Assembly: GCF_000215975.1 (NCBI RefSeq)
Contig: NC_015682.1
Coordinates: 1,550,001 to 1,614,000, forward strand
Direction: 5' to 3'
Source: Thermodesulfobacterium geofontis OPF15
GTDB taxonomy: Bacteria > Desulfobacterota > Thermodesulfobacteria > Thermodesulfobacteriales > Thermodesulfobacteriaceae
Length of the DNA stretch: 64,000 nucleotides
Both the position numbers and the translations under genes were made by a program. Shown piece after piece: positions 1-64,000 of the stretch. The notes below the pieces were generated by a model. It was not told the origin of the DNA, searched no databases, and saw nothing but the letters and a program-made list of their open reading frames with translations. Within the stretch, counting starts at the first letter, position 1. Every line of letters starts with the position of its first letter.

Positions 1-289
1 TTCTTCCTAAGGTAGCTTTACCAACAGGAACCATTATAGGTGCTCCTGTAGCTAATACTGGATCACCTCTTTTTAATCCATCAGTATATTCCATAGCGAC
101 ACAACGCACTATATTATCTCCTAATTGCTGAGCTACCTCTAATACCAAATTCCACTCTCTATCATCTATCATAGGATTAGTAGCCCTAAGACATTCAAGA
201 AGCTTAGGAACTTTACCAGGAGGGAACTCCACATCAACTACACATCCCATAATTTGAACTATCCTACCTATTACTTTCTCTTCAGCCAT
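1..289 (-). CDS. atpD: ATP synthase F1 subunit beta, N-terminal part (cut by window edge)
   Basis: This is the first 96 codons of the catalytic beta subunit of F-type ATP synthase. It starts at the ATG at 287-289, and the rest lies left of the window. The visible part is the N-terminal beta-barrel domain: it opens [15 protein letters not shown] and continues through [31 protein letters not shown] and [13 protein letters not shown], which are typical of AtpD. The P-loop is not in view. It follows gamma by 38 bases on the same strand, as in the usual alpha-gamma-beta order. Identity is firm; completeness cannot be judged. Confidence 0.95.
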
Positions 290-327
290 ATTTTAACCCC
301 CTTTACTTAAATTCTTTTCTTTTATAT

Positions 328-1209
328 TTAACCTTTAATAAGTGCTTCTGCTCCTCCTACAATATCCATTAATTCTTTAGTAATGGTTGCCTGTCTAACT
401 TTATTATAAAATAAGGTTAACTGTTTTACCATATCTCCACAGGCTTTGTTAGCATTATCCATAGCTGTCATACGAGCTGCCTGCTCACTTACTGCAGTCT
501 CAAGCATAGCTGAAAATACAAGAGTATTTATATAAAGAGGTAAAATTTGAGATAGAAGTTCTTCCTCCTCCGGTTCATAAATATAGGCATATGAAATCTT
601 TTTCTCTCCTGGTTCTAAAGGTTTTTCAAAGCTCAAAGGAAGTAGTTTTTCCATCTTAGGAATTTGTCTTACTACATTCACAAAATATCCATATATAATA
701 TATACCTCATCCCATTCACCTGCAAGATAGGCCATCATAGCAGAACGGGCAATTTTACGAGCATCTTGCATTAAAATTTTGCCCATTATATTAAGATAAC
801 TCTCTCTAATAGCAACCTTTTTTCTAAAATAAGTGAACCCTTTCCTACCTACACAAATAAGTTCAACCTCTTTTCCTTCCTTTTTAAATCTATCTATAGC
901 CTTTTCTGCTTCTTTTATTAAATTTGAATTAAAAGCTCCACATAATCCTTTATCTGCAGTTATTAAAATTATCCCTACCTTTTTTACTTCTCTTTTTTGT
1001 AAAAAGGGAATTTTTTGAATATTTATCCCACCCGCACTTAATACATTATCAATTGCTTCTTCAAATTTTCTTCTATAAGGACGGAAACCCTCTAACCTCT
1101 GCTGTAAAGTACGTAATTTAGCTGAAGCAACCATATTCATAGCTTTAGTGATTTGACCAATTCTTTTAACAGCTTCTATCTTTCTTCTAATATCTCGCAA
1201 AGCTGGCAT
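328..1209 (-). CDS. atpG: ATP synthase F1 subunit gamma
   Basis: This is the rotor shaft of F1, linking the c-ring to the catalytic alpha3beta3 head. It has 293 residues, a normal length. The N-terminal helix MPALRDIRRKIEAVKRIGQI and the motif TKAMNMVASAKLR are the family signature. The central Rossmann-like part contains ITADKGLCGAFNSNL. The C-terminal helix has SEQAARMTAMDNANKA and ends in the TKELMDIVGGAEAL segment that enters the alpha/beta cavity. It lies 36 bases after atpA. Confidence 0.97.
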   Translation of the reverse strand: MPALRDIRRKIEAVKRIGQITKAMNMVASAKLRTLQQRLEGFRPYRRKFEEAIDNVLSAGGINIQKIPFLQKREVKKVGIILITADKGLCGAFNSNLIKEAEKAIDRFKKEGKEVELICVGRKGFTYFRKKVAIRESYLNIMGKILMQDARKIARSAMMAYLAGEWDEVYIIYGYFVNVVRQIPKMEKLLPLSFEKPLEPGEKKISYAYIYEPEEEELLSQILPLYINTLVFSAMLETAVSEQAARMTAMDNANKACGDMVKQLTLFYNKVRQATITKELMDIVGGAEALIKG

Positions 1210-1245
1210 GTTTTATCCTCCTCTAAAGGTACCACCTTTAGTTTT

Positions 1246-2790
1246 TTATGGTACTGGAACAGGTTCTATATTATTTCTCTTTTTAAATTCTTCATTAAAT
1301 TCTCTAAATACCTGCTTCATTTTTTCTTCTAACTCTGGACTAATTTCTTTCTTTTCTTTTATTTCTTTGTAAATTTCTGGATATTTACTTTCTATAAATT
1401 CATAAAGCTCCTTTTCATATTGAGCTAAAACTTCTAAAGGCATTTCATCTAAAAATCCTCTTGTTCCTGCAAATAATATACAAACCTGTTTTTCAACTGG
1501 AAGAGGTTGATACTGAGGTTGTTTAAGAATTTCAACAAGTCTTGCTCCTCTATGTAAAACTCTCTGGGTAGCTCTATCAAGTTCAGAACCAAATTGGGCA
1601 AAAGCTGCTAATTCTCTATATTGAGCAAGTTCCAGTCTTAATCTACCTGCAACCTGTCTCATAGCTTTAATTTGAGCTGCTCCACCAACTCTAGATACAG
1701 AAAGCCCAACGTTAATAGCTGGACGAATACCTGCAAAGAATAAACCAGGCTCTAAGTAAATTTGTCCATCTGTAATGGAGATAACATTTGTAGGAATATA
1801 AGCTGAAACGTCACCTTGCTGAGTTTCTACAATAGGTAAAGCTGTTAAAGAACCTCCACCATAAGCATCATCTAATTTAGCTGCCCTTTCTAAAAGTCTT
1901 GAATGGTTATAAAAAATGTCTCCTGGATAAGCTTCTCTTCCAGGAGGTCTTCTTAAAAGGAGTGAAATTTCACGATATTCTGCTGCTTGTTTTGAAAGGT
2001 CATCATATATAACTAAAGCATGTCTTCCTGTGTCTCTAAAATATTCTCCTATAGCGCAAGCTGAATAAGGTGCAATCCATTGTAAAGCAGCAGAATCAGA
2101 AGCACAAGCTGCCACTACTGTAGTATATTCCATAGCTCCATATCTACGTAAAGTCTCTATAATTTGAGCAACAGTAGATTTTTTCTGACCTATAGCACAA
2201 TAAATACAATAAACATCTGTATCTTTTTGAGCTAAAATAGCATCTATAGCTATAGCAGTTTTTCCAGTCTGTCTGTCACCAAGAATTAATTCTCTCTGCC
2301 CTCTTCCAATAGGAGTCATGGCATCTATTGCTTTAATTCCAGTATACATAGGTTCATGAACAGGTTTTCTCTTAATAATTCCTGGAGCTTTTATTTCAAT
2401 TCTCCTATATTCTTTTGCTTCAATTGGCCCTTTCCCATCTAAGGGTCTTCCTACTGGATCAATTACTCTTCCAATAACTGCTTCTCCTACAGGAATAGAG
2501 GCAACCCTTCCTGTTCTTTTAGCTATGTGTCCTTCTAAGATTTTGGAATAATCTCCCATTATGGGGATACCAACATTATCAAATTCTAAGTTTAAAGCAA
2601 TCCCTACTTCTCCACTTTCTGGAAATTCAATAAGTTCCATATATTCGCAATTCCTTAAACCAAATACACGAGCAATACCATCTGCAACTGATATAACAAC
2701 TCCCATTTCATCAAGATCTATTTTTTTCTCAAACTCCTCAATTCTTTTTTTAATTAGATCACTAAGTTCTTGTGCTTTTATGGCTTCCAT
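1246..2790 (-). CDS. atpA: ATP synthase F1 subunit alpha
   Basis: This is the non-catalytic nucleotide-binding subunit of F1, 514 residues. The Walker A loop GDRQTGKT is at residues 171-178. [20 protein letters not shown] and the [20 protein letters not shown] segment are diagnostic for alpha. The start ATG at 2788-2790 follows the stop of the delta gene directly, with a purine-rich GGAGG ahead of it, so the two are probably translationally coupled. The C-terminal tail is rather charged and proline-ended. Gene order delta-alpha-gamma-beta is standard. Confidence 0.98.
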
Positions 2791-3339
2791 TTATAACACC
2801 TCCCCTTTTATTATTTCTTTAAACTTTCCTAATTGAGTTTTTAAAGTTCCATCAAATATTAAATCCCCTATCTTTATTTTAATTCCTCCTATAATTCCTT
2901 CATCTACCTTAGATTCTAATATAACTTCTTTTTTTAGATATTCTTTTAAAACACTTTCTATCTCTTTTTTCTCTTCCTCACTAATTGGATAAGCTGTAAT
3001 AACTTCTCCACGAGCAATATTAAATTCCTCATCTAATAATTCTTGATACATAGCAACTATTTCCTTAATATATTGGATTCTTCTTCTTTCTACTAAAAGC
3101 TTAAGAAATCTCTCAATCTCAGGATCTACTTTTATAACTTTCAAAATCTCACCTATAATTTCCATTTTAAGATCTGGTAGATAAATAGGATTTTGTAAGG
3201 CTGACAAAACTTCTGGCATGGAAATTAAAAGTTCCTTTATTTGCTTTAACTCTTCTCCAAATTCTTTTATTTTACCTAATTCTTTTCCTACACTAAAAAG
3301 ACCTTTAGCGTATTTAAATGCTATCGCCATTGCTCTCAA
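2791..3339 (-). CDS. atpH: ATP synthase F1 subunit delta (OSCP-like)
   Basis: This is the stator subunit that ties the top of F1 to the b/b' stalk. It has 182 residues, a normal length. The N-terminal helical domain starts MRAMAIAFKYAKGLFSVGKE. The C-terminal domain contains ITAYPISEEEKKEIESVLKE and VDEGIIGGIKIKIGDLIFDG, the family signature GGxxIKIGDxxxDG. Its start overlaps the end of the b gene by 4 bases. The first two Met codons (residues 1 and 3) are both possible starts. Confidence 0.95.
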   Translation of the reverse strand: MRAMAIAFKYAKGLFSVGKELGKIKEFGEELKQIKELLISMPEVLSALQNPIYLPDLKMEIIGEILKVIKVDPEIERFLKLLVERRRIQYIKEIVAMYQELLDEEFNIARGEVITAYPISEEEKKEIESVLKEYLKKEVILESKVDEGIIGGIKIKIGDLIFDGTLKTQLGKFKEIIKGEVL

Positions 3340-3929
3340 TGTAGCACCCTCCCTTTAATTTCATTTATAAAATCTCTAATCATTCTTTTTTGATCTTCTT
3401 CGGTTATGTTTTTCTTTAAAATTTCTTCAGCTAATTTAACAGATGCCTCAGCAATTTCCTCCCTTAATATAGCTTTAGCTTTTTCCATTTCATGCTGAAT
3501 ATAAAGCTGTGCTTGCTGTTTAATTCTTTCAGCTTGAGCATTAGCTTCAGCTATAATCCTTTCTTTCTCTTTTATACCTTGTTCTACATAATTTTGATAA
3601 ATTTCCTGAGCTTCCTTTTCTAAATTTTTAATCTTCTCTTGAAGTTCCACATATTTTGCCTCTGCTTCCTTTTTCTTTTCTAATAATTCATTGTATTGTT
3701 TAAGTATATTCTCTTGTCGAGCCTTAAACATATCTACAATAGGTTTTTTAAGAAATTTATATAAAATCAAACATAAAACTATAAAATTAAGAGTAAACCA
3801 AAGTAAATTTTTTAATTGAGTAGAAGTAACTCCATGGTGCTCACCACCTGCCTCAGCTCCAAAAACTAAAGAAACGGTAGTTATAATAAAAAAGAAAATT
3901 AAGCTTCCTATCCCTTTTAAATTTTTCAT
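3336..3929 (-). CDS. atpF: ATP synthase F0 subunit b
   Basis: This is the peripheral stalk subunit of F0, 197 residues. There are two hydrophobic stretches: residues 8-24, which look like a cleavable signal ending VFGAEA, and residues 41-61, the true membrane anchor. A long charged coiled coil with many Lys/Glu/Gln runs from about 65 to 190 and reaches up to delta. Such a double N-terminus occurs in b subunits of several Desulfobacterota and Aquificae. It overlaps the upstream b' gene by 4 bases, which supports coupled synthesis of a b/b' heterodimer. Confidence 0.9.
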   Translation of the reverse strand: MKNLKGIGSLIFFFIITTVSLVFGAEAGGEHHGVTSTQLKNLLWFTLNFIVLCLILYKFLKKPIVDMFKARQENILKQYNELLEKKKEAEAKYVELQEKIKNLEKEAQEIYQNYVEQGIKEKERIIAEANAQAERIKQQAQLYIQHEMEKAKAILREEIAEASVKLAEEILKKNITEEDQKRMIRDFINEIKGRVLH

Positions 3930-4351
3930 ACTTTCCTCCCTAATAATCTTTCAACCATAAGAGAAGCAAAATATTCTACGCTACCCATCAATTCTTTTCT
4001 TACCTCTTCTAATTGCTTAGAAAATTGCTCAGCCCATTTAGCTTTATATTCCTCCATTTCTTTCATAACTTTGGATAATATTTCTTTTTCTATCTTTCGA
4101 GCCTCTTCCTTCAAAAGTTCTCTTTTTTGAATTCCTTCAGATCTCGCTTTATTTAATTCTTCATGATATTTTTTAATAGCTTCTTCAGCTAAGGCTATCA
4201 ATTCTTGGGTTTCTTTTTCTAAAGTTTGAAAATGAGATTCTCTTTCTCTTATATACGACATAACAGGTTTAACCAGAATATAATAAAGAACAAAAGTCAT
4301 TATTAAAGCTTCAGCAATTTGGATAAATAAGGTAATATCAAAGTTGATCAT
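3926..4351 (-). CDS. atpF': ATP synthase F0 subunit b' (second b-type stalk subunit)
   Basis: This is a shorter b-type subunit (141 residues) that should pair with the neighbouring b in the stator. One membrane helix covers residues 7-27 (FIQIAEALIMTFVLYYILVK), followed by a coiled coil rich in Glu, Lys and Ala. Heterodimeric b/b' stalks are known from cyanobacteria, chloroplasts and many anaerobic diderms. It is the first gene of the atp cluster. Genes for subunits a and c are not beside it and must be elsewhere, which is common in this type of genome. Confidence 0.88.
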   Translation of the reverse strand: MINFDITLFIQIAEALIMTFVLYYILVKPVMSYIRERESHFQTLEKETQELIALAEEAIKKYHEELNKARSEGIQKRELLKEEARKIEKEILSKVMKEMEEYKAKWAEQFSKQLEEVRKELMGSVEYFASLMVERLLGRKV

Positions 4352-4458
4352 CTCTTAACCCCATTTTTTGAATTTTTTTAAAATGCTAAATTTGTATTGC
4401 TACATTTGTATTATAAATTTTTAAAAAGTCAAGTTATAAAAAGTTATAAAAATTAAAA

Positions 4459-5544
4459 TTATTTAAAGAAATATCTTTTAAAAGCAACATTAAACATTAA
4501 AGAAAGTAAAAAATAAAGTGAAATTGTTATAGATCCACCATAACTTAAAAAAGGAAAAGGTATACTGGTCATAGGAAGAATACCAGAGCAACCACCTAAG
4601 TTAAATAGAGCTTGCCAAAATAAAACCAATCCTACCCCCAAGGAAAGATATTTCCCTAACCAGTCTTTAGCAGTTGAGGAAATTTTTATACAAAAACAAA
4701 GTAAATATCCGTATAAAAATAAGACTAAACTTACACCTATAAAACCCCATGTTTCTGCCCATACTGCAAATGCAAGATCTGTATATTTAGCTGGAAGATA
4801 ATGAAGTCTTGTAGACCACCCCCCTTTAATTCCTTGCCCCCAAAGACCACCAGATCCTATAGCAATAAGAGATTGATTAAGTTGATAACCCCAAGTTTGA
4901 GCATATTTTTCAGGATTTAAATAACCATAAATTCTACCTTTTTGATGAGGTTTAAGTTTCTCCCAAATTATAGGAAAAACTAATAAAATGACTATTAATC
5001 CCACTAAAAATAAAAAAAACAAAATTTTTCTTGGAATTCCTATAAAAATTAAAAAACTTATAAACATAATGCCCATTATAAAAGCATAATCCAAATCTGT
5101 AGGAAGAATAAGTATTAAAGGAATAAAAATTATTAAAAAAAGTTTAGCCAAGGTTTTTAATTTTAAATAAGGATTAGGTTCCTTAGAAGCTACTAAACTG
5201 ATTAACAGTACTAAAACAGGTTTTATAAATTCTGAGGGTTGAACACTAATAAATCCGAAATTAATCCATCTTTTTTTAAAAAAGAACAATATAAAGAGAA
5301 TGAAAATTAAAATTAAGTAGGAGTACCAAACTATATTAAAAGGAATTTTTCTATAATCTAATAAAAGGGATATAAAAATTAAACAAATTAAGCCAACTAA
5401 ATGCCAAAATAAATTTTTCCAAAATATAGAAGATGTTTCTGCAATTATCCATTGATTTACGACCCCTAAAATTGCAAGAACAAAAACTACAAATAATCCC
5501 CAAAAATTTTCTCTAAAAATTTCTCTTATATTATTAGTTTTCAT
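4459..5544 (-). CDS. rodA: Rod-shape-determining SEDS glycosyltransferase RodA
   Basis: This is a SEDS-family peptidoglycan polymerase, 361 residues with about ten membrane helices. Characteristic stretches are FGFISVQPSEFIKPVLVLL, the loop GYQLNQSLIAIGSGGLWGQG, the KYTDLAFAVWAETWGFIGV segment with the conserved Asp/Glu, and the C-terminal PMTSIPFPFLSYGGS. Its start overlaps the end of the PBP2 gene by 11 bases. SEDS polymerase plus class B PBP is the core of the elongasome, so RodA rather than FtsW is the better call from context. Confidence 0.95.
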   Translation of the reverse strand: MKTNNIREIFRENFWGLFVVFVLAILGVVNQWIIAETSSIFWKNLFWHLVGLICLIFISLLLDYRKIPFNIVWYSYLILIFILFILFFFKKRWINFGFISVQPSEFIKPVLVLLISLVASKEPNPYLKLKTLAKLFLIIFIPLILILPTDLDYAFIMGIMFISFLIFIGIPRKILFFLFLVGLIVILLVFPIIWEKLKPHQKGRIYGYLNPEKYAQTWGYQLNQSLIAIGSGGLWGQGIKGGWSTRLHYLPAKYTDLAFAVWAETWGFIGVSLVLFLYGYLLCFCIKISSTAKDWLGKYLSLGVGLVLFWQALFNLGGCSGILPMTSIPFPFLSYGGSITISLYFLLSLMFNVAFKRYFFK

Positions 5545-7420
5545 TTGTCAAATCTTGTTCATTAATTTCTGGAATAGTACTTTTTGGTTCTTTAATACCA
5601 AAATAGATCTTGTATAATTCCCGTGCAAGAGGAGCTGCAGCTGATCCTCCATGCCCTCCATGTTCTACTAATATAGCTGAAACTATTTGAGGAGAGGACA
5701 TCCCAGCATAACTTATGAACCAAGCATGATGTTCTAAGGATTTAATTTTTTTAAGAGCTGAGCTAACAACTTGAGCAGTTCCAGTTTTTCCTGCTACATT
5801 AACTCCTGGAACAAAAGCTGCTCTACCTGTACCTATTTTAACTACTTCTGAAAGACCTTCTCTTATCCATTCTAAATGTTGTGGATCTAAATTTAGTTTT
5901 TTTTCTAAGTGAGGATTTATATTAATTGTATTGCCATTAAGGGTTTTTATTTTTTTTACTATGTAAGGTTTATAAAGATAACCTCCGTTAGCTATTGCCA
6001 TATAAATTCTTGCCATTTGTAAAGGTGTAACAAGTAAATAACCTTGTCCTATTCCCATTACTACAGTTTCTCCTTGATACCAAGGTTCTTTAAAAGTCTT
6101 TTCTTTCCATGCCCTATCAGGCACAAAACCTTCTTTTTCCTCACTCCATCCTAAACCTGTAGTTTTACCAAGGCCCCATTCTTTTGATACTTCTGCTAAA
6201 TAATCAATATCAAGTTTAGAAGCAAGATTATAAAAATAAACATCGCAAGAATATGCTATAGCCTTAATAAAATTAACAGTCCCATGCCCTTTAGGTTCCC
6301 AACATCTAAATACACGAGATCCTAATTTAAAACAACCTGGACAAAAAACTGAATCATTAACACTATTTATAACACCAGCTTTAAGAGCAGCAATAGCTGT
6401 AATTATCTTATAAGTAGAACCAGGAGGATAAGCCTGTAAAGCACGATTTAAAAAGGGTTTATCTGGACTTGAGTTTATTCTTTCCCATTCTTCCTCTGTA
6501 AAGCCATTAATAAATTTTTGGGGATCTATAGAAGGGGTACTAACCATAGCTAAAATAGAACCATCTTGAGGAGAAAGGGCAATTATAGTTCCTTTTTTAT
6601 CTTTTAAAAGCTCATAAGCTTTTACTTGCAAATTATGATTTACTGTTATCAACAAATCTTCTCCTGGAGTAGGTGGTATTCTATTAATTACTTTTCCTAA
6701 ACGCCCGTAAGCATCTCTTTCAATTTCTATAACTCCATTTTTTCCTTTTAATATGTTTTCATAAGCCCTCTCTATTCCCATTCTTCCAATATAATCCTCT
6801 ATGGAATAACCTTTTTCTTTCAAATTTTTATATTCCTCAAGTGTTATTTTTGAAATATACCCTAAAAGGTGGAAATAAATTTCTCCATAGGGATAAAATC
6901 TTTCTGATTCTACTTCTACTTTCACCCCAGGAAGATAATATCTTCTAACCATTATTTTAGCTACCTCATCCCAACTTAAATTTCTCTTTATTAGAACCCT
7001 TCCTAAGGAAGTTTTTTTTGCTAAATAATATCTTTCTTTCAAACTTCCAATCTCTTCTCCCAAAATTCTACTTAGCCTATATAAAATTTCGTCTTCTTTA
7101 TCTTTTATTAATTCAGGATCTAAATAAAGCTGAAATACCGCTCTATTTGTTGCCACTACTACTCCATCTGAAGTTATAATTTCTCCTCTCGGAGCTCTTA
7201 TTATATAACTTACTACTGATCTTTCTTTAGCTTTTTTTAGATAATATGAGTATTTAATAACTTGGAGATGAAAAAATCTTAACCATAAAATAACAAAGGA
7301 AAATACAATTAAAATTTTTGCCCAAAATAGCCTTCTTTCCCAAAAAAGTCCCTTTAGTATTTTTTGTTTGGTTTTTAAAAAGTCCCTAATAAAAAAAGCA
7401 TTTTCGTTAGATTTTCTCAT
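5534..7420 (-). CDS. mrdA: Penicillin-binding protein 2 (elongation-specific transpeptidase)
   Basis: This is a class B PBP of 628 residues. A cytoplasmic N-terminus is followed by one membrane helix (about 33-52). The pedestal domain contains RAPRGEIITSDGVVVATNR, and a C-terminal transpeptidase follows. The catalytic SxxK is S335/K338 (PPGSTYK), the SxN-equivalent is SCD at 391-393, and KTGTAQV is near residue 550. It forms cross-links with RodA during side-wall growth. It overlaps mreD by 4 and rodA by 11 bases, so the four cell-shape genes form one coupled unit. MreB is not in the window. Confidence 0.96.
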   Translation of the reverse strand: MRKSNENAFFIRDFLKTKQKILKGLFWERRLFWAKILIVFSFVILWLRFFHLQVIKYSYYLKKAKERSVVSYIIRAPRGEIITSDGVVVATNRAVFQLYLDPELIKDKEDEILYRLSRILGEEIGSLKERYYLAKKTSLGRVLIKRNLSWDEVAKIMVRRYYLPGVKVEVESERFYPYGEIYFHLLGYISKITLEEYKNLKEKGYSIEDYIGRMGIERAYENILKGKNGVIEIERDAYGRLGKVINRIPPTPGEDLLITVNHNLQVKAYELLKDKKGTIIALSPQDGSILAMVSTPSIDPQKFINGFTEEEWERINSSPDKPFLNRALQAYPPGSTYKIITAIAALKAGVINSVNDSVFCPGCFKLGSRVFRCWEPKGHGTVNFIKAIAYSCDVYFYNLASKLDIDYLAEVSKEWGLGKTTGLGWSEEKEGFVPDRAWKEKTFKEPWYQGETVVMGIGQGYLLVTPLQMARIYMAIANGGYLYKPYIVKKIKTLNGNTININPHLEKKLNLDPQHLEWIREGLSEVVKIGTGRAAFVPGVNVAGKTGTAQVVSSALKKIKSLEHHAWFISYAGMSSPQIVSAILVEHGGHGGSAAAPLARELYKIYFGIKEPKSTIPEINEQDLTNEN

Positions 7421-7929
7421 ACTTCTTTATAAAGAAAAAGGCCTAAAATTTTATAAAAAACTAATACCCAAAGAAAAGTGGTACTTATATAAAAAAAACT
7501 TTTTAAAGCTAAATTTAAAATAAATAACCTATCAACAAAAGTATTAAGTTTATAAAAATAAATTACAAATCTTAAGATAAGAAATGAGAAAATACTTAAA
7601 AACCAGACAGCTATTTTAGATTCAAGTCTTTCAAAAGCAAAATATTTTCTGGAATGATTTAAGAAGATCCCTAAAAAAATAAAATAAGTAGATAAAAAAA
7701 TTTCTATACCTAAAAAATCTAAAGATTCTAATAAACCTAAAAAAAACAAAAAAATATAAAGCAAAATTCCAGAATTTCGGAAAGTCAAAATTGCTAAGGT
7801 AAAAGCAAATATAATATCTCCCGGATAAAAAAGAATAAAACTTGACATATAAGATTTAATAAATAAAGCTAAAATTAAAAGTGGTAATATGATCCTTAAA
7901 AGTTCTTTAATGTTTATAGTTAACCCCAT
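7417..7929 (-). CDS. mreD: Rod-shape-determining protein MreD
   Basis: This is a 170-residue, very hydrophobic inner-membrane protein with about five predicted helices and almost no soluble part. Sequence motifs are weak in this family. The assignment rests on size, hydrophobicity (for example ILLPLLILALFIKSYMSSFIL and the Phe/Leu-rich repeats) and position: it lies 1 base after mreC and overlaps mrdA by 4 bases. MreD links the cytoskeletal MreB/MreC complex to the wall synthesis enzymes. Confidence 0.8.
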   Translation of the reverse strand: MGLTINIKELLRIILPLLILALFIKSYMSSFILFYPGDIIFAFTLAILTFRNSGILLYIFLFFLGLLESLDFLGIEIFLSTYFIFLGIFLNHSRKYFAFERLESKIAVWFLSIFSFLILRFVIYFYKLNTFVDRLFILNLALKSFFYISTTFLWVLVFYKILGLFLYKEV

Positions 7930-7930
7930 A

Positions 7931-8800
7931 TTACAGAGGTATTTCAGGCAATTTTAATAATACAAAAACCAAATCAAGATTATGGAGATTTACTGAAGGT
8001 TCAATTTCTGCATATTTAAACATTCCTTGAATAGGATCACGATTAACAGCTATTACTTTTCCTATTAATAATCCAGGAGGAAAAAAGGCATCTTGTCCAG
8101 ATGTTAGAACTTCATCTCCTTCTTTTACTTGGGAAGCAGATGGTAAATATTGTAAATTACAGTATTTTTCAGCCTTTCCTACTAATATGCCTCTATCTCC
8201 TGTTCTTTCTATTTTAACATCAGCCGAAAATGAGGGATCTGTAATCAATATTACTTTGCTCCAATTTCTATAAACCTCTGCTACCTGACCCACTAAAGCT
8301 ACACCTTCACCACTAACACTTGCAAGAACAGGCATTTGTGGTAAAAGACCATCCTTACTTCCTTTATCTATAAAAACTATCCCTGAAAAGGGATCCATGG
8401 GTTTGTAAATAATTTTAGCTGCAATCTTTGGATAATTAATATTTGTAGAGAGTTTATAAAATTCTTCTAATTCTTTGTAAATTCTTTCTCTTTCTTTATA
8501 ATAAGCAATTTGTGACTTTAAAAGAAGAATTTCTTCTTTTAATCTTTCATTTTCTTTTTTAAGATCTACTAAATATAGATAATCCTGAAAAAAATTCCTT
8601 GTTTTACCTCCTGAGTAAGTAGCACCTTCTAAAAAGGAAGAAAATGTAAAACCAATAATTTCGTTAAAAAGATTAGTTCCTTTAATAAAATACCATGCTC
8701 CACTCAAAATTACTATCAAAATTATCAACAAAAAAATTCTACTTCTTTTCATCTTAAAATAACTTAAAGTTAAATGCTGTTTTTTAAATTGCTTTTTCAC
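7931..8800 (-). CDS. mreC: Rod-shape-determining protein MreC
   Basis: This is a bitopic inner-membrane protein with a periplasmic domain that binds PBP2. The 289 residues show a basic N-terminus, a membrane helix at about 22-40, a dimerising coiled coil at about 75-112 (DLKKENERLKEEILLLKSQI), then the beta-domain with VFIDKGSKDGLLPQMPV and GDEVLTSGQDAFFPPGLLIG. The start used is a GTG that overlaps thrC by 17 bases. An ATG at residue 17 (8750-8752, MKRSRIF) sits just before the helix and is an equally good start; neither has a strong ribosome binding site. Confidence 0.94.
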   Translation of the reverse strand: MKKQFKKQHLTLSYFKMKRSRIFLLIILIVILSGAWYFIKGTNLFNEIIGFTFSSFLEGATYSGGKTRNFFQDYLYLVDLKKENERLKEEILLLKSQIAYYKERERIYKELEEFYKLSTNINYPKIAAKIIYKPMDPFSGIVFIDKGSKDGLLPQMPVLASVSGEGVALVGQVAEVYRNWSKVILITDPSFSADVKIERTGDRGILVGKAEKYCNLQYLPSASQVKEGDEVLTSGQDAFFPPGLLIGKVIAVNRDPIQGMFKYAEIEPSVNLHNLDLVFVLLKLPEIPL

Positions 8801-10175
8801 TTATGAAAGCTTTAACCTTTTCTACATCCTTAGGAAGGATTTCAAATTTTTGAGGAAGTTTATAAAGTTTTTCTATTTCTTCAGGTAATTTAATAGAAAA
8901 ACCTAAAGCTTTACTTACTGTTTCAGGGAATTTGGCAGGATGAGCAGTTGCTAAACAAATTAAAGGGTATTTATCTTTAAACTTTAATCCTGCCTTTACT
9001 CCTACTGCAGTATGAGGATCAAGTATATAACCTGTTTCTTTATAAAATTCCTTTATTGTTTCCAAAGTTTCTTCTTCATTAACGGAGGCAGAAAGAAAAT
9101 CTTTTTGAACTCTTTTTACTTCTTCTTCTGAAAATTTAATAGCTTTTTCTTTAGCAAATTTTTCCATAATCTCTTTAGTTTTTTTTGCATCTTCATGATA
9201 AAAATAATAAATATATCTTTCAAAATTGCTTGCTACTTGAATATCCATTGAGGGACTTATAGTTGGTTTTACTTTTCTCACAGAATAATCTCCATTATTA
9301 ACAAATCTACAAAGTATATCATTTTCATTGGTGGCTAAAATAAGTCTTTCTATCCTTTTTTCCCCCAACATTATCTTTGTCAAATATCCTGCAAATATGT
9401 CTCCAAAATTTCCTGTAGGAACTGAAATTCTAATGCTTTCACATTTCTCTTTTTCAGAAACTCTAAAATAAGCCCAAAAATAATAAACCATCTGTGCCAT
9501 TATTCTTGCCCAATTTATAGAATTAACTGTAGTTAATCTATATTTTCTTTTAAATTCTAAATCCATAAATAAACTTTTAACTATAGCTTGACAATCATCA
9601 AAGGTTCCTTCTATAGCAATATTATAAACATTAGGATCAGTTACAGTTGTCATCATTAAAGCTTGGACTTCAGAAACTTTTTTGTAGGGGTGTAAAATAA
9701 ATATAGCTATATTTTTTTTGCCTCTTACTCCATAAATAGCTGCTGAGCCTGTATCTCCTGAAGTTGCTCCTAAGATATTAATTTTTTTGTTTGTTTCTAA
9801 GAGCAGTTTTTCAAACAATACCCCTAAAAATTGTAAAGCTATATCTTTAAAAGCCCAAGTAGGTCCGTGAAAAAGTTCTAATATATAGATATCTCCTACT
9901 TTTACTACTGGAGTTATATCTTTTACCCTAAAAGTTTTGTAAGCTTTTTCTATAATCTCTTTTAGATCCTTTTCTTCTATATCAGAAACATAGTATTTAA
10001 AAATTTTAAGTGCCAATTCTTGATAATTTAATTTTCTTAATTCTTCTATCTCCTTTTCTGAAAGTTTTGGTACCTTTTCAGGTACAATTAAACCACCATC
10101 AGGAGCAAGTCCTTCAAAAACTGTGTCTTTAAAAGAAATTTTAGGCATTTCTCCACGAGTACTTATGTACTTCAT
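8784..10175 (-). CDS. thrC: Threonine synthase
   Basis: This PLP enzyme converts O-phosphohomoserine to L-threonine. It has 463 residues, the long form found in E. coli and many diderms. The N-terminus MKYISTRGEMPKISFKDTVF is typical. The PLP lysine is K110 in HGPTWAFKD. The phosphate-binding loop is GATSGDTGSAAIYG, followed later by VPTGNFGDIFAGY. It lies in a run of genes with cell-shape functions and no other threonine genes, so the link appears positional only. Confidence 0.97.
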   Translation of the reverse strand: MKYISTRGEMPKISFKDTVFEGLAPDGGLIVPEKVPKLSEKEIEELRKLNYQELALKIFKYYVSDIEEKDLKEIIEKAYKTFRVKDITPVVKVGDIYILELFHGPTWAFKDIALQFLGVLFEKLLLETNKKINILGATSGDTGSAAIYGVRGKKNIAIFILHPYKKVSEVQALMMTTVTDPNVYNIAIEGTFDDCQAIVKSLFMDLEFKRKYRLTTVNSINWARIMAQMVYYFWAYFRVSEKEKCESIRISVPTGNFGDIFAGYLTKIMLGEKRIERLILATNENDILCRFVNNGDYSVRKVKPTISPSMDIQVASNFERYIYYFYHEDAKKTKEIMEKFAKEKAIKFSEEEVKRVQKDFLSASVNEEETLETIKEFYKETGYILDPHTAVGVKAGLKFKDKYPLICLATAHPAKFPETVSKALGFSIKLPEEIEKLYKLPQKFEILPKDVEKVKAFISEKAI

Positions 10176-10179
10176 AATT

Positions 10180-10404
10180 CTAAAATCCTTTAGTTTTAAT
10201 CACTTCTAACCTATTTTTCATTCTATCTATATATTTTCTTATATCTGCTTTAAATTCTGCCAAGGTTTGATGATTCTTCTGATAAACCTTTATTAGCTCA
10301 TTCATCCAATATTCTAAAGTCTCTTTTTCTTTTTGAATAAGTTCTTTCTGAACCTTTTCTTTTAATTTATTTAAAATTTTAGGATCTATTCCCTCCAAAA
10401 TCAT
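10180..10404 (-). CDS. Small helical protein of unknown function
   Basis: I do not recognise this 74-residue protein. It is almost entirely predicted helix and is rich in Lys, Glu and Leu, with no Cys or His cluster, no signal peptide and no membrane segment. A good AAAGAGG-type ribosome binding site precedes the ATG. It lies 20 bases after the metallo-hydrolase gene and 4 bases before thrC on the same strand, and codon use matches the neighbours, so it is very likely a real gene of this operon. Confidence 0.6.
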   Translation of the reverse strand: MILEGIDPKILNKLKEKVQKELIQKEKETLEYWMNELIKVYQKNHQTLAEFKADIRKYIDRMKNRLEVIKTKGF

Positions 10405-10424
10405 CCACCTCTTTTTAAAAATTA

Positions 10425-11183
10425 TTATATCTCTATTTCCATAAAATCCTTAGCTAAATATATTTCTCCTTTAAATCTTTCTTTTATTATATCTAAATCT
10501 ACATTTTCGCTATGGGGATAAAAATGAGAAAGAATTAATCTTCTTACTTTAGCCCTTTCTGAAATAAGTGCAATATCTTCCGGAGATAAATGATGTTCTA
10601 CGTAGAATTCTTTAGAATTGGAGCATTCTATTATTAATAAATCTGCCTCTTCTGAAAGCTCTATCAATTCTTCACAATAGCCTGTATCTCCTGAATAAAC
10701 AAGACTCCTTCCTTCGTATTCAAGTCTTATAGCTAAACTCTCAGGATTATGCTTTACTGGTGTAGTATAAGCTTTAAAGGGTCCTATAGAAAATCTATAT
10801 TTTTTTTGCTTAGGAAGAAGATTGATGTTTAATAATTCTCTGGGTGGTTCAATCCAGTCTCTAAAAGCTATCTTTAAAGTATTATAAAATTGAGAGAAAT
10901 CTTCAGAAACGTATAAACTTATAGGTAATATTCTTTTATAGCCTAAACTATATCTTGTTGCAAAAAGAAAAGGAATAAGGTCTGTTACATGATCAGGATG
11001 GAAATGGGATATAAAAATTGCTGAGATGTCTTCGAGCTTTTTTCCGATTTTTAAAATTTGCCTTAAAATCCCTGGACCTAAATCAAGAAGAAGAGAAAAA
11101 TCATCTACTTCTACTAAATAACCTGGAGAATTCCTATCCAAACGAATCCAACCTGTTCCAGATCCAAGAACAAAAATTTTCAT
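10425..11183 (-). CDS. Metallo-beta-lactamase-fold hydrolase (ribonuclease Z/ElaC-like)
   Basis: This is a 252-residue metal hydrolase. The metal motif HxHxDH is at H60-H62-D64-H65 (ISHFHPDHVTDL), the next ligand is in YSGDTGYCEEL, and LILSHFYPHSE supplies the last histidine. The N-terminus MKIFVLGSGTGWIRLDRNSP is of the ElaC/AtsA subgroup. The protein lacks an obvious long tRNA-binding exosite insertion, so tRNA 3' processing is possible but not shown; a small phosphodiester or arylsulfate substrate is an alternative. It overlaps the TPR gene by 4 bases. Confidence 0.85.
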   Translation of the reverse strand: MKIFVLGSGTGWIRLDRNSPGYLVEVDDFSLLLDLGPGILRQILKIGKKLEDISAIFISHFHPDHVTDLIPFLFATRYSLGYKRILPISLYVSEDFSQFYNTLKIAFRDWIEPPRELLNINLLPKQKKYRFSIGPFKAYTTPVKHNPESLAIRLEYEGRSLVYSGDTGYCEELIELSEEADLLIIECSNSKEFYVEHHLSPEDIALISERAKVRRLILSHFYPHSENVDLDIIKERFKGEIYLAKDFMEIEI

Positions 11184-12712
11184 CGAATATCCAATCCAAA
11201 CTCTTTTTTAATTTTTTCAATTTCTTCAGGAGAAAGTATTTCTTGTGCTTCTTTTAATAATGCCTGAGATATTTCTTTTTCTTTATTAAAATAAAGATAA
11301 AGCCATGCAAGAAAAAGTAATGTTTCTCCATCTCTTTCTTTAAGAGTAAGAACATCTTTTAAATATTTAAATGCTTTTTTATATTCCTTTTTATAAAAAT
11401 AAAATTTTCCAAGATAAATTCTTTCTTTTAAAGAAAGGTTTTTTAGTGATGTTAGAAAATCTCCTAACTCTTCATATTCTTCAAAATCCCATAAATATTT
11501 TATCAAAGCTTCTCTAAAAACATTATTTTCCGGATCTAAAAGATGGGCTTTATAAAAATGATATTTTGCCTCTTCTTTTTTCTCCTTTTTTAGATAAATT
11601 AAAGCAAGGTTGTAATGAATTAAAGGGTCCTCTTTTTTACAACTACAAAGCTCTTTTTTTAAAATTTTTTCTGCCCTATCAAGTTCTCCAAAAGTATAAT
11701 AAATAGCCGATTCACTTAAGGCTAATTCAACTGGTTGTTTAGTATAATCTCTTGAAAGTAGATAATATTTAAGAGCTTTACCAAGGTCTTTCCATTCATA
11801 ATAAAGATCCCCTATTACATGATAGGTAAAACCCTCAAAAACTTTTATATTTATTTGATTAACTCTTTTTGCATGTTCATAAGCTCCTATGAGAAAAATT
11901 AAAGGAGTTGAACCTTTATCTTTAAATTTCCCCCAAACATCCCAAGACAAAACCCCTGTTTTAGTTGAATTTTCTTTATATAAAGAAGTTATTTTATTTA
12001 AATCTAAATTTTTAACCAAAAAGAGACTATTTTCTCCTTCAAGTTCTTTTATTATTTTTGCTCCTACCTTTTTCAAATCTTCTTTTATGTCCCTTTTCGA
12101 AGATAAAATTAGAACCCCCTCTTTTATTTTTAAAAATTTATTTGTTATTTCTGAGAGTTTATTTACTTCTAAGGTAGGTAAATAATTTTCCAAAGATTTC
12201 AGAGCCTTTTGAGAAAGATAAGAAAATTCTAATATTTGGGCAAGTTTTAAATTATTTTTTATATCTTCTTCTGAAAATTCTTTGTAAAAATTTACTTCAA
12301 CAGAAAAAAATCTTACTTTTTTCTTCCATAAATTAATAAGAATTTTAAAGGCATTTCCCCATTCAGAGGGATAAAAATAATAGGTTTCATTAAGTCTTAT
12401 GAAAGGAAACTCAGAAAATATTTTTTTATTTTCAAAATTTTTATAAGGAAAGAAAAATAAATAACCAGATACTTCCCTTTCTTTCAAAACTAAATTTAGC
12501 AATTTATAGGAAAAAAAATTATTTTCTATATTTTCCCATAAAAATCTCTCTGCTAAAAGTAAGGGCAATAAATTCTTAGAAGTTTTATAATTCTTTATAA
12601 GTTCCTCAGTAGAATACCTAAAAATTTCTTTAAAGTTTATTTCTTTGAAAATTTCAAGATTTTGTAAATATGGAATAAACCAGTGTATATTAGGAGGTAT
12701 ATTTTTTATCAT
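11180..12712 (-). CDS. Tetratricopeptide-repeat protein of unknown function
   Basis: The protein has about 510 residues. The N-terminal two thirds resemble no family I know. The C-terminal part (about 320-490) carries several degenerate TPRs, for example YHVIGDLYYEWKDLGKALKY, IHYNLALIYLKKEKKEEAKY and IYLGKFYFYKKEYKKAFKYL. TPRs mediate protein-protein contacts. There is no signal peptide, so it is probably cytoplasmic. I use the ATG at 12710-12712. A TTG five codons earlier (12725-12727) is also open, and in both cases the start lies inside the end of selA, an overlap of 23 or 38 bases. Confidence 0.7.
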   Translation of the reverse strand: MIKNIPPNIHWFIPYLQNLEIFKEINFKEIFRYSTEELIKNYKTSKNLLPLLLAERFLWENIENNFFSYKLLNLVLKEREVSGYLFFFPYKNFENKKIFSEFPFIRLNETYYFYPSEWGNAFKILINLWKKKVRFFSVEVNFYKEFSEEDIKNNLKLAQILEFSYLSQKALKSLENYLPTLEVNKLSEITNKFLKIKEGVLILSSKRDIKEDLKKVGAKIIKELEGENSLFLVKNLDLNKITSLYKENSTKTGVLSWDVWGKFKDKGSTPLIFLIGAYEHAKRVNQINIKVFEGFTYHVIGDLYYEWKDLGKALKYYLLSRDYTKQPVELALSESAIYYTFGELDRAEKILKKELCSCKKEDPLIHYNLALIYLKKEKKEEAKYHFYKAHLLDPENNVFREALIKYLWDFEEYEELGDFLTSLKNLSLKERIYLGKFYFYKKEYKKAFKYLKDVLTLKERDGETLLFLAWLYLYFNKEKEISQALLKEAQEILSPEEIEKIKKEFGLDIR

Positions 12713-14069
12713 TTCCAAACTTTTCAAATGCGGAAATTATTTCTTTATAGTCCTCATCAAAAAGACACCTTACGTCAATTAAAAGTCTTTCTTCTTCTAT
12801 TCTTGTTATTATAGGAGGTTCATTTTCTCTCAGAATTTTTTGTAAGTTTTGGGGAGAAAGGGGAGATTTTACAGCTACTGCATAAGAAATTAAATCTAAA
12901 GTGGGAAGAGCCCCTCCTCCGGTTTTATTGATAGTCTCAATCACTTCAAAATTAAATTCTTTAAGTTTAAGTTTTCTAAGTTTTTTTAAAAGATATTTTG
13001 CTCTTTTCTTCAAAATTTCCTTAGGAGTTAAAATCATTTTAAGTACAGGAATGTGCTCTAAAGCGAGGTTTTCATCTCTATATAATCTTAAAGTTGCTTC
13101 TAAACCAGCTAAGGTTAGCTTATCAATTCTTAAGGCACGATTTAAGGGATTTTTTCTTATTTTTTCTATAAATTCTTTTTTCCCAAGAATAATTCCCGCT
13201 TGAGGACCTCCTAAAAGTTTATCTCCTGAAAAAGTAACAATATCAACCCCTGCCTTCAGAACTTCTTGTACAGTAGGTTCTTTTTTTAATCCATATTTGG
13301 AAAAATCGATAAAACATCCACTCCCAAGATCTTTCATGACTGGAAGTCCAAATTTTTTACCCAGAGTTACCAAATCCTCTACTGAAACTTCTTTAGCAAA
13401 ACCTATTATCTCAAAATTACTTTTATGTACTTTTAAAAGTAAAGCAGTATTTTCATTGATAGCATTTTCATAATCAGATAAATGAGTTTTATTAGTAGTT
13501 CCTACTTCCTTTAAAATACACCCTGCCCATTTCATCACTTCAGGTATTCTAAAAGATCCTCCAATCTCAACAAGCTCTCCTCTTGATACTATAACCTCTT
13601 TTCCATAGGCTAAGGTATTTAAAGAAATTAACACAGCTGCTGCATTGTTATTTACTATTAAAGCACTTTCAGCTTGGGTAATTTCTTTTAATATTTCTTC
13701 TACATGAACATATCTACTTCCTCTTTTCCCTTCCTTTAAATCAAATTCTAAATTGGAATAATATTTCGCTACTTTTGTTATCTCTTCTATCGCTTTTTTA
13801 CAAAGTGGAGCTCTCCCCAAATTAGTATGAATTACTACTCCAGTTGCATTTATCACTCTTTTTAAAGACGGAGTTTCATATTTTTTAAAGACTTCTTTCA
13901 TTAAGTTTTCTAAGTAAGATTCTTCAAGTTTTTGAAGTTCTTTTTTTTGCCATTTTTCTCTTATAATTTGAGCTACTCTTCTTGAAGGTTCTGTAAAATA
14001 AGATATAGGATAATTAGGATAAAGTTTTGAAAATTTTTCTTTTAATTCATTTACTGAAGGAATTCGCAT
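12690..14069 (-). CDS. selA: L-seryl-tRNA(Sec) selenium transferase
   Basis: This PLP enzyme converts Ser-tRNA(Sec) to Sec-tRNA(Sec) with selenophosphate. It has 459 residues, a normal length. The N-terminal domain is RIPSVNELKEKFSKLYPNYP and the core has INATGVVIHTNLGRAPLC. The PLP lysine is K284 in TFSGDKLLGGPQAG. It starts right behind the aminotransferase gene. It implies that the organism makes selenoproteins, so in-frame TGA codons elsewhere in the genome may be sense. selB, selD and tRNA-Sec are not in this window. Confidence 0.95.
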   Translation of the reverse strand: MRIPSVNELKEKFSKLYPNYPISYFTEPSRRVAQIIREKWQKKELQKLEESYLENLMKEVFKKYETPSLKRVINATGVVIHTNLGRAPLCKKAIEEITKVAKYYSNLEFDLKEGKRGSRYVHVEEILKEITQAESALIVNNNAAAVLISLNTLAYGKEVIVSRGELVEIGGSFRIPEVMKWAGCILKEVGTTNKTHLSDYENAINENTALLLKVHKSNFEIIGFAKEVSVEDLVTLGKKFGLPVMKDLGSGCFIDFSKYGLKKEPTVQEVLKAGVDIVTFSGDKLLGGPQAGIILGKKEFIEKIRKNPLNRALRIDKLTLAGLEATLRLYRDENLALEHIPVLKMILTPKEILKKRAKYLLKKLRKLKLKEFNFEVIETINKTGGGALPTLDLISYAVAVKSPLSPQNLQKILRENEPPIITRIEEERLLIDVRCLFDEDYKEIISAFEKFGNDKKYTS

Positions 14070-15272
14070 CTAAGAAATAAGTTTTTTAATAAATCTCTCG
14101 ATTCTTTCTAAAGCTTCTTCAAGGATCTTTTCTTCTGGTAAAAATATAATACGAAAATGTTTAGTTCCTGGTTTCTGTCCGAAACCGCTTCCATGAACTA
14201 CAACTACACCTTCTTCTAAAATTAATTTTTTTGTAAATTCAAGATCATCAATATGAGGAATTTCTAATCTTGGGAAGGCATAAAAAGCTCCTAAAGGTTT
14301 AACACACGAAATGAAGGGTATTTGATTTAATCCCTCCACTAAAATGTCCCTCCTTCTTCTAAGCATTTGAATTACTTCTTTAATATAATGATTTTCATTA
14401 TTTAAAGCAACAGGAATAGCATATTGTAAGGGATGTGGAGCACAAAGACGAGTTCTTGCCAATTTATGAATTGCTTCTATATAATCTTCTAATAAATCTT
14501 TAGGACCAGAAATAATCCCCCAACCTATTCTAAATCCCGGAGCAAAATAATTTTTAGAAAGTCCATTAAAAGTAATTACAGGTACTTCATCACTTAAAGA
14601 TGCTATAGAAACATATTTTAAATTATCCTCTAATATATATTGATCATAGATTTCATCAGAAAGAATTACTAAATTATATTTTTTAGCTATTTCTACTATT
14701 CTCTCTAAGGTTTCTTTTGAATAGATTGCACCTGTTGGATTATTAGGATTTATTATTACAATAGCTCTGGTTTTTTTATCTATTAAAGGTTCAATACTTT
14801 CTATATCTGGTTCCCAGTTTTTATTTTCATCTAATAAATAATATCTTGCCTCTATTCTAAATTTAGAAACAATAGCTTGATATAAAGGATAACAAGGGCA
14901 TGGAAGTAAAATATTTTCTTCGGAATTAACCAAAGCTGAGATAGCAAATTCTATAGCTTCAGATGCTCCTTGAGTAATATAAATATCAACTGGTTTTATA
15001 CCCTTTTTAAGAGCATTAGCTTCTATAGCTTTTATAGCCTCTGGTATACCAGAAGATTCAGAATAGGAATTGTAATTTTTTTGTAAGGCTTTACAAACTG
15101 CCTCAATTATAGATTTAGGAGTTTTAAATCCATATTTTACTGGATCACCAATATTTAAATAAATTAAATCCTTTCCCCGCTTTTTTGCTTCTTCAGAAGC
15201 CTCAACTATATCTCTTATAGCATACTCTACTTGAAGTGTCCTAAAAGCTGGTTTAATTTTATTTTTTCCCAT
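14070..15272 (-). CDS. Class I/II pyridoxal-phosphate aminotransferase (AlaA-like)
   Basis: This is a fold-type I aminotransferase of 400 residues. INPNNPTGAIYSKETLE and the PLP lysine K240 in FNGLSKNYFAPGFRIGW (with R248) are clear, as is the C-terminal substrate arginine region KHFRIIFLPEEK. The N-terminus and the motif IYLNIGDPVKYGF resemble AlaA-type alanine aminotransferases, including archaeal forms. Aspartate or another 2-oxo acid pair cannot be excluded. It is the first gene of the long leftward operon and has a candidate promoter upstream. Confidence 0.9.
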   Translation of the reverse strand: MGKNKIKPAFRTLQVEYAIRDIVEASEEAKKRGKDLIYLNIGDPVKYGFKTPKSIIEAVCKALQKNYNSYSESSGIPEAIKAIEANALKKGIKPVDIYITQGASEAIEFAISALVNSEENILLPCPCYPLYQAIVSKFRIEARYYLLDENKNWEPDIESIEPLIDKKTRAIVIINPNNPTGAIYSKETLERIVEIAKKYNLVILSDEIYDQYILEDNLKYVSIASLSDEVPVITFNGLSKNYFAPGFRIGWGIISGPKDLLEDYIEAIHKLARTRLCAPHPLQYAIPVALNNENHYIKEVIQMLRRRRDILVEGLNQIPFISCVKPLGAFYAFPRLEIPHIDDLEFTKKLILEEGVVVVHGSGFGQKPGTKHFRIIFLPEEKILEEALERIERFIKKLIS

Positions 15273-15301
15273 TTTTACTAACCTATTTAGGATAATTAAA
15301 G

Positions 15302-15332
15302 TTTATATTTCTCCCAAAAATTTATTTGTCAA
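15302..15332 (-). promoter_or_regulatory. Candidate sigma-70 promoter of the aminotransferase-selA operon
   Basis: On the minus strand a perfect TTGACA (15327-15332) is followed after 19 bases by TATAAA (15302-15307). The spacer is longer than ideal; shifting to ATATAA gives 18. It lies 30 bases before the aminotransferase ATG in the divergent gap with the citrate synthase gene. Confidence 0.45.
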
Positions 15333-15424
15333 TCCCCTTATTAAAGATTTTAAAAATTAACTTATACTTGATTTTACCAAAATATTCATTAGTATTTTTA
15401 AAAGGTAGATAAAAGGGGGTAAGT

Positions 15425-17227
15425 ATGCTTAAGTATAAACCTCTCAGAAAATTTTATACTTTACAAGAAACAGAAGAACCTAATTTATTAAAAGATTTTT
15501 TTCCCTATGTAGAACCTCCAAGAATTTTTTTTGATGGGAAATATATTCCTCCTCAACCTGCAAAAGATTTTTATATTACTGATACCACTTTCAGAGATGG
15601 TCAACAAGCAAGAACTCCTTATACCCCTGAACAAATAGAAACTCTTTATAAATTTTTACACCAATTAAGTGGACCTAAAGGAATAATAAGAAAAACTGAA
15701 TTCTTTTTATATACAAAAAGAGACAGAGAGGCTTTAGAAAGGTGTCTTTCTTTAGGTTATCAATATCCTGAAATTACAGGTTGGATAAGAGCAAAAAAAG
15801 AGGATCTAAAACTTGTTAAAGAGGCGGGGCTTAAAGAAACAGGAATTTTAACTTCCTGTTCTGATTATCATATCTATTTAAAATTAAAAAAAACAAGAAA
15901 AGAAGCTTTAGAGGATTATTTAGCTATAGTGAAAGAAGCTCTTTCCTTAGGAATCAGACCAAGATGTCATTTTGAAGATGTAACCCGTGCAGATATTTAT
16001 GGATTTGTTATCCCCTTTGCTATAGAACTTATGAAATTAAGAGAAGAAAGTAAAATAGATATAAAAATAAGGCTTTGTGATACCTTAGGTGTAGCTGTTC
16101 CATTTCCTGAAGCTTGCTTACCTATAAGTGTTCCTAAATTAATAAGAGCACTTATAGAGGAGGCTGGGGTTCCAGAAACTCTTTTAGAATGGCATGGACA
16201 TAATGATTTTTACAGAGCAGTAATTAATGCTACAACTGCTTGGCTTTATGGTTGTACCTATGTAAATACTTCTCTACTTGGAATAGGAGAAAGAACCGGA
16301 AATACTCCTTTAGAAGCTATGGTTTTTGAATATATATGTTTGAGAGGAACTGCCGACGGAATGGATACCACAGTAATAACAGATATTGTAAACTATTATA
16401 AAAATGTTTTGCATGAAAAAATACCTGTTAGGCAACCTTTTGTAGGAGAAGAATTTAATGCAACCAAAGCAGGTATTCACATTGATGGGATTATTAAAAA
16501 TGAAGAAATTTATAATCCTTTTGATACTTTAAAACTTCTCAAAAGACCTATTCAAATTATTATTACAGATAAAAGTGGAACAGCAGGTATTGCTTATTGG
16601 ATAAATACCCATTTTGGACTTGAAGGGGATAAAAAAATCGATAAAAGACATCCAGGAGTGGCAAAAATTTATAAAAAGATCCTTGAAGAATACGAAAAGG
16701 GAAGGGTTACCCCTATTTCAAATGAAGAAATATATACCTTGGTTAGAAAATATATACCAGAACTTTTTGTATCAGAATTAGACCACTTAAGAGATTATGT
16801 AATAGATCTTATGACCAAGTATATAGAAGATTTAGCCCAAGATCCGAATATAGTCTCTTTAGATCCGCAAAAGATGAAAAGGGTTTTAAAAACTTTTTTA
16901 GAAGATCATCCCTATGTTCAATTTATCTATGTTGTAGATACTGAAGGTAAACCCATTATAGGGCTTACTAATGATTTTGAGTATATTAAAAAATTTGAGG
17001 AACTTCTAAAAACCGAGACTTTTGAAAATAGGGATTGGTTCATAAACCCTATGAAAACTGGAGAAACTTATACTTCTAAATTTTATACCTCAAAAATAAC
17101 CTCTAACCTTTGTATTACTATATCTACGCCTGTTAGAAATAAATATGAGGAAATAATTGGTATTCTTGGAATGGATATAAAATTTGAAGATGTAGTTAAA
17201 ATGGAAAATGGATCCTATGAAGTCTAA
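15425..17227 (+). CDS. Re-type citrate synthase candidate with C-terminal Cache-like domain
   Basis: This 600-residue protein belongs to the HMGL/isopropylmalate-homocitrate synthase superfamily. ITDTTFRDGQQARTPYT (51-67), IRKTEFFLYTKRDREALE, YPEITGWIRA and the metal motif WHGHND with H257 and H259 fit the (R)-citrate synthase branch first described in Clostridium kluyveri. These are often misannotated as isopropylmalate synthase or histone-lysine N-methyltransferase. The expected reaction is oxaloacetate + acetyl-CoA to citrate. After about residue 455 a Cache/PDC-like sensor module follows: FIYVVDTEGKPIIGL, NRDWFINPMKTGETY, ITISTPVRN, IGILGMDIKFED. No membrane segment is present, so the module is cytoplasmic. 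A strong AGGGGG site precedes the ATG. Homocitrate synthase is the main alternative. Confidence 0.8.
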   Translation: MLKYKPLRKFYTLQETEEPNLLKDFFPYVEPPRIFFDGKYIPPQPAKDFYITDTTFRDGQQARTPYTPEQIETLYKFLHQLSGPKGIIRKTEFFLYTKRDREALERCLSLGYQYPEITGWIRAKKEDLKLVKEAGLKETGILTSCSDYHIYLKLKKTRKEALEDYLAIVKEALSLGIRPRCHFEDVTRADIYGFVIPFAIELMKLREESKIDIKIRLCDTLGVAVPFPEACLPISVPKLIRALIEEAGVPETLLEWHGHNDFYRAVINATTAWLYGCTYVNTSLLGIGERTGNTPLEAMVFEYICLRGTADGMDTTVITDIVNYYKNVLHEKIPVRQPFVGEEFNATKAGIHIDGIIKNEEIYNPFDTLKLLKRPIQIIITDKSGTAGIAYWINTHFGLEGDKKIDKRHPGVAKIYKKILEEYEKGRVTPISNEEIYTLVRKYIPELFVSELDHLRDYVIDLMTKYIEDLAQDPNIVSLDPQKMKRVLKTFLEDHPYVQFIYVVDTEGKPIIGLTNDFEYIKKFEELLKTETFENRDWFINPMKTGETYTSKFYTSKITSNLCITISTPVRNKYEEIIGILGMDIKFEDVVKMENGSYEV

Positions 17228-18440
17228 AATTTTTTTTGTTTTTCTATTTTTAGTTATTCTTTTTAAATATTCTTTTTGTGAAGAAATACCTACCATTACT
17301 GTAGAACCAACCTCTTTTAGTAAAACTATAATAAGAATTCCTGATTTTGAGGGAGATAAAAACCTTTCTGCTCAACTAACCCCTCTTTTAAGAAAACTTC
17401 TAAACTACCATCTATTTGTTTTAGCCTTAAAAAATCCTCCTCTTCCAAACTATCCTTCTAAGGAATATTATTTAGTAGGAAATGTAGAAAAAAAGGGAAA
17501 CGAAATTTTTATTAAAGCTGAATTAAGAGATACTCTGGAAAATAAAATCCTAAAAACTTATAAAATTTCTGGTTCTTCAGATTATCCACAAACTTTAATT
17601 TATGCTCTTTGTGATAAATTGATAGAAAGTATTTCCCATTATAAAGGAATTGCTTTTACAAAAATTGTTTTTGTAAAAAGAACCTCTAAAGGAGATAAAC
17701 TTTATGTAGCTGATTTTTCAAAAGAAAATCCTCGCCTTTTAAGATCAGCACCTCTTATACTTTTCCCAAAATTTTCTAAAAGCGGAAATAAACTTGCCTA
17801 TCTTGTTTATGAAGAAAATAGATATTTTTTAGAAATTTATAATTTGAAAGATTCAACAAAAGAAAAATTTACTATCAAGGGGATCTGCTCTACACCTGTA
17901 TGGTTCCCAAATGATAAAGAATTAGTTATTACTGCGGAAGAAGGACAAGAAATGGTGCTCTATCGTTTTAATACAGAAACAAAAGAATTAACTCCCTTAA
18001 TCAAGGGAAGGGGTATTCTACAGGCAGGAAGTGTTTCTCCTGGGGGAAATTTTTTAGCTTATGTATATGGGGAGAAAGCAGGAAATCCTCAAATTTATCT
18101 TTTAGATTTAGAAACTTTAAAACCTTATAAAATCCCTCAAAAAAGAATTTACAATACTTCTCCAAGATTTTCTCCAAAAGGAGAATACCTCCTTTTTCTC
18201 TCAAAAGGAGGTGGATTATCTTCAATTAATCTTTATAACTTAAAAACAAAAGAACAAAAAGAAATTAAATTCTCAGGCAATCTTGAAGACCCTGCCTTTT
18301 CTCCTACAGGAGATTATCTTATAGCTTTTGGAGAAGGAAAAGAAGGAAAGGGATTATATTTAATTCATTTAGATTCTTCACTAACTTATCTTTACCTTTC
18401 TGGAAGTAATTTTATCTTTCCTGACTGGGCTGAATTATAG
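17217..18440 (+). CDS. tolB: TolB-like periplasmic beta-propeller protein
   Basis: This is a Tol-Pal system periplasmic protein of about 407 residues. A signal peptide (MKSKIFFVFLFLVILFKYSF) comes first, then an alpha/beta amino-terminal domain (to about 145). A six-bladed propeller follows with WD40-like TolB repeats such as FPKFSKSGNKLAYLVYEENR, TPVWFPNDKELVIT, GSVSPGGNFLAYVYG, SPRFSPKGEYLLFLSKGG and DPAFSPTGDYLIAFG. The start overlaps the citrate synthase 3' end; ATGs at 17208 and 17217 are both open, and I prefer 17217 because the signal peptide begins there. No tolQ, tolR or pal is adjacent. The 3' end overlaps convergent flgL by 6 bases. Confidence 0.85.
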   Translation: MKSKIFFVFLFLVILFKYSFCEEIPTITVEPTSFSKTIIRIPDFEGDKNLSAQLTPLLRKLLNYHLFVLALKNPPLPNYPSKEYYLVGNVEKKGNEIFIKAELRDTLENKILKTYKISGSSDYPQTLIYALCDKLIESISHYKGIAFTKIVFVKRTSKGDKLYVADFSKENPRLLRSAPLILFPKFSKSGNKLAYLVYEENRYFLEIYNLKDSTKEKFTIKGICSTPVWFPNDKELVITAEEGQEMVLYRFNTETKELTPLIKGRGILQAGSVSPGGNFLAYVYGEKAGNPQIYLLDLETLKPYKIPQKRIYNTSPRFSPKGEYLLFLSKGGGLSSINLYNLKTKEQKEIKFSGNLEDPAFSPTGDYLIAFGEGKEGKGLYLIHLDSSLTYLYLSGSNFIFPDWAEL

Positions 18441-19376
18441 GTATTTTGCTAAGCTTAAATCACTAACCATAACTGTTGCTCTTAATGCTGCATCATAGGC
18501 TATAGTAAGACTTTGAAGTTTGGTTGCCAATTCTGCAAGATCGGCGCTTTCTACGTTTCCAAGATTGGTTTGTAGGGTCTCTTTAAAGTCCTGATAAAGA
18601 TTTTTCTTAGTTTCTAAATGGGAAATCTTAGAACCTATTTCCCCTCTTTTAGCAGAAATATAATTGTAAACATTATCAAGTTTTCCTATAAATTCTTGGA
18701 TATTATACTGTTCTTTTTTGTAATCCACAGTATTATTAGCTTGGAGAGTCCTTTTCAAACCTAAAAGAGTTTCAAAAAGACCTGAATCAATAAATATCTT
18801 TTGTCCATTTTCTCCGAGATTTATAGATAAATTTTCATCATATCCTACTTCTAAATCTTCTATAGATCCATTATAAACAACTTTTTCTATAATTTGACCA
18901 TCTGGTAAGGTTTCTTTTACTAATTCAAAAGGTTTTTCTCCTGGAGTATATCCGCTTGTTTTTTTGCCTGCAAAAATATATTTTTCACCAAGCTGAGAAT
19001 TAGTAAGAGAAAGTATAGCTGAAATTATTCCCTCTATTTCATTAGCAATAGCTTGTCTTGATTGAGCATTTTGAGTATTATTAGCTGCTTGAATAGCAAG
19101 TACTTTTGCTCTTGCAATTAAATCTTGAATATTGCCAAGCGTTGCCTCTTGGGATCTTAAAATACTTAATCCATCTTCTATAGCTCTCTGATATTTTTCT
19201 ATATTAAAAATTCCCTGCTTATAATTAAGACTTATTACCACTGAAGAAGGATCATCTGAAGGGCGAAGAAAATTTTTTCCTGAAGAAATTTTAAGTTGTG
19301 TAAGATTAATTTCTGAAGAAAGGCGATTTAAATCTGCTAAAATGCTTCTAAATCTTGTATTAAAACCTATTCTCAT
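18435..19376 (-). CDS. flgL: Flagellar hook-filament junction protein FlgL (HAP3)
   Basis: This 313-residue protein forms the outer ring of the hook-filament junction. The N-terminal coiled-coil region contains MRIGFNTRFRSILADLNRLS and SGKNFLRPSDDPSSVVISL, the conserved flagellin-like D0/D1 start. The C-terminal helix has NVESADLAELATKLQSL. It is the last gene of the flagellar operon, 15 bases after flgK. Its stop codon lies within the convergent tolB gene. Confidence 0.93.
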   Translation of the reverse strand: MRIGFNTRFRSILADLNRLSSEINLTQLKISSGKNFLRPSDDPSSVVISLNYKQGIFNIEKYQRAIEDGLSILRSQEATLGNIQDLIARAKVLAIQAANNTQNAQSRQAIANEIEGIISAILSLTNSQLGEKYIFAGKKTSGYTPGEKPFELVKETLPDGQIIEKVVYNGSIEDLEVGYDENLSINLGENGQKIFIDSGLFETLLGLKRTLQANNTVDYKKEQYNIQEFIGKLDNVYNYISAKRGEIGSKISHLETKKNLYQDFKETLQTNLGNVESADLAELATKLQSLTIAYDAALRATVMVSDLSLAKYL

Positions 19377-19391
19377 TTTTATCCCTCAAAA

Positions 19392-22295
19392 TTATCTTTT
19401 AGCATTAAGAAGTGCTTCAAACATATCTTCAACTGTAGTCAAAACTTTGGCAGAGGCAACAAAAGCCTGTTGATACTTTATTAAATTTGCCATTTCTTCA
19501 TCTAAGGAAACACCAGAAATACTTTCTTTCATACTTTTAAGTTGAGAAATAAGAGTTTCTAAAAAACTTTTACTATCTTTTACTGAGTTAGTTGCAGAAC
19601 CAACCTCTCCAACAATACTGGAATAATAATTTTGAAGAGTAGAGTAATTTAGAGATTTTCTGGTTACATTTGCTGAATCTGCAATAGCTTGAGCAACTCT
19701 ATTATCCCCTCTTTTTAACTCATAACCCTTTAAAAAATTAATAAATCCATAATTGTAAGATGTTTGTATATAGTTAGTTCCGTCATATAATTCATCTTGA
19801 ATAATAAAAGTTTTAGTATTATATAAACCAGTTGTCTCAATGATTAGCTTTCCATTTCTATCAAAACGAGCAGAAAGTCCATATACTGCATTTTCATAGG
19901 AATTTATTTTTTGTAAGAGTGTAAAAATGGTTCCACCATTAGATATAATTTGATCAAGATCTATTCTAAAGGGTTGGTTATTTATAAGATTTCCATTTTC
20001 ATCAAAAAGATAAAAGGATAGATAATCCTTTATAGTGGGGTTTAAATTAAATCTTTCAAAACCTGTTATTACTCTTGTCTCAGAGGTTCCATCCCATCTA
20101 AATGCAGGGATATACATCTTTTCATTATTTAATAAATCTACAAAATCATTAGTTGAGGAATTATCTCCTATCTCAAACCCGTAAACTGTTGTTTGGTTAG
20201 GCTCAAGAGCTAAAACCATTTTTCCTTCAGCATCTACATAGGCTCTAAGAAAGGGAAGACTATCTAATTTATCAAGGATTTGTTGAAGAGAGGTAGAAGG
20301 ATCTATATCTATTTCATAGGCATTTAAGTTGTTATTCCAAATAATTCCCTGATTAGTTAGATCTAAAGGAGGTGAGGTTATAATATTACCCTTTTGGTCA
20401 TAAAGCCTTATATAAAGTTTTGTAATATTAAAGGTTTGAGAAGGATCTATAGGATTAGAACTTTTAAACAAGCCAAAAAGTGGTTCTTCACTTCTAAAAG
20501 CTGAAATATCCATTTTACCAGAGGCAATAAGTTCTGGTTTACTAACTAAAAGTTCATTCACTTTAAAATTAGCTGGATCTGAACCAACAAAAAAGATGTT
20601 TATTCCTGTAGCTAATAATATCTTTGAGGTATCATTAGAAAAGCCAAAAGAATATCCTTCTTGAGCCTGAAAAACAAGTCTTCCATTTCTTACTAAAGTC
20701 CTTATGTTCCAGCTGTTAGAATCGATATAAAAACCTGCCTCACGCAAGGCTGAATTTATCTTTTGTGCTAAATCATCCAAAGTAGCATTAATACTTAACC
20801 CATCTAAGGATACTTTAACAGGTGTTATTTTACCTGTAGGATCTTTAATCCAGATATAGAAAATTCCTGTAAATTGGTTTCCATCAGGGGTTTTAGTTAT
20901 ATCTAAAAAATAAGGTAGTTCCTTAATATATTGATTTACCCAGTAAGCAGCCTCTAATTCTTTTTCGTAAAAAACTAAACCTACTCCTTGGGTATGAAGC
21001 TCATTCACAGCCTTTATCAATTCTTCCCCAAAAAGTTTAAGTCTTCCTGCAAGATTTAGCTCTATTACTCTTCTTTGATATGTGGGGTCATCAAAAGATC
21101 CAAAATTTATAGGTCCAGTAATAGAAAAATTTAATTCCCCAGATCCTCTATATTTATCTTCAATAAAAAGTCTTCCATCTTTTAGATAGGCAGAAACTGT
21201 ATAGTTAAAGGCAGACTCTATAGCATTAAGTAAATCTTTAACAGTTTCATTTCCGGTTGTTATAGTAAAACTTCCAGAAATAGTATTTCCAAAATGATCT
21301 TTCCCAGAAAAAGAAAAACTGGCACCTATAGATAATCCCAAGTCATCTACCAATTTATCTCCTTCACTTATCAATTTCCCAGAAAGATTGTAAACTATCT
21401 TATTTCCAGAAACGTATTCATAGTTAAATTCATCTGAGAGTTGTTCAAGAAGTCTTAACCACCCTCCAAGTTCTCCAGAATTAACCTCTTTGCTTGTTAG
21501 AGGTATTTTTTCTCCCTTTGTGCTAACCCAATAAACATCAGTTCCAGAAACTTCAAGTTTCCAAGTTTTCCCAAGTTCAACTAAATTAAATCCTTTTCCA
21601 AGCACTATATTATATGCTCCTTCTTTTGTTTCAAAATATTGAATGGAAACAAGCTGAGATAGCTCGCCAACAAGTTTATCTCTCTGATCTCTTAAATCAT
21701 TAGCTGACTTCCCTCCTGTCTCCATAGCTGAAATTTGAAGATTTAGTTCAGCAATTTGAGAACTCAAAGCATTTATTTTATCCACAATAGTTTTTAACTT
21801 AAGTCCAATCTGAGTCTCTAAATCTTGCATACCTTTAAATTTAGCTCTTAAAGCTTCAACTATCAGTTTTCCTGTTTCTATTATTTGAGTTCTTGCAGAA
21901 AGATTTTCAGGATAATTAGAAAGATTTTGCCAAGCTGTCCAAAAATTTTGCAATATACTAATAAGGCCACTTTCTTCTGTAACCTCATTAAAAAGTGTTT
22001 CTAAAATAGTTAATCCTGTTTCTTCAGCAGAAAAAAGTCCATAATCTGTTCTTTTTAAATTTATATTCTTTTCCAAAAAGGCATCAAAATAACGCTGAAT
22101 CATTTCTATTTTTACACCACTTCCAATAGGACCTGCAGGAGATGGACTTGAAGGATAAGTAGTCTCTATAGGTTTTTGTCTGCAGTAAGCTTCGTTACTT
22201 ACATTGGCTATATTATGGCTGATTACTTGAGTAGCAGTTTGAAAAGTAAGTAAAGCATTTTTAGCTATGTTTAAAGCTGCTGTTAATCCTGCCAT
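19392..22295 (-). CDS. flgK: Flagellar hook-filament junction protein FlgK (HAP1), unusually long
   Basis: FlgK caps the hook and seats FlgL. The ends are canonical: ALNIAKNALLTFQTATQVIS near the N-terminus, DQRDKLVGELSQLVSIQYFE at about 205-225, and YQQAFVASAKVLTTVEDMFE at the C-terminus. The protein has 967 residues, whereas typical FlgK has about 450-650. The extra length lies in the middle (about 300-840), in beta-rich segments with repeated themes such as DGRLFIED, NGRLVFQA, EGKMVLAL and NGKLIIET, consistent with enlarged surface-exposed D2/D3 domains. It lies 3 bases after the flgN-like gene. Confidence 0.93.
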   Translation of the reverse strand: MAGLTAALNIAKNALLTFQTATQVISHNIANVSNEAYCRQKPIETTYPSSPSPAGPIGSGVKIEMIQRYFDAFLEKNINLKRTDYGLFSAEETGLTILETLFNEVTEESGLISILQNFWTAWQNLSNYPENLSARTQIIETGKLIVEALRAKFKGMQDLETQIGLKLKTIVDKINALSSQIAELNLQISAMETGGKSANDLRDQRDKLVGELSQLVSIQYFETKEGAYNIVLGKGFNLVELGKTWKLEVSGTDVYWVSTKGEKIPLTSKEVNSGELGGWLRLLEQLSDEFNYEYVSGNKIVYNLSGKLISEGDKLVDDLGLSIGASFSFSGKDHFGNTISGSFTITTGNETVKDLLNAIESAFNYTVSAYLKDGRLFIEDKYRGSGELNFSITGPINFGSFDDPTYQRRVIELNLAGRLKLFGEELIKAVNELHTQGVGLVFYEKELEAAYWVNQYIKELPYFLDITKTPDGNQFTGIFYIWIKDPTGKITPVKVSLDGLSINATLDDLAQKINSALREAGFYIDSNSWNIRTLVRNGRLVFQAQEGYSFGFSNDTSKILLATGINIFFVGSDPANFKVNELLVSKPELIASGKMDISAFRSEEPLFGLFKSSNPIDPSQTFNITKLYIRLYDQKGNIITSPPLDLTNQGIIWNNNLNAYEIDIDPSTSLQQILDKLDSLPFLRAYVDAEGKMVLALEPNQTTVYGFEIGDNSSTNDFVDLLNNEKMYIPAFRWDGTSETRVITGFERFNLNPTIKDYLSFYLFDENGNLINNQPFRIDLDQIISNGGTIFTLLQKINSYENAVYGLSARFDRNGKLIIETTGLYNTKTFIIQDELYDGTNYIQTSYNYGFINFLKGYELKRGDNRVAQAIADSANVTRKSLNYSTLQNYYSSIVGEVGSATNSVKDSKSFLETLISQLKSMKESISGVSLDEEMANLIKYQQAFVASAKVLTTVEDMFEALLNAKR

Positions 22296-22298
22296 AAT

Positions 22299-22628
22299 TT
22301 ATGCTGATTTTGAAATAAGATAGGGATCCATTTTTATATCCTTTTTCCCATAAATCTCTCTTTCATAAAGGATTTGAGTTAAAAATTTATAAGCCTCTTC
22401 AACAAAATTAAGTCCTGCTTCAATAATTTTTTTATTTCTCTCGTTTATGTATATTATTTCTTTTAAAATTGCTTCTTCTTCAGGAGTAAATTCTTTATCT
22501 TTTAGATAATTCGCCAGTCTTGCTTTATAAGATGCCCATCTTAAAATTTCTTCTACTGCGCCATTTATAAGTGCTTCTTTTTCTTTTTCTAAAACTTCTT
22601 TTAATTCAAGAAGCTCCTTTTTTACCAT
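22299..22628 (-). CDS. flgN: FlgN-like flagellar export chaperone
   Basis: This is a 109-residue, all-helical, acidic protein. It has the size and helix pattern of FlgN, which keeps FlgK and FlgL unfolded for export. The sequence itself is weakly diagnostic (LLELKEVLEKEKEALINGAV, then a second helical pair). The call leans on position: it lies directly before flgK, 3 bases apart, in the flagellar operon. No other candidate chaperone is seen in the cluster. Confidence 0.7.
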   Translation of the reverse strand: MVKKELLELKEVLEKEKEALINGAVEEILRWASYKARLANYLKDKEFTPEEEAILKEIIYINERNKKIIEAGLNFVEEAYKFLTQILYEREIYGKKDIKMDPYLISKSA

Positions 22629-22645
22629 AAAACTTTCCTCCTTCT

Positions 22646-22969
22646 TTATTTATTATCGGCATTAGTGGTTTTATACTTAAAATAGGAACTTTTTATTAAG
22701 TTTTTGTATAAATAATTTCCTAAACTACCTGGTCTTCCTGAAATAGAACGGGCTATTTCTTGATAAAGATAGTCTTGGAAAATTTTTCTTTCTAATGTTT
22801 CAGGGAAAAAGTTACTTTTTATTATAGTGTTATCAAGTCCTTTTAAAATTTCATACCATAATAGGGATTCAAATTCTGAGCAAGCCCTTTTCAAAGCTTC
22901 CTTTGGGTCTCTTTTACTGAGATTAATAAGTTCATTCAAGTTTTGATAATAAATCCCGTAATTTTTCAC
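22646..22969 (-). CDS. flgJ: Rod-binding protein, FlgJ N-terminal domain only
   Basis: This 107-residue protein matches the rod-capping half of FlgJ: ACSEFESLLWYEILKGLDNT and FQDYLYQEIARSISGRPG resemble the FExxxxxxMLKxMR and YxDMLxxxxAxxxA patterns. The C-terminal muramidase domain of enterobacterial FlgJ is absent, as in many other phyla, so a separate lytic enzyme must open the wall. The MltB-like enzyme near 44.2 kb is one possible candidate, but nothing links them. It lies between flgI and flgN. Confidence 0.75.
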   Translation of the reverse strand: MKNYGIYYQNLNELINLSKRDPKEALKRACSEFESLLWYEILKGLDNTIIKSNFFPETLERKIFQDYLYQEIARSISGRPGSLGNYLYKNLIKSSYFKYKTTNADNK

Positions 22970-22982
22970 TTCTCTTTTCCTT

Positions 22983-24149
22983 CTAAATAATTATCAATTC
23001 AGCCTGTAAGGCACCTGCTGCTTTTATGGCCTGTAAAATGGAAATAAGTTCTGTAGCTGTTGCACCAACTGCATTTAAAGCTCTTACAAGCTCTCCTAAG
23101 GTGGCACCCTCTTCTAAAATAACTACTTTTGCTTTCTTTTCTTTAGCTTCTATTTCTGTTCTTGGAACTACAACTGTTTCTCCAGGAGAAAATGGATAAG
23201 GTTGATATACCTCTGGATATTCTTTAACTTGTATGCTTATATTCCCATGAGCAATAGCTACTTTGGAAATTCTAACATTTTCTCCTATTACCACTGTACC
23301 TGTTCTCTCATCAATAACTACTTTAGCTGGAATATCTGTTGGAATTTCTAAGTTTTCAAGTTCTGCTAAAAGTTTTATTTCTTTTTCTCTGTAAGAAGAA
23401 GGAATTACAAGTTCAATATTGCGATTATCTTTTGGTTGGGCATAATTACCTTTTAAATAAATATTAATAGTTTCTGCTATTTTATAAGCTGTTGAAAAAT
23501 CAGGTTCCTTCAAAGATAGAGTTATTCTCGGTTGTAAATCCATTTCTCCTTTTTTAATTATTTTTTCTATTTCTTCAGGTGTTCCCTTAGGTAGTCCGTT
23601 AAATTTTAAACCTTCTTCTACTGGTCTTTCTACTATAGCTCCATTAGGAATTTTTCCTGCCGTAGGATGAGCTGTTTGTATACGAGCACCTGCTCCCTCT
23701 GCTGCAAATCCACCCAAAGATACAGGACCCTGAGCAAGGGCATAAACTTTTCCATCTGGTCCTAAAAGTGGGGTTAAAAGAAGGGTTCCACCTTGTAAAC
23801 TTTTAGCATCTCCGAGAGAGGAAACTTCTACATCTATTCTTTGCCCAGGCATAGCAAATGGAGGAAGATAGGCTGTAACAAGAACTGCTGCCACATTTTT
23901 AAGAATTATTTGTTCTTTAGGAACCTTTATTCCGAATCTTTCAAGCATGTTAACCACTGACTGTACTGTAAATTTACTCAATACCCCATCTCCTGTTCCT
24001 TTAAGCCCTACAACAAGTCCGTATCCTATTAAATAATTTCCTCTTACTCCTTCTATATCAACTATATCTTTAAGTCTTGCACTAAAACCTGAGGTAACTA
24101 AAAAAAGGCTAAAAATTAAAGAAAAAATCTTTATTTTTAAATTTCTCAT
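22983..24149 (-). CDS. flgI: Flagellar P-ring protein FlgI
   Basis: This 388-residue periplasmic protein forms the peptidoglycan-level bushing of the flagellar rod. A signal peptide (KIFSLIFSLFLVTSGFSA) is followed by the family core RLKDIVDIEGVRGNYLIGYG, VVGLKGTGDG, LPPFAMPGQRIDVEVSSLGD and LGGFAAEGAGARIQTAHPTA. The C-terminal segment GATLGELVRALNAVGATATE is also typical. It sits between flgH and flgJ'. P- and L-rings together require an outer membrane. Confidence 0.97.
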   Translation of the reverse strand: MRNLKIKIFSLIFSLFLVTSGFSARLKDIVDIEGVRGNYLIGYGLVVGLKGTGDGVLSKFTVQSVVNMLERFGIKVPKEQIILKNVAAVLVTAYLPPFAMPGQRIDVEVSSLGDAKSLQGGTLLLTPLLGPDGKVYALAQGPVSLGGFAAEGAGARIQTAHPTAGKIPNGAIVERPVEEGLKFNGLPKGTPEEIEKIIKKGEMDLQPRITLSLKEPDFSTAYKIAETINIYLKGNYAQPKDNRNIELVIPSSYREKEIKLLAELENLEIPTDIPAKVVIDERTGTVVIGENVRISKVAIAHGNISIQVKEYPEVYQPYPFSPGETVVVPRTEIEAKEKKAKVVILEEGATLGELVRALNAVGATATELISILQAIKAAGALQAELIII

Positions 24150-24162
24150 CTTTTAACCCCTC

Positions 24163-24870
24163 CTAAAAGGGCCAAAAAATATGTAAAAGTCTAGTAATAA
24201 TTCCTGGACCGCTTACAACTTCACTTGTAGGTCCTTTACCACTGTATTCTATATAGGCATCAGAAATCTGAGTTGAAAGTATAGAATTATCATAACCTAT
24301 ATCTTCTGGTCTTATTATTCCTGTAAGAGTAATGTATTCTAAATCGTTATTTTTCTTAATAGCTCTTGTTCCTTGAATAACAAGATTCCCATTAGGTAAA
24401 ACTTTAATTACTCTGGCAGTCATAGTAGCTAAAATTTTACTTTCCCTTGATGTTCCACCTTGTCCTGTTGTTGAAGTACTTAAACTACCTTCAAAAAGAT
24501 CAGAAGGGGTAGCATCTTTAAAGATACCTTCAATTCTATTTTCAAATCCCATTAGTTTATCTATTCCTGCTTTTGCAGAGCTTTTTTTAGCTGTTTGTTG
24601 TTTAACAGAACTTGAAGTACTATAAGTTTCTACAATCTTTATAGTAACTATATCCCCCACTTGTCTTGCTCTTAAATCAGAAAAACTAATACTGACTGCT
24701 CCATCTTTATATAAAGATCCTTTACTCAAAGCTTGAGGTATTTCATAGGGTATATCTACACTTGGAGGAGGTGGAGGGGGAGGAGGAGTTTTAGGATTAT
24801 ATTCAAAACATCCATAAATAAAAAAGAAAGAACTTAAAATAGTCAAAAATTTTAAATATTTTTTAATCAA
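24163..24870 (-). CDS. flgH: Flagellar L-ring lipoprotein FlgH
   Basis: This 235-residue outer-membrane lipoprotein forms the L-ring. The signal peptide ends in a lipobox (FIYGC; the Cys is residue 21). A run of eight prolines follows (about residues 29-36), an unusual rigid linker. The conserved part shows SISFSDLRARQVGDIVTIKI, FEGSLSTSTTGQGGTSRESK and the C-terminal STQISDAYIEYSGKG. Its end is 13 bases before flgI and its start overlaps flgA by 4 bases. Confidence 0.95.
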   Translation of the reverse strand: MIKKYLKFLTILSSFFFIYGCFEYNPKTPPPPPPPPSVDIPYEIPQALSKGSLYKDGAVSISFSDLRARQVGDIVTIKIVETYSTSSSVKQQTAKKSSAKAGIDKLMGFENRIEGIFKDATPSDLFEGSLSTSTTGQGGTSRESKILATMTARVIKVLPNGNLVIQGTRAIKKNNDLEYITLTGIIRPEDIGYDNSILSTQISDAYIEYSGKGPTSEVVSGPGIITRLLHIFWPF

Positions 24871-25574
24871 AGTGACACCTCCACTTCTTCAGGAGAAATT
24901 ACTTTACCCCATAAAATTTTTTTACTACTTATATTTTTAACCTTTATACTTGCTCCCTCTCTTCCCTCTTGAAGAGCTAAACCTTTTGCTTTCACAACAA
25001 AGTTTTTTCCTCTTGCAATTATATAAACCACCTGGTTTCTTTTAATAATTATAGGTCTTTCAATATGAGAATATCTAAGAATAGTTCCTGCATTTAAACT
25101 CATTCTTACTTGCTTACCTAAAGCTGCATCTTTATCTAAAATTACATCCTGAGGAAGTCTTGAAAGTGGCTTTAATTCTATCTCTATATCCTCTTCACTT
25201 AATATACTTTTATTAAGAACAGGTCTCTTTAGAACTATTACAGGAACTTTAGCTTCAACATAACCCAAAATTTTTATCTTTTCTAAAGTATCATCCTTTT
25301 TAAATTCTAAGACAAGAAGATTAGATCCTATTTTAGGCTTAGCCATAAAAATAGCTTTATAAGGTGTGTTTTTGGGGATAATTGCGGATTTTGGCTCTAT
25401 TCTTATGCTTTCTACGTATATCTCTCCTTTAACCCAGGAAAATTTGTTTTTTATTTCCTTTAAGAATATTTCTTTAAAGTCTTCAGGAGTATAGATCTCA
25501 TTTGAAAAGGTTAAATTTATTTTTAAAAAGAATATTAAAGAAGCAAAAAATGTAATTAGTATAATTTTTCTCAT
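24867..25574 (-). CDS. flgA: Flagellar P-ring assembly chaperone FlgA
   Basis: This 235-residue periplasmic chaperone is needed for FlgI polymerisation. A hydrophobic signal at about 4-24 is followed by a weakly conserved domain and the SAF domain (about 110-235) with VPVIVLKRPVLNKSILSEED, LGKQVRMSLNAGTILRYSHI and the terminal KGLALQEGREGASIKVKNIS. It lies between flgG and flgH, a common arrangement. Its 4-base overlap with flgH suggests coupled translation. Confidence 0.92.
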   Translation of the reverse strand: MRKIILITFFASLIFFLKINLTFSNEIYTPEDFKEIFLKEIKNKFSWVKGEIYVESIRIEPKSAIIPKNTPYKAIFMAKPKIGSNLLVLEFKKDDTLEKIKILGYVEAKVPVIVLKRPVLNKSILSEEDIEIELKPLSRLPQDVILDKDAALGKQVRMSLNAGTILRYSHIERPIIIKRNQVVYIIARGKNFVVKAKGLALQEGREGASIKVKNISSKKILWGKVISPEEVEVSL

Positions 25575-25577
25575 TTT

Positions 25578-26360
25578 TTACCTCTTAAGATTATTTGCCA
25601 TCTCTAAAAGGTTATCTGCAGTAAGAACAGCTTTAGAATTAGCTTCATATGCTCTTTGGGTTATAATCATCTTTACCATTTCTTCAACCACATCTACATT
25701 TGACATTTCTAAGTATCCTTGAGCTATGGTTCCGAAACCATTCTGCCCAGGAACTCCTTCTATTTCATCCCCTGCTGCATCAGAGGCTTTAAAAAGATTT
25801 CTTCCTACTGCATAAAGCCCTGCAGGGTTTGGAAAATCATATAGAAGTATTTGACTTTGTGCTAAAACATTTCCATTGGGATCAAGGGCTGTAATTATTC
25901 CATCCTGGGTAACCTCAATTTTAACTGTCCCTGTAGGAACAGTAAATTCAGGGTAAAGTCTTGCCCCATCTGCAGTAACTATATATCCATCTCTATCGAG
26001 TTTAAAATTTCCTGCACGAGTATAATATTCTTCTCCTCCTAAGGTTACTTTAAAAAAACCTCTTCCTTCTATAGCTAAATCCAATTCTTGATTAGTAAGC
26101 TGATATTCTCCCTGGGTAAAAAGTTTAGCTACAGCTACTGGTCTTACTCCAAGTCCAACCTGCATACCCACAGGTGTTAAAGTTCCTTCTGCTGTAAGAG
26201 CACCAGGAAGTTTTAAATTTTGATAAAATAAATCTTCAAAATCAACTCTGCTTTTTTTGAATCCTGGGGTGTTCACATTAGACAAATTATTGGCAATAAC
26301 ATCTAATTGAAGCTGTTGTCCTTGCATACCTGTTGCTGCACTCCAAAGCGCTCTAATCAT
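25578..26360 (-). CDS. flgG: Flagellar distal rod protein FlgG
   Basis: This 260-residue protein builds the distal rod. The N-terminus MIRALWSAATGMQGQQLQLD and VIANNLSNVNTPGFKKSRVD are canonical. The FlgG-specific insert GVRPVAVAKLFTQGEYQLTN, YTRAGNFKLDRDGYIVTADG and the C-terminal helix NVDVVEEMVKMIITQRAYEA are all present. It lies 9 bases after the flgF-type gene. Confidence 0.97.
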   Translation of the reverse strand: MIRALWSAATGMQGQQLQLDVIANNLSNVNTPGFKKSRVDFEDLFYQNLKLPGALTAEGTLTPVGMQVGLGVRPVAVAKLFTQGEYQLTNQELDLAIEGRGFFKVTLGGEEYYTRAGNFKLDRDGYIVTADGARLYPEFTVPTGTVKIEVTQDGIITALDPNGNVLAQSQILLYDFPNPAGLYAVGRNLFKASDAAGDEIEGVPGQNGFGTIAQGYLEMSNVDVVEEMVKMIITQRAYEANSKAVLTADNLLEMANNLKR

Positions 26361-26369
26361 AACTCCTCC

Positions 26370-27140
26370 TTATCTTTGTGTAGTGGTTATCAATCTTTCT
26401 GTTTCCTCATCTAAACTTCTAATTGATCTTTGAATAGCTTCAAAGGTTCTTTGGATCTCTATAAGATTTACCATTTCCCTTATAGGGTTTACATTAGATT
26501 TTTCAATATATCCCTGTTTAATTTCATAATTTTCAGCCCTTATCTCTTGTGCACCATCTGAAACGTAAAGATTCTGCCCAAGTTTTCTTATCTTGCTATA
26601 ATCATCAAAAGTAACCACATCTAATCTTCCTATTTCAGTCATATCTATGGATAAAATACCTTCTGGGGAAACTTGAAGTTTTGAATTTTCCATAGTAATA
26701 TAACCTTCTCTTGTCATTCCGGGATCAACTACTACAGGAGTTCCATTAGCAAGGACAGGATATCCCTCTGGTGTCACAAGCCTTCTCTCTCTATCTAAGG
26801 TAAAATTACCTGCTCTGGTATAGGCTATTCCATTTGGTGTCTGTACTTTAAAAAATCCTTCACCTACAATAGCAAAATGTAAAGGATTCCCTGTATATTC
26901 TAAAACTCCCTGCTCCCTTTTAATAAAAACTTGATTTTCCTTATAAATTTTTTTATATTTAGGACCTATTTTTTTCATTAAAATTTCAATAAAAGCTATG
27001 CTATCAGCTTTATAACCAGGAGTATCAACATTTGCTAAATTATTTGCAGTAACTGTTAGTCTTCTATCCATAAGTTGGGCTGCTTCAAGCGCTTCTAATA
27101 ATCCTAAATGGGGATTTATTCTAATTCCATCCATAGCCAT
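26370..27140 (-). CDS. flgF: Flagellar proximal rod protein FlgF
   Basis: This 256-residue rod protein is of the FlgF/FlgG family. It has RRLTVTANNLANVDTPGYKA near the N-terminus, GIAYTRAGNFTLDRERRLVT, EGYPVLANGTPVVVDPG and the C-terminal NVNPIREMVNLIEIQRTFEA. It lacks the FlgG-specific GVRPVAV segment, which supports FlgF. It is the first gene of the flagellar operon, has an AAGGA site 5 bases before the ATG, and sits behind the sigma-54-like element. Confidence 0.92.
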   Translation of the reverse strand: MAMDGIRINPHLGLLEALEAAQLMDRRLTVTANNLANVDTPGYKADSIAFIEILMKKIGPKYKKIYKENQVFIKREQGVLEYTGNPLHFAIVGEGFFKVQTPNGIAYTRAGNFTLDRERRLVTPEGYPVLANGTPVVVDPGMTREGYITMENSKLQVSPEGILSIDMTEIGRLDVVTFDDYSKIRKLGQNLYVSDGAQEIRAENYEIKQGYIEKSNVNPIREMVNLIEIQRTFEAIQRSIRSLDEETERLITTTQR

Positions 27141-27168
27141 TTATATCCTTAGAGCTATTTATTTTTTT

Positions 27169-27183
27169 TCAAAATTTGTGCCT
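27169..27183 (-). promoter_or_regulatory. Candidate sigma-54 (-24/-12) promoter of the flagellar operon
   Basis: On the minus strand the sequence AGGCACAAATTTTGA runs from 27183 to 27169. It matches the TGGCAC-N5-TTGC pattern with the correct 10-base spacing between GG and the -12 dinucleotide, but reads GA instead of GC at -12 and A instead of T ahead of GG. Transcription would start near 27158, about 18 bases before the flgF ATG. The rest of the 193-base gap shows a small TTGAC/GTCAA inverted repeat at about 27305-27319 and no strong terminator. Confidence 0.4.
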
Positions 27184-27333
27184 AAAAATAGTTTAGCTTT
27201 TGTATTAAAGAGCTTTAAAAGAAACTTTTTAAAACCTCTAAACTCTTGAGAATTTATTTCCTATTTTAAAAAGAAAAAGTGAAATTTTTTCCTTGTCAAT
27301 TTTTTGACTTATTGTCAAATAAAGATAAAGTTA

Positions 27334-29970
27334 TCAAAATTCTCCACCAATCTGGAAATTGAAATTACTTGAGTCTTCATCAGGTTTTCTTTTTATATTA
27401 TAACCCCATTCTATTCTAAGTGGTCCAAAAGGAGAAAGCCATCTTAATCCAAAACCGACGCTTTTCCTAAGGTCTGAACTTTGAAAGCCTGTTTTTAAAT
27501 CCCATACATTACCCATATCAAAGAAAACAACCCCATTTAAATTAATACTTTTCATAAGTGGAAAAATAGCTTCTGTTTGAAGATAAAACATCCTTGTTCC
27601 ACCTATTTTATTTCCAGTTTCAGGATCTTTGGGAGATATATCTCCATATTTAAATCCTCTAACTGAGTTTATACCTCCAAGAAAGTATCTTTCAAAAACA
27701 GGAACTTTTTTTGCTCCTCCTTCAGTTATATAACCATAACCTAAATTTACATGACCTGTAAGCTTAAAAATAGGAAAATAAACTTGATGTTGTCCTTCAA
27801 TCTTAAAGAAATTGCTGTCTCCTCCAAGGTATTCTCCAGCATATTCAGTTTCGATCTTGTGATACCATCCCTTTGTAGGTAAAAAATATCTATTGCGAGA
27901 ATCGTAGATTAAGCCTAACTGTAAGGCACTGGTAACATGTATATCCTTTGATTCAAGAATTATCTTAGCCACATTTTCAGAAAGATTTTTAAGTTTTGTA
28001 TCATCATATCTATATCCCATATAAGCAGAAAGTTCAGAAGTAAAACCATATCCAAATCTTATAGAGCCTCCTATACTATCTTTGGTAAAATCGTCATACT
28101 GTAATTCATAATTATATAAAGACCATCCCATAGAATAACGGGAATCTCTAAAATAGGGATCAAAAAAGTTTAAAATATATCTTGTGGTTCTTGCACCTAA
28201 TCTTGCAGAAAGAGTAACCCTTTGTCCTTTACCCAAAAAGTTTCTTTCTGTAATATCTCCCATTATAACAAATTTATCATAGGAGCTATAACCACCTCCT
28301 ATAGCAAAAGAACCTGTAAGCATCTCTTTTACTTTCACTTTCAAATTTACTTCCTCTTCTTTGGCTCCTTTTTCTTTATCAATCTTTATTTCTTCAAAAT
28401 ACCCCAGCCTTCTTAATCTTCTTTCACTTTCTTCGATACGGGAGGCACTATATGGCCATCCTTCAGCTATTTTAAATTCCCTTCTAATAACTTTATCCCT
28501 TGTTTTTGTATTTCCTTCAATATCTATTCTTCCTATATATACAACAGAACCTTTATCAATATCAAAAGTTATGTTTACCAATTTGTTTTTAGAATCTTTA
28601 TCGATTTTTGTGTTTACTTTAGTATAAGCATATCCGTAGTCAGAAAAAAGATGAATAAGAATTGACTCGTCTTCTTTTAAAGTTTTAAGACTGAAAATTT
28701 TTCCAGGAGAAGTTTGGATTTTTTTATAGATTTTTTCTTCAGGGAAAAGATCTTGGTTTATTTTTACTTTTCCCACTTTATATTGAGGGCCTTCTTCAAT
28801 AGGAATTTTTATAATTACACCATCTGGTTCCTCTTCCACTATAGGATCTCCTACTTTTACATCTATATAACCTTTGTTTTTGTATGCTGTTTCTATTTTA
28901 GCAAGATCTCTATAAAGAAAAGCTATATTGTAAACTCCTGGTTCTGCAAGTGGTTCAGGACGAACGAAAGCCCTTAAATATTGAGTTATTTTCTTCACAG
29001 GAGAAAAAACAGTTTTTTCTGAAATAGAAAGATAACTTTTTAAATCTTTATCAGAAAAGGCTTTATTTCCTATAAATTGAATCTGCTTTATATATTTCTT
29101 TTCCCCCTCTTTAATATTAAAAATCAATTTTATTTGAGCTGGTGGTGCCTTTTCAGTTTCTACAGAAACTTGAGTACCTAAATATCCTGATTGCTCATAA
29201 TACATTTTTATAGTTTCTAAAGCTTTATCAAGCTCCTTAGGAGTAACTATCTGTCCTTCTTTAATCTCAACAATTTTTGAGAGATCTTCTGTTTTAATTT
29301 TTTTATTACCCCTAAAAACTATCTCTTTAACCGATGGATTTTCTTTAACTTCAAAGGTAACAATTACACCTTTGGTGCCTTCATCAATCTTTAATTCTAC
29401 ATTTTCAAAATATCCCATTTTATAAATGTTTTTTAAATCTTCGTTTAATTTTTTAAGATCAAAAATATCTCCTTCTTTAGTTTTTATATTAGGTAAAATG
29501 ACATCCTCTCCTATTCTCAAATTCCCAGCAATTTGAATTTTTTCAATTATTTTTCTTTTTTCCAAAATACTTTTTATCAATTTAGAAGTTTCATTTACAA
29601 GCTCTCCTATATTCTCCTTTTTTCCTGAAACATAAAAATAATAGGGTTCTTTTTTTTCAAATTGATAGAGCTTCCACTCTATACTAAGATTATCTTTTAC
29701 AGTTATTACTTTAAGTTCTGCTATTCCACTATAAACTCCTGTTTTCAAAAAACTAAAAGCCTCTTCCTGAGAAAACTTTTTTATTTCAACTTTTCCTCCC
29801 TCTTGAGATAACATTTTTTGTAAGTTTTCAAAATAGCTCTTTAAAATTTCTTCTGGCAAATAGTCTCCGTAAGTCTTAGTTGAATAAATGAGAATTTGAA
29901 AATTCTCTGCTAAAAGAGACTTAGGAAAAATAAAAAGTAGGAGAAAGAAGAAAAATCCAATTCTTCTCAA
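27334..29970 (-). CDS. bamA: Outer membrane protein assembly factor BamA
   Basis: This is the core of the BAM machine, which inserts beta-barrel proteins, 878 residues. A signal peptide ends at about residue 21 (SLLAENF). An extra domain of about 120 residues follows, with an alpha/beta look (ILIYSTKTYGDYLPEEILKS). Five POTRA domains run from about 145 to 560, for example VKEIVFRGNKKIKTEDLSKI and IGRIDIEGNTKTRDKVIRRE. The C-terminal barrel contains YFLGGINSVRGFKYGDISP with the conserved VRGF. Genes lolC-lolD-bamA follow lysS with short gaps. Confidence 0.96.
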   Translation of the reverse strand: MRRIGFFFFLLLFIFPKSLLAENFQILIYSTKTYGDYLPEEILKSYFENLQKMLSQEGGKVEIKKFSQEEAFSFLKTGVYSGIAELKVITVKDNLSIEWKLYQFEKKEPYYFYVSGKKENIGELVNETSKLIKSILEKRKIIEKIQIAGNLRIGEDVILPNIKTKEGDIFDLKKLNEDLKNIYKMGYFENVELKIDEGTKGVIVTFEVKENPSVKEIVFRGNKKIKTEDLSKIVEIKEGQIVTPKELDKALETIKMYYEQSGYLGTQVSVETEKAPPAQIKLIFNIKEGEKKYIKQIQFIGNKAFSDKDLKSYLSISEKTVFSPVKKITQYLRAFVRPEPLAEPGVYNIAFLYRDLAKIETAYKNKGYIDVKVGDPIVEEEPDGVIIKIPIEEGPQYKVGKVKINQDLFPEEKIYKKIQTSPGKIFSLKTLKEDESILIHLFSDYGYAYTKVNTKIDKDSKNKLVNITFDIDKGSVVYIGRIDIEGNTKTRDKVIRREFKIAEGWPYSASRIEESERRLRRLGYFEEIKIDKEKGAKEEEVNLKVKVKEMLTGSFAIGGGYSSYDKFVIMGDITERNFLGKGQRVTLSARLGARTTRYILNFFDPYFRDSRYSMGWSLYNYELQYDDFTKDSIGGSIRFGYGFTSELSAYMGYRYDDTKLKNLSENVAKIILESKDIHVTSALQLGLIYDSRNRYFLPTKGWYHKIETEYAGEYLGGDSNFFKIEGQHQVYFPIFKLTGHVNLGYGYITEGGAKKVPVFERYFLGGINSVRGFKYGDISPKDPETGNKIGGTRMFYLQTEAIFPLMKSINLNGVVFFDMGNVWDLKTGFQSSDLRKSVGFGLRWLSPFGPLRIEWGYNIKRKPDEDSSNFNFQIGGEF

Positions 29971-29987
29971 GAGAATCCCTCTAATTT

Positions 29988-30683
29988 TTAAGTATCTTCT
30001 AATTTTACCAAAAAACCACCTTTTAGCAAAAATATTTTATCCATTTTTTTTGCAAGTTCCCAATTATGGGTAACCATAATGATAGTAATATTTAATTCTT
30101 CATTTATCCTTAAAAAAATATCCATAACTTCTTTTGCGCTTTCTTGGTCCAAATTACCTGTTGGCTCATCTGCTAAAAGTAAGGTAGGATTTAAAAAAAG
30201 AGCTCTTGCTATAGCTACTTTCTGTCTTTCTCCTCCAGAAAGCCTAAAAGGTTTATAATATTTTTTTTCAGAAAGATTAAGTTTTTCAAGAAGTTCATAA
30301 GCTCTTTTAAAACAGTCTTCTTTTTTCCATTGAGATATTAATCCTGGTAAAATGATATTTTCTAAAACTGTAAATTCTGGGATAAGGTAGTGAAGTTGAA
30401 AAATAAATCCTATATTTTCTTTCCTTAGTTTTAATAATGTTTCTTCATCACTATAATCTAATTTTTTTTCAAAATAATATATTTCACCAGATGTAGGATA
30501 ATCAAGGGTTCCTATTATATTTAACAGAGTCGTTTTCCCAACTCCAGAAGGACCAACAATAGCAATCTTATCTTTTTTATAAACCTTAAGATTTATCCCT
30601 TTTAATACCTCAAGCTCTCCTTGAGGATAAAAATACTTTTTTTTAACATCTTTAAGTTCTACTATAACTTTATTTTCGTTCAT
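29988..30683 (-). CDS. lolD: Lipoprotein-releasing ABC transporter ATPase LolD
   Basis: This is the ATPase of the LolCDE complex, which extracts lipoproteins from the inner membrane, 231 residues. Walker A GPSGVGKT is at 44-51, the signature is RLSGGERQKVAIARA, and Walker B is LLLADEPTGNLDQESA followed by the switch histidine in VTHNWELAK. It is of the MacB/LolD subgroup. It lies 2 bases after lolC and 17 before bamA, which supports LolD over a generic exporter. Confidence 0.93.
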   Translation of the reverse strand: MNENKVIVELKDVKKKYFYPQGELEVLKGINLKVYKKDKIAIVGPSGVGKTTLLNIIGTLDYPTSGEIYYFEKKLDYSDEETLLKLRKENIGFIFQLHYLIPEFTVLENIILPGLISQWKKEDCFKRAYELLEKLNLSEKKYYKPFRLSGGERQKVAIARALFLNPTLLLADEPTGNLDQESAKEVMDIFLRINEELNITIIMVTHNWELAKKMDKIFLLKGGFLVKLEDT

Positions 30684-30685
30684 AA

Positions 30686-31915
30686 TTATCCATGCCTTAA
30701 AATTTCTGCAGGAATGATTTCACTCGCTTTTTTAGCTGGAAAGATGCATGCTAAAACACTTATAAACACTGCAACAAAGCTTATTATAAAAATATCTATA
30801 ATTTTTAACTTCACAGGCATATATTCAACTGGATAAACTTCACTGGGAAGCTTAATAACAGGATAATGAGAAAGTAATATACAAAGAGAGCTACCCAATA
30901 TTAAACCTGCAATAACTCCCATTAAAGAAAGAATTAAACCGCAAAAAAAGAAAATTTTTAAAATACTTTTGGAGGAAACACCAAGAGCCCTTAAAATAGC
31001 AATATCCATCTTTTTTTCAGAAACAAGCATAGTCATTGCTGCAATTATAGTAAAAAGAGAAACTGTAATCATAAGAGTTAAGACTACGAAAAGTCCAATT
31101 TTTTCCATTTTTAAAGCAGCAAAGAGATTTTTATTCCATTCCTGCCAATCAAATATAGTTATACCAAAACCAAGATGGGAAAGGATACCCTTTTTAAATT
31201 CGTTCGATTTGAAAGGATCTTTAAGTTTTATTTCTAAGGCATAATTATTAGGTTTAAATTTTTGAGAAAATAATTTAAAAGAAGTAAAGACAAGATTTAG
31301 ATCATAATCATAAACACCAGTTTCAAAAGTTCCTGCCACTATAAAGGTAGTTATTTTAGGAAAAAATCCAAAGGGTGTATAGAAACCTTCTATACTTATA
31401 AATCTTATTTTTTCTCCTAAACTAAGCCCAAGTCTTTCTCTCAGTTTTTCACCTATTATTATTGGTAAGGCTTCTCCGTTATTATCAAAATAAGTCTTTT
31501 CAATTTGGAATTTTTTAAACCCTCTTTCTTTTTTCAAATTCTCTAAATTTGTAGCTTTTAAAATGATTCCCACAGGAGTTCCTGAAAAAATTATTAAACC
31601 TTGCAAAGTTGATGTTTCTTGAATACTAATAATTTCTTTAGAAGGTATTTCCTTTTTAATAATTTCTAAAAGTCTTTCTCTTGCTTCAGGATTTCTAAAA
31701 GTTATGCTTATATGAGGATTTAGGCTCAAAATTTTTTCTGAGAGAGCCTCTTTAAAACCTGTCATAACAGAATTAACCACTGTTAAAGCTCCTACACTTA
31801 AAGCAACTCCAATAATAGAAATAATAGAAATGATACCAGTCAATCTTTCTCTTTTTGGAGAAAAAACGTATTTTAAAGCTATCCAAAATTCCCAATTTAA
31901 TCTAAAAAATCTCAT
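30686..31915 (-). CDS. lolC: Lipoprotein-releasing ABC transporter permease LolC/LolE
   Basis: This is the permease of the lipoprotein sorting complex, 409 residues. It has an N-terminal helix (about 25-50) with the motif GVALSVGALTVVNSVMTGFK, a large periplasmic MacB-like domain (about 55-265), and three helices at the C-terminus with MTMLVSEKKMDIAILRALGV, typical of FtsX-like permeases. Only one permease gene is present, so the complex may be a LolC/E homodimer, as in many non-gammaproteobacterial diderms. It lies 2 bases after lysS. Confidence 0.92.
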   Translation of the reverse strand: MRFFRLNWEFWIALKYVFSPKRERLTGIISIISIIGVALSVGALTVVNSVMTGFKEALSEKILSLNPHISITFRNPEARERLLEIIKKEIPSKEIISIQETSTLQGLIIFSGTPVGIILKATNLENLKKERGFKKFQIEKTYFDNNGEALPIIIGEKLRERLGLSLGEKIRFISIEGFYTPFGFFPKITTFIVAGTFETGVYDYDLNLVFTSFKLFSQKFKPNNYALEIKLKDPFKSNEFKKGILSHLGFGITIFDWQEWNKNLFAALKMEKIGLFVVLTLMITVSLFTIIAAMTMLVSEKKMDIAILRALGVSSKSILKIFFFCGLILSLMGVIAGLILGSSLCILLSHYPVIKLPSEVYPVEYMPVKLKIIDIFIISFVAVFISVLACIFPAKKASEIIPAEILRHG

Positions 31916-31917
31916 AT

Positions 31918-33411
31918 TTATAAATCTTCTTTTTTTCTTAAATGAGGAAACAAGATAATTTCTCTAATAGATGGACTATCTGTAAAAATCATAACTACCC
32001 TATCAATTCCTATTCCTTCTCCTGCACAAGGAGGCATACCATATTCTAGAGCCCTTAAGAAATCTTCATCTATTTCCGGAGGTATTTCTTCATCTATTTC
32101 TCTTAATTTAAGTTGTTCTTCAAAACGTTTTCTCTGATCTCTTGGATCATTTAATTCGGAAAAGGCATTAGCAATTTCCTTCCCACCCATATAAAATTCA
32201 AATCTATCTGCAAACCTTGGATCTTCGTCATTTCTTCTTGCAAGTGGAGAAACTTCTACAGGATATTTTATTACAAAGGTAGGTTGAATGAGCTTAGGTT
32301 CAACAAGTTCTTCAAAAAGTTTAGTCCACCATTTACCAATACGGGGATCTTTTAAATTAAGCTCGATCCCCTTTTCTTTAGCAAAATTGAAAAGTTTTTC
32401 TCTGTCATTTAAAATTTCTTCAGGTATTCCTCCTAACTCAGTTAAAGCTTTTAAAAATTCTATTCTTTTCCAAGGAGGAGTAAGATCAATTTCATTACCC
32501 TGATAGGTTATTACTGGAGTTCCTTTTATTTCCAATGCAAGACCGTAAAACAGTTCTTCTGTTCTTTTCATAAGATCTTCATAGGTAGCGTAGGCTTCAT
32601 AAAATTCAAGCATAGTAAATTCTGGATTGTGTTTGCTTGAAACCCCTTCATTTCTGAAATTTCTATTTAATTCAAAAACCCTTTCAAATCCCCCTACAAG
32701 GAGTCTTTTTAAATAAAGTTCAGGAGCAATTCTCAAATAAAGATTCATATCTAAGGCATTATGATAAGTCACAAAAGGTTTTGCAGTTGCACCTCCTACA
32801 ATAGGATGCATCATAGGAGTTTCTACTTCTAAAAAACCTTCAGAAATAAAATAATCTCTTATATATTGGATAATTTGGGTTCTCATCCTAAAAATTTCTC
32901 TTACCCTTTGATTCATTATTAGGTCTAAATATCTCATTCTATATCTTAGTTCTGTATCTCTTAATCCATGATATTTTTCAGGAAGGGGTCTTAAGGCTTT
33001 GGTAAGAAGTTTTAAAAATTTAACCAAGATGGTTATTTCACCTGTTTTGGTTTTAATAAGTTTGCCTTTAACTCCTATAATATCTCCTATATCTATAAAT
33101 TTTTTGAAGAAATTAAAATCTTCCTCTGGTAACTCAGATTTAGCTATCAAAATCTGGATTTTGTCTGTCTCATCTTGAATATGAGAAAAAATAATTTTCC
33201 CCATTTCTCTTTTACTCATAACCCTACCAGCTAAGGAAAATTCAGCTTCTCTTTTTTCAAGTTCCTCTGGAGGCATATCTTTATAAATTTCTTTTAAATA
33301 TTTAGCTTTATCTTGAGGACGAAAATCATTAGGATAACTTTTTATTCCCATTTTTTCTATAGCAGAAAGCTTCTCATATCTTACCTTTATAATTTGGTGT
33401 TCCTCTGTCAT
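31918..33411 (-). CDS. lysS: Lysyl-tRNA synthetase, class II
   Basis: This charges tRNA-Lys. It has 497 residues from the ATG at 33409-33411, which has AGGAGG about 7 bases upstream; the TTG just before it is also in frame but less likely. The N-terminal OB-fold has FSLAGRVMSKREMGKIIFSH. Class II motif 2 is RVFELNRNFRNEGVSSKHNP, and motif 3 is GEGIGIDRVVMIFTDSPSIR. A tRNA-Lys(UUU) gene lies in the same window. The order lysS-lolC-lolD-bamA also occurs in related anaerobes, as far as I recall. Confidence 0.97.
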   Translation of the reverse strand: MTEEHQIIKVRYEKLSAIEKMGIKSYPNDFRPQDKAKYLKEIYKDMPPEELEKREAEFSLAGRVMSKREMGKIIFSHIQDETDKIQILIAKSELPEEDFNFFKKFIDIGDIIGVKGKLIKTKTGEITILVKFLKLLTKALRPLPEKYHGLRDTELRYRMRYLDLIMNQRVREIFRMRTQIIQYIRDYFISEGFLEVETPMMHPIVGGATAKPFVTYHNALDMNLYLRIAPELYLKRLLVGGFERVFELNRNFRNEGVSSKHNPEFTMLEFYEAYATYEDLMKRTEELFYGLALEIKGTPVITYQGNEIDLTPPWKRIEFLKALTELGGIPEEILNDREKLFNFAKEKGIELNLKDPRIGKWWTKLFEELVEPKLIQPTFVIKYPVEVSPLARRNDEDPRFADRFEFYMGGKEIANAFSELNDPRDQRKRFEEQLKLREIDEEIPPEIDEDFLRALEYGMPPCAGEGIGIDRVVMIFTDSPSIREIILFPHLRKKEDL

Positions 33412-33475
33412 CAATTCTCCTCCTGAATAAAAAATTTCTTTCCTATTTTATTACGAAAATACCTTTTTCCAACTC

Positions 33476-34378
33476 TTAATCTTCTTTTGCTCTTGGGTGA
33501 GCTTGAAGATAGGTTTTGAGAAGATATTCATAATTTACTTTTGTATAAACTTCTGTGGTAGTAAGAGATGAGTGTCCAAGCATTTCTTGAATACTTCTTA
33601 AATCTACCCCTGCATTTAAGAGATGGGTAGCAAAGGCATGTCTTAAAATATGAGGATGTAAATAGGTTAATCCCCTTTTTTTACTTCTTTTTTTAACAAT
33701 ATATCTTATACCCCTTTCAGTTAACTTTTCCCCCTTAAAATTTAAAAAAACATAGGGACTTTTCTTTTTTAATTTCGTTAATAAAAACTCTCTTATTTTT
33801 AGATATTCTCTTAAGGCTTTAAAAGCTTTTTTACCAAAAGGAACAATTCTTTCTTTTTTTCCTTTCCCTAAAACTCTTATAATCTGTAATCCAAAATTAA
33901 TTTGATCTATAGTTAAATTAGCTATTTCACTAACTCTTAAACCACATCCATAAGCAACTTCTAAAAGTGCTCTATCTCTAATATCTAAAAACTCTTCATT
34001 ACTTCCTAAACTATCTATAAAACTATTAATCTCCTCTTCTGTAGGAATTAAAGGTAACTTTTTTGATACTTTTGGATTTGACAAATAGCTAAATAAACTT
34101 TTTTTAATCTTTTTCTGTTTTAACAAGTATTTTAAAAAACTCCGAATACTGCTTAGTTTTCTTGCTATGGTGGTTGCCTCTTTTTTCTCTTTCTTTAAAA
34201 AAAGTAAATATAGCCTAATATGAAAAGGTTCTAAAGATTCTAAGGAATTGATATTCTGATTCTTTAAAAATTCTAAAAACCCTTCTAAATCTTTTTTATA
34301 GCTCCTTATGGTATTAAAGGAGTAGTTTTTTTCAAAGGTGAGATAATCTAAGAACTCTTTTAGATATTTTTCAATCAC
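33476..34378 (-). CDS. xerC: Tyrosine recombinase, XerC/XerD family
   Basis: This 300-residue site-specific recombinase should resolve chromosome dimers at dif. The N-terminal SAM-like domain (about 1-95) has FEKNYSFNTIRSYKKDLEGF. The catalytic residues are all visible: R148 (GLRVSEIANL), K172, H243 and R246 (HILRHAFATHLL), H269 (LGHSSLTTTEVYTKV) and Y278. The housekeeping length and the absence of nearby mobile-element genes argue against a phage integrase. XerC and XerD cannot be separated here. Its start overlaps the histidine kinase gene by 4 bases. Confidence 0.9.
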   Translation of the reverse strand: MIEKYLKEFLDYLTFEKNYSFNTIRSYKKDLEGFLEFLKNQNINSLESLEPFHIRLYLLFLKKEKKEATTIARKLSSIRSFLKYLLKQKKIKKSLFSYLSNPKVSKKLPLIPTEEEINSFIDSLGSNEEFLDIRDRALLEVAYGCGLRVSEIANLTIDQINFGLQIIRVLGKGKKERIVPFGKKAFKALREYLKIREFLLTKLKKKSPYVFLNFKGEKLTERGIRYIVKKRSKKRGLTYLHPHILRHAFATHLLNAGVDLRSIQEMLGHSSLTTTEVYTKVNYEYLLKTYLQAHPRAKED

Positions 34379-36126
34379 TGCAAAAGTTCTTTTATTTTTA
34401 AAAATAAATCATTTATGGTAAAGGGTTTTAATATTACCCTATTACTTGGAAGCTCTGCTAATCCAAATATATCACCTGTTAGAAAAATTACATCTATATT
34501 GGGAAATTTTTGCTTCAAAATCTGATATAATTCCCCTCCCTTAATATCAGGAAGATGAAAATCACTTATTAATAAATCTGCTTTCTCAATCCTTTCAAGA
34601 TTTTCTTTAACCTCCTTACCAGAAGAAAAGGCATAAACCTTATATCCTTCTTTCTCAAGAATCTCTTTCAAATTTTTTCTTATTTCCTCTTCATCTTCCA
34701 CCAATATTATGTAAGTCTCTTCAGGTTTTTTTCTTTCCTTTTCTATTTTTTTAACTTCCATTAAAGGAACATATACTTTGAAAACAGTTCCTTTACCTAC
34801 TTCGCTTTCTACTTCTATCTTTCCTCCAATATTATTTATATGACTTTTTACTAAAAACAAACCCAAACCACTGCTTTTTTCTTTAGTAGTAAAGAAGGGT
34901 TGAAAAATTTTATTAATATATTCTTCAGGGATCCCGCATCCTGTATCTTTTATAAAGATAAGAAGATACTTCTCTCCATTTTCTATTTTAGTTCTAAATA
35001 TAAGGGAAATGGTTCCTTCTCCTTCTATAGCATCTTTGGCATTACTTATAAAATTAAGGAATATATATCTCCAAAAAGATTCATCTCCAGGAACCCAAGC
35101 TGAAGAGAGGTAATTAAAATCAAGTTGAATAAAAATATGAGATCCAGCTATAAGCTGGAAGAGTTCTAAGTTGTTTTTCATAAATCCTATAATTTCTGTT
35201 CTTTTCTTTTCTATTTCTCTAAATTCTTTAGTGTAATCCAAGAGTAATTTATTTAAATCTATCCAAGAAGATAAAGTCTTTTCTGTTAAATTGAGATATT
35301 TTCTTATTTTTTGGGGATTATTTATATTTTCTTTTATATCTTTAAGATACTCTCCTACTTGCTGTAATATATTATTAAAATCGTGAACCATACTTCTTAA
35401 GAAACTTCCAAAACTCTGAGTTTTATGGATACTATCTAATCTTTGCCTAAGATCTAAAAATTCTGTGATATCCATACCTGATACAATTAAGATTTTTTCT
35501 TTATCTATATCATCTATAGCAAAGCATTTTCCCAAATAGGTTTTACTTTTTCCCTCTCTATTTACAAGATTTATCAAAATTTCCTCCTCTTTGTCTTCTA
35601 CTAACACTTCATTAAAGGTCTTTTCTATATTAAATCTTTCTTCCGGAGATACTATAAGTTCTGCAAAAGTTTTATCAAATAGTTCCTGTTTTGTATAACC
35701 AAGATTTTTTTCGGAAAAACTATTTAGATACTTTATTTTTCCTTTTTTAATAAAAATGATCAAAAATGGAAGGTTTTCCAAAACTCTGAAATAAGAATTT
35801 TTATAATAAGATTCTTCATCCATATCTCTAACAAGAATAATAATTTTATCTTCAGAAAAATAGCTGTATTCAATAAAATACAATTTTTTACCAAGAGAAA
35901 GAGTTAATTTAACTTCTGGCTTTTCAGGAGTTAAGTGTTTTTTTACACAACTTGCACAAGGATCTGAATATTGATAAAACAGAGAATAACAAGTAATAGG
36001 GGAACTTAAATCTAAATTAAAAATTTCTTTAGCTTTCTTATTAGCATAAATTATATAGTAATTTTTATCAACAATTAGCACACCTGTATCTAATTTATTT
36101 AATATTTCATCAAATCTTATTTCCAT
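34375..36126 (-). CDS. Hybrid sensor histidine kinase with two PAS domains and a receiver
   Basis: This is a 583-residue soluble kinase. PAS-1 (about 1-105) contains a cysteine set, C46 and C57-x-x-C60 (DPCASC). PAS-2 covers about 108-225. The histidine box MVHDFNN has H248. The ATPase part has N362 (FISNAKDA), DTGCGIP and SSGLGLFLV. The C-terminal receiver (about 470-583) has VEDEEEIR, D522 (LLISDFHLPD), LTGD and VILKPF. No membrane helix is present, so the signal is intracellular and the cysteines may bind a metal or sense redox. GGAGG precedes the ATG. No partner regulator is adjacent. Confidence 0.88.
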   Translation of the reverse strand: MEIRFDEILNKLDTGVLIVDKNYYIIYANKKAKEIFNLDLSSPITCYSLFYQYSDPCASCVKKHLTPEKPEVKLTLSLGKKLYFIEYSYFSEDKIIILVRDMDEESYYKNSYFRVLENLPFLIIFIKKGKIKYLNSFSEKNLGYTKQELFDKTFAELIVSPEERFNIEKTFNEVLVEDKEEEILINLVNREGKSKTYLGKCFAIDDIDKEKILIVSGMDITEFLDLRQRLDSIHKTQSFGSFLRSMVHDFNNILQQVGEYLKDIKENINNPQKIRKYLNLTEKTLSSWIDLNKLLLDYTKEFREIEKKRTEIIGFMKNNLELFQLIAGSHIFIQLDFNYLSSAWVPGDESFWRYIFLNFISNAKDAIEGEGTISLIFRTKIENGEKYLLIFIKDTGCGIPEEYINKIFQPFFTTKEKSSGLGLFLVKSHINNIGGKIEVESEVGKGTVFKVYVPLMEVKKIEKERKKPEETYIILVEDEEEIRKNLKEILEKEGYKVYAFSSGKEVKENLERIEKADLLISDFHLPDIKGGELYQILKQKFPNIDVIFLTGDIFGLAELPSNRVILKPFTINDLFLKIKELLQ

Positions 36127-36197
36127 AAAGCAATAACCTCCGTGTCATATATATCTATCGAACAAATGAGTAAAAAGTTTAAAAAAATTTTTTTATT

Positions 36198-37433
36198 TTA
36201 GAATTTTGAGGATTTTGATTTGAGGTATAGGAAATAGATATTAAAAAAAAGTAAGAAGATCACATAAAGAGACAGGGTTGAATGTAAACCGATTTTATTT
36301 GCTAAAAAACCTGCTATAAAACTTCCTATAGGGTGCATTCCTAAAAAAGCTAAAGTAAAAAGACTAATTATTCTTCCCCTTAAATGATCAGGGGTATTTT
36401 CTTGAAGATAACTATTTGCTACAGGGAAAAAATTGGCAAAAGAAAATCCTATTATAAAGCAAAAAAATAAAGTAAAGTACCAATTTTTAATAAGATTTAA
36501 GCCTAAAAGACCTAAACTTAAAATTATAGTAGTTTTAAAAAGATGTTTTATTTTATCACTGATTGGTTTTCCAAAAATTACCAAAGTAGCTCCAAATATA
36601 GCACCCAGCCCCAAAATAGAGGACAAAAAAGCAAACTCTTTTCCACCCTTCCCATGAATTTTATGAACAATGATAGGAAGAAGAATTATTGCAGTAGCAC
36701 CAAAAATTGTAAAATTAGCTGTAGAAATAATTACATTTAGTATTTTCTTTTCCCTTTTTAAAAACTCATAAACTTCTTTATAAGATCTCTTTATTTCTCC
36801 TTTTTCTATTTTTTTAATTTCTTTCTGTTTTGTAGTTTTTATAAAAAAGGTTAGAAAAATAAAAAAGGGAATAAAACTTAAAGCATTTATATAGAAACAT
36901 TGGTACAAACTACCGTAGGAAATAATTAAACCAGCAAAAAAGGGCCCTAATATACGTGCTGTATTAAAAGATAAAGCTTGAAAGGAAAGGGCTTTAGTTA
37001 AAAATTTCATAGGAACTATCTCTGAAATAAAAACTTGTCTTAAAGGAACATCCAAAGCTGATAAACATCCAGATAAAAAAGCAAGAAAAGTAACTTGCCA
37101 AAAAGTTACTAATTTAAACTGGGTTAAAATTCCTAATATTAAAGGCGGGAAAATAGAGAAAAAGGCAATAAGGCTTAATAATTTTCTTCTATCAAAAAGG
37201 TCTATTAGAATACCAGAAACGAAAGTAAAAATAATGGTTGGAAATGAACTTAGAAAATTAAAAATTCCCAAATAAAGCGCAGACCAGGTTAATTCATAAA
37301 CTAACCAAATTTGGGCTGTGTTCTGAATCCAAGAACCTGTAAAGGAAACAAAATGCCCGATAATAAAAAATCTAAAATCTTTGATTTTTAAAGGATTATC
37401 CTCTAAAGAGAGACTTAATCTAAAATTTTTCAT
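36198..37433 (-). CDS. Major facilitator superfamily transporter (EntS/MFS_3-like)
   Basis: This 411-residue inner-membrane carrier has about 12 helices. The start FRFFIIGHFVSFTGSWIQNT, with AQIWLVYELTWSALYLG and the loop FVSGILIDLFDRRKLL, matches the EntS-type group that contains enterobactin and other efflux proteins. The second-half loop is HLRGRIISLFTLAFLGMHPI. The substrate cannot be told from sequence; export of a small molecule is the usual role. It lies 71 bases before the kinase gene on the same strand, divergent from cspA. Confidence 0.85.
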   Translation of the reverse strand: MKNFRLSLSLEDNPLKIKDFRFFIIGHFVSFTGSWIQNTAQIWLVYELTWSALYLGIFNFLSSFPTIIFTFVSGILIDLFDRRKLLSLIAFFSIFPPLILGILTQFKLVTFWQVTFLAFLSGCLSALDVPLRQVFISEIVPMKFLTKALSFQALSFNTARILGPFFAGLIISYGSLYQCFYINALSFIPFFIFLTFFIKTTKQKEIKKIEKGEIKRSYKEVYEFLKREKKILNVIISTANFTIFGATAIILLPIIVHKIHGKGGKEFAFLSSILGLGAIFGATLVIFGKPISDKIKHLFKTTIILSLGLLGLNLIKNWYFTLFFCFIIGFSFANFFPVANSYLQENTPDHLRGRIISLFTLAFLGMHPIGSFIAGFLANKIGLHSTLSLYVIFLLFFNIYFLYLKSKSSKF

Positions 37434-37445
37434 GCTTTTATATTA

Positions 37446-37470
37446 ATTGTTTACCAAAGTTTTGAACAAT
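37446..37470. promoter_or_regulatory. Inverted repeat upstream of the MFS gene (possible operator)
   Basis: ATTGTT (37446-37451) and AACAAT (37465-37470) form an inverted repeat with a 13-base spacer, starting 13 bases before the MFS start. It could be an operator or the overlap of a -35/-10 pair (TTGTTC and TAATAT on the minus strand). In such AT-rich DNA a chance match is possible. Confidence 0.25.
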
Positions 37471-37524
37471 CATTTTTAAAAATCAAATTTTTTAAAAATT
37501 TTTTAAAATTTTTAAATTTACCTC

Positions 37525-37552
37525 TTTACAAAAATTTTTTAAGGTGTAGTTT
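37525..37552 (+). promoter_or_regulatory. Candidate promoter of the cold-shock gene
   Basis: TTTACA (37525-37530) is followed after 16 bases by TAGTTT (37547-37552), a moderate match. The resulting leader of about 32 bases holds AGGAGG at 37575-37580, 10 bases before the ATG, the strongest ribosome binding site in this part of the window. No long cold-shock-type leader is seen. Confidence 0.35.
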
Positions 37553-37590
37553 AAGAAACATAAGAAAAAATTTTAGGAGGTTTAAGTAAC

Positions 37591-37845
37591 ATGTTTAGAG
37601 GTAAAGTAAAGTGGTTTGATGAGAAGAAGGGTTACGGTTTCATTTCCAAGGAAGATGGCGGAGATGTCTTTGTACATTACTCTGCCATCGAAATGCCAGG
37701 TTTCAAAACCCTTAGGGAAGGTCAGACTGTAGAATTTGAAGTAGTTCAAGGTCCTAAGGGAGAACAGGCTTCCAAGGTTAGAGTTTTAGATGCAGGTACT
37801 CCCAGAAGATCTCAAAGAAAACCTTCCAGAAGAGAACAGAGCTAA
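37591..37845 (+). CDS. cspA: Cold-shock domain RNA-binding protein
   Basis: This 84-residue single-stranded nucleic acid chaperone has RNP1 [11 protein letters not shown] and RNP2 [10 protein letters not shown]. The core is of normal length (about 67), with a basic tail rich in Arg, Ser and Gln ([15 protein letters not shown]) that may add RNA affinity. Codon use is more GC-rich than that of its neighbours (gatggcggagatgtc, tctgccatcgaa), which fits a highly expressed gene. It is monocistronic: own promoter, strong ribosome binding site and a terminator 20 bases after the stop. Confidence 0.96.
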
Positions 37846-37867
37846 GTTTTCTTGATTAGGTTAAACC

Positions 37868-37888
37868 GGGGGTTCCTACCCCCTTTTT
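37868..37888 (+). terminator. Rho-independent terminator after cspA
   Basis: GGGGG (37868-37872), loop TTCCTA and CCCCC (37879-37883) are followed directly by TTTTT. It is the only clear GC-rich terminator I see in the window, and it separates cspA from the next gene. Confidence 0.85.
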
Positions 37889-37914
37889 ATATTCTTAATT
37901 TTTATATTCTTAAT
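37885..37914. repeat. Tandem 15-base repeat (two copies) after the cspA terminator
   Basis: A 15-base AT-rich unit, TTTTATATTCTTAAT, occurs twice back to back. The second copy contains TATATT at 37903-37908, which could serve as a -10 element for the DUF4911 gene starting at 37923. Confidence 0.5.
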
Positions 37915-37922
37915 TTTTTTAT

Positions 37923-38141
37923 ATGAGAAGTTCTTTTTTCTTAGTTAAATTAAACCCTCAAAAATTAGCTTATTTAAAATTTATTTTAGAAGGATATGAT
38001 CACTTAGCCATATTAAGTGTTCTCGATTCTAAAAAGGGATTAGCAAAAATTTATTTTTTTGAAAAGGAAAAATCTCTTATAAAAGAAATATTAGAGGATC
38101 TAAAAGATTTTCTTTCTCTTGAATTAATAGATATTTTTTGA
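37923..38141 (+). CDS. Small DUF4911-type protein
   Basis: This 72-residue protein resembles the DUF4911 family: RSSFFLVKLNPQKLAYLKFI followed by LEGYDHLAILSVLDSKKG. The function of the family is unknown. It is predicted alpha/beta with no Cys and no membrane segment. No Shine-Dalgarno sequence precedes the ATG. It lies 13 bases before the PEP carboxylase gene and is probably cotranscribed with it. Confidence 0.75.
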   Translation: MRSSFFLVKLNPQKLAYLKFILEGYDHLAILSVLDSKKGLAKIYFFEKEKSLIKEILEDLKDFLSLELIDIF

Positions 38142-38154
38142 TAAAGTATATTTT

Positions 38155-39636
38155 ATGAAAATCCCGAGGGTAATGTCAACTCAACATCCAGATAATGTAT
38201 CTATTCCTTTTTTTGCTGAACATGCAGATATGTCAGGGGAGGACGAAATTCAGGAAGCCTATTATGCTTTTTCTCATCTTGGTTGCGATGAACAAATGTG
38301 GGATAGTGAAGGAAAGGAGGTAGATGACTTTGTAGTAAAAAAACTTCTTTCTAAATATCCTACTTTTTTCAAAAACAAAAAACTGGGAAAAGACGTCTTT
38401 ATAACCCTTAGAATTCCCAATCCTACAGTAGAAAAAGAAGAAGCAAAAATTCTTGTTGAAGCATTAGAAAGTATTCCTCGCTCTATGGATGCAGCAAAAG
38501 TTTTTTACGAAAATCCCTATCCTCCCATTTTTGAAGTAATCCTACCTATGACCACATCAGCTAAAGAATTAAATAGGGTTTATTATTTTTATAAAAATTT
38601 TATTTCCGGGAAACAATATCAAAAAATTTATGAAGAAGATATTACTGTTGCTGAATGGGTAGGAGAATTTTTACCAGAAAGAATTAATGTAATTCCCCTC
38701 TTTGAGGATGTAGAAACTCTTTTTAATGTGGACAAAATTTTATTTGAATATTTAAAAGATAAAGATTTTAATTATTTAAGGGTTTTTTTGGCAAGATCTG
38801 ATCCTGCTCTGAACTATGGGATGATAAGTGCTGTATTAGCTATTAAAGTGGCTCTTAAAAAATTAGAAAAAGTTGCCCAAGAAAAAGAAATTGAAATATA
38901 TCCTATTTTAGGTGCAGGAACTCCTCCTTTTAGAGGAAATCTTTCTCCTTATACTGTAGATAAAGTTCTTAATGAATTTTCACCTGTTGAAACTTTTACA
39001 GTACAGTCTGCCTTCAAATATGATTTTCCTATAGAAGATGTTATTACAGGAATTAAAAAATTGAAAAATTTTATTCGTTATCCTTTAGAAGATGTAGATG
39101 AAAAATTTTGTAAAAAAATTATAGAAAAATTCTCTAAGGAATATCATAGTCTCATTTCTCCGCTTGCTCCTGCTATAAATGAACTTGCTAAATATGTGCC
39201 AAAAAGAAGAATGAGAAAACTTCATATTGGTCTTTTTGGGTATTCAAGAAGTGTTGGAGGTGTTACTCTTCCAAGGGTTATAAATTTCTGTGCTGCCTGT
39301 TATTCTATTGGTCTTCCTCCGGAACTCTTAGGTGTTAATTGCTTAGATAAAGAGGAATTAAAAGACCTAAAAAATATATATAAAAATCTGGAATACGATT
39401 TTTCAATTGCTTTACAATATTTCAATCCCAAGTGTTTGGAATTATTAAATGAAGAAGAAAAAAATAAAATTATTAAATCTTTGGAAGTTTTGAATTCTCT
39501 TGACATAAAATATACAGTCCATATAGAACATAAGGAAGTTACTACTAATATTTTGAAAAATTTAAAAAGGGGAATAACTTCGAATTTAAGTGAACTTCTT
39601 ATTGAAGGAGCCTATTTAAGGAAATTTTTAGGTTAA
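38155..39636 (+). CDS. ppcA: Phosphoenolpyruvate carboxylase, archaeal type
   Basis: This adds bicarbonate to PEP to give oxaloacetate. The 493-residue protein is of the short archaeal class (PpcA), not the approximately 900-residue bacterial class. It starts MKIPRVMSTQHPDNVSIPFF and has ISGEDEIQEAYYAF-like and CDEQMWDSEGKEVDDFVV segments, YPILGAGTPPFRGNLSPYTV, TVQSAFKYDFPIEDV and SRSVGGVTLPRVINFCAACY. Bacterial examples are scattered (Clostridium, Oenococcus and some others), so horizontal origin is plausible. Base composition is the same as that of the neighbours. It has no clear ribosome binding site and converges on aroC with a 5-base gap. Confidence 0.95.
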   Translation: MKIPRVMSTQHPDNVSIPFFAEHADMSGEDEIQEAYYAFSHLGCDEQMWDSEGKEVDDFVVKKLLSKYPTFFKNKKLGKDVFITLRIPNPTVEKEEAKILVEALESIPRSMDAAKVFYENPYPPIFEVILPMTTSAKELNRVYYFYKNFISGKQYQKIYEEDITVAEWVGEFLPERINVIPLFEDVETLFNVDKILFEYLKDKDFNYLRVFLARSDPALNYGMISAVLAIKVALKKLEKVAQEKEIEIYPILGAGTPPFRGNLSPYTVDKVLNEFSPVETFTVQSAFKYDFPIEDVITGIKKLKNFIRYPLEDVDEKFCKKIIEKFSKEYHSLISPLAPAINELAKYVPKRRMRKLHIGLFGYSRSVGGVTLPRVINFCAACYSIGLPPELLGVNCLDKEELKDLKNIYKNLEYDFSIALQYFNPKCLELLNEEEKNKIIKSLEVLNSLDIKYTVHIEHKEVTTNILKNLKRGITSNLSELLIEGAYLRKFLG

Positions 39637-39641
39637 ATTTT

Positions 39642-40739
39642 CTAATCCTTAAAAAAATCAGGAAATTTTAGTCTTTTTTGAAAAGCAAGATTAGCAAGTT
39701 GTCTTAGTAAATGATCTGCAAGGACAATTCTTACCATTGCTTCTATCACTGGAACAATTCTTGGGATTGCAGAAATATCGTGTCTTCCTCCTATAGAAAT
39801 TTCAACTTCCTCTTTTTTTTCATTTATGGTTTTTTGGATTTTTTTTATACTTGGAATAGGTTTCACAGCAACTCTAATAATTATATCTTGTCCTGAAGAA
39901 ATTCCTCCAAGAATGCCTCCTGCATCATTTTTTAAAAATCCATAGGGAGTTATAGGATCATTATTTTCTGAACCTTTCATATAAGCAACTTTAAAACCTG
40001 CTCCCATTTCTATACCTTTTACTGCACCTATGCTACAAATAGCTTTAGCAAGATCAGCACTCAATTTGTCAAAAACAGGTTCTCCTAATCCTGCGGGAAC
40101 ACCTTTTGCAAGAACTTCAACCACTCCTCCTAATGAATCTCCTTCTTTTTTAGTTTCTTCAATTTTTTCACACATTTTTTCATAGGCAGACATATCTGGA
40201 CAAAAAAGATGATTTTTATAAATAACTTCTAAATTTTTTTCTTTAACTTCAATTCCTCCAAGAGAAATGGTATAAGCTATAACTTCAATTCCATATTCTT
40301 CTAACACCCTTTTTGCTACAGCCCCTGCTGCAACTCTTGCAACTGTTTCCCTTCCACTACTTCTACCCCCACCTCTATAATCTCTATACCCTCCATATTT
40401 TATAAAATAGGTAAAATCAGCATGCCCAGGTCTAAAAACATTTTTAATTTTTTCGTAAGCTGATGAGTCAACATCCACATTATAAATTAATAGAGCTATA
40501 GGAGTTCCGATGGTATAACCTTCAAAAACTCCGGAAAGAATTTCAACTTTATCCTTTTCTTTTCTTGGACTTTGACCGGAAACTTTTCCAGGTCTTCTTT
40601 TTTCAAGTTCTTTTTGAATATACTCTTCTGTAAGAGATAATCCAGGAGGACATCCGTCAATTACTGCACCAAGAGCTTTACCATGAGATTCTCCAAAAGT
40701 AGTAACTCTGAATAATTTTCCTATAGTATTTCCGCTCAT
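39642..40739 (-). CDS. aroC: Chorismate synthase
   Basis: This last step of the shikimate pathway converts 5-enolpyruvylshikimate-3-phosphate to chorismate using reduced FMN. It has 365 residues. All three signatures are seen: [20 protein letters not shown] near the N-terminus, [20 protein letters not shown] in the middle and [10 protein letters not shown] plus [20 protein letters not shown] at the C-terminus. It stands alone on the minus strand between two plus-strand genes, with a TATAAA-like -10 upstream and no strong ribosome binding site. Confidence 0.97.
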
Positions 40740-40790
40740 TTAAACTTCTTGTTAAATTTTATAAAATTTATTTTACACCTAATTTTAGAT

Positions 40791-40818
40791 TAGACAAAAA
40801 TTTTCAAAATGCTATATT
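40791..40818 (+). promoter_or_regulatory. Candidate promoter of ispD giving a leaderless transcript
   Basis: TAGACA (40791-40796) and TATATT (40813-40818) are 16 bases apart. The ATG of ispD is at 40826, so transcription starting 7-8 bases after the -10 element would begin at or next to the start codon. No Shine-Dalgarno sequence is present. Confidence 0.5.
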
Positions 40819-40825
40819 TTAGTAT

Positions 40826-41518
40826 ATGATTATAGCTGTTATTCCTTCAGCTGGTAAAGGGGAAAGATTTAATTCTAAAAAACCCAAACAATTTTTAGAA
40901 ATAAAAGGAAAGCCCCTTTTTATTTATACCCTTCAAAAATTTGAAAAACATCCTCAGATAGATGGAATTGTGCTTAGCGTTTCTCCTGAATATATAAAGG
41001 AAACCGAAAAGCTTATATCTTTTTATAATTTAAAAAAAGTTTTAAAAATTACCGAAGGCGGTAAAACAAGACAAGAATCTGTTTTTAAAGGAATTAAAGT
41101 TTCCCCTCCTGAAACTGAAATATTTCTTATTCATGATGCAGTTAGACCTTTCGTCTCTTTAGCATTAATAAGTGAAGTAATTGAAAATACTAAAATATTT
41201 GGGGCTTGTGTCCCTGCTATTCCTGTTAGAGATACTCTAAATAGAGTATTTCTCCGAGAGGTTAAAGAAAATGTTGATAGAACTAATCTTTTCTGTATTC
41301 AAACTCCTCAAGGAATAAGGGCTAAAATTTTAAGACACCTTCTTGAAAGAGCTCAAAAAGAAAACCTTATCTTTTCTGATGAAAGCACTCTTCTTTCACA
41401 CTATGGATACAGGGTTAGAATTGTAGATGGTTCCTTTATAAATTATAAAATTACCTATCCCGAAGATCTTTTTCTTGCAGAAAAATTAATTGATTGTAAA
41501 ATAGAAGACCTGCTATAG
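40826..41518 (+). CDS. ispD: 2-C-methyl-D-erythritol 4-phosphate cytidylyltransferase
   Basis: This is the third step of the MEP pathway to isoprenoids; it couples CTP to MEP. It has 230 residues. The CTP loop PSAGKGERFNSKKPKQF is at the N-terminus, followed by GGKTRQESVFKGI, LIHDAVRPFVS and CIQTPQGIRAKIL. No ispF is fused or adjacent. The ATG is exactly at the expected N-terminus of the family, which supports the leaderless model because there is no room for an upstream start. Confidence 0.96.
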   Translation: MIIAVIPSAGKGERFNSKKPKQFLEIKGKPLFIYTLQKFEKHPQIDGIVLSVSPEYIKETEKLISFYNLKKVLKITEGGKTRQESVFKGIKVSPPETEIFLIHDAVRPFVSLALISEVIENTKIFGACVPAIPVRDTLNRVFLREVKENVDRTNLFCIQTPQGIRAKILRHLLERAQKENLIFSDESTLLSHYGYRVRIVDGSFINYKITYPEDLFLAEKLIDCKIEDLL

Positions 41519-41551
41519 GTTATTAAATAAATCCTGAAAATTTATAAAATT

Positions 41552-42220
41552 ATGGAAATTAAATGGTTAAGTAATATTCCTCAAGAACCTCAAGATTTTT
41601 TTAATTTTTTAAAAAAACAACACAAATTGTCTTCAGAAGATGCCCTTAAACTTACTTATATAACCTTAAAATTGAAAGCTTTAAGCGATAGCCCCATTTA
41701 TAAATTCTTAGAAAGAACTATCAGTGGAATAAAATTTGATGAAATTGAAAAAAGAGAATATCTTTTAACCTTTTCTATATACACTCTAAGAGCACTTATA
41801 AAAGAACATTTAGATTTAAAGTTGGTTAAAAATTTATATCTTATTCTTTCTAAAAAACTCCCTAAGGAATTTATAAAAGATGTCTCTCCAAAACATTCTG
41901 TAATTGCTTCTCAGGATATAACTCTTGAACTTCTTTCTCAAGAAGAAAAAACAGAACTCCCTTCTTTTTTAAAAGCAAAGCATTTAATTTTAATTTTTTA
42001 TTTAAAAGGAACTTGCGAAGAATTAATTTCCCTTTTATCTTTATTTCCCAATAATTATGTATTAAAAAAAGAAGATTTTTATCAAATTTTTACCCCTTTT
42101 TCTATCTCTGAAGCATTAATTTTTCTCTTAAAATTGAAAGAAGGGGTTTTAAGAGATACTGCGGAAAAGATTTTAGAAAATATAAAAATTTTTTTCCCAG
42201 AATGTTTTGGAGAAATTTAA
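41552..42220 (+). CDS. Helical protein of unknown function upstream of aconitase
   Basis: I do not recognise this 222-residue protein. It is predicted to be almost entirely helical, with Leu/Lys/Glu-rich amphipathic stretches, no signal peptide, a single Cys in GTCEEL and one more near the end (FPECFGEI). It sits 33 bases after ispD and 15 before the aconitase gene, has no ribosome binding site, and shows the same codon use as its neighbours. A helical-repeat or HEAT-like scaffold is possible from the pattern alone, but there is no family evidence. Confidence 0.6.
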   Translation: MEIKWLSNIPQEPQDFFNFLKKQHKLSSEDALKLTYITLKLKALSDSPIYKFLERTISGIKFDEIEKREYLLTFSIYTLRALIKEHLDLKLVKNLYLILSKKLPKEFIKDVSPKHSVIASQDITLELLSQEEKTELPSFLKAKHLILIFYLKGTCEELISLLSLFPNNYVLKKEDFYQIFTPFSISEALIFLLKLKEGVLRDTAEKILENIKIFFPECFGEI

Positions 42221-42235
42221 AAATTTGGAGGATTT

Positions 42236-44173
42236 ATGGGATTAACTCTTACTCATAAAATCCTTGAAAGTCATTTAGTATCTGGGAAACTTGCCCCGGG
42301 AGAAGAGATCGCTATAAAAATAGACCAAACATTAACTCAGGATGCAACAGGAACTATGGCTTATCTTGAATTTGAAGCTATAGGAATTAATAGAGTTAAA
42401 ACGGAACTTTCTGTTTCTTATGTAGATCATAATATTTTACAAACAGATTTTAAAAATGCAGATGACCATAGATTTCTTTTAAGTATTGCTAAAAGATATG
42501 GAATATGGTTTTCCAAACCAGGAAATGGCATATGTCACCAGGTTCATTTAGAAAGATTTGCAAAGCCTGGAAAAACACTTCTTGGCTCTGATAGTCATAC
42601 TCCTACTGCTGGCGGATGCGGGATGATTGCTATAGGCGCAGGTGGGCTTGATGTAGCTATGGCTATGGCAGAATATCCTTTCTATTTAAAAATGCCTAAA
42701 ATTGTAGGAGTTTATTTATATGGAAAACTTCAGCCCTGGGTTTCTGCAAGAGATGTAGCTCTTTATTTACTTTCTAAGCTTACAGTAAAAGGTGGAAGAA
42801 ATAAAATTTTAGAATATTTTGGTCCAGGGATTAAAACTCTTACTGTTCCTGAAAGAGCAACTATATGTAATCTTGGAACTGAAACCGGGGCAACAACAAG
42901 TATCTTTCCCTCTGATGAATTAACTTTTTTTTGGTTAAAAGCCCAAAATAGAGAAGAAGATTATATAGAACTTAAACCTGATGAAGATGCTCAATATGAT
43001 GAAATTATTGAAATTGATCTTTCAAAAATTGAACCTCTCTGTGCCTGTCCCTCCTCTCCTGATAATGTTAAAAAAGTTGCTGAAGAAGCTGGAAAACCGG
43101 TAGCTCAAGTAATTATAGGCTCTTGTGCTAATTCATCTTTAAAAGATCTTCTAATAGTTTCAAAAATCCTTGAAAATCATAAGGTTCATCCAGATGTTTC
43201 TTTTGAAATTAACCCAGGTTCTATTCAGGTTTTAGAAAATTTAGTAGCCCTTTCTGCATTTAAAAACCTTTTAAAAGCTGGTGCTCGTATTCATCAATGT
43301 GGATGCCTTGGATGTATAGGAATGGGACAAGCTCCTCCTACTAATTCTATTTCCTTAAGAACTTTTACCAGAAATTTCCCAGGAAGATCAGGAACCTCAC
43401 CTGACTTTATATATCTTGTTTCTCCCGAAACAGCCACTGCATCAGCTATAAGAGGAGTAATAACTGATCCGAGAGAATTAGGAGATTATCCTGAAATTAT
43501 AATCCCGGAAAAATTTATTATAAATGATTCAATGCTTATTCCACCTTTACCAGAAGAGGAAGCTCAAAAAGTAGAAATTATAAGAGGACCTAATATTGTT
43601 CCCCTCCCACCCTTTGATCCACTTCCTGAAAACTTAGAAGGGATTTTTCTTTTAAAAGTGGGAGATAATATTACTACCGATCATATAATGCCTGCAGGTG
43701 CTCAGATTTTACCTTTAAGAAGTAATCTTCCTGCTATAAGTGAATATGTATATAAAAACTTAGATCCTGAATTTTCTAAAAAAGCTTTAGAAATAAAAAA
43801 TAAAGGTTTAACTATAGGAATTGTAGGTGGAGAAAATTACGGACAAGGTTCTTCAAGAGAACATGCAGCTCTTGCCCCAAGATATTTAGGGGTAAGAATA
43901 AAACTTGCTAAAAGTTTTGCAAGAATTCATAGAAGTAATCTTATAAATTTTGGCATACTCCCTCTTGTTTTTGAAAAAAAAGAAGATTATAACCAAATTG
44001 AACAGGGAGATGTTTTCTTTATAAAAGATATTAGGAAGGCTCTTTTAGAAGGAGAAAAAAAGATAAAAATAATTATTAAAGGTAAAGGAGAAATATCAGT
44101 AATTTTAGATCTAAGTGAAAGAGAGAGAAATTCTGTTCTTGCAGGATCTCTTTTAAATTTAGCAAAAAAATAA
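42236..44173 (+). CDS. acn: Aconitate hydratase, Aquifex type
   Basis: This isomerises citrate and isocitrate via cis-aconitate with a [4Fe-4S] cluster. At 645 residues it is shorter than AcnA/AcnB and fits the putative Aquifex-type group. The cluster ligands are C297 (IIGSCANSSL) and C357/C360 (HQCGCLGCIGMGQAPPTNS). LLGSDSHTPTAGGCGMIAIG is near residue 116. The C-terminal swivel domain has GDNITTDHIMPAGAQILPLR and ENYGQGSSREHAALAPRYLG. A GGAGG site precedes the ATG. It should act directly after the citrate synthase candidate at 15.4 kb. Confidence 0.95.
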   Translation: MGLTLTHKILESHLVSGKLAPGEEIAIKIDQTLTQDATGTMAYLEFEAIGINRVKTELSVSYVDHNILQTDFKNADDHRFLLSIAKRYGIWFSKPGNGICHQVHLERFAKPGKTLLGSDSHTPTAGGCGMIAIGAGGLDVAMAMAEYPFYLKMPKIVGVYLYGKLQPWVSARDVALYLLSKLTVKGGRNKILEYFGPGIKTLTVPERATICNLGTETGATTSIFPSDELTFFWLKAQNREEDYIELKPDEDAQYDEIIEIDLSKIEPLCACPSSPDNVKKVAEEAGKPVAQVIIGSCANSSLKDLLIVSKILENHKVHPDVSFEINPGSIQVLENLVALSAFKNLLKAGARIHQCGCLGCIGMGQAPPTNSISLRTFTRNFPGRSGTSPDFIYLVSPETATASAIRGVITDPRELGDYPEIIIPEKFIINDSMLIPPLPEEEAQKVEIIRGPNIVPLPPFDPLPENLEGIFLLKVGDNITTDHIMPAGAQILPLRSNLPAISEYVYKNLDPEFSKKALEIKNKGLTIGIVGGENYGQGSSREHAALAPRYLGVRIKLAKSFARIHRSNLINFGILPLVFEKKEDYNQIEQGDVFFIKDIRKALLEGEKKIKIIIKGKGEISVILDLSERERNSVLAGSLLNLAKK

Positions 44174-44186
44174 AAGGATTTTTGAA

Positions 44187-45048
44187 ATGAAAATAATTAC
44201 TTTTTTTTTTATTTTTAATTCTTTTGATCAAACCCTTTAAAACTTATGCTGATTCTACTTTTCTTGCCCCTTTTATAGAGAATCTAAAAATAAAAGTTAA
44301 GGAGGATTTGAAAAACAAAGTTCCTGAGGAGTATATAGAAAGCATTTTTTCTTCTCCTCAATTAACTTATCTTCCCGATATAATGATAAAAAGTTTAACT
44401 TGGAAAGAGACAGAACTTCCCTACTCTCAATTTTTAGAAAATGAAAGGATTGAGAGAGCTAAAGCTTTTATAGAAGAAAACAAAACCCTTTTAGAAGATA
44501 TAGAATTTGTATTTGGTGTAGAAAAAGAAGTGATAGTTGCCATTTTTCTTGTAGAAACTGATCTTGGCAAAAAAACAGGAAAATTTCCTGTAATAAATGT
44601 ATTTTATAGTTTAGCTCTCTCTGGAGAAAAGGAACTTTTTGAAAAATTTATTAATGGTTCGGAAATTTCTCTTAATGATGAAAATATTAAAAAAAGATTA
44701 GAAAAGAGAAGTAATTGGGGATATAAAGAACTTCTTTATTTTATAGAAATAGCCTATTTAAATAATTGGGATCCCTTTTCTATAAAAGGTTCTATTTTTG
44801 GAGCCTTTGGTTTTCCTCAATTTGTTCCTAAAAGTTATTTAATTTATGGTTACGATTGGGATAAAGATGGAAAGATTGATTTATATAGTATTCCTGATGC
44901 CTTGGCAAGTATAGCTAATTATCTCAAAAAAGAAGGATATAAAAAAGAAGAAAGTTTAGAGTATAAAAAGAAAATAATAATGAAGTATAATATAAGCGAA
45001 CCCTATGCAAATACAGTTTTAGCTATAGCAGAAAAACTTAAAAATTAA
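44187..45048 (+). CDS. MltB-like lytic transglycosylase; signal peptide out of frame by one base
   Basis: This is a periplasmic murein lytic enzyme of the MltB (SLT_2/GH103) family. The body, open from a TTG at 44224, shows the catalytic Glu in FLVETDLGKKTG, then INVFYSLALSGE, GSIFGAFGFPQFVPKSYLIY and DGKIDLYSIPDALASIANYL. From the TTG it would lack an export signal. An ATG at 44187 with AAAGGA 8 bases upstream encodes MKIIT and then runs into ten T. With nine T the reading becomes MKIITFFLFLILLIKPFKTY-ADS, a textbook signal peptide joined to the enzyme. A sequencing error, a phase-variable tract or polymerase slippage would each explain this. Confidence 0.85.
44201..44210 (+). repeat. T10 homopolymer inside the signal-peptide region of the lytic transglycosylase
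   Basis: There are ten consecutive T, the fifth to eighth codons after the ATG at 44187. As given, the ATG frame ends at a TAA at 44238-44240. Removing one T (or adding two) restores one continuous frame. Confidence 0.9.
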
Positions 45049-45169
45049 GTAATAATGCTCTTTTTAAAAAAGATTAGCAAGAGGTGTTTTATTAATCGGG
45101 CTTTCTCAAACAAACTTTTAGAGATTGGATTCTTTTAAAATAAATAAAAAGAGGGTAAAATTAAAATCT

Positions 45170-45412
45170 ATGAACACATTAAAAATTAAATGGCAAAGGC
45201 TTTTAATTAATGGAAAAACATGTCCAAGATGTAAGTTAACTGAGGAAGAACTTGAAAAGGATATTTCTATCCTTAAGCAATACCTTAACCCTTTAGGGAT
45301 AGAAATAATTTGTAGAACTATTAAAGTAGGAAATAGGGTTTACGAAACAATTCCTGCTGAGTTAATAGTTAAAGCTGGACTTCTTGCAGCTTTACAATTG
45401 ATAAAAAAATGA
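45170..45412 (+). CDS. DUF2703-type small protein
   Basis: This 80-residue protein starts at the ATG at 45170, with GAGGG 14 bases upstream; a TTG at 45125 would add 15 basic residues. [20 protein letters not shown] with a CxxC motif and the following LNPLGIEI match DUF2703, a family of thioredoxin-like small proteins of unknown function. The CxxC could bind zinc or act in redox chemistry. The 3' end overlaps pyrG by 4 bases. The 121 bases before the gene hold no other feature I can support. Confidence 0.75.
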
Positions 45413-47091
45413 GATCTCCAAGGAATATTAGAAAACTTCATACTAAATTTATTTTTATTACTGGAGGAGTTTTATCTTCTTTAGGAAAGGGATTAGCAGC
45501 TGCATCTATAGGTGCCTTACTTGAGGCTCGTGGGCTAAGAGTTACCCTTCAAAAACTTGATCCTTATATAAATGTAGATCCAGGAACTATGAATCCTTTC
45601 CAACATGGAGAAGTATATGTAACAGAAGATGGAGCAGAAACAGATCTTGATCTGGGACATTATGAAAGATTTACCTCAGCACAAATGGGTGTTAAAAACA
45701 ATTATACTTCTGGGAAAATTTACTATTCAGTTATTAAAAAAGAAAGGAAAGGAATATATTTAGGAGGAACTGTCCAAATTATTCCTCATGTGACAGATGA
45801 AATAAAAGCTTGTATTCTTGATCTTGCAAGTCCTCAAATTGACGTAGCCATAGTAGAAATAGGTGGAACTGTAGGAGATATTGAAAGCCTTCCTTTTTTA
45901 GAAGCCATAAGACAACTTGGATATGAATTAGGGAAAGAAAACGCTTTATATATTCATCTTACCTATGTTCCTTATATCAAAACTGCAGGAGAACTTAAAA
46001 CTAAACCGACACAACATAGTGTAAAAGAATTAAGAGCTATCGGAATTCAGCCTGATATAATTCTTTGTAGAACTGATAGATTCTTACCTCCTGAGATAAA
46101 GAAAAAAATTGCTCTTTTTTGTAATGTAGAAGAAGATGCTGTAATAACAGCAAAAGATGTAGATTGTATTTATGAAATACCTCTTATTTTCCATAAAGAA
46201 GGACTTGATGACAAAATTATAGAATATTTAAATATGTGGACAAGAGAACCAGATTTACATGTATGGGAAGAAATAGTTAAAACTTATAAAAATCCAGAAG
46301 ACGAAGTTACCATCGGAATTGTAGGAAAATATGTAAGTCTTAAAGACTCTTATAAGTCTTTAAATGAAGCTCTCATTCATGGGGGTCTGGCAAATAAATT
46401 AAGGGTAAATTTAAAATTTATAAATGCAGATGAATTAACTCCAGAAAATATAGAGACTTATTTAGGAGATGTAGATGGAATTCTTGTTCCTGGTGGTTTT
46501 GGTATAAGGGGTATAGAAGGAAAAATCCTTGCTATAAACTATGCAAGAATTAAAAAGATACCTTTTTTAGGAATATGTTTAGGAATGCAACTTGCTGTAA
46601 TTGAATTTGCTAGAAATGTTCTTGGATGGAAAGAAGCTCATTCTACAGAATTTGATAAAAATACACCTTATCCAGTAATTTATTTAATGAAGGAATGGTA
46701 TGATTATAGAACTGGTCGCATAGAAAAGAGAGAGGAAGGATGTGATCTTGGAGGAACTATGCGTTTAGGAGCTTACCCATGTGTTATTAAGCCAGGATCT
46801 AAGGTATGGGAAGCCTACCAAAAAGAGGAAGTATTTGAAAGACATAGACATCGTTACGAATTTAATAATGCTTATAGAGAAGCTATAGAAAAAGCTGGAT
46901 TAAAAGTTGTGGGATGTTCTCCAAATGGAGAATTAGTAGAAATAGTAGAACTGGAAGATCATCCCTGGTTTGTGGGGGTTCAATTTCACCCTGAATTTAA
47001 ATCTAAACCAACCAACCCTCATCCCCTTTTTAAATCCTTTATTAAATTTTCTTATCAAAATAAGCTTAGTCGTGGAGTAAAAAAGGTTTGA
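45409..47091 (+). CDS. pyrG: CTP synthase
   Basis: This makes CTP from UTP with glutamine nitrogen. At 560 residues it is slightly longer than the usual 535-545, with an extra basic N-terminus ([13 protein letters not shown]). The synthetase domain has [40 protein letters not shown] and [12 protein letters not shown]. The glutaminase domain has the nucleophile in [15 protein letters not shown] and the catalytic pair in [10 protein letters not shown]. It overlaps the DUF2703 gene and the PHP gene by 4 bases each. Confidence 0.98.
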
Positions 47092-47930
47092 TAGATCTTC
47101 ATACCCACTCAACAGCTTCAGATGGAACCTTTTCTCCTGAGGAATTAGTTTACCTTGCTAAAAAAGAAAAATTACAAGCCCTTGCTCTTACTGATCATGA
47201 TACAATAGATGGCTTAAAACCTGCTTATAATACCGCCAAGGATTTAGGTCTTCCTTTTTTATGTGGAGTAGAAATAAGTATTAAATTTGAAGGACCTGGA
47301 CATTTTCATCTTTTAGGATATTTTTTAGAGCCTGAAATCCCAAAAATAAATGACACTCTTTTAAAACTCAAAAAAGCTCGAGAAGAAAGAAATAAAAAAA
47401 TGATTGAAAAATTAAATAATCTCGGCATAAAGATAACTTTAGAAGAGTTAAAAGAAATTGCCCAGGGAGAAATAGGAAGACCTCACATAGCAAATCTTTT
47501 AGTTAAAAAAGGTTTTGTTAAGTCTTTTGAAGAGGCTTTTCAAAAATATTTAAAAAAAGGAGCTCTTGCTTATGTACCTAAAGCACTTCTTTTACCTGAA
47601 GAAGGTATCAAATTAATTCTTGAGGCAAAAGGAATTCCTGTTCTTGCTCACCCTATAACTTTAAAATTAAATCTTTTAGAATTAAAAGAATATATTAAAT
47701 TACTTAAAAATTTTGGATTAATGGGAATAGAAGTGTTTTACCCTGAACATACAGCAGATTTTACTAAATTTTTAATTGAATGTGCTAAGGAATTAGGATT
47801 GTTATTAACTGGAGGAAGTGATTTTCACGGAGAAAATAAGCCTGATATAAAATTAGGAAAGGGCTTAAACAATCTAAATGTACCCTTTGAATGCTATAAA
47901 AATTTAGAAAAAGCACTGAAAAATCTCTAA
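47088..47930 (+). CDS. PHP-domain phosphoesterase (YciV/RNase AM-like)
   Basis: This 280-residue metal-dependent phosphoesterase begins at a TTG that overlaps the pyrG stop by 4 bases. The PHP motifs are [15 protein letters not shown] (D3, H5, H7), [23 protein letters not shown] and the C-terminal [11 protein letters not shown]. An inserted helical region of about 75 residues after HFHLLGYF is normal in this group. Known members act on nucleoside 3',5'-bisphosphates or on RNA 5' ends; the substrate here is not known. Confidence 0.9.
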
Positions 47931-47933
47931 TTT

Positions 47934-48848
47934 ATGAATAAAGAAAAGTTGATAGAAAAAATTTTAAAATTGAAGAAACAAAGAAAAGCCATTATTCTTG
48001 CTCATAATTATCAACCCCCTGAAATTCAAGATATAGCAGATTTAAGAGGAGATTCCTTAGAATTAAGTTTAAAAGCAAGTAAAACTGATGCAGAAATTAT
48101 AGTATTTTGTGGTGTATTTTTTATGGCAGAAACAGCAAAAATTGTTTCTCCTAAGAAAAAGGTGTTACTACCTGTTAAAGAAGTCCCCTGTGAAATGGCA
48201 GATATGATAACTCCTGAAGACGTAATAGCTTTAAAAAACAAATATCCTTCTGCTCCAATTGTAACCTATGTAAATTCTTATGCTGAAATAAAAGCTCTTA
48301 GCGATATTTGCTGTACCTCGGCTAATGCAGTAAAAGTAGTTGGCACATTAAAAGAAAAAACAGTAATTATGCTTCCAGATATGAATTTAGCTCAATACAC
48401 TCAGAGATTTTATCCAGATAAAAAAATTATTTATCATGAAGGTTTTTGCCCTTTCCATCATTTTTTAACTCCTGAAGAGGTAATAAAAGCTAAAGAGAAA
48501 CATCCTTCTGCTATATTTATAGCTCATCCTGAATGTCGTCCCGAAGTAATTGATCTTGCGGATTATGTAGCTTCAACCAGTGGAATGTTAAGGCTTGCTA
48601 AAGAACTTCCTTATAAGGAATTTATTATAGGAACAGAAGTTGGTCTTCTTTATCCTTTAAGTAAAGAAAATCCAGATAAAAAATTTTATCATCCTTCTCC
48701 AGAAAAGATGGTATGTCCTTCTATGAAAAAAATTTCTTTAGAAAATGTATTAAATGCTTTAGAAAACTTAGAGTTTGAAATAGATCTCCCAGAAGAAATT
48801 ATAAAAAATGCCTATTCTGCTGTTAAAAAAATGTTAGAAATTGTTTAA
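47934..48848 (+). CDS. nadA: Quinolinate synthase
   Basis: This condenses iminoaspartate with dihydroxyacetone phosphate to quinolinate for NAD. It has 304 residues and the [4Fe-4S] ligands C86, C172 and C261 (EVPCEMADM, EGFCPFHHF, KMVCPSMKK). ILAHNYQPPEIQDIADLRGD and FIAHPECRPEVIDLADYVAS are family signatures. The first ligand is in EVPCEMADM rather than the common NPxAxCPMAD context. It needs NadB, whose gene lies at the right edge of the window. It lies 3 bases after the PHP gene and has no clear ribosome binding site. Confidence 0.96.
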   Translation: MNKEKLIEKILKLKKQRKAIILAHNYQPPEIQDIADLRGDSLELSLKASKTDAEIIVFCGVFFMAETAKIVSPKKKVLLPVKEVPCEMADMITPEDVIALKNKYPSAPIVTYVNSYAEIKALSDICCTSANAVKVVGTLKEKTVIMLPDMNLAQYTQRFYPDKKIIYHEGFCPFHHFLTPEEVIKAKEKHPSAIFIAHPECRPEVIDLADYVASTSGMLRLAKELPYKEFIIGTEVGLLYPLSKENPDKKFYHPSPEKMVCPSMKKISLENVLNALENLEFEIDLPEEIIKNAYSAVKKMLEIV

Positions 48849-48860
48849 TTTAAATTACTC

Positions 48861-48889
48861 TTGACAAAAGAATTAAAATAGATTTTAAT
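48861..48889 (+). promoter_or_regulatory. Promoter of the zapB-zapA-6S RNA unit
   Basis: A perfect TTGACA (48861-48866) and TTTAAT (48884-48889) are separated by exactly 17 bases. This is one of the best sigma-70 matches in the window. The ZapB-like start is 40 bases downstream, behind a TGGAGG site. Confidence 0.7.
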
Positions 48890-48928
48890 ATTTTTAACAG
48901 AAAATTCTAACAATTTCTGGAGGTACAA

Positions 48929-49147
48929 ATGGATTTTCAAGATATTGCAGATTTAGAAGAAAAAATTGATGCGCTTCTTTCTTTGGTAGTTCAGTTAAAA
49001 AATGAAAAAGAAGCTTTGTTGACGAAATTAAAAGAGAAAGAACAAGAAAATATTAAACTTTTAGAAGAAATAAATAAGAGGGAGGAGGAAAGAAGGATAA
49101 TAAAAGAAAAGATAGGTAGTTTAATAGAAAAACTCTCCCAAATATAA
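48929..49147 (+). CDS. zapB: ZapB-like cell division coiled-coil protein
   Basis: This 72-residue protein is one continuous coiled coil from about residue 6 to the end (ADLEEKIDALLSLVVQLKNE), of the size and pattern of ZapB, which cross-links ZapA and the FtsZ ring. Coiled coils are poorly diagnostic by themselves; the adjacent zapA gene (6-base gap) makes the call good. The ATG is preceded by TGGAGGTACAA. Confidence 0.75.
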   Translation: MDFQDIADLEEKIDALLSLVVQLKNEKEALLTKLKEKEQENIKLLEEINKREEERRIIKEKIGSLIEKLSQI

Positions 49148-49153
49148 TTAAAA

Positions 49154-49477
49154 ATGCAAAAAGCTAAAGAAATAAGTTTTGAATTTTTAGGTCAAACCTT
49201 CCTTTTCCGGTCTCATGTTCCGGAAGAGGAAGTTAAAGAAGTTTTGGAATATTTAGAAGATAAAAAAAGGGAAGTAGAAAATTTTAAAAAGGTTCCTACT
49301 TTTAAATTAGCTGTTTGGCTTCTTTTACAAGTTGCACATGATTATATAAAAATTAAAAAAGAAAAAGAAGCTTTAGAAAGGTGTATTAAAACTCAACTTA
49401 ATAAAATGGGAGAGTTTTTAGAAAAAGAAAGGTTATCCTGGGGTGTCCGTGAGGATGAAGTTGACCTGCCAAGCTAA
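49154..49477 (+). CDS. zapA: Cell division protein ZapA
   Basis: This 107-residue FtsZ-ring stabiliser has an N-terminal globular domain, ISFEFLGQTFLFRSHVPEEE, which fits the ZapA beta-hairpin IxGxxYxIR type. A region that matches the usual LAVLAALNIAxEL helix comes next (KLAVWLLLQVAHDYIKIKKE), then a C-terminal coiled coil. The last 14 or so codons (from about 49436) also lie within the 5' strand of the 6S RNA closing stem, so the C-terminus WGVREDEVDLPS is encoded by structured RNA sequence. The order zapA-6S RNA is conserved in many bacteria. Confidence 0.85.
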   Translation: MQKAKEISFEFLGQTFLFRSHVPEEEVKEVLEYLEDKKREVENFKKVPTFKLAVWLLLQVAHDYIKIKKEKEALERCIKTQLNKMGEFLEKERLSWGVREDEVDLPS

Positions 49478-49613
49478 CACTGTTGAAATGAAGGGGCAAG
49501 GTGGTTCTGAGGCTCTTTTGCCTTTAAAAAGGCGTTTAGGGCTTATCAGACCCCACCCCAAAAGTATTTTCCACAGAGCTTTGAGCAGGAAGTCCTTACG
49601 GCACCCTGGGGTC
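49436..49613 (+). ncRNA. ssrS: 6S RNA
   Basis: This rod-shaped RNA of about 178 bases binds sigma-70 RNA polymerase as a promoter mimic. The closing stem pairs GGGGTGTCCGTGAGGA (49440-49455) with TCCTTACGGCACCCT (about 49593-49607), with one bulged C. An inner stem pairs GGTGG and TCTGA (49500-49510) with TCAGA and CCACC (49546-49558). An apical hairpin is GCCTTT/AAAAAGGC. TGTCCGTGAGG and ACGGCACC line up with the terminal stem of E. coli 6S. The location right after zapA is the classic 6S locus. Ends are estimated to within about 5 bases; a short T-rich tract follows. The rest of the gap to rny (to 49708) shows only the rny ribosome binding site. Confidence 0.85.
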
Positions 49614-49708
49614 TTTTAATTTCTAATAAATATCGTTTTTTATCCTCTTTCCTTCTCCCTCTAAAATTTAAACTTTTTAACTTTTAATTTATAAAGGGGG
49701 AATTAGGG

Positions 49709-51271
49709 ATGAATATCCTTTTGGGGATAATAATTGGATTTGTAATTGCTCTCTTTTTATTGGGGATTTATTTATATATTCAAAAAAAGAAAGAATTAGA
49801 AGCAAAAAAGACAGTAGAAAACCTTATTAAAGATGCTGAACAAAAAGCTAAAGAAATCTTAGAAAAAGCTGAAAAAGATGCTAAATTAAAACTTCAACAA
49901 GCAGAAATTGAAATAAAAGAAAAACTTTTAGCCCATAAGCACGCTTTAGAAAAAGAATTTGAAAAAAAAGTAAAAGAAGTCTCTTTAAAAGAGGAAAGGC
50001 TCCTTCATAAAGAAGAAACTCTTATCAAAAAAGAAGAAACTTTAGAAAGGAAATTAAAAGAAGTTGAAGATCTAAAAGCCCTTATTGAGGCTGAAAAAAA
50101 ACAAATTGATGAAATATTAAAGCAAACAAAAGAAGAATTAGAAAGAATTTCCGGACTTACAGAAAAGGAGGCTAAGGAATTACTTCTCAAAAAAATAGAA
50201 GAGGAATTAAAAGAGGAAAAAGCAAAACTTATTATGAAATACGAAAACGAAACTAAAGAAGAGGCTAAAAGAAAATCCCAAGAAATTTTAGCTTATGCCA
50301 TTTCAAAAGCTGCTGTGCTTTTTGTAACAGAAAAAACAGTCTCTGTCGTTCAACTTCCAAATGAAGAAATGAAAGGAAGAATAATTGGAAGAGAAGGAAG
50401 AAATATAAGAACTTTCGAAACTTTAACCGGCGTTGACCTTTTAATAGACGATACTCCTGAGGTTGTGGTTCTATCATGTTTAGATCCTTTAAGAAGAGAA
50501 ATCGCTCGTATTGCTTTAGAAAGACTTATAGCAGATGGAAGAATACATCCCTCAAGAATTGAAGAAGTTGTTAAACAGGTAGAAGAGGAAATGGAGCATC
50601 ATCTAATGGAGGTAGGAGAAAAGGCTTGTTTTGAATTGGGAATTTATGGACTCCATCCTGAACTCATTAAAATGATTGGAAAATTAAAATATAGAACAAG
50701 TTACAGTCAAAATGTTTTGCAACATTCAATTGAAACAGCCATAATTTGTGGAGCCTTAGCAAGTGAACTAGGAATGGATGCAAAAAAAGCAAGAAGAGCT
50801 GCACTACTTCATGATATAGGAAAAGCTTCTTCCTATGAAATGGAAGGTCCTCATGCATTAATAGGTGCTGAAATAGCAAGAAAATATGGAGAAGAGGAAG
50901 ATATTGTAAATGCAATAGCTTCTCATCATGAAGATATTCCCATTACGAGTTTATTAGGAATAATCTTGCAAATATCTGATGCTATATCTGGAGCAAGACC
51001 AGGAGCAAGAAGAGAGTTATTAGAAGCTTATATAAAAAGAATAAAAGAACTTGAAGCAATTGCTTCCTCTTTTGAGGGGGTAGAAAAAGCTTTTGCTATA
51101 CAAGCTGGAAGAGAAATAAGAGTTATAGTAGATGATAAAAAAATAAGTGATGAAGAAGCCTATATATTAGCCCGTGAAATTGCTCAAAAAATAGAAAAAG
51201 AATTGACCTATCCAGGAATTATAAGAGTAACTGTAATTAGAGAGACAAGAGCTATTGAATATGCCAAATAA
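49709..51271 (+). CDS. rny: Ribonuclease Y
   Basis: This is a membrane-anchored endoribonuclease that starts mRNA decay, 520 residues. There is one N-terminal membrane helix (about 3-24), then a long Lys/Glu coiled coil (about 28-190). The KH domain contains [20 protein letters not shown] (GxxG near 223-230). The HD domain has the catalytic pair H368-D369 in ALLHDIGKA and SHHEDIP. The ATG is preceded by AAAGGGGG. Its 3' end overlaps ymdB, the usual neighbour. Confidence 0.97.
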
Positions 51272-52052
51272 AGTAAAACTGCTATTTTTAGGAGATATAG
51301 TAGGTAATTCTGGAAGAAAAGCAGTAAAAATTTTTCTTCCAGAATTAGTTAAAAAATACAGTCCTAATTTTATTATAGCTAATGGTGAAAATGCAGCAGG
51401 TGGATATGGATTAACAGAAAAAGTTGCTGAGGAACTTTTTTCTTATGGAATTGATGTCCTTACTTCAGGAAATCATATTTGGAAAAAAGAATTTTTCCCC
51501 TATTTACAAAAAACAGAAAGAGTTTTAAGACCAGCAAATTATGGAGAAAATGCTCCTGGTAAGGGTTGGACTATTTATACTAAAGAAAATATTAAACTTG
51601 GAGTAATAAATTTAGAAGGTAGAATCTTTATGAGACCCTTAGAAAATCCTTTCACTGTAGGTAAATTTCTTGTTCAGGAAATAAAAAAGGAAACTCCCTT
51701 TATAATAATTGATTTTCATGCAGAAGCAACCTCAGAAAAACTTGGGTTGGGATATTTTTTAGATGGTCTTGTTTCAGCAGTAATAGGTACCCATACACAT
51801 GTGCAAACTTCAGATGAAAGAATTATGCCTAAGGGAACAGGTTATATCACTGATGTGGGAATGTGTGGCGCTGTAGAAAGCATTATAGGAATGAAAATAA
51901 ATCAAGCCTTAGAAATGTATCTTACTATGGTTCCAAGAAAATTGGAAGTAGAAAAAAGTGAAAAGGTAAAGGTGGAAGGAATTTATCTGGAATTTAATAA
52001 AGAGGGTTATACAACTTATATAGAAAGATTTAGATTGATTAACGAACCTTAA
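51261..52052 (+). CDS. ymdB: YmdB-family metallophosphoesterase
   Basis: This 263-residue dimetal phosphodiesterase comes from the ATG at 51261 (a TTG two codons earlier is also in frame). The metal motifs are [46 protein letters not shown] and [14 protein letters not shown]. In Bacillus, YmdB hydrolyses 2',3'-cAMP and affects biofilm choice; the role in this organism is unknown. It overlaps rny by 11 bases. Its stop lies 2 bases before the convergent def stop. Confidence 0.93.
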
Positions 52053-52054
52053 AA

Positions 52055-52549
52055 TTATTTTTTATAATGTTTTTTCCACCATTTCTTGAAAAGTTGCTTT
52101 CTAATAGGTGAAAGCCTATCTATAAACAAGATTCCATCAAGATGATCATATTCATGTTGAAAAACTATAGCAGAAATTTCATCTAATTCTCTTTCAATAG
52201 GTTTACCATCTATATCATAAGCTTTAATATAAATTTTGGCATATCTTTTAACAGGAGCAAAGTACCCAGGAATACTTAAACAACCTTCTTCATAAATAGT
52301 TTCTCCTTCTGTAAAAACTATCTCTGGATTTATATAAACTTCTAATTTATTTTTTCCTTCTCTTTGAGAAACATCCATTATAAAAAATCTTTTTAAAATC
52401 CCTACCTGATTTGCAGCAAGACCAATACCCTTAGCTTTATACATAATTTCAGCCATTTTATCTATAGTTTCCTTTAGCTCTCCATCTATATTTTCAACTG
52501 GTTTGGCTTTTTCTCTTAAAATAGGATTTCCAAAAATAAGAATTTCCAT
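52055..52549 (-). CDS. def: Peptide deformylase
   Basis: This removes the formyl group from nascent proteins. It has 164 residues. All three motifs are intact: GIGLAANQVG (41-50), EEGCLSIPG with metal ligand C90, and QHEYDHLDG with H132, E133 and H136. GGAGAG lies 10 bases before the ATG. It follows fabG on the minus strand after 80 AT-rich bases that include a TATAAT-like element but no convincing -35. Confidence 0.97.
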   Translation of the reverse strand: MEILIFGNPILREKAKPVENIDGELKETIDKMAEIMYKAKGIGLAANQVGILKRFFIMDVSQREGKNKLEVYINPEIVFTEGETIYEEGCLSIPGYFAPVKRYAKIYIKAYDIDGKPIERELDEISAIVFQHEYDHLDGILFIDRLSPIRKQLFKKWWKKHYKK

Positions 52550-52629
52550 ATTTTTTTTCTCTCCTAATTATAATTAATTTTATTTTAAAACTTTTTTAAA
52601 AATTTTCAAGAAATAATTTTCAAAAAATA

Positions 52630-53385
52630 TTAGCCTCTATATAAACCACCATTTACATGAAAAACGCAACCGGTAATGTAGCTTGCTTTTTCACTAGCTA
52701 AAAATGTAGCTAAATAAGCTACCTCTTCTGGAAGTCCAGTTCTTCTAAGTGGAATTTGTTGCAAAAACGCTTCTTTTACCTTTTCTGGAAGTCCTGCTGT
52801 CATATCAGTTTCTATATAACCTGGAGCAATTACATTTACGGTTATATTTCTACTCGCAACTTCTAAAGCCAGTGCTTTTGAAAATCCTATAATTCCTGCT
52901 TTTGCAGCTGCATAATTTGTTTGCCCAGGGTTTCCTGTAAATGCCACTACCGAAGATATATTAATAATCCTTCCCCATCTCTCCTTTATCATCATTGGTA
53001 AAACTGCCTGTGTAACATAAAAAACTGAATATAAATTAGTTTTAATAACTTCATCCCAGTCTTCTTCTTTCATTCTCAAAAATAAAGCATCTTTTACAAT
53101 ACCTGCATTATTAACTAAAATATGAATATTTCCAATTTCTTTTTCAATTTCTTTTATTTTCTCCTTTATTTCTTCAAAATTTGCTACATCAAATTTTGCT
53201 AAATAAGCCTTTCCTCCTATTTTTTCTATTTCTTCAACTAAGCTCTTTGCTTTTTCTTCCGATTTTCTATAGTTAATAATTACTTTAGCACCCTCCTTAG
53301 CAAGTTCATAAGCTATAGCCCTTCCTATACCTCTTCCTGCCCCTGTTATTAAAGCCACTTTTCCACTTAGTTCCCCCATTTCCAT
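52630..53385 (-). CDS. fabG: 3-oxoacyl-[ACP] reductase
   Basis: This is a short-chain dehydrogenase of 251 residues in type II fatty acid synthesis, reducing 3-oxoacyl-ACP with NADPH. The cofactor loop is TGAGRGIGRAIA, then NNAGIVKDALFLRM, with the catalytic set N117, S145, Y158 and K162 (SSVVAFTGNPGQTNYAAAKA). The C-terminus YITGCVFHVNGGLYRG is typical of FabG. No acpP or fabF is adjacent. A strong GGAGG lies 3-4 bases before the first ATG. Confidence 0.93.
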   Translation of the reverse strand: MEMGELSGKVALITGAGRGIGRAIAYELAKEGAKVIINYRKSEEKAKSLVEEIEKIGGKAYLAKFDVANFEEIKEKIKEIEKEIGNIHILVNNAGIVKDALFLRMKEEDWDEVIKTNLYSVFYVTQAVLPMMIKERWGRIINISSVVAFTGNPGQTNYAAAKAGIIGFSKALALEVASRNITVNVIAPGYIETDMTAGLPEKVKEAFLQQIPLRRTGLPEEVAYLATFLASEKASYITGCVFHVNGGLYRG

Positions 53386-53452
53386 TTTCCTCCTTTTTAA
53401 AAAATCTTAGAAAACACATTTTAAAAATTAATGAAATTTTTGTCAATTTCTC

Positions 53453-53481
53453 TTGACAAGATATTTATTTTGTGATAGAGA
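53453..53481 (+). promoter_or_regulatory. Candidate promoter of the POR operon
   Basis: A perfect TTGACA (53453-53458) is followed after 17 bases by TAGAGA (53476-53481), which is only a half match to the -10 consensus. The leader to the gamma gene ATG would be about 40 bases and holds AAGGAG just before the start. Confidence 0.45.
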
Positions 53482-53527
53482 AAAATCAATATGTAAAGTA
53501 AACAATTTTCTAAAAAAGGAGAGTTTT

Positions 53528-54085
53528 ATGATAGAAATAAGAATTCATGGAAGAGGAGGTCAAGGAGCTGTAACCTCTGCTGAATTGATTGCTGTAGCAG
53601 CTATTAATGAAGGTAAATTTGCCCAAGCATTTCCCAGTTTTGGACCAGAAAGAAGAGGAGCACCTGTTCAGGCTTTTGCAAGAATTGGAGAAGAAAGAAT
53701 AAGAACAAGAGAAAAAATATATCATCCTGATATAATTTTGGTGCTTGATCCATCTCTTCCTAAAATAACTAAGGTTACTGAAGGATTGAAAGAAAATGGC
53801 GTAGCTATTTTGAATTCCCATCTTTCTGAGGAGGAGGTTAGAAAAATTTTAGGAGATTATAAAGGTAAACTTGCTTTAGTTAATGCAACTAAAATTGCTA
53901 TTGAAGAAATAGGTGTCCCTATTACTAATACTACTATGTTAGGGGCTCTTCTTAAAGCTACAGGACTTATTGAAGTTAAAAGTATGGAAGAAGCATTAAA
54001 GGAAAGGTTTGGTAAACTTGCTGAAAAGAATATTAAAGCTTTACACAGAGCTTTAGAAGAAACTCAAATTTATAAAGGAGTATAA
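53528..54085 (+). CDS. porC: Pyruvate:ferredoxin oxidoreductase, gamma subunit
   Basis: This is the 185-residue gamma subunit of the four-subunit enzyme. The ATG at 53528 is chosen because AAGGAG lies 6-7 bases before it and the family begins right there (MIEIRIHGRGGQGAVTSAEL). FAQAFPSFGPERRGAPVQAF and ITNTTMLGALLKATGLIEV are conserved. In the complex gamma helps bind CoA. Gene order gamma-delta-alpha-beta with gaps of 2-4 bases is as in Thermotoga and Pyrococcus. Another 2-oxoacid as substrate is possible but less likely given the alpha and beta sequences. Confidence 0.94.
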   Translation: MIEIRIHGRGGQGAVTSAELIAVAAINEGKFAQAFPSFGPERRGAPVQAFARIGEERIRTREKIYHPDIILVLDPSLPKITKVTEGLKENGVAILNSHLSEEEVRKILGDYKGKLALVNATKIAIEEIGVPITNTTMLGALLKATGLIEVKSMEEALKERFGKLAEKNIKALHRALEETQIYKGV

Positions 54086-54087
54086 AG

Positions 54088-54381
54088 ATGCCAAAGGATC
54101 AAGGACTAATCAGTTGGAAAGAATTAGCACCTGGAATGTTTATTTTAGAACCTGGAAATTCTGTAAAATTTAAAACTGGAGATTGGAGAGCCTATAAACC
54201 AGTTTTAGATAAAGAAAAATGTATAAAATGTGGAATGTGTTATGCTCTTTGCCCGGATCTTTGTTATGAAAAAGATGAAGAAGGTTATTTTATTTGCAAT
54301 TTGTACTATTGTAAAGGTTGCGGAATATGTGCAGCTAACTGTCCTAAAAATGCTATAACTATGGTTTTAGAGGAGGCATAG
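54088..54381 (+). CDS. porD: Pyruvate:ferredoxin oxidoreductase, delta subunit (2[4Fe-4S] ferredoxin)
   Basis: This 97-residue electron-transfer subunit has two CxxCxxCxxxC cluster motifs: CIKCGMCYALCPD and CKGCGICAANCPKNA, each for one [4Fe-4S] cluster. The N-terminal stretch (WKELAPGMFILEPGNSVKFK) is the usual PorD extension that contacts alpha. It passes electrons from thiamine diphosphate on beta to soluble ferredoxin. Confidence 0.95.
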   Translation: MPKDQGLISWKELAPGMFILEPGNSVKFKTGDWRAYKPVLDKEKCIKCGMCYALCPDLCYEKDEEGYFICNLYYCKGCGICAANCPKNAITMVLEEA

Positions 54382-54385
54382 AGAA

Positions 54386-55555
54386 ATGGGTAAAAGATTA
54401 GCTAAAGAGGTTTCTATTGCTATAGCTGAGGCAGTTGCTCAGTGTAAAGTTGATGTAATTTCTGCTTACCCAATTACTCCTCAAACTCATATTGTTGAAC
54501 ACTTAGCTGAACTTGTAAATAATGGGGAATTAGAAGCTGAATATATGCCTGTTGAATCTGAACATGCAGCTATGAGTGCCTGTATAGGTGCAGCTGCAAC
54601 AGGTGCAAGAACTTTTACCTCTACGTCTGCTCAGGGATTACTTTTAATGTATGAAAATCTTTTTATTGCTTCTGCTTTTAGACTTCCAATTGTAATGGTT
54701 ATTGCTAATCGTTCTATTTCTGCTCCTATAAGTATATGGAATGATCACTCAGATGTGATGACTATGAGAGATTCTGGATGGATAACTACTTTTGCTGAAA
54801 ATGGGCAAGAAGCAGTAGATCTTATATATCATGCTTACAGAGTTGCTGAAAAGGCTTTACTTCCAGTTGCGGTAAATATTGATGGATTTACCCTTTCTCA
54901 TGTAATAGAACCTATTGAGCTTTTAGACCAGGAATTAGTTGACAAATATATTCCTCCTCTTCGTATGAAATATAAATTAGATCCTAAAAAACCTATTACA
55001 ATGGGAGCTATAGGGGTCCCAGAAATCTATACTGAAGCAAAAAAAGCTCAAGATGAAGCTTTTAAAGCTTCTTATAAAATTATAGTAAATGCTTGGAAAG
55101 AATTTGAAAAATTAACAGGAAGAAGATATCAACCTGTTGAAACTTATCAAATGGAAGATGCTGAGGTTGCTCTTCTTATTATGGGAAGTCTTGCTGAAAC
55201 AGCTATGAATGCAGTTGATTTTTTGAGGAAAAAAGGAAAAAAAGTAGGACTTTTAAGATTTAGACTCTGGAGACCCTTTCCTTTAAAAGATTTTTTAAGA
55301 GCTATAGGAAAAATAAGAGCTTTGGGAGTTATAGATAGAGCTGTAAGTCATGGCTCAACAGGAGGTCCTGTAGGAATAGAGGTACGTTCTGCTCTATACC
55401 AGTCTAATAAAAGACCTAAGGTAGTAAATTTTATCGCTGGACTTTCTGGAAGAGATGTAACAGTAGATGATTTTGTTGAACTTTTTGAAAAAACCTATGA
55501 AGCTATTAATAAAAAACCAAAGTTTTCCTATGAAATTTATGGAGTAAAGGAGTAA
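54386..55555 (+). CDS. porA: Pyruvate:ferredoxin oxidoreductase, alpha subunit
   Basis: This 389-residue subunit forms the substrate-binding half of the active site with beta. ISAYPITPQTHIVEHLAELV near the N-terminus, VESEHAAMSACIGAAATGAR and FTSTSAQGLLLMYENLF are strong PorA markers. The second domain has GSLAETAMNAVDFLRKKGKK and VGLLRFRLWRPFP. The typical Arg/Thr positions for pyruvate are kept. GGAGG precedes the ATG. Confidence 0.96.
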   Translation: MGKRLAKEVSIAIAEAVAQCKVDVISAYPITPQTHIVEHLAELVNNGELEAEYMPVESEHAAMSACIGAAATGARTFTSTSAQGLLLMYENLFIASAFRLPIVMVIANRSISAPISIWNDHSDVMTMRDSGWITTFAENGQEAVDLIYHAYRVAEKALLPVAVNIDGFTLSHVIEPIELLDQELVDKYIPPLRMKYKLDPKKPITMGAIGVPEIYTEAKKAQDEAFKASYKIIVNAWKEFEKLTGRRYQPVETYQMEDAEVALLIMGSLAETAMNAVDFLRKKGKKVGLLRFRLWRPFPLKDFLRAIGKIRALGVIDRAVSHGSTGGPVGIEVRSALYQSNKRPKVVNFIAGLSGRDVTVDDFVELFEKTYEAINKKPKFSYEIYGVKE

Positions 55556-55559
55556 AGAA

Positions 55560-56513
55560 ATGAGACCAGAACTAAAAGATTTTAAAGGTTTTAATTTAAA
55601 AAAATTACCTGAATATGATGGATTTGCTCCAGGACATAGAGCCTGTCAAGGTTGTGGAACAGTTTTACCTCTTAAATTAGCTTTAAAAGCACTCGGACCA
55701 AATACAATTGCAGTATCAGCTACAGGTTGTATGGAAATTATTTCAAGCCCCTTTCCATATACTTCTTGGAGAGTGCCATGGATACATGTAGCCTTTGAAA
55801 ATTCAGCTTCAGTTGCTTCGGGAATTGAAGCAGCCATTAAAGTTTTAAAAAGAAAGGGTAAAATCTCTAAAAGAGAAAAGATAAATGTAGTTGTTTTTGC
55901 AGGAGATGGAGCAACTTTTGATATAGGACTTCAGTTTCTTTCTGGAGCTTTAGAAAGGGGGCATGATTTTATTTATATTTGTCTTGATAATGAAGCCTAT
56001 ATGAATACAGGTGTTCAAAGATCAAGTGCTACTCCTTTTGGAGCTCATACAACTACAAGCCCTGCTGGAAAAGTTATAAAAGGGCAAGTCACTTGGAAAA
56101 AAAATCTTATGGGAATAGTAGTTGCTCATAATATTCCTTACGCAGCAACAGCAAGTCCCGCCTATCCTGTTGACCTTATGAATAAGGTAAAAAAAGCATC
56201 CTTGGTAAATGGACCTGCTTTCCTTCATGTATTTTCTCCTTGTCCAACAGGATGGGGTTGTAAAAGTGAAGATAGTGTTTTACTTGCTAAATTAGCTGTA
56301 GAAACAAGAATTTTTCCTCTTTATGAGGTTATAGATGGAAAATATATCCTTAACAGAAAAATTGATAAGCCAAAACCTATAGAAGAGTATTTTAAATTGC
56401 AAAGAAGATTTAGGCATTTAACTCCAGAGCAAATAGAATATATTAAAAAAAGGGTAGATGAGGAATACGAAAAAGTTGTTAAACTTTCTGAATGTTTTGG
56501 TATAGAATCTTAA
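55560..56513 (+). CDS. porB: Pyruvate:ferredoxin oxidoreductase, beta subunit
   Basis: This 317-residue thiamine-diphosphate-binding subunit shows GHRACQGCGTVLPLKLALKA, SATGCMEIISSPFPYTSWRV and the diphosphate motif FAGDGATFDIGLQFLSGALE through NEAYMNTGVQRSSATPFGAH. The cysteines in CQGC, TGC and the later FSPCPTGWGCK fit the [4Fe-4S] site of beta. It ends the operon; no terminator is seen before the tRNA-Gly promoter, which starts 5 bases after the stop. Confidence 0.97.
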   Translation: MRPELKDFKGFNLKKLPEYDGFAPGHRACQGCGTVLPLKLALKALGPNTIAVSATGCMEIISSPFPYTSWRVPWIHVAFENSASVASGIEAAIKVLKRKGKISKREKINVVVFAGDGATFDIGLQFLSGALERGHDFIYICLDNEAYMNTGVQRSSATPFGAHTTTSPAGKVIKGQVTWKKNLMGIVVAHNIPYAATASPAYPVDLMNKVKKASLVNGPAFLHVFSPCPTGWGCKSEDSVLLAKLAVETRIFPLYEVIDGKYILNRKIDKPKPIEEYFKLQRRFRHLTPEQIEYIKKRVDEEYEKVVKLSECFGIES

Positions 56514-56517
56514 ATTC

Positions 56518-56545
56518 TTGACGCTTTTTAATTATAAGTTATATT
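56518..56545 (+). promoter_or_regulatory. Promoter of tRNA-Gly
   Basis: TTGACG (56518-56523), a 16-base spacer and TATATT (56540-56545) end 13 bases before the tRNA. The same architecture (TTGACA/G, 16-17 bases, T-A-T-rich -10) precedes the other tRNA units in the window. Confidence 0.65.
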
Positions 56546-56558
56546 TAAAAATTGATTT

Positions 56559-56635
56559 GCGGGCGTAGCTCAGCCTGGTAGAGCGACAGCTTGCCATGCT
56601 GTAGGTCGCGGGTTCGAATCCCGTCGCCCGCTCCA
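56559..56635 (+). tRNA. tRNA-Gly (anticodon GCC)
   Basis: This is a full cloverleaf: acceptor GCGGGCG/CGCCCGC, D arm with AGCTCAGCCTGGTAGAGC, anticodon stem ACAGC/GCTGT around the loop TTGCCAT (anticodon GCC), and T arm GCGGGTTCGAATCCCGT. The 3' CCA is encoded. A short palindrome (56638-56654) and then the UPF0173 gene follow on the same strand after 24 bases. Confidence 0.97.
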
Positions 56636-56659
56636 TTTTATCTTTAAAAGATAATATAA

Positions 56660-57346
56660 ATGAAAATAACCTTTTACGGACATTCTTGTTTTAAAATTAT
56701 AACTGAGGAAGGTAAAAAAATACTCATAGATCCTTGGATAAGTAACCCTTTAGCTCCAAAAAATGTTGATCTTGGTCCCTACGATTTTATCTTAATAACT
56801 CATGCTCATGGAGACCATCTTGGAGATGCTCTTAAACTTGCAAGAACAGCTGTTACAGAAGTAATTGCTATTCATGAGATACATCAATATTTACTTAAAC
56901 AAGGGATCCCTAAGGTAACAGGAATGAATATCGGTGGGACTTATAAAGTAAATAATTTAAAATTTACTATGGTCCCTGCTCTACATAGTTCTTCATTTCC
57001 TGATGGCAGTTATGGAGGAAGTGCTTGTGGATTTATAATAACCTTAGAAAATGGGACTTCTATTTATCACGCAGGAGACACAGGATTGTTCTATGATATG
57101 AAATTAATTGGAGAACTTTACTCTCCTAAGGTAGCTTTTCTCCCAATAGGAGATCACTATGTAATGGGACCTAAAGAGGCTGCTAAAGCTTGTGATCTTA
57201 TAAGACCTGAAATTGTAATCCCTATGCACTATGAAACCTTTCCCATTCTTACAGGAGATATAGAAACTTTTGAAAGGGAATTAAAAAAATATAATATTCC
57301 TACTGTTCTTATTGTTCCAAAAATAGGAGAAGAGATTACCATTTAA
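56660..57346 (+). CDS. UPF0173-family metal-dependent hydrolase
   Basis: This 228-residue metallo-beta-lactamase-fold protein of the UPF0173 (YtkL-like) group has metal ligands H48, H50, D52 and H53 (THAHGDHLGD). Further ligands are in VPALHSSS, HAGDTGLFYDM and PMHYETFPIL, near the C-terminus. The substrate of the family is unknown. It begins 24 bases after tRNA-Gly with no ribosome binding site and no promoter of its own in the gap, so it is probably read from the tRNA promoter. Confidence 0.92.
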   Translation: MKITFYGHSCFKIITEEGKKILIDPWISNPLAPKNVDLGPYDFILITHAHGDHLGDALKLARTAVTEVIAIHEIHQYLLKQGIPKVTGMNIGGTYKVNNLKFTMVPALHSSSFPDGSYGGSACGFIITLENGTSIYHAGDTGLFYDMKLIGELYSPKVAFLPIGDHYVMGPKEAAKACDLIRPEIVIPMHYETFPILTGDIETFERELKKYNIPTVLIVPKIGEEITI

Positions 57347-57347
57347 T

Positions 57348-58061
57348 ATGCCCTTTTTATTTTCTATTTCAGGATATCATAATGCTGGAAAAACAACCCT
57401 TGCTCTTTCTTTATACGAAATCCTTAAAAATAGAGGTTATAAAATTGCCGTTGTAAAATCCTCTAAAGAAAAGGATATTTTTACAGATATACCAGAAAAG
57501 GATACTTGGCTTTATAGAAAAAAAGGGGTTCCTTTAGTTGGATTTTTTCAAGAAAATTTATTTACCCTTTATTTAAACCCTGAAAATTTTGACCTTTCCT
57601 CTTTTAAGGATTGGTATGTTTATTTTCAGTCTCTCTTTTGGAATTTTAATATAGTTATTTTAGAAGGGTTTAAAAACTTTGATATAGTTCAAAAAATTTG
57701 GGTAGTAAAAGAAAAAGATGAAGATTTAAAAAGAATAAAAAGTGAGATAAGAAATTTATTAGGTTTTGTGGTGAAAGATGATTTAGAAAGGTGGGAATCT
57801 CTTTATCCTGAAGAAAAATTTTTTCTTTTTAAAGATTACGAGACTCTTGCAAATTTTATTGAAGAACTTATTAGAAAATATGAGCCAAGAGTTTTACTTA
57901 AAATTAATAACAAAAAAATACCTATGAAAAGTTTTGTGGAGGATGCACTTATATATCCTTTATTAGGATTTATAAAGGTTTTGAAAGAAGTTCCTGATAA
58001 AATTGAAGAGATAGAAATTAAAATTAAGTTAAACAAAAAACTTGACAAAGAAGAGATTTAA
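57348..58061 (+). CDS. mobB: Molybdopterin-guanine dinucleotide biosynthesis protein MobB
   Basis: This is a 237-residue GTP-binding partner of MobA in making the bis-MGD cofactor of enzymes such as formate dehydrogenase. The P-loop GYHNAGKTT is at residues 9-17, followed by LKNRGYKIAVVKSSKE and IVILEGFKN. A C-terminal extension of about 60 residues (PRVLLKINNKKIPMKSFVED) follows, as in several Desulfobacterota MobB proteins to my knowledge. It starts 1 base after the UPF0173 stop. No other molybdenum cofactor gene is nearby. Confidence 0.88.
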   Translation: MPFLFSISGYHNAGKTTLALSLYEILKNRGYKIAVVKSSKEKDIFTDIPEKDTWLYRKKGVPLVGFFQENLFTLYLNPENFDLSSFKDWYVYFQSLFWNFNIVILEGFKNFDIVQKIWVVKEKDEDLKRIKSEIRNLLGFVVKDDLERWESLYPEEKFFLFKDYETLANFIEELIRKYEPRVLLKINNKKIPMKSFVEDALIYPLLGFIKVLKEVPDKIEEIEIKIKLNKKLDKEEI

Positions 58062-58069
58062 TTTATATT
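58042..58069 (+). promoter_or_regulatory. Promoter of the tRNA-Lys/tRNA-Glu unit
   Basis: A perfect TTGACA (58042-58047), a 16-base spacer and TATATT (58064-58069) overlap the last codons of mobB, where they encode LDKEEI. The first tRNA begins 30 bases after the -10 element. Confidence 0.65.
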
Positions 58070-58099
58070 TGTAAACACGATTAATAAAAATTAAAAAAT

Positions 58100-58173
58100 G
58101 GGCCGGTAACTCAGCCAGGCAGAGTACCAGCCTTTTAAGCTGGGAGTCGTAGGTTCGAATCCTACCCGGCCCA
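58100..58173 (+). tRNA. tRNA-Lys (anticodon TTT)
   Basis: Acceptor GGGCCGG/CCGGCCC with discriminator A, D arm AACTCAGCCAGGCAGAGT, anticodon stem CCAGC/GCTGG around CTTTTAA (anticodon TTT), T arm GTAGGTTCGAATCCTAC. CCA is not encoded, so a CCA-adding enzyme is needed. It lies 8 bases before tRNA-Glu. Confidence 0.97.
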
Positions 58174-58181
58174 TAAAAGAT

Positions 58182-58256
58182 GCCCCCATCGTCTAGCCAG
58201 GTCCAGGACACCGGCCTTTCACGCCGGCGACAGGGGTTCAAATCCCCTTGGGGGCG
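58182..58256 (+). tRNA. tRNA-Glu (anticodon TTC)
   Basis: Acceptor GCCCCCA/TGGGGGC with discriminator G, D arm with GTCTAGCCAGGTCCAGGAC, anticodon stem CCGGC/GCCGG around CTTTCAC (anticodon TTC), T arm AGGGGTTCAAATCCCCT. No CCA is encoded. It is processed from the same transcript as tRNA-Lys. A T-rich tract follows, and queC starts 23 bases downstream. Confidence 0.97.
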
Positions 58257-58279
58257 CTTTTTTATTATTTTTATAAACT

Positions 58280-58948
58280 ATGAAAAATGAGCTTGCTATA
58301 GTCCTTTTAAGTGGCGGAATGGATAGCACTGTATGTGCAAGTATTGCTTCCCAAAATTACAGACTCGCTTTTTTACATTTTCAATATGGGCAAAAGGCTC
58401 AAAAAAAAGAATTAGAATGTTTTTATAAATTAATAGAATTTTTTAAACCAGAAAAATTTCAAATTGTTTATCTTCCCTTTTTTAAGGATTTTGGAGGATC
58501 AAGTTTAATTTCAGAAGAACTTGAAATTCCCGAAAAACAAGAAAAAGGTATACCCTCTACTTATGTTCCCTTTAGAAATGGTATTTTTTTAAGTATTGCT
58601 ACTGCCTGGGCTGAGGTAATAGGAGCAAAAAAAATATTTATAGGGGTAAATGAAGTAGATTTTTCTGGATATCCAGATTGTAGGAAAATATTTATAGAAA
58701 AATTTAATCAAGCCATAAATGTAGGAACAAAGCCTGAAACGCAGATTGAAATAGAAACACCTATTATAAATCTTACCAAAAAAGAGATTGTTGAACTTGG
58801 TATAAAACTAAATACCCCCTTTCACTTGACTTGGTCCTGTTATAGAGGTGGTGAAAAGGCTTGTGGAAAATGTGATTCTTGCAACCTTAGGTTAAAAGCC
58901 TTCAAAGAGGCTGGTATTAAAGATCCAATTCTTTATGAAAATGTTTGA
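58280..58948 (+). CDS. queC: 7-cyano-7-deazaguanine synthase
   Basis: This is an ATP-dependent enzyme making preQ0, the precursor of queuosine in tRNA, 222 residues. The PP-loop SGGMDSTV is at 11-18. FHFQYGQKAQKKELE-type and YVPFRNGIFLSIATAWAEV segments are characteristic, and the zinc site is C187, C195, C198 and C201 (CYRGGEKACGKCDSC). It has no ribosome binding site and lies 23 bases after tRNA-Glu. Other que genes are not in the window. Confidence 0.96.
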   Translation: MKNELAIVLLSGGMDSTVCASIASQNYRLAFLHFQYGQKAQKKELECFYKLIEFFKPEKFQIVYLPFFKDFGGSSLISEELEIPEKQEKGIPSTYVPFRNGIFLSIATAWAEVIGAKKIFIGVNEVDFSGYPDCRKIFIEKFNQAINVGTKPETQIEIETPIINLTKKEIVELGIKLNTPFHLTWSCYRGGEKACGKCDSCNLRLKAFKEAGIKDPILYENV

Positions 58949-59309
58949 ATGTAAAAGGTGTGGTTCCTGTTGTAAAGGCGAAAGTACTATTAGTCTTTCT
59001 AAAAGGGATATTTCAAGAATTGCTCAATTTTTAAATCTTTCTGAAGAGGATTTTTTAAATTTATATACTGTAAAAAAAGGAAAATTTAGAATAGAAATGA
59101 GGGTAAAAGATGGGTTTTGTATATTTTTTGATAAAGAAAAAAAACTTTGTAAAATTCATCCTGTTAAACCTGAAAAATGTAAGGAATGGCCTTTAATTTC
59201 TGCTATTTTTGAAGATGAAGAAAATTTTAAAATTATTCAAAATTCTTGCTTAGGTCTAAAAGATTTAAATTGGGAAAAATTAAAATCTTTTAAAAACTTG
59301 CATAAATAA
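58935..59309 (+). CDS. YkgJ-family Cys-rich metal-binding protein
   Basis: This 124-residue protein of the YkgJ/CxxCxxCC family starts with CKRCGSCCKGE and has a second group, CKIHPVKPEKCKEWP, together able to bind zinc or an iron-sulfur cluster. The function of the family is not established. It overlaps queC by 14 bases; a second ATG two codons later (58941) is equally possible. The 50-base gap after it holds the promoter of the PerR-like gene. Confidence 0.85.
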   Translation: MKMFECKRCGSCCKGESTISLSKRDISRIAQFLNLSEEDFLNLYTVKKGKFRIEMRVKDGFCIFFDKEKKLCKIHPVKPEKCKEWPLISAIFEDEENFKIIQNSCLGLKDLNWEKLKSFKNLHK

Positions 59310-59324
59310 AAAAATGTTTTAAAC

Positions 59325-59341
59325 TTATAATAAATTTATAA
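59325..59341. promoter_or_regulatory. PerR-box-like palindrome over the -10 element of the Fur-family gene
   Basis: TTATAAT (59325-59331), AAA, TTTATAA (59335-59341) forms an inverted repeat close to the PerR consensus TTATAATnATTATAA, with a 3-base instead of a 1-base centre. It contains TATAAT (59326-59331), a perfect -10, so binding would block transcription. In AT-rich DNA some chance of coincidence remains. Confidence 0.45.
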
Positions 59342-59359
59342 AAAATTTAGGGAGGATGA

Positions 59360-59788
59360 ATGAAAATGACTGAAGAGAAATTAAAATTTTACAAAAGTTT
59401 AGGATTAAAACTAACTCCTCAAAGATTAGCGATTCTCGAATTTTTGGAAAATAACAAATCCCATCCTTCGGCTGAAGACATTTATAATGCATTAAAACCT
59501 CGTTTCCCAAGTATGTCTTTTGCTACAGTTTATAATACATTAGAAGTACTTACAGAAAAAGGATTAGTAAAGGAAATAAGTGTTGAAAGTACGAGAAAAA
59601 GATTTGATCCTTTTACCCATCCTCATCATCATTTCTTTTGTAAAGCCTGCAAAAAGGTTATAGATATTGAAAACATTAAGGATAATTTAAATATTCCTGA
59701 AGAAATAAAGGATTGTGAAATAACTGAGTATCAAATTATCTTTTTTGGTTTTTGTCCAGAATGTAAGCAAAAACATAAATCCCATTAA
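59360..59788 (+). CDS. perR: Fur-family regulator, PerR-like
   Basis: This 142-residue metal-dependent repressor has an N-terminal winged helix (about 10-85) with LTPQRLAILEFLENNKSHPS and MSFATVYNTLEVLTEKGLVK. The structural zinc site is C94/C97 and C132/C135. The regulatory site ligands are probably H35, D83, H89, H91 and D102. D102 (VIDIEN) corresponds to PerR Asp104, where Fur has Glu, so peroxide sensing is the better guess. GGAGG lies just before the ATG; the ATG at 59366 has the better spacing. A PerR-box-like palindrome covers its promoter. Confidence 0.87.
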   Translation: MKMTEEKLKFYKSLGLKLTPQRLAILEFLENNKSHPSAEDIYNALKPRFPSMSFATVYNTLEVLTEKGLVKEISVESTRKRFDPFTHPHHHFFCKACKKVIDIENIKDNLNIPEEIKDCEITEYQIIFFGFCPECKQKHKSH

Positions 59789-59790
59789 TC

Positions 59791-59819
59791 TTGACAAGAA
59801 ATAAAATTTATATTATTTT
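59791..59819 (+). promoter_or_regulatory. Promoter of the CAU tRNA and nif3-like gene
   Basis: A perfect TTGACA (59791-59796), a 17-base spacer and TATTTT (59814-59819). It begins 3 bases after the stop of the PerR-like gene and ends 20 bases before the tRNA. Confidence 0.6.
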
Positions 59820-59839
59820 ATAAATTTGCAGATAGAAAA

Positions 59840-59913
59840 GGGCCCGTAGCTCAGCTGGTTAGAGCCACCGGCTCATAACCGGAAGGTCCCAGGTTCGAAT
59901 CCTGGCGGGCCCA
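59840..59913 (+). tRNA. tRNA with anticodon CAT (Met or Ile2)
   Basis: Acceptor GGGCCCG/CGGGCCC with discriminator A, D arm AGCTCAGCTGGTTAGAGC, anticodon loop CTCATAA (anticodon CAT), T arm CCAGGTTCGAATCCTGG. It is not the initiator, because position 1-72 is a G-C pair. C4-G69 and C5-G68 would also fit a TilS-modified tRNA-Ile2, so elongator Met and Ile2 stay open. No CCA is encoded. The next gene begins 10 bases after the tRNA. Confidence 0.93.
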
Positions 59914-59923
59914 CTAATAAATT

Positions 59924-60736
59924 ATGTCTCTTTATGTAAAAGATATCTGTAAGTTTTTAGAAAATATAGCTCCTCTTCAATTAGCAGAACCCCAAGATAA
60001 TAATGGATTACAAATAGGTTCTTTTTTTAATCCTGTTTTTGGTATCCTTTTAACTATAGATGTTTCAAAAGATGTAATTTCTTATGCCTCTGAAAAAAAC
60101 CTCAATCTTATTATAAGCCATCATCCTCTTATTTATAAACCTTTATCAAATATTATCCAAGATGAATACAAAGGAAAATTAATATATTCTATTATAAAGA
60201 AAAATCTTAATTTAATTTCTTGGCATACACCTCTTGACAAAATATCAGATGGAGTATCAGAAGCTTTTATAAAAGCTCTTAATTTAGAAGGATCTGATTT
60301 TATTCTCAAAGAAAAAAATGAAAATTTTGGACTGGGAAGGGTTGTATACTTAAAAAAATCTATTAAATTAAAAGATTTGGTTGAAAAAATTAAGAATCTT
60401 ATAAATAATTGGGTTATGGTAGTAGGAGACTTAGAAACCGAGATAGATTCCTTTGGTTTTTGTGGAGGCTCAGGGGCTTTTCTAAAAGATGAACTTAAAA
60501 AATTAAGAATAAATACCTTAATAACCTCTGATGTAAAATATCATTATGCAAAAGAAGCTCATGAAGAAGGTTTTAATTTCATTATTATAGATCATGGAAT
60601 TTCAGAAAGTTTTGTTTTACCTTTCCTTAAATTAAAAATTCAAGAATTTTTAAAAACCCATAATATAAATATTCCAATAGAAATATTAAAAAACGAAAGT
60701 CCATATAAAATTTTTGTTTATAAAAGGGAGGACTAA
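59924..60736 (+). CDS. Nif3-like dinuclear metal-centre protein (DUF34)
   Basis: This 270-residue protein of the NIF3/YbgI family has APLQLAEPQDNNGLQIGS, IISHHPLIYKPL, ISWHTPLDKISDGVSEAFIK and the C-terminal LITSDVKYHYAKEAHEEGFN with IDHGISES, the usual metal ligands. Members have been linked to GTP cyclohydrolase-like or general metal roles, but the function is unsettled. It starts 10 bases after the tRNA with no ribosome binding site. The zinc-ribbon partner gene follows after 3 bases. Confidence 0.92.
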   Translation: MSLYVKDICKFLENIAPLQLAEPQDNNGLQIGSFFNPVFGILLTIDVSKDVISYASEKNLNLIISHHPLIYKPLSNIIQDEYKGKLIYSIIKKNLNLISWHTPLDKISDGVSEAFIKALNLEGSDFILKEKNENFGLGRVVYLKKSIKLKDLVEKIKNLINNWVMVVGDLETEIDSFGFCGGSGAFLKDELKKLRINTLITSDVKYHYAKEAHEEGFNFIIIDHGISESFVLPFLKLKIQEFLKTHNINIPIEILKNESPYKIFVYKRED

Positions 60737-60739
60737 TAA

Positions 60740-61510
60740 ATGCAAGAAGAAATATCAAAACTTATTGAATTACAAAAAATAGATTTAGAAATACTTAAAA
60801 TTGAAAAAAATATGCAAGAGATCCCTCAGTCTTTACAAAAAGCCCAGAAAGAAAAAGAAGCACTGACAAAAAAAATAGAAAACTTAAATCAAATTATAGA
60901 AGAAAAGAAAAAGCAAAAAGATCTTTTTGAAGAAGAATTAAAACAGGAATATCAGAGATTAAAAAGTACACAAGCTCGATTAATTCAAATAAGAGGTACA
61001 AGGGAATATCAACTTCTCCTTAGGGAGATTGAAGAAATCAAAAAAGCAAATAAACAAAAAGAAGATGAAATTTTAAAACTAATGGAAGAGATAGAAAATT
61101 TAGAAAAAGAAAAGGGAAAATTAGAAGAAGAAATGAAAAAAGTAGAAAGTGTTTTTGAAGAAGAAAAACAAAAATTTGATTCCTTTTGTGCTAAACTTTC
61201 TATAAATAAAAATGAACTTTTGAAAAAAAGAGAAAAAATTGCTAAAAAAGTTCCTTCTAATCTTTTAAGAAAATATGAAGCTCTAAGAGAAAAGAAAGGG
61301 GGATTAGGAATAGCTCCTGTTGATAATTATGTATGTGAAGGGTGTCATATGGCAATTCCTCCTCAACTTTATAATGAATTGCAAAAGGATAACAGATATT
61401 ATGAATGTCCCCATTGTAAAAGATTAATTTACTACAAAAGAATTTATATTCAGGAAGAATCTCAAAAAGAGGAAAACAAACCTTCTTTAAAAGAAGCTTC
61501 TTCATCTTAA
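60740..61510 (+). CDS. Coiled-coil protein with C4 zinc ribbon
   Basis: This 256-residue protein is a long antiparallel coiled coil (about 1-180) including TQARLIQIRGTREYQLLLRE, followed by a zinc ribbon (about 197-235) with CEGCHMAIPPQLYNEL and CPHCKRLIYY. It matches the conserved C4-type zinc-ribbon family usually encoded next to nif3. Binding of nucleic acid is suspected for the family but not shown. AAGGGAGG precedes the ATG. Confidence 0.9.
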   Translation: MQEEISKLIELQKIDLEILKIEKNMQEIPQSLQKAQKEKEALTKKIENLNQIIEEKKKQKDLFEEELKQEYQRLKSTQARLIQIRGTREYQLLLREIEEIKKANKQKEDEILKLMEEIENLEKEKGKLEEEMKKVESVFEEEKQKFDSFCAKLSINKNELLKKREKIAKKVPSNLLRKYEALREKKGGLGIAPVDNYVCEGCHMAIPPQLYNELQKDNRYYECPHCKRLIYYKRIYIQEESQKEENKPSLKEASSS

Positions 61511-61525
61511 TTTTAATTATTTTTG

Positions 61526-62176
61526 ATGAACCCTATAATTTTAAAACTTTCAGAAGATCTTTCCAATCTTAATGAAATTGCAGAAAAGGTAGCTTTTTAT
61601 TTAAAGGAAGATAAAGTGGGAGCTATCCCTACAGAAACCTTTTATGGTCTTTCTGCAAATCCATTTTCAGAAAAAGCTATAAAAAGATTATTCTATCTAA
61701 AAAAAAGACCCTTTAACAAACCTATTCTTTTACTTATAGGAAATTATGAACAGCTTTTTCTTGTAGTAAAAGAGGTCCCACCTATAGCTGAAAAATTAAT
61801 TTCTAAATTTTGGCCTGGACCTTTAACTATAGTGTTTAAAGCAAAAGAATCTGTCTCCCCTTTGCTTACAGCTAAAACAGGAACTATAGGAGTAAGGTTT
61901 TCTTCCTCCCCTATAGTAAGAAAAATATGCGAGGTATTTGGAGCCCCAATTACAGGAACAAGTGCTAATATAAGTGAGAAAAAGCCATCAAGAAGTGTTG
62001 AAGAAGTATTAAATGAAATACCAGAAGTAGATTTTGTTTTAGATGGAGGAATCCTCTATGCTACTTCGCCTTCCACTATTGTTTCAGTAGTAGAAAATAA
62101 AATTTCTTTAATAAGAGAGGGGATAATTTCCTTTGAAAAAATTAAATCCCTATTGATTGAAGATAATTTTCTATAG
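61526..62176 (+). CDS. tsaC: Threonylcarbamoyl-AMP synthase (TsaC/Sua5 core)
   Basis: This makes threonylcarbamoyl-AMP for the t6A modification at position 37 of ANN-decoding tRNAs. It has 216 residues from the ATG at 61526 (a TTG one codon earlier is in frame). Family signatures are AIPTETFYGLSANPFSEKAI, YLKKRPFNKPILLLIGN, KFWPGPLTIVFKA, GTIGVRFSSSPI and APITGTSANISEKKPSRS. The C-terminal Sua5 domain is absent, so it is the short TsaC type. The 3' end overlaps convergent trxB by 35 bases. Confidence 0.94.
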   Translation: MNPIILKLSEDLSNLNEIAEKVAFYLKEDKVGAIPTETFYGLSANPFSEKAIKRLFYLKKRPFNKPILLLIGNYEQLFLVVKEVPPIAEKLISKFWPGPLTIVFKAKESVSPLLTAKTGTIGVRFSSSPIVRKICEVFGAPITGTSANISEKKPSRSVEEVLNEIPEVDFVLDGGILYATSPSTIVSVVENKISLIREGIISFEKIKSLLIEDNFL

Positions 62177-63068
62177 AAATCACTGCTACTGCTCCTTCAC
62201 CACAAGCAATAACAATTTGTTTTCCTACTTTACTTCTGCAATCTCCGGCTGCCCATACTCCGGGAAGAGAGGTTCTCATTTCTGCATCAGTAATAATAAA
62301 TCCTTCATTATCTAATTCTATCACACCCTTTAACCAATCAGTATTTGGCTCATAACCTATAAAAATAAAAATTCCTGAAACTTTAAGGGTGCTTTTTTCT
62401 CCTTTTTCTTTATTAAAAATTTCTATTTCTTCTACCTGGTCTTTTCCTCTAATTTCTGTAACAATTGTATTCCAAAGAATTTCTATTTTTTCTTCTTTAA
62501 AAACTCTTTCTTGTAAAACTTTAGTTGCTCTAAAAGTATTTCTTCTATGAATAAGATATATCTTTTTAGCAAATTTGGTTAAAGAAAGTGATTCTTGTAA
62601 AGCTGTATCACCTCCACCTACTACAGCTATAATTTTATCTTTAAAGAAGGGTCCATCGCAGGTTGCACAATAGGAAACCCCTTTTCCTGTGAATTTTTTT
62701 TCTCCAGGAATATTTAATTTTCTGGGAGAAGCACCTATAGATAAAAGAACAGTTTTAGAAGTTAAAATTTCATTGTTATCTAAATAAAGATTAAAAAAGT
62801 TATCTTTCTTTTCTAATTTTTTAACCTCTCCTTGCTTAAAATTTAAACCAAGTGTTTCAATATGCCTTCTAAATAAATCAGCTAATTCAAATCCTGTTAT
62901 ACCTTCTGGAAAACCGGGATAATTTTCAACAAAATCTATAAGAAGAAGTTGTCCACCAATCCCTATTTTATCAACAAGAAGAACTTCTAAAAGGGATCTT
63001 TTTGCATAAAGATAAGCAGTTATTCCTGCAGGACCTGCACCAACTATTACTAAATCATACAACTTCAA
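62142..63068 (-). CDS. trxB: Thioredoxin reductase
   Basis: This is an NADPH- and FAD-dependent enzyme of 308 residues that reduces thioredoxin. The FAD site is VIVGAGPAGITAYLYAK, the redox pair C134/C137 is in SYCATCDGPFF, the NADPH site is VVGGGDTALQESL, and the C-terminal FAD motif is GVWAAGDCRSKVGKQIVIAC. No thioredoxin gene is adjacent; a ferredoxin-dependent variant is possible in anaerobes but the NADPH motif looks normal. A small zinc-ribbon gene lies 9 bases upstream. Confidence 0.95.
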   Translation of the reverse strand: MKLYDLVIVGAGPAGITAYLYAKRSLLEVLLVDKIGIGGQLLLIDFVENYPGFPEGITGFELADLFRRHIETLGLNFKQGEVKKLEKKDNFFNLYLDNNEILTSKTVLLSIGASPRKLNIPGEKKFTGKGVSYCATCDGPFFKDKIIAVVGGGDTALQESLSLTKFAKKIYLIHRRNTFRATKVLQERVFKEEKIEILWNTIVTEIRGKDQVEEIEIFNKEKGEKSTLKVSGIFIFIGYEPNTDWLKGVIELDNEGFIITDAEMRTSLPGVWAAGDCRSKVGKQIVIACGEGAVAVISIENYLQSIGI

Positions 63069-63077
63069 CTCTAATTT

Positions 63078-63281
63078 TTATTCCTCCTCCAACTCTATCT
63101 CTAAATAGGAGTGCCCACATTCATAACATTTTACATCTAATATATTTCCTAAATGAGCTACATATAAAGTATCTCCTCCACAAAATTTACAAATTTCTCC
63201 TATATTTTCTTCTTTTATAGCATTAAGTATGTCTTCTTTAATTTCTTCAGGAATATCTGGATCAAAAATCACTTTCACCAT
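63078..63281 (-). CDS. Small zinc-ribbon protein of unknown function
   Basis: This 67-residue protein has two CxxC pairs (CKFCGG at about 31-36 and CYECGH at about 52-57) that can form one zinc ribbon. The N-terminal half is a short helix, the C-terminus acidic (EIELEEE). I do not recognise a named family. GGGAGGAG precedes the start on the minus strand, and trxB follows after 9 bases, so it is a real gene and probably cotranscribed with trxB. Confidence 0.7.
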   Translation of the reverse strand: MVKVIFDPDIPEEIKEDILNAIKEENIGEICKFCGGDTLYVAHLGNILDVKCYECGHSYLEIELEEE

Positions 63282-63365
63282 CTCCTCCCAATCTTTAATT
63301 CATTAAAAATCTTATCAAAAAAAACTATTTTGTAAAGATAATTTTATGAAATTTTTGAAAAATTT

Positions 63366-64000
63366 TTAAAAATTTTTTGAAATTATGGTATCTTTTTGAT
63401 AAATATCTCTTTTATAGGGATAATCAATTAAATAATGAGTTCCTCTTGATTCTAATCTTTGAAGGGCTGATCTGGTTATTAATTCTGCTACTATAGCAAT
63501 TTTTTTTAATTCCATAGTATCAAGATCAAGATAAATACCTGGCCAGTTTTCTTTTATTTCTTTCTTAATAAATTCTATTCTTTTTTGTGCAAATTCTAAC
63601 ATTTTTAAACTTCTCACTATACCTACAAAATCCCACATTATTTTTCTTATTAAATCCCAGTTATGAGAAATAAAAACTTTTTCCTCTTTTATTTCTTTAA
63701 CAGTCAATTCTTTTATAAGAGGTTCTTTAAAGGGCATATCTTTAAGTTCTTTCCAAAGCTCTCTTATTTTTAAGCTTGCTTGATAGGAAAAAACAAGGGC
63801 TTCAAGAAGGGAATTTGAGGCAAGTCTATTTCCTCCATGAAGACCTGTACAAGTACATTCTCCTATAGCAAATAAATTAGGAATATCAGTTTGACCCCAT
63901 ATATTAGTATAAATTCCACCACAAAGATAATGAGCTGCTGGAACAACAGGAATTGGTTGAGAGGTTATATCAATACCAAATTTTAAACAAGTTTCGTATA
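63366..64000 (-). CDS. nadB: L-aspartate oxidase, C-terminal part (cut by window edge)
   Basis: This is the C-terminal 210 or so residues of the flavoprotein that makes iminoaspartate for NadA. The N-terminal FAD domain lies beyond the right edge. The visible part has VVPAAHYLCGGIYTN, FAIGECTCTGLHGGNRLASN and SLLEALVFSYQA, the diagnostic succinate dehydrogenase/NadB segment, then the C-terminal helical domain with KKIAIVAELITRSALQRLES and RGTHYLIDYP. An internal Met at 63737 is not the start. Fumarate reductase flavoproteins share the motif, but the short helical tail fits NadB. Confidence 0.92.
   Translation of the reverse strand, partial: YETCLKFGIDITSQPIPVVPAAHYLCGGIYTNIWGQTDIPNLFAIGECTCTGLHGGNRLASNSLLEALVFSYQASLKIRELWKELKDMPFKEPLIKELTVKEIKEEKVFISHNWDLIRKIMWDFVGIVRSLKMLEFAQKRIEFIKKEIKENWPGIYLDLDTMELKKIAIVAELITRSALQRLESRGTHYLIDYPYKRDIYQKDTIISKNF

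What the first reader, a model, noticed from the sequence alone, without database searches (positions are those of the whole stretch)
15425..17227. Re-citrate synthase-like enzyme fused to a cytoplasmic Cache-type sensor domain
Seen: an HMGL-type synthase body (RDGQQ at 57-60, H257 and H259) followed from about residue 455 by a segment with Cache/PDC hallmarks (VVDTEGKP, NRDWF, ITISTPV, GILGMDI) and no membrane helix. Known: Cache domains normally sense small molecules outside the cell in receptors, and Re-citrate synthases and their LeuA/homocitrate synthase relatives have different C-termini (LeuA has its own regulatory domain). Inference: the module may be an allosteric site, binding a carboxylate such as citrate, 2-oxoglutarate or acetate, that controls carbon flow at the citrate branch point.
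Basis: partly seen in the sequence, partly recalled or inferred. Interest (0 to 1): 0.7.

Follow-up and report, generated by a model that had tools for sequence, protein, structure and literature searches.

The report
Citrate synthase carrying a sensor domain
A heat-loving anaerobe makes citrate with an unusual (Re-type) citrate synthase that carries, inside the cell, a sensor domain normally found outside cells on receptors; the conserved pocket looks built for an amino acid, so the enzyme may be throttled by the amino acids it helps to make.

Summary
Window 15425-17227 (+) encodes a 600-aa protein with an HMGL-type condensing body (49-322) and a C-terminal Cache module (about 451-595). Two Pfam Cache models pass their cut-offs, and the predicted tail (pLDDT 92.8) superposes on KinD and amino-acid receptor Cache domains. 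No membrane helix is predicted.

The body is very probably the Re-citrate synthase. The genome has no Si-citrate synthase; across 198 genomes of the phylum the two enzymes nearly exclude each other; aconitase, isocitrate dehydrogenase or malate dehydrogenase genes follow it in some relatives; published labelling in Thermodesulfatator indicus fits Re-type citrate.

The tail is widespread (Thermodesulfobacteriota, Nitrospirota, Spirochaetota, Omnitrophota and others). It is not essential to the enzyme, because tail-less homologues exist, sometimes in the same genome.

Pocket positions match PctA's amino-acid site: W128 and D173 invariant, R126 and Y144 mostly kept, Y121 not. My best explanation is a cytoplasmic allosteric amino-acid sensor (glutamate family first, aspartate second) controlling entry to 2-oxoglutarate. 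Ligand and direction of control are inferred. I found no published description of the fusion, but the key biochemical papers were not readable here.

The parts
15425..17227 (+). Re-citrate synthase-like gene with C-terminal Cache domain (600 aa)
15569..16390 (+). HMGL-type (DRE-TIM) catalytic barrel, residues 49-322
   Evidence: PF00682 E 6.6e-34; model superposes on homocitrate synthase 6ktq, Z 35.0, rmsd 2.9, 372 aligned
15593..15607 (+). RDGQQ motif, residues 57-61
   Evidence: all five residues invariant in 49 sequences
16193..16201 (+). HGH metal-site motif, residues 257-259
   Evidence: invariant in 49 sequences; metal role from the known superfamily
16391..16774 (+). Post-barrel helical region, residues 323-450 (weakly HCS_D2-like at 340-389, below cut-off)
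16775..17209 (+). Cache/PDC module, residues 451-595: long N-terminal helix and PAS-like fold, single module matching the first half of dCache_1
17030..17032 (+). R536 codon, equivalent of PctA R126 and KinD R131 (carboxylate-binding Arg)
   Evidence: R in 57 of 66 non-redundant tails; alignment
17036..17041 (+). W538 and F539 codons, equivalents of PctA W128 and Y129
   Evidence: W 66/66, F 65/66
17084..17086 (+). Y554 codon, equivalent of PctA Y144
   Evidence: Y 49, F 14 of 66
17174..17176 (+). D584 codon, equivalent of PctA D173
   Evidence: 66/66
42236..44173 (+). Aconitase-like gene (645 aa), probable next enzyme of the pathway, not adjacent
   Evidence: hacA-family model hit at genome 1592245-1593474, E 9.1e-100, below that model's cut-off; ORF

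Best explanation
The gene encodes the cell's only detected citrate synthase, of the Re-type, with a regulatory Cache module fused to its C-terminus. Shown here: the two-domain architecture, the Cache fold (prediction), the absence of a Si-citrate synthase and of a succinyl-CoA synthetase passing its model's cut-off, and the conservation of a ligand-type pocket. Inferred: acetyl-CoA and oxaloacetate are condensed to citrate, which goes through aconitase and isocitrate dehydrogenase to 2-oxoglutarate and glutamate. A small amino acid binds the Cache pocket (alpha-carboxylate to R536, ammonium group to D584, aromatic lining W538/Y554) and changes activity through the helix that joins the module to the barrel. 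Glutamate-family feedback inhibition is the most likely form, as leucine does for LeuA and lysine for homocitrate synthase (established knowledge of those families); aspartate, the amino acid of the oxaloacetate branch, is the second candidate.
For: Architecture. Enzyme identity: no PF00285 in the complete genome; Re-type and Si-type nearly exclude each other in 198 genomes of the phylum (both 15, Re only 83, Si only 85, neither 15; Fisher p 4e-24, genomes counted as independent although related). In related loci the following genes in the same direction include aconitase-family (14 loci), isocitrate dehydrogenase (12) or malate dehydrogenase (7). The own genome has isocitrate dehydrogenase and aconitase-like genes but no SucC above cut-off. 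PMC12743299: Thermodesulfatator indicus, of the same class, has a Re-CS homologue and a bifurcated TCA pathway; with [1,2-13C2]acetate 37.3% of Glu is 13C4 with C-1 labelled and none is 13C4 with C-1 unlabelled, which by carbon mapping (mine) is the Re pattern. Sensor role: tail under purifying selection (where dS is measurable, dN/dS 0.056-0.078) although less conserved than the body (41% against 61% mean identity); W538 and D584 invariant in 66 of 66, and the four PctA-type contact positions are more conserved than random tail positions (permutation p 0.0005). The alignment ties R536 to KinD R131 and PctA R126, and D584 to PctA D173, where KinD has Ala. PMC10104139 and PMC11245519 give the roles of those PctA residues and show that D173 is replaced in a purine sensor.
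Against: No binding or activity data exist here. PctA's Y121 position is not conserved (rank 132 of 143), and with it included the permutation p is only 0.013. The arginine is lost in some tails, mainly spirochaete ones (S, C, T; H or K in others). Conserved residues such as G508, S556 and T565 are probably general Cache features, so part of the conservation may be structural. Homologues without the tail exist, so control is not indispensable. Some genomes carry both Re-type and Si-type enzymes. Sequence alone does not prove citrate as product; the body also resembles homocitrate and isopropylmalate synthases.
Confidence: 0.5

Rival explanations
1. Re-citrate synthase whose Cache module binds a non-amino carboxylate (2-oxoglutarate, citrate, pyruvate) as effector.
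For: Best structural and second-best profile match is the KinD sensor, solved with pyruvate; citrate sensor CitA and dicarboxylate sensor DctB also superpose well; the carboxylate-binding Arg is kept in most tails.
Against: D584 is invariant where KinD has Ala, an acid unfavourable next to a plain carboxylate; only one basic residue among the matched positions.
Confidence: 0.2
2. The Cache module is a dimerisation or stability element without ligand.
For: Cache domains associate through the N-terminal helix in receptors (general knowledge); invariant positions include likely structural ones; some tails lost the arginine.
Against: Tail-less homologues 50-60% identical to the window protein's body exist, so the body does not need it; pocket positions are conserved above the tail background.
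Confidence: 0.22
3. The enzyme is a homocitrate or isopropylmalate/citramalate synthase rather than a citrate synthase.
For: Best NCBIfam matches are NifV and LEU1_arch.
Against: All those matches are far below cut-off (148 bits against 463, 147 against 485); exclusion with Si-citrate synthase, gene neighbours and the absence of another citrate synthase; two separate weak relatives, candidates for LeuA/CimA, exist in the genome.
Confidence: 0.05

Closest known systems
Re-citrate synthases of Clostridium kluyveri and Syntrophus aciditrophicus (EC 2.3.3.3)
   Same: Same proposed reaction and superfamily. All 26 untruncated homologues in the GTDB family of the Syntrophaceae locus L054 carry the tail, at 71-73 kDa in four sampled relatives; from memory the S. 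aciditrophicus enzyme was purified as 4 x 72 kDa, which would fit a tail.
   Different: The C. kluyveri enzyme is, from memory, about 450 aa and tail-less. Neither sequence was available here, and neither paper is in the library.
[quoted passage not shown]
   Same: Pocket positions R126, W128, aromatic 129, Y144, D173 have counterparts; profile E 1.6e-7 to PctA, 1.2e-11 to Tlp3.
   Different: Single module, cytoplasmic, fused to an enzyme; Y121 not conserved.
KinD sensor domain (B. subtilis)
   Same: Closest fold, Z 16.7, rmsd 4.0, 139 aligned; R131 aligned to R536.
   Different: Extracellular receptor domain with bound pyruvate; Ala in place of D584; Phe in place of W538.
LeuA and Sulfolobus homocitrate synthase with a C-terminal regulatory domain
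   Same: Works like them in this reading: a condensing enzyme of the same superfamily with a C-terminal effector domain (LeuA leucine domain; a RAM domain is implied by the title of PDB 6ktq).
   Different: The effector domain is a Cache fold, not LeuA_dimer or RAM; PF08502 not detected.
Intracellular Cache families YkuI_C and Diacid_rec
   Same: Precedent for Cache domains inside cells (PMC4822843); 15 of 49 tails also match YkuI_C.
   Different: Those are reported with signalling output domains, not a metabolic enzyme (the paper's statement on output domains).

Membership tests
Re-citrate synthase | HMGL-type barrel with metal-site D and HxH | tested here: met
   PF00682; D58, H257, H259 invariant
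Re-citrate synthase | Takes the place of Si-citrate synthase in the genome | tested here: met
   no PF00285 in own genome; mutual exclusion in 198 genomes, p 4e-24
Re-citrate synthase | Sequence kinship with a biochemically proven Re-citrate synthase | tested here: inconclusive
   56-58% identity to Syntrophaceae homologues, but the proven sequences themselves could not be fetched
Re-citrate synthase | Citrate formed with Re stereochemistry | not testable with these tools
   indirect: labelling of Glu in Thermodesulfatator indicus fits Re
Cache superfamily (dCache_1, first PDC module) | Profile match above curated cut-off | tested here: met
   PF02743 54.1 bits against 45; PF22673 48.5 against 27
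Cache superfamily (dCache_1, first PDC module) | Long N-terminal helix plus PAS-like sheet | tested here: met
   predicted model pLDDT 92.8 and structural matches
dCache_1 in the full sense | Two modules and extracellular location | tested here: not met
   one module (profile 25-155 of 240); no membrane helix. Filed as a single Cache module, not as a dCache_1 receptor domain
dCache_1AA amino-acid sensors | Y121, R126, W128, Y129, Y144, D173 motif | tested here: not met
   Y121 position not conserved; the other five kept (R, W, F/Y, Y/F, D) in 53 of 66 tails, so it may work like one but is not filed as a member
LeuA / isopropylmalate synthase | C-terminal LeuA_dimer domain and equivalog score | tested here: not met
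   no PF08502; equivalog scores far below cut-off

The most novel reading that the evidence does not exclude
A Cache domain has been recruited into the cytoplasm as an allosteric amino-acid switch on a central carbon enzyme, giving many anaerobic lineages end-product control at citrate formation, parallel to but structurally unrelated to the LeuA regulatory domain.
Probability: 0.42. Interest if true: 0.75.

Novelty: new variant of a known kind. Interest (0 to 1): 0.58.

Why it matters
Cache domains are regarded as the main extracellular sensors of prokaryotes. Here one sits inside the cell on a metabolic enzyme, and it is the only dCache_1 domain detected in the genome. If it senses an amino acid, it would explain how anaerobes with a split TCA pathway control entry to 2-oxoglutarate and glutamate, and the natural tail-bearing and tail-less pairs make this directly testable.

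Tried and rejected
LeuA-type C-terminus: rejected, no match. Chance or assembly artefact: rejected, the tail is in most homologues over several phyla. Universal structural tail: rejected, tail-less homologues occur in Spirochaetota and twice in the own phylum, and two genomes (G212, G248) hold both kinds. A single origin of all tail-less forms: best trees need 5-6 changes, but the AU test does not reject one clade (p 0.08), so the number of losses is open. Purine-sensor motif: unlikely, because McpH has Gly where D584 lies. Ways to Bacillota Re-citrate synthases failed: the best 80 loci of the one genome-contig scan held none, and plasmid hits were distant (36.7% identity or less among those listed). 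The papers on C. kluyveri, S. aciditrophicus and the amino-acid motif are not held. Literature searches pairing Cache with citrate or isopropylmalate synthase gave nothing relevant.

Full report
What is there. The ORF at 15425-17227 (+) gives 600 aa. Residues 49-322 match HMGL-like PF00682 (6.6e-34) and a weak HCS_D2-like stretch follows at 340-389. Residues 459-590 match dCache_1 PF02743 (2.2e-14) and 485-589 match MCP-like_PDC_1 PF22673 (1.3e-12), both above their curated cut-offs. No LeuA_dimer domain was found. The match covers only profile positions 25-155 of 240, so the tail is one Cache module, equivalent to the ligand-binding, membrane-distal half of dCache_1. Hydropathy gives no membrane helix. 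It is the only PF02743 match in the whole genome.

Structure. With a 49-sequence alignment the full chain is predicted at pLDDT 92.1 (pTM 0.76) and the tail alone at 92.8 (pTM 0.88). The body superposes best on Sulfolobus homocitrate synthase (6ktq, Z 35.0, rmsd 2.9, 372 aligned). The tail superposes on the KinD sensor (4jgo, Z 16.7, rmsd 4.0, 139 aligned), then on WalK, CitA, CtaA, PctC and Tlp3 (Z about 13-16). Foldseek also ranks KinD first (E 4.9e-9).

Is the body a Re-citrate synthase? The complete 1.63-Mb genome has no PF00285 (Si-citrate synthase) match, yet has isocitrate dehydrogenase and aconitase-like genes, one inside this window at 42236-44173. It has no SucC above cut-off, so 2-oxoglutarate probably leads to glutamate rather than round a cycle. 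In 198 genomes of the phylum, 98 have a relative of this protein and 100 have PF00285. Only 15 have both and 15 neither (Fisher p 4e-24, treating related genomes as independent). In a minority of related loci the following genes are aconitase-family, isocitrate dehydrogenase or malate dehydrogenase. For Thermodesulfatator indicus, of the same class, PMC12743299 reports a Re-CS homologue, a split TCA pathway and glutamate made oxidatively. Its Table 2 shows 37.3% of Glu as 13C4 with C-1 labelled and none as 13C4 with C-1 unlabelled, from [1,2-13C2]acetate. If oxaloacetate arises by carboxylation of pyruvate, Re addition labels C1-C4 and Si addition C2-C5. The carbon mapping is mine. A named Thermodesulfatator MAG carries the tail-bearing homologue at 70% identity (L036). 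I did not identify the T. indicus genome itself.

Distribution of the tail. Nearly all relatives in the own phylum and in Nitrospirota carry it. So do loci labelled Omnitrophota, Elusimicrobia, Lentisphaerae, Spirochaetes, Fibrobacteres and Margulisiibacteriota. In Spirochaetota both forms occur: the matches divide into tail-bearing and tail-less (about 440-480 aa), and genomes G212 and G248 have one of each. In the own phylum two genomes have tail-less forms (452 and 460 aa). The tree of catalytic bodies needs 5-6 changes of state, but one clade of tail-less forms is not rejected (AU p 0.08). In the GTDB family of the Syntrophaceae locus L054, 27 of 51 genomes have the gene; 26 matches extend through the tail and one is partial. 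From memory, the S. aciditrophicus enzyme was purified as a 4 x 72 kDa tetramer; four relatives sampled weigh 71-73 kDa. So a tail-bearing enzyme may already have been purified without its tail being recognised as Cache. That is a lead, not a test.

Is the tail a sensor? Within the genus dN/dS of the tail is 0.056-0.078 where dS can be measured. Over 66 non-redundant tails the mean pairwise identity is 41%, against 61% for the body, yet W538, S556, L562, T565 and D584 are invariant. The profile alignment to PctA and KinD places R536 on PctA R126 and KinD R131, W538 on W128, F539 on Y129, Y554 on Y144 and D584 on D173. According to PMC10104139, R126 contacts the ligand carboxylate, W128 and Y144 line the site, Y129 is structural and D173 is a key motif residue; the ammonium contact of D173 is from my own knowledge. 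The four contact positions are more conserved than random tail positions (p 0.0005), or p 0.013 if the unconserved Y121 position is included. The five-position pattern without Y121 is kept in 53 of 66. KinD, which was solved with pyruvate, has Ala at the D584 position. This favours an amino acid over a plain carboxylate.

Mechanism and how sure. Shown: architecture, predicted fold, genomic context, pocket conservation. Inferred: citrate as product (strong), ligand binding (moderate), amino acid as ligand (moderate), glutamate-family feedback inhibition (weaker). The analogy is with other condensing enzymes of this superfamily, which are inhibited by their end-product amino acids, several of them through C-terminal domains of other folds (established knowledge). 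Aspartate is a second candidate: it comes from oxaloacetate, and in 58 loci an aspartyl-tRNA synthetase-like gene lies upstream in the same direction, although that may only reflect an ancient gene order.

Known or new. Re-citrate synthase is known. Cache domains inside cells are known but uncommon (PMC4822843). I found no paper describing a Cache domain on a citrate synthase or other central metabolic enzyme, within an open-access library that lacks the key biochemical papers. I file it as a new variant of a known kind.

Noticed in passing
genomes G212 and G248 (L137/L160 and L134/L158): Spirochaetota genomes that hold both a tail-bearing and a tail-less enzyme, a natural pair for testing the tail's role.
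   Followed up: partly
L085, L135, L141, L142: Tails in which the carboxylate-binding arginine is replaced by S, C or T, suggesting changed or lost ligand.
   Followed up: partly
58 related loci, e.g. L043, L054, L062: A gene that reads as aspartyl-tRNA synthetase (not scanned against families) lies directly or nearly directly upstream in the same direction; a second tRNA-synthetase-like gene, probably hisS, lies one further up in 20 loci.
   Followed up: partly
window 17208-18440: TolB-like gene (below the TolB model's cut-off) whose listed start overlaps the end of the synthase gene by 20 bases; the true start may be later.
   Followed up: no
window 14070-15272 (-): Divergent aminotransferase gene (closest model alanine aminotransferase, below cut-off), 152 bases upstream of the synthase.
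   Followed up: partly
window 12690-14069 (-): Protein that reads like SelA, selenocysteine synthase; not scanned.
   Followed up: no
L168 1492-2790 (Deinococcus wulumuqiensis plasmid pDrdI): Tail-less distant relative (36.7% identity) lying next to and divergent from a Si-type citrate/2-methylcitrate synthase.
   Followed up: no
window 56559-59913: Four tRNA genes on the + strand (Rfam).
   Followed up: no
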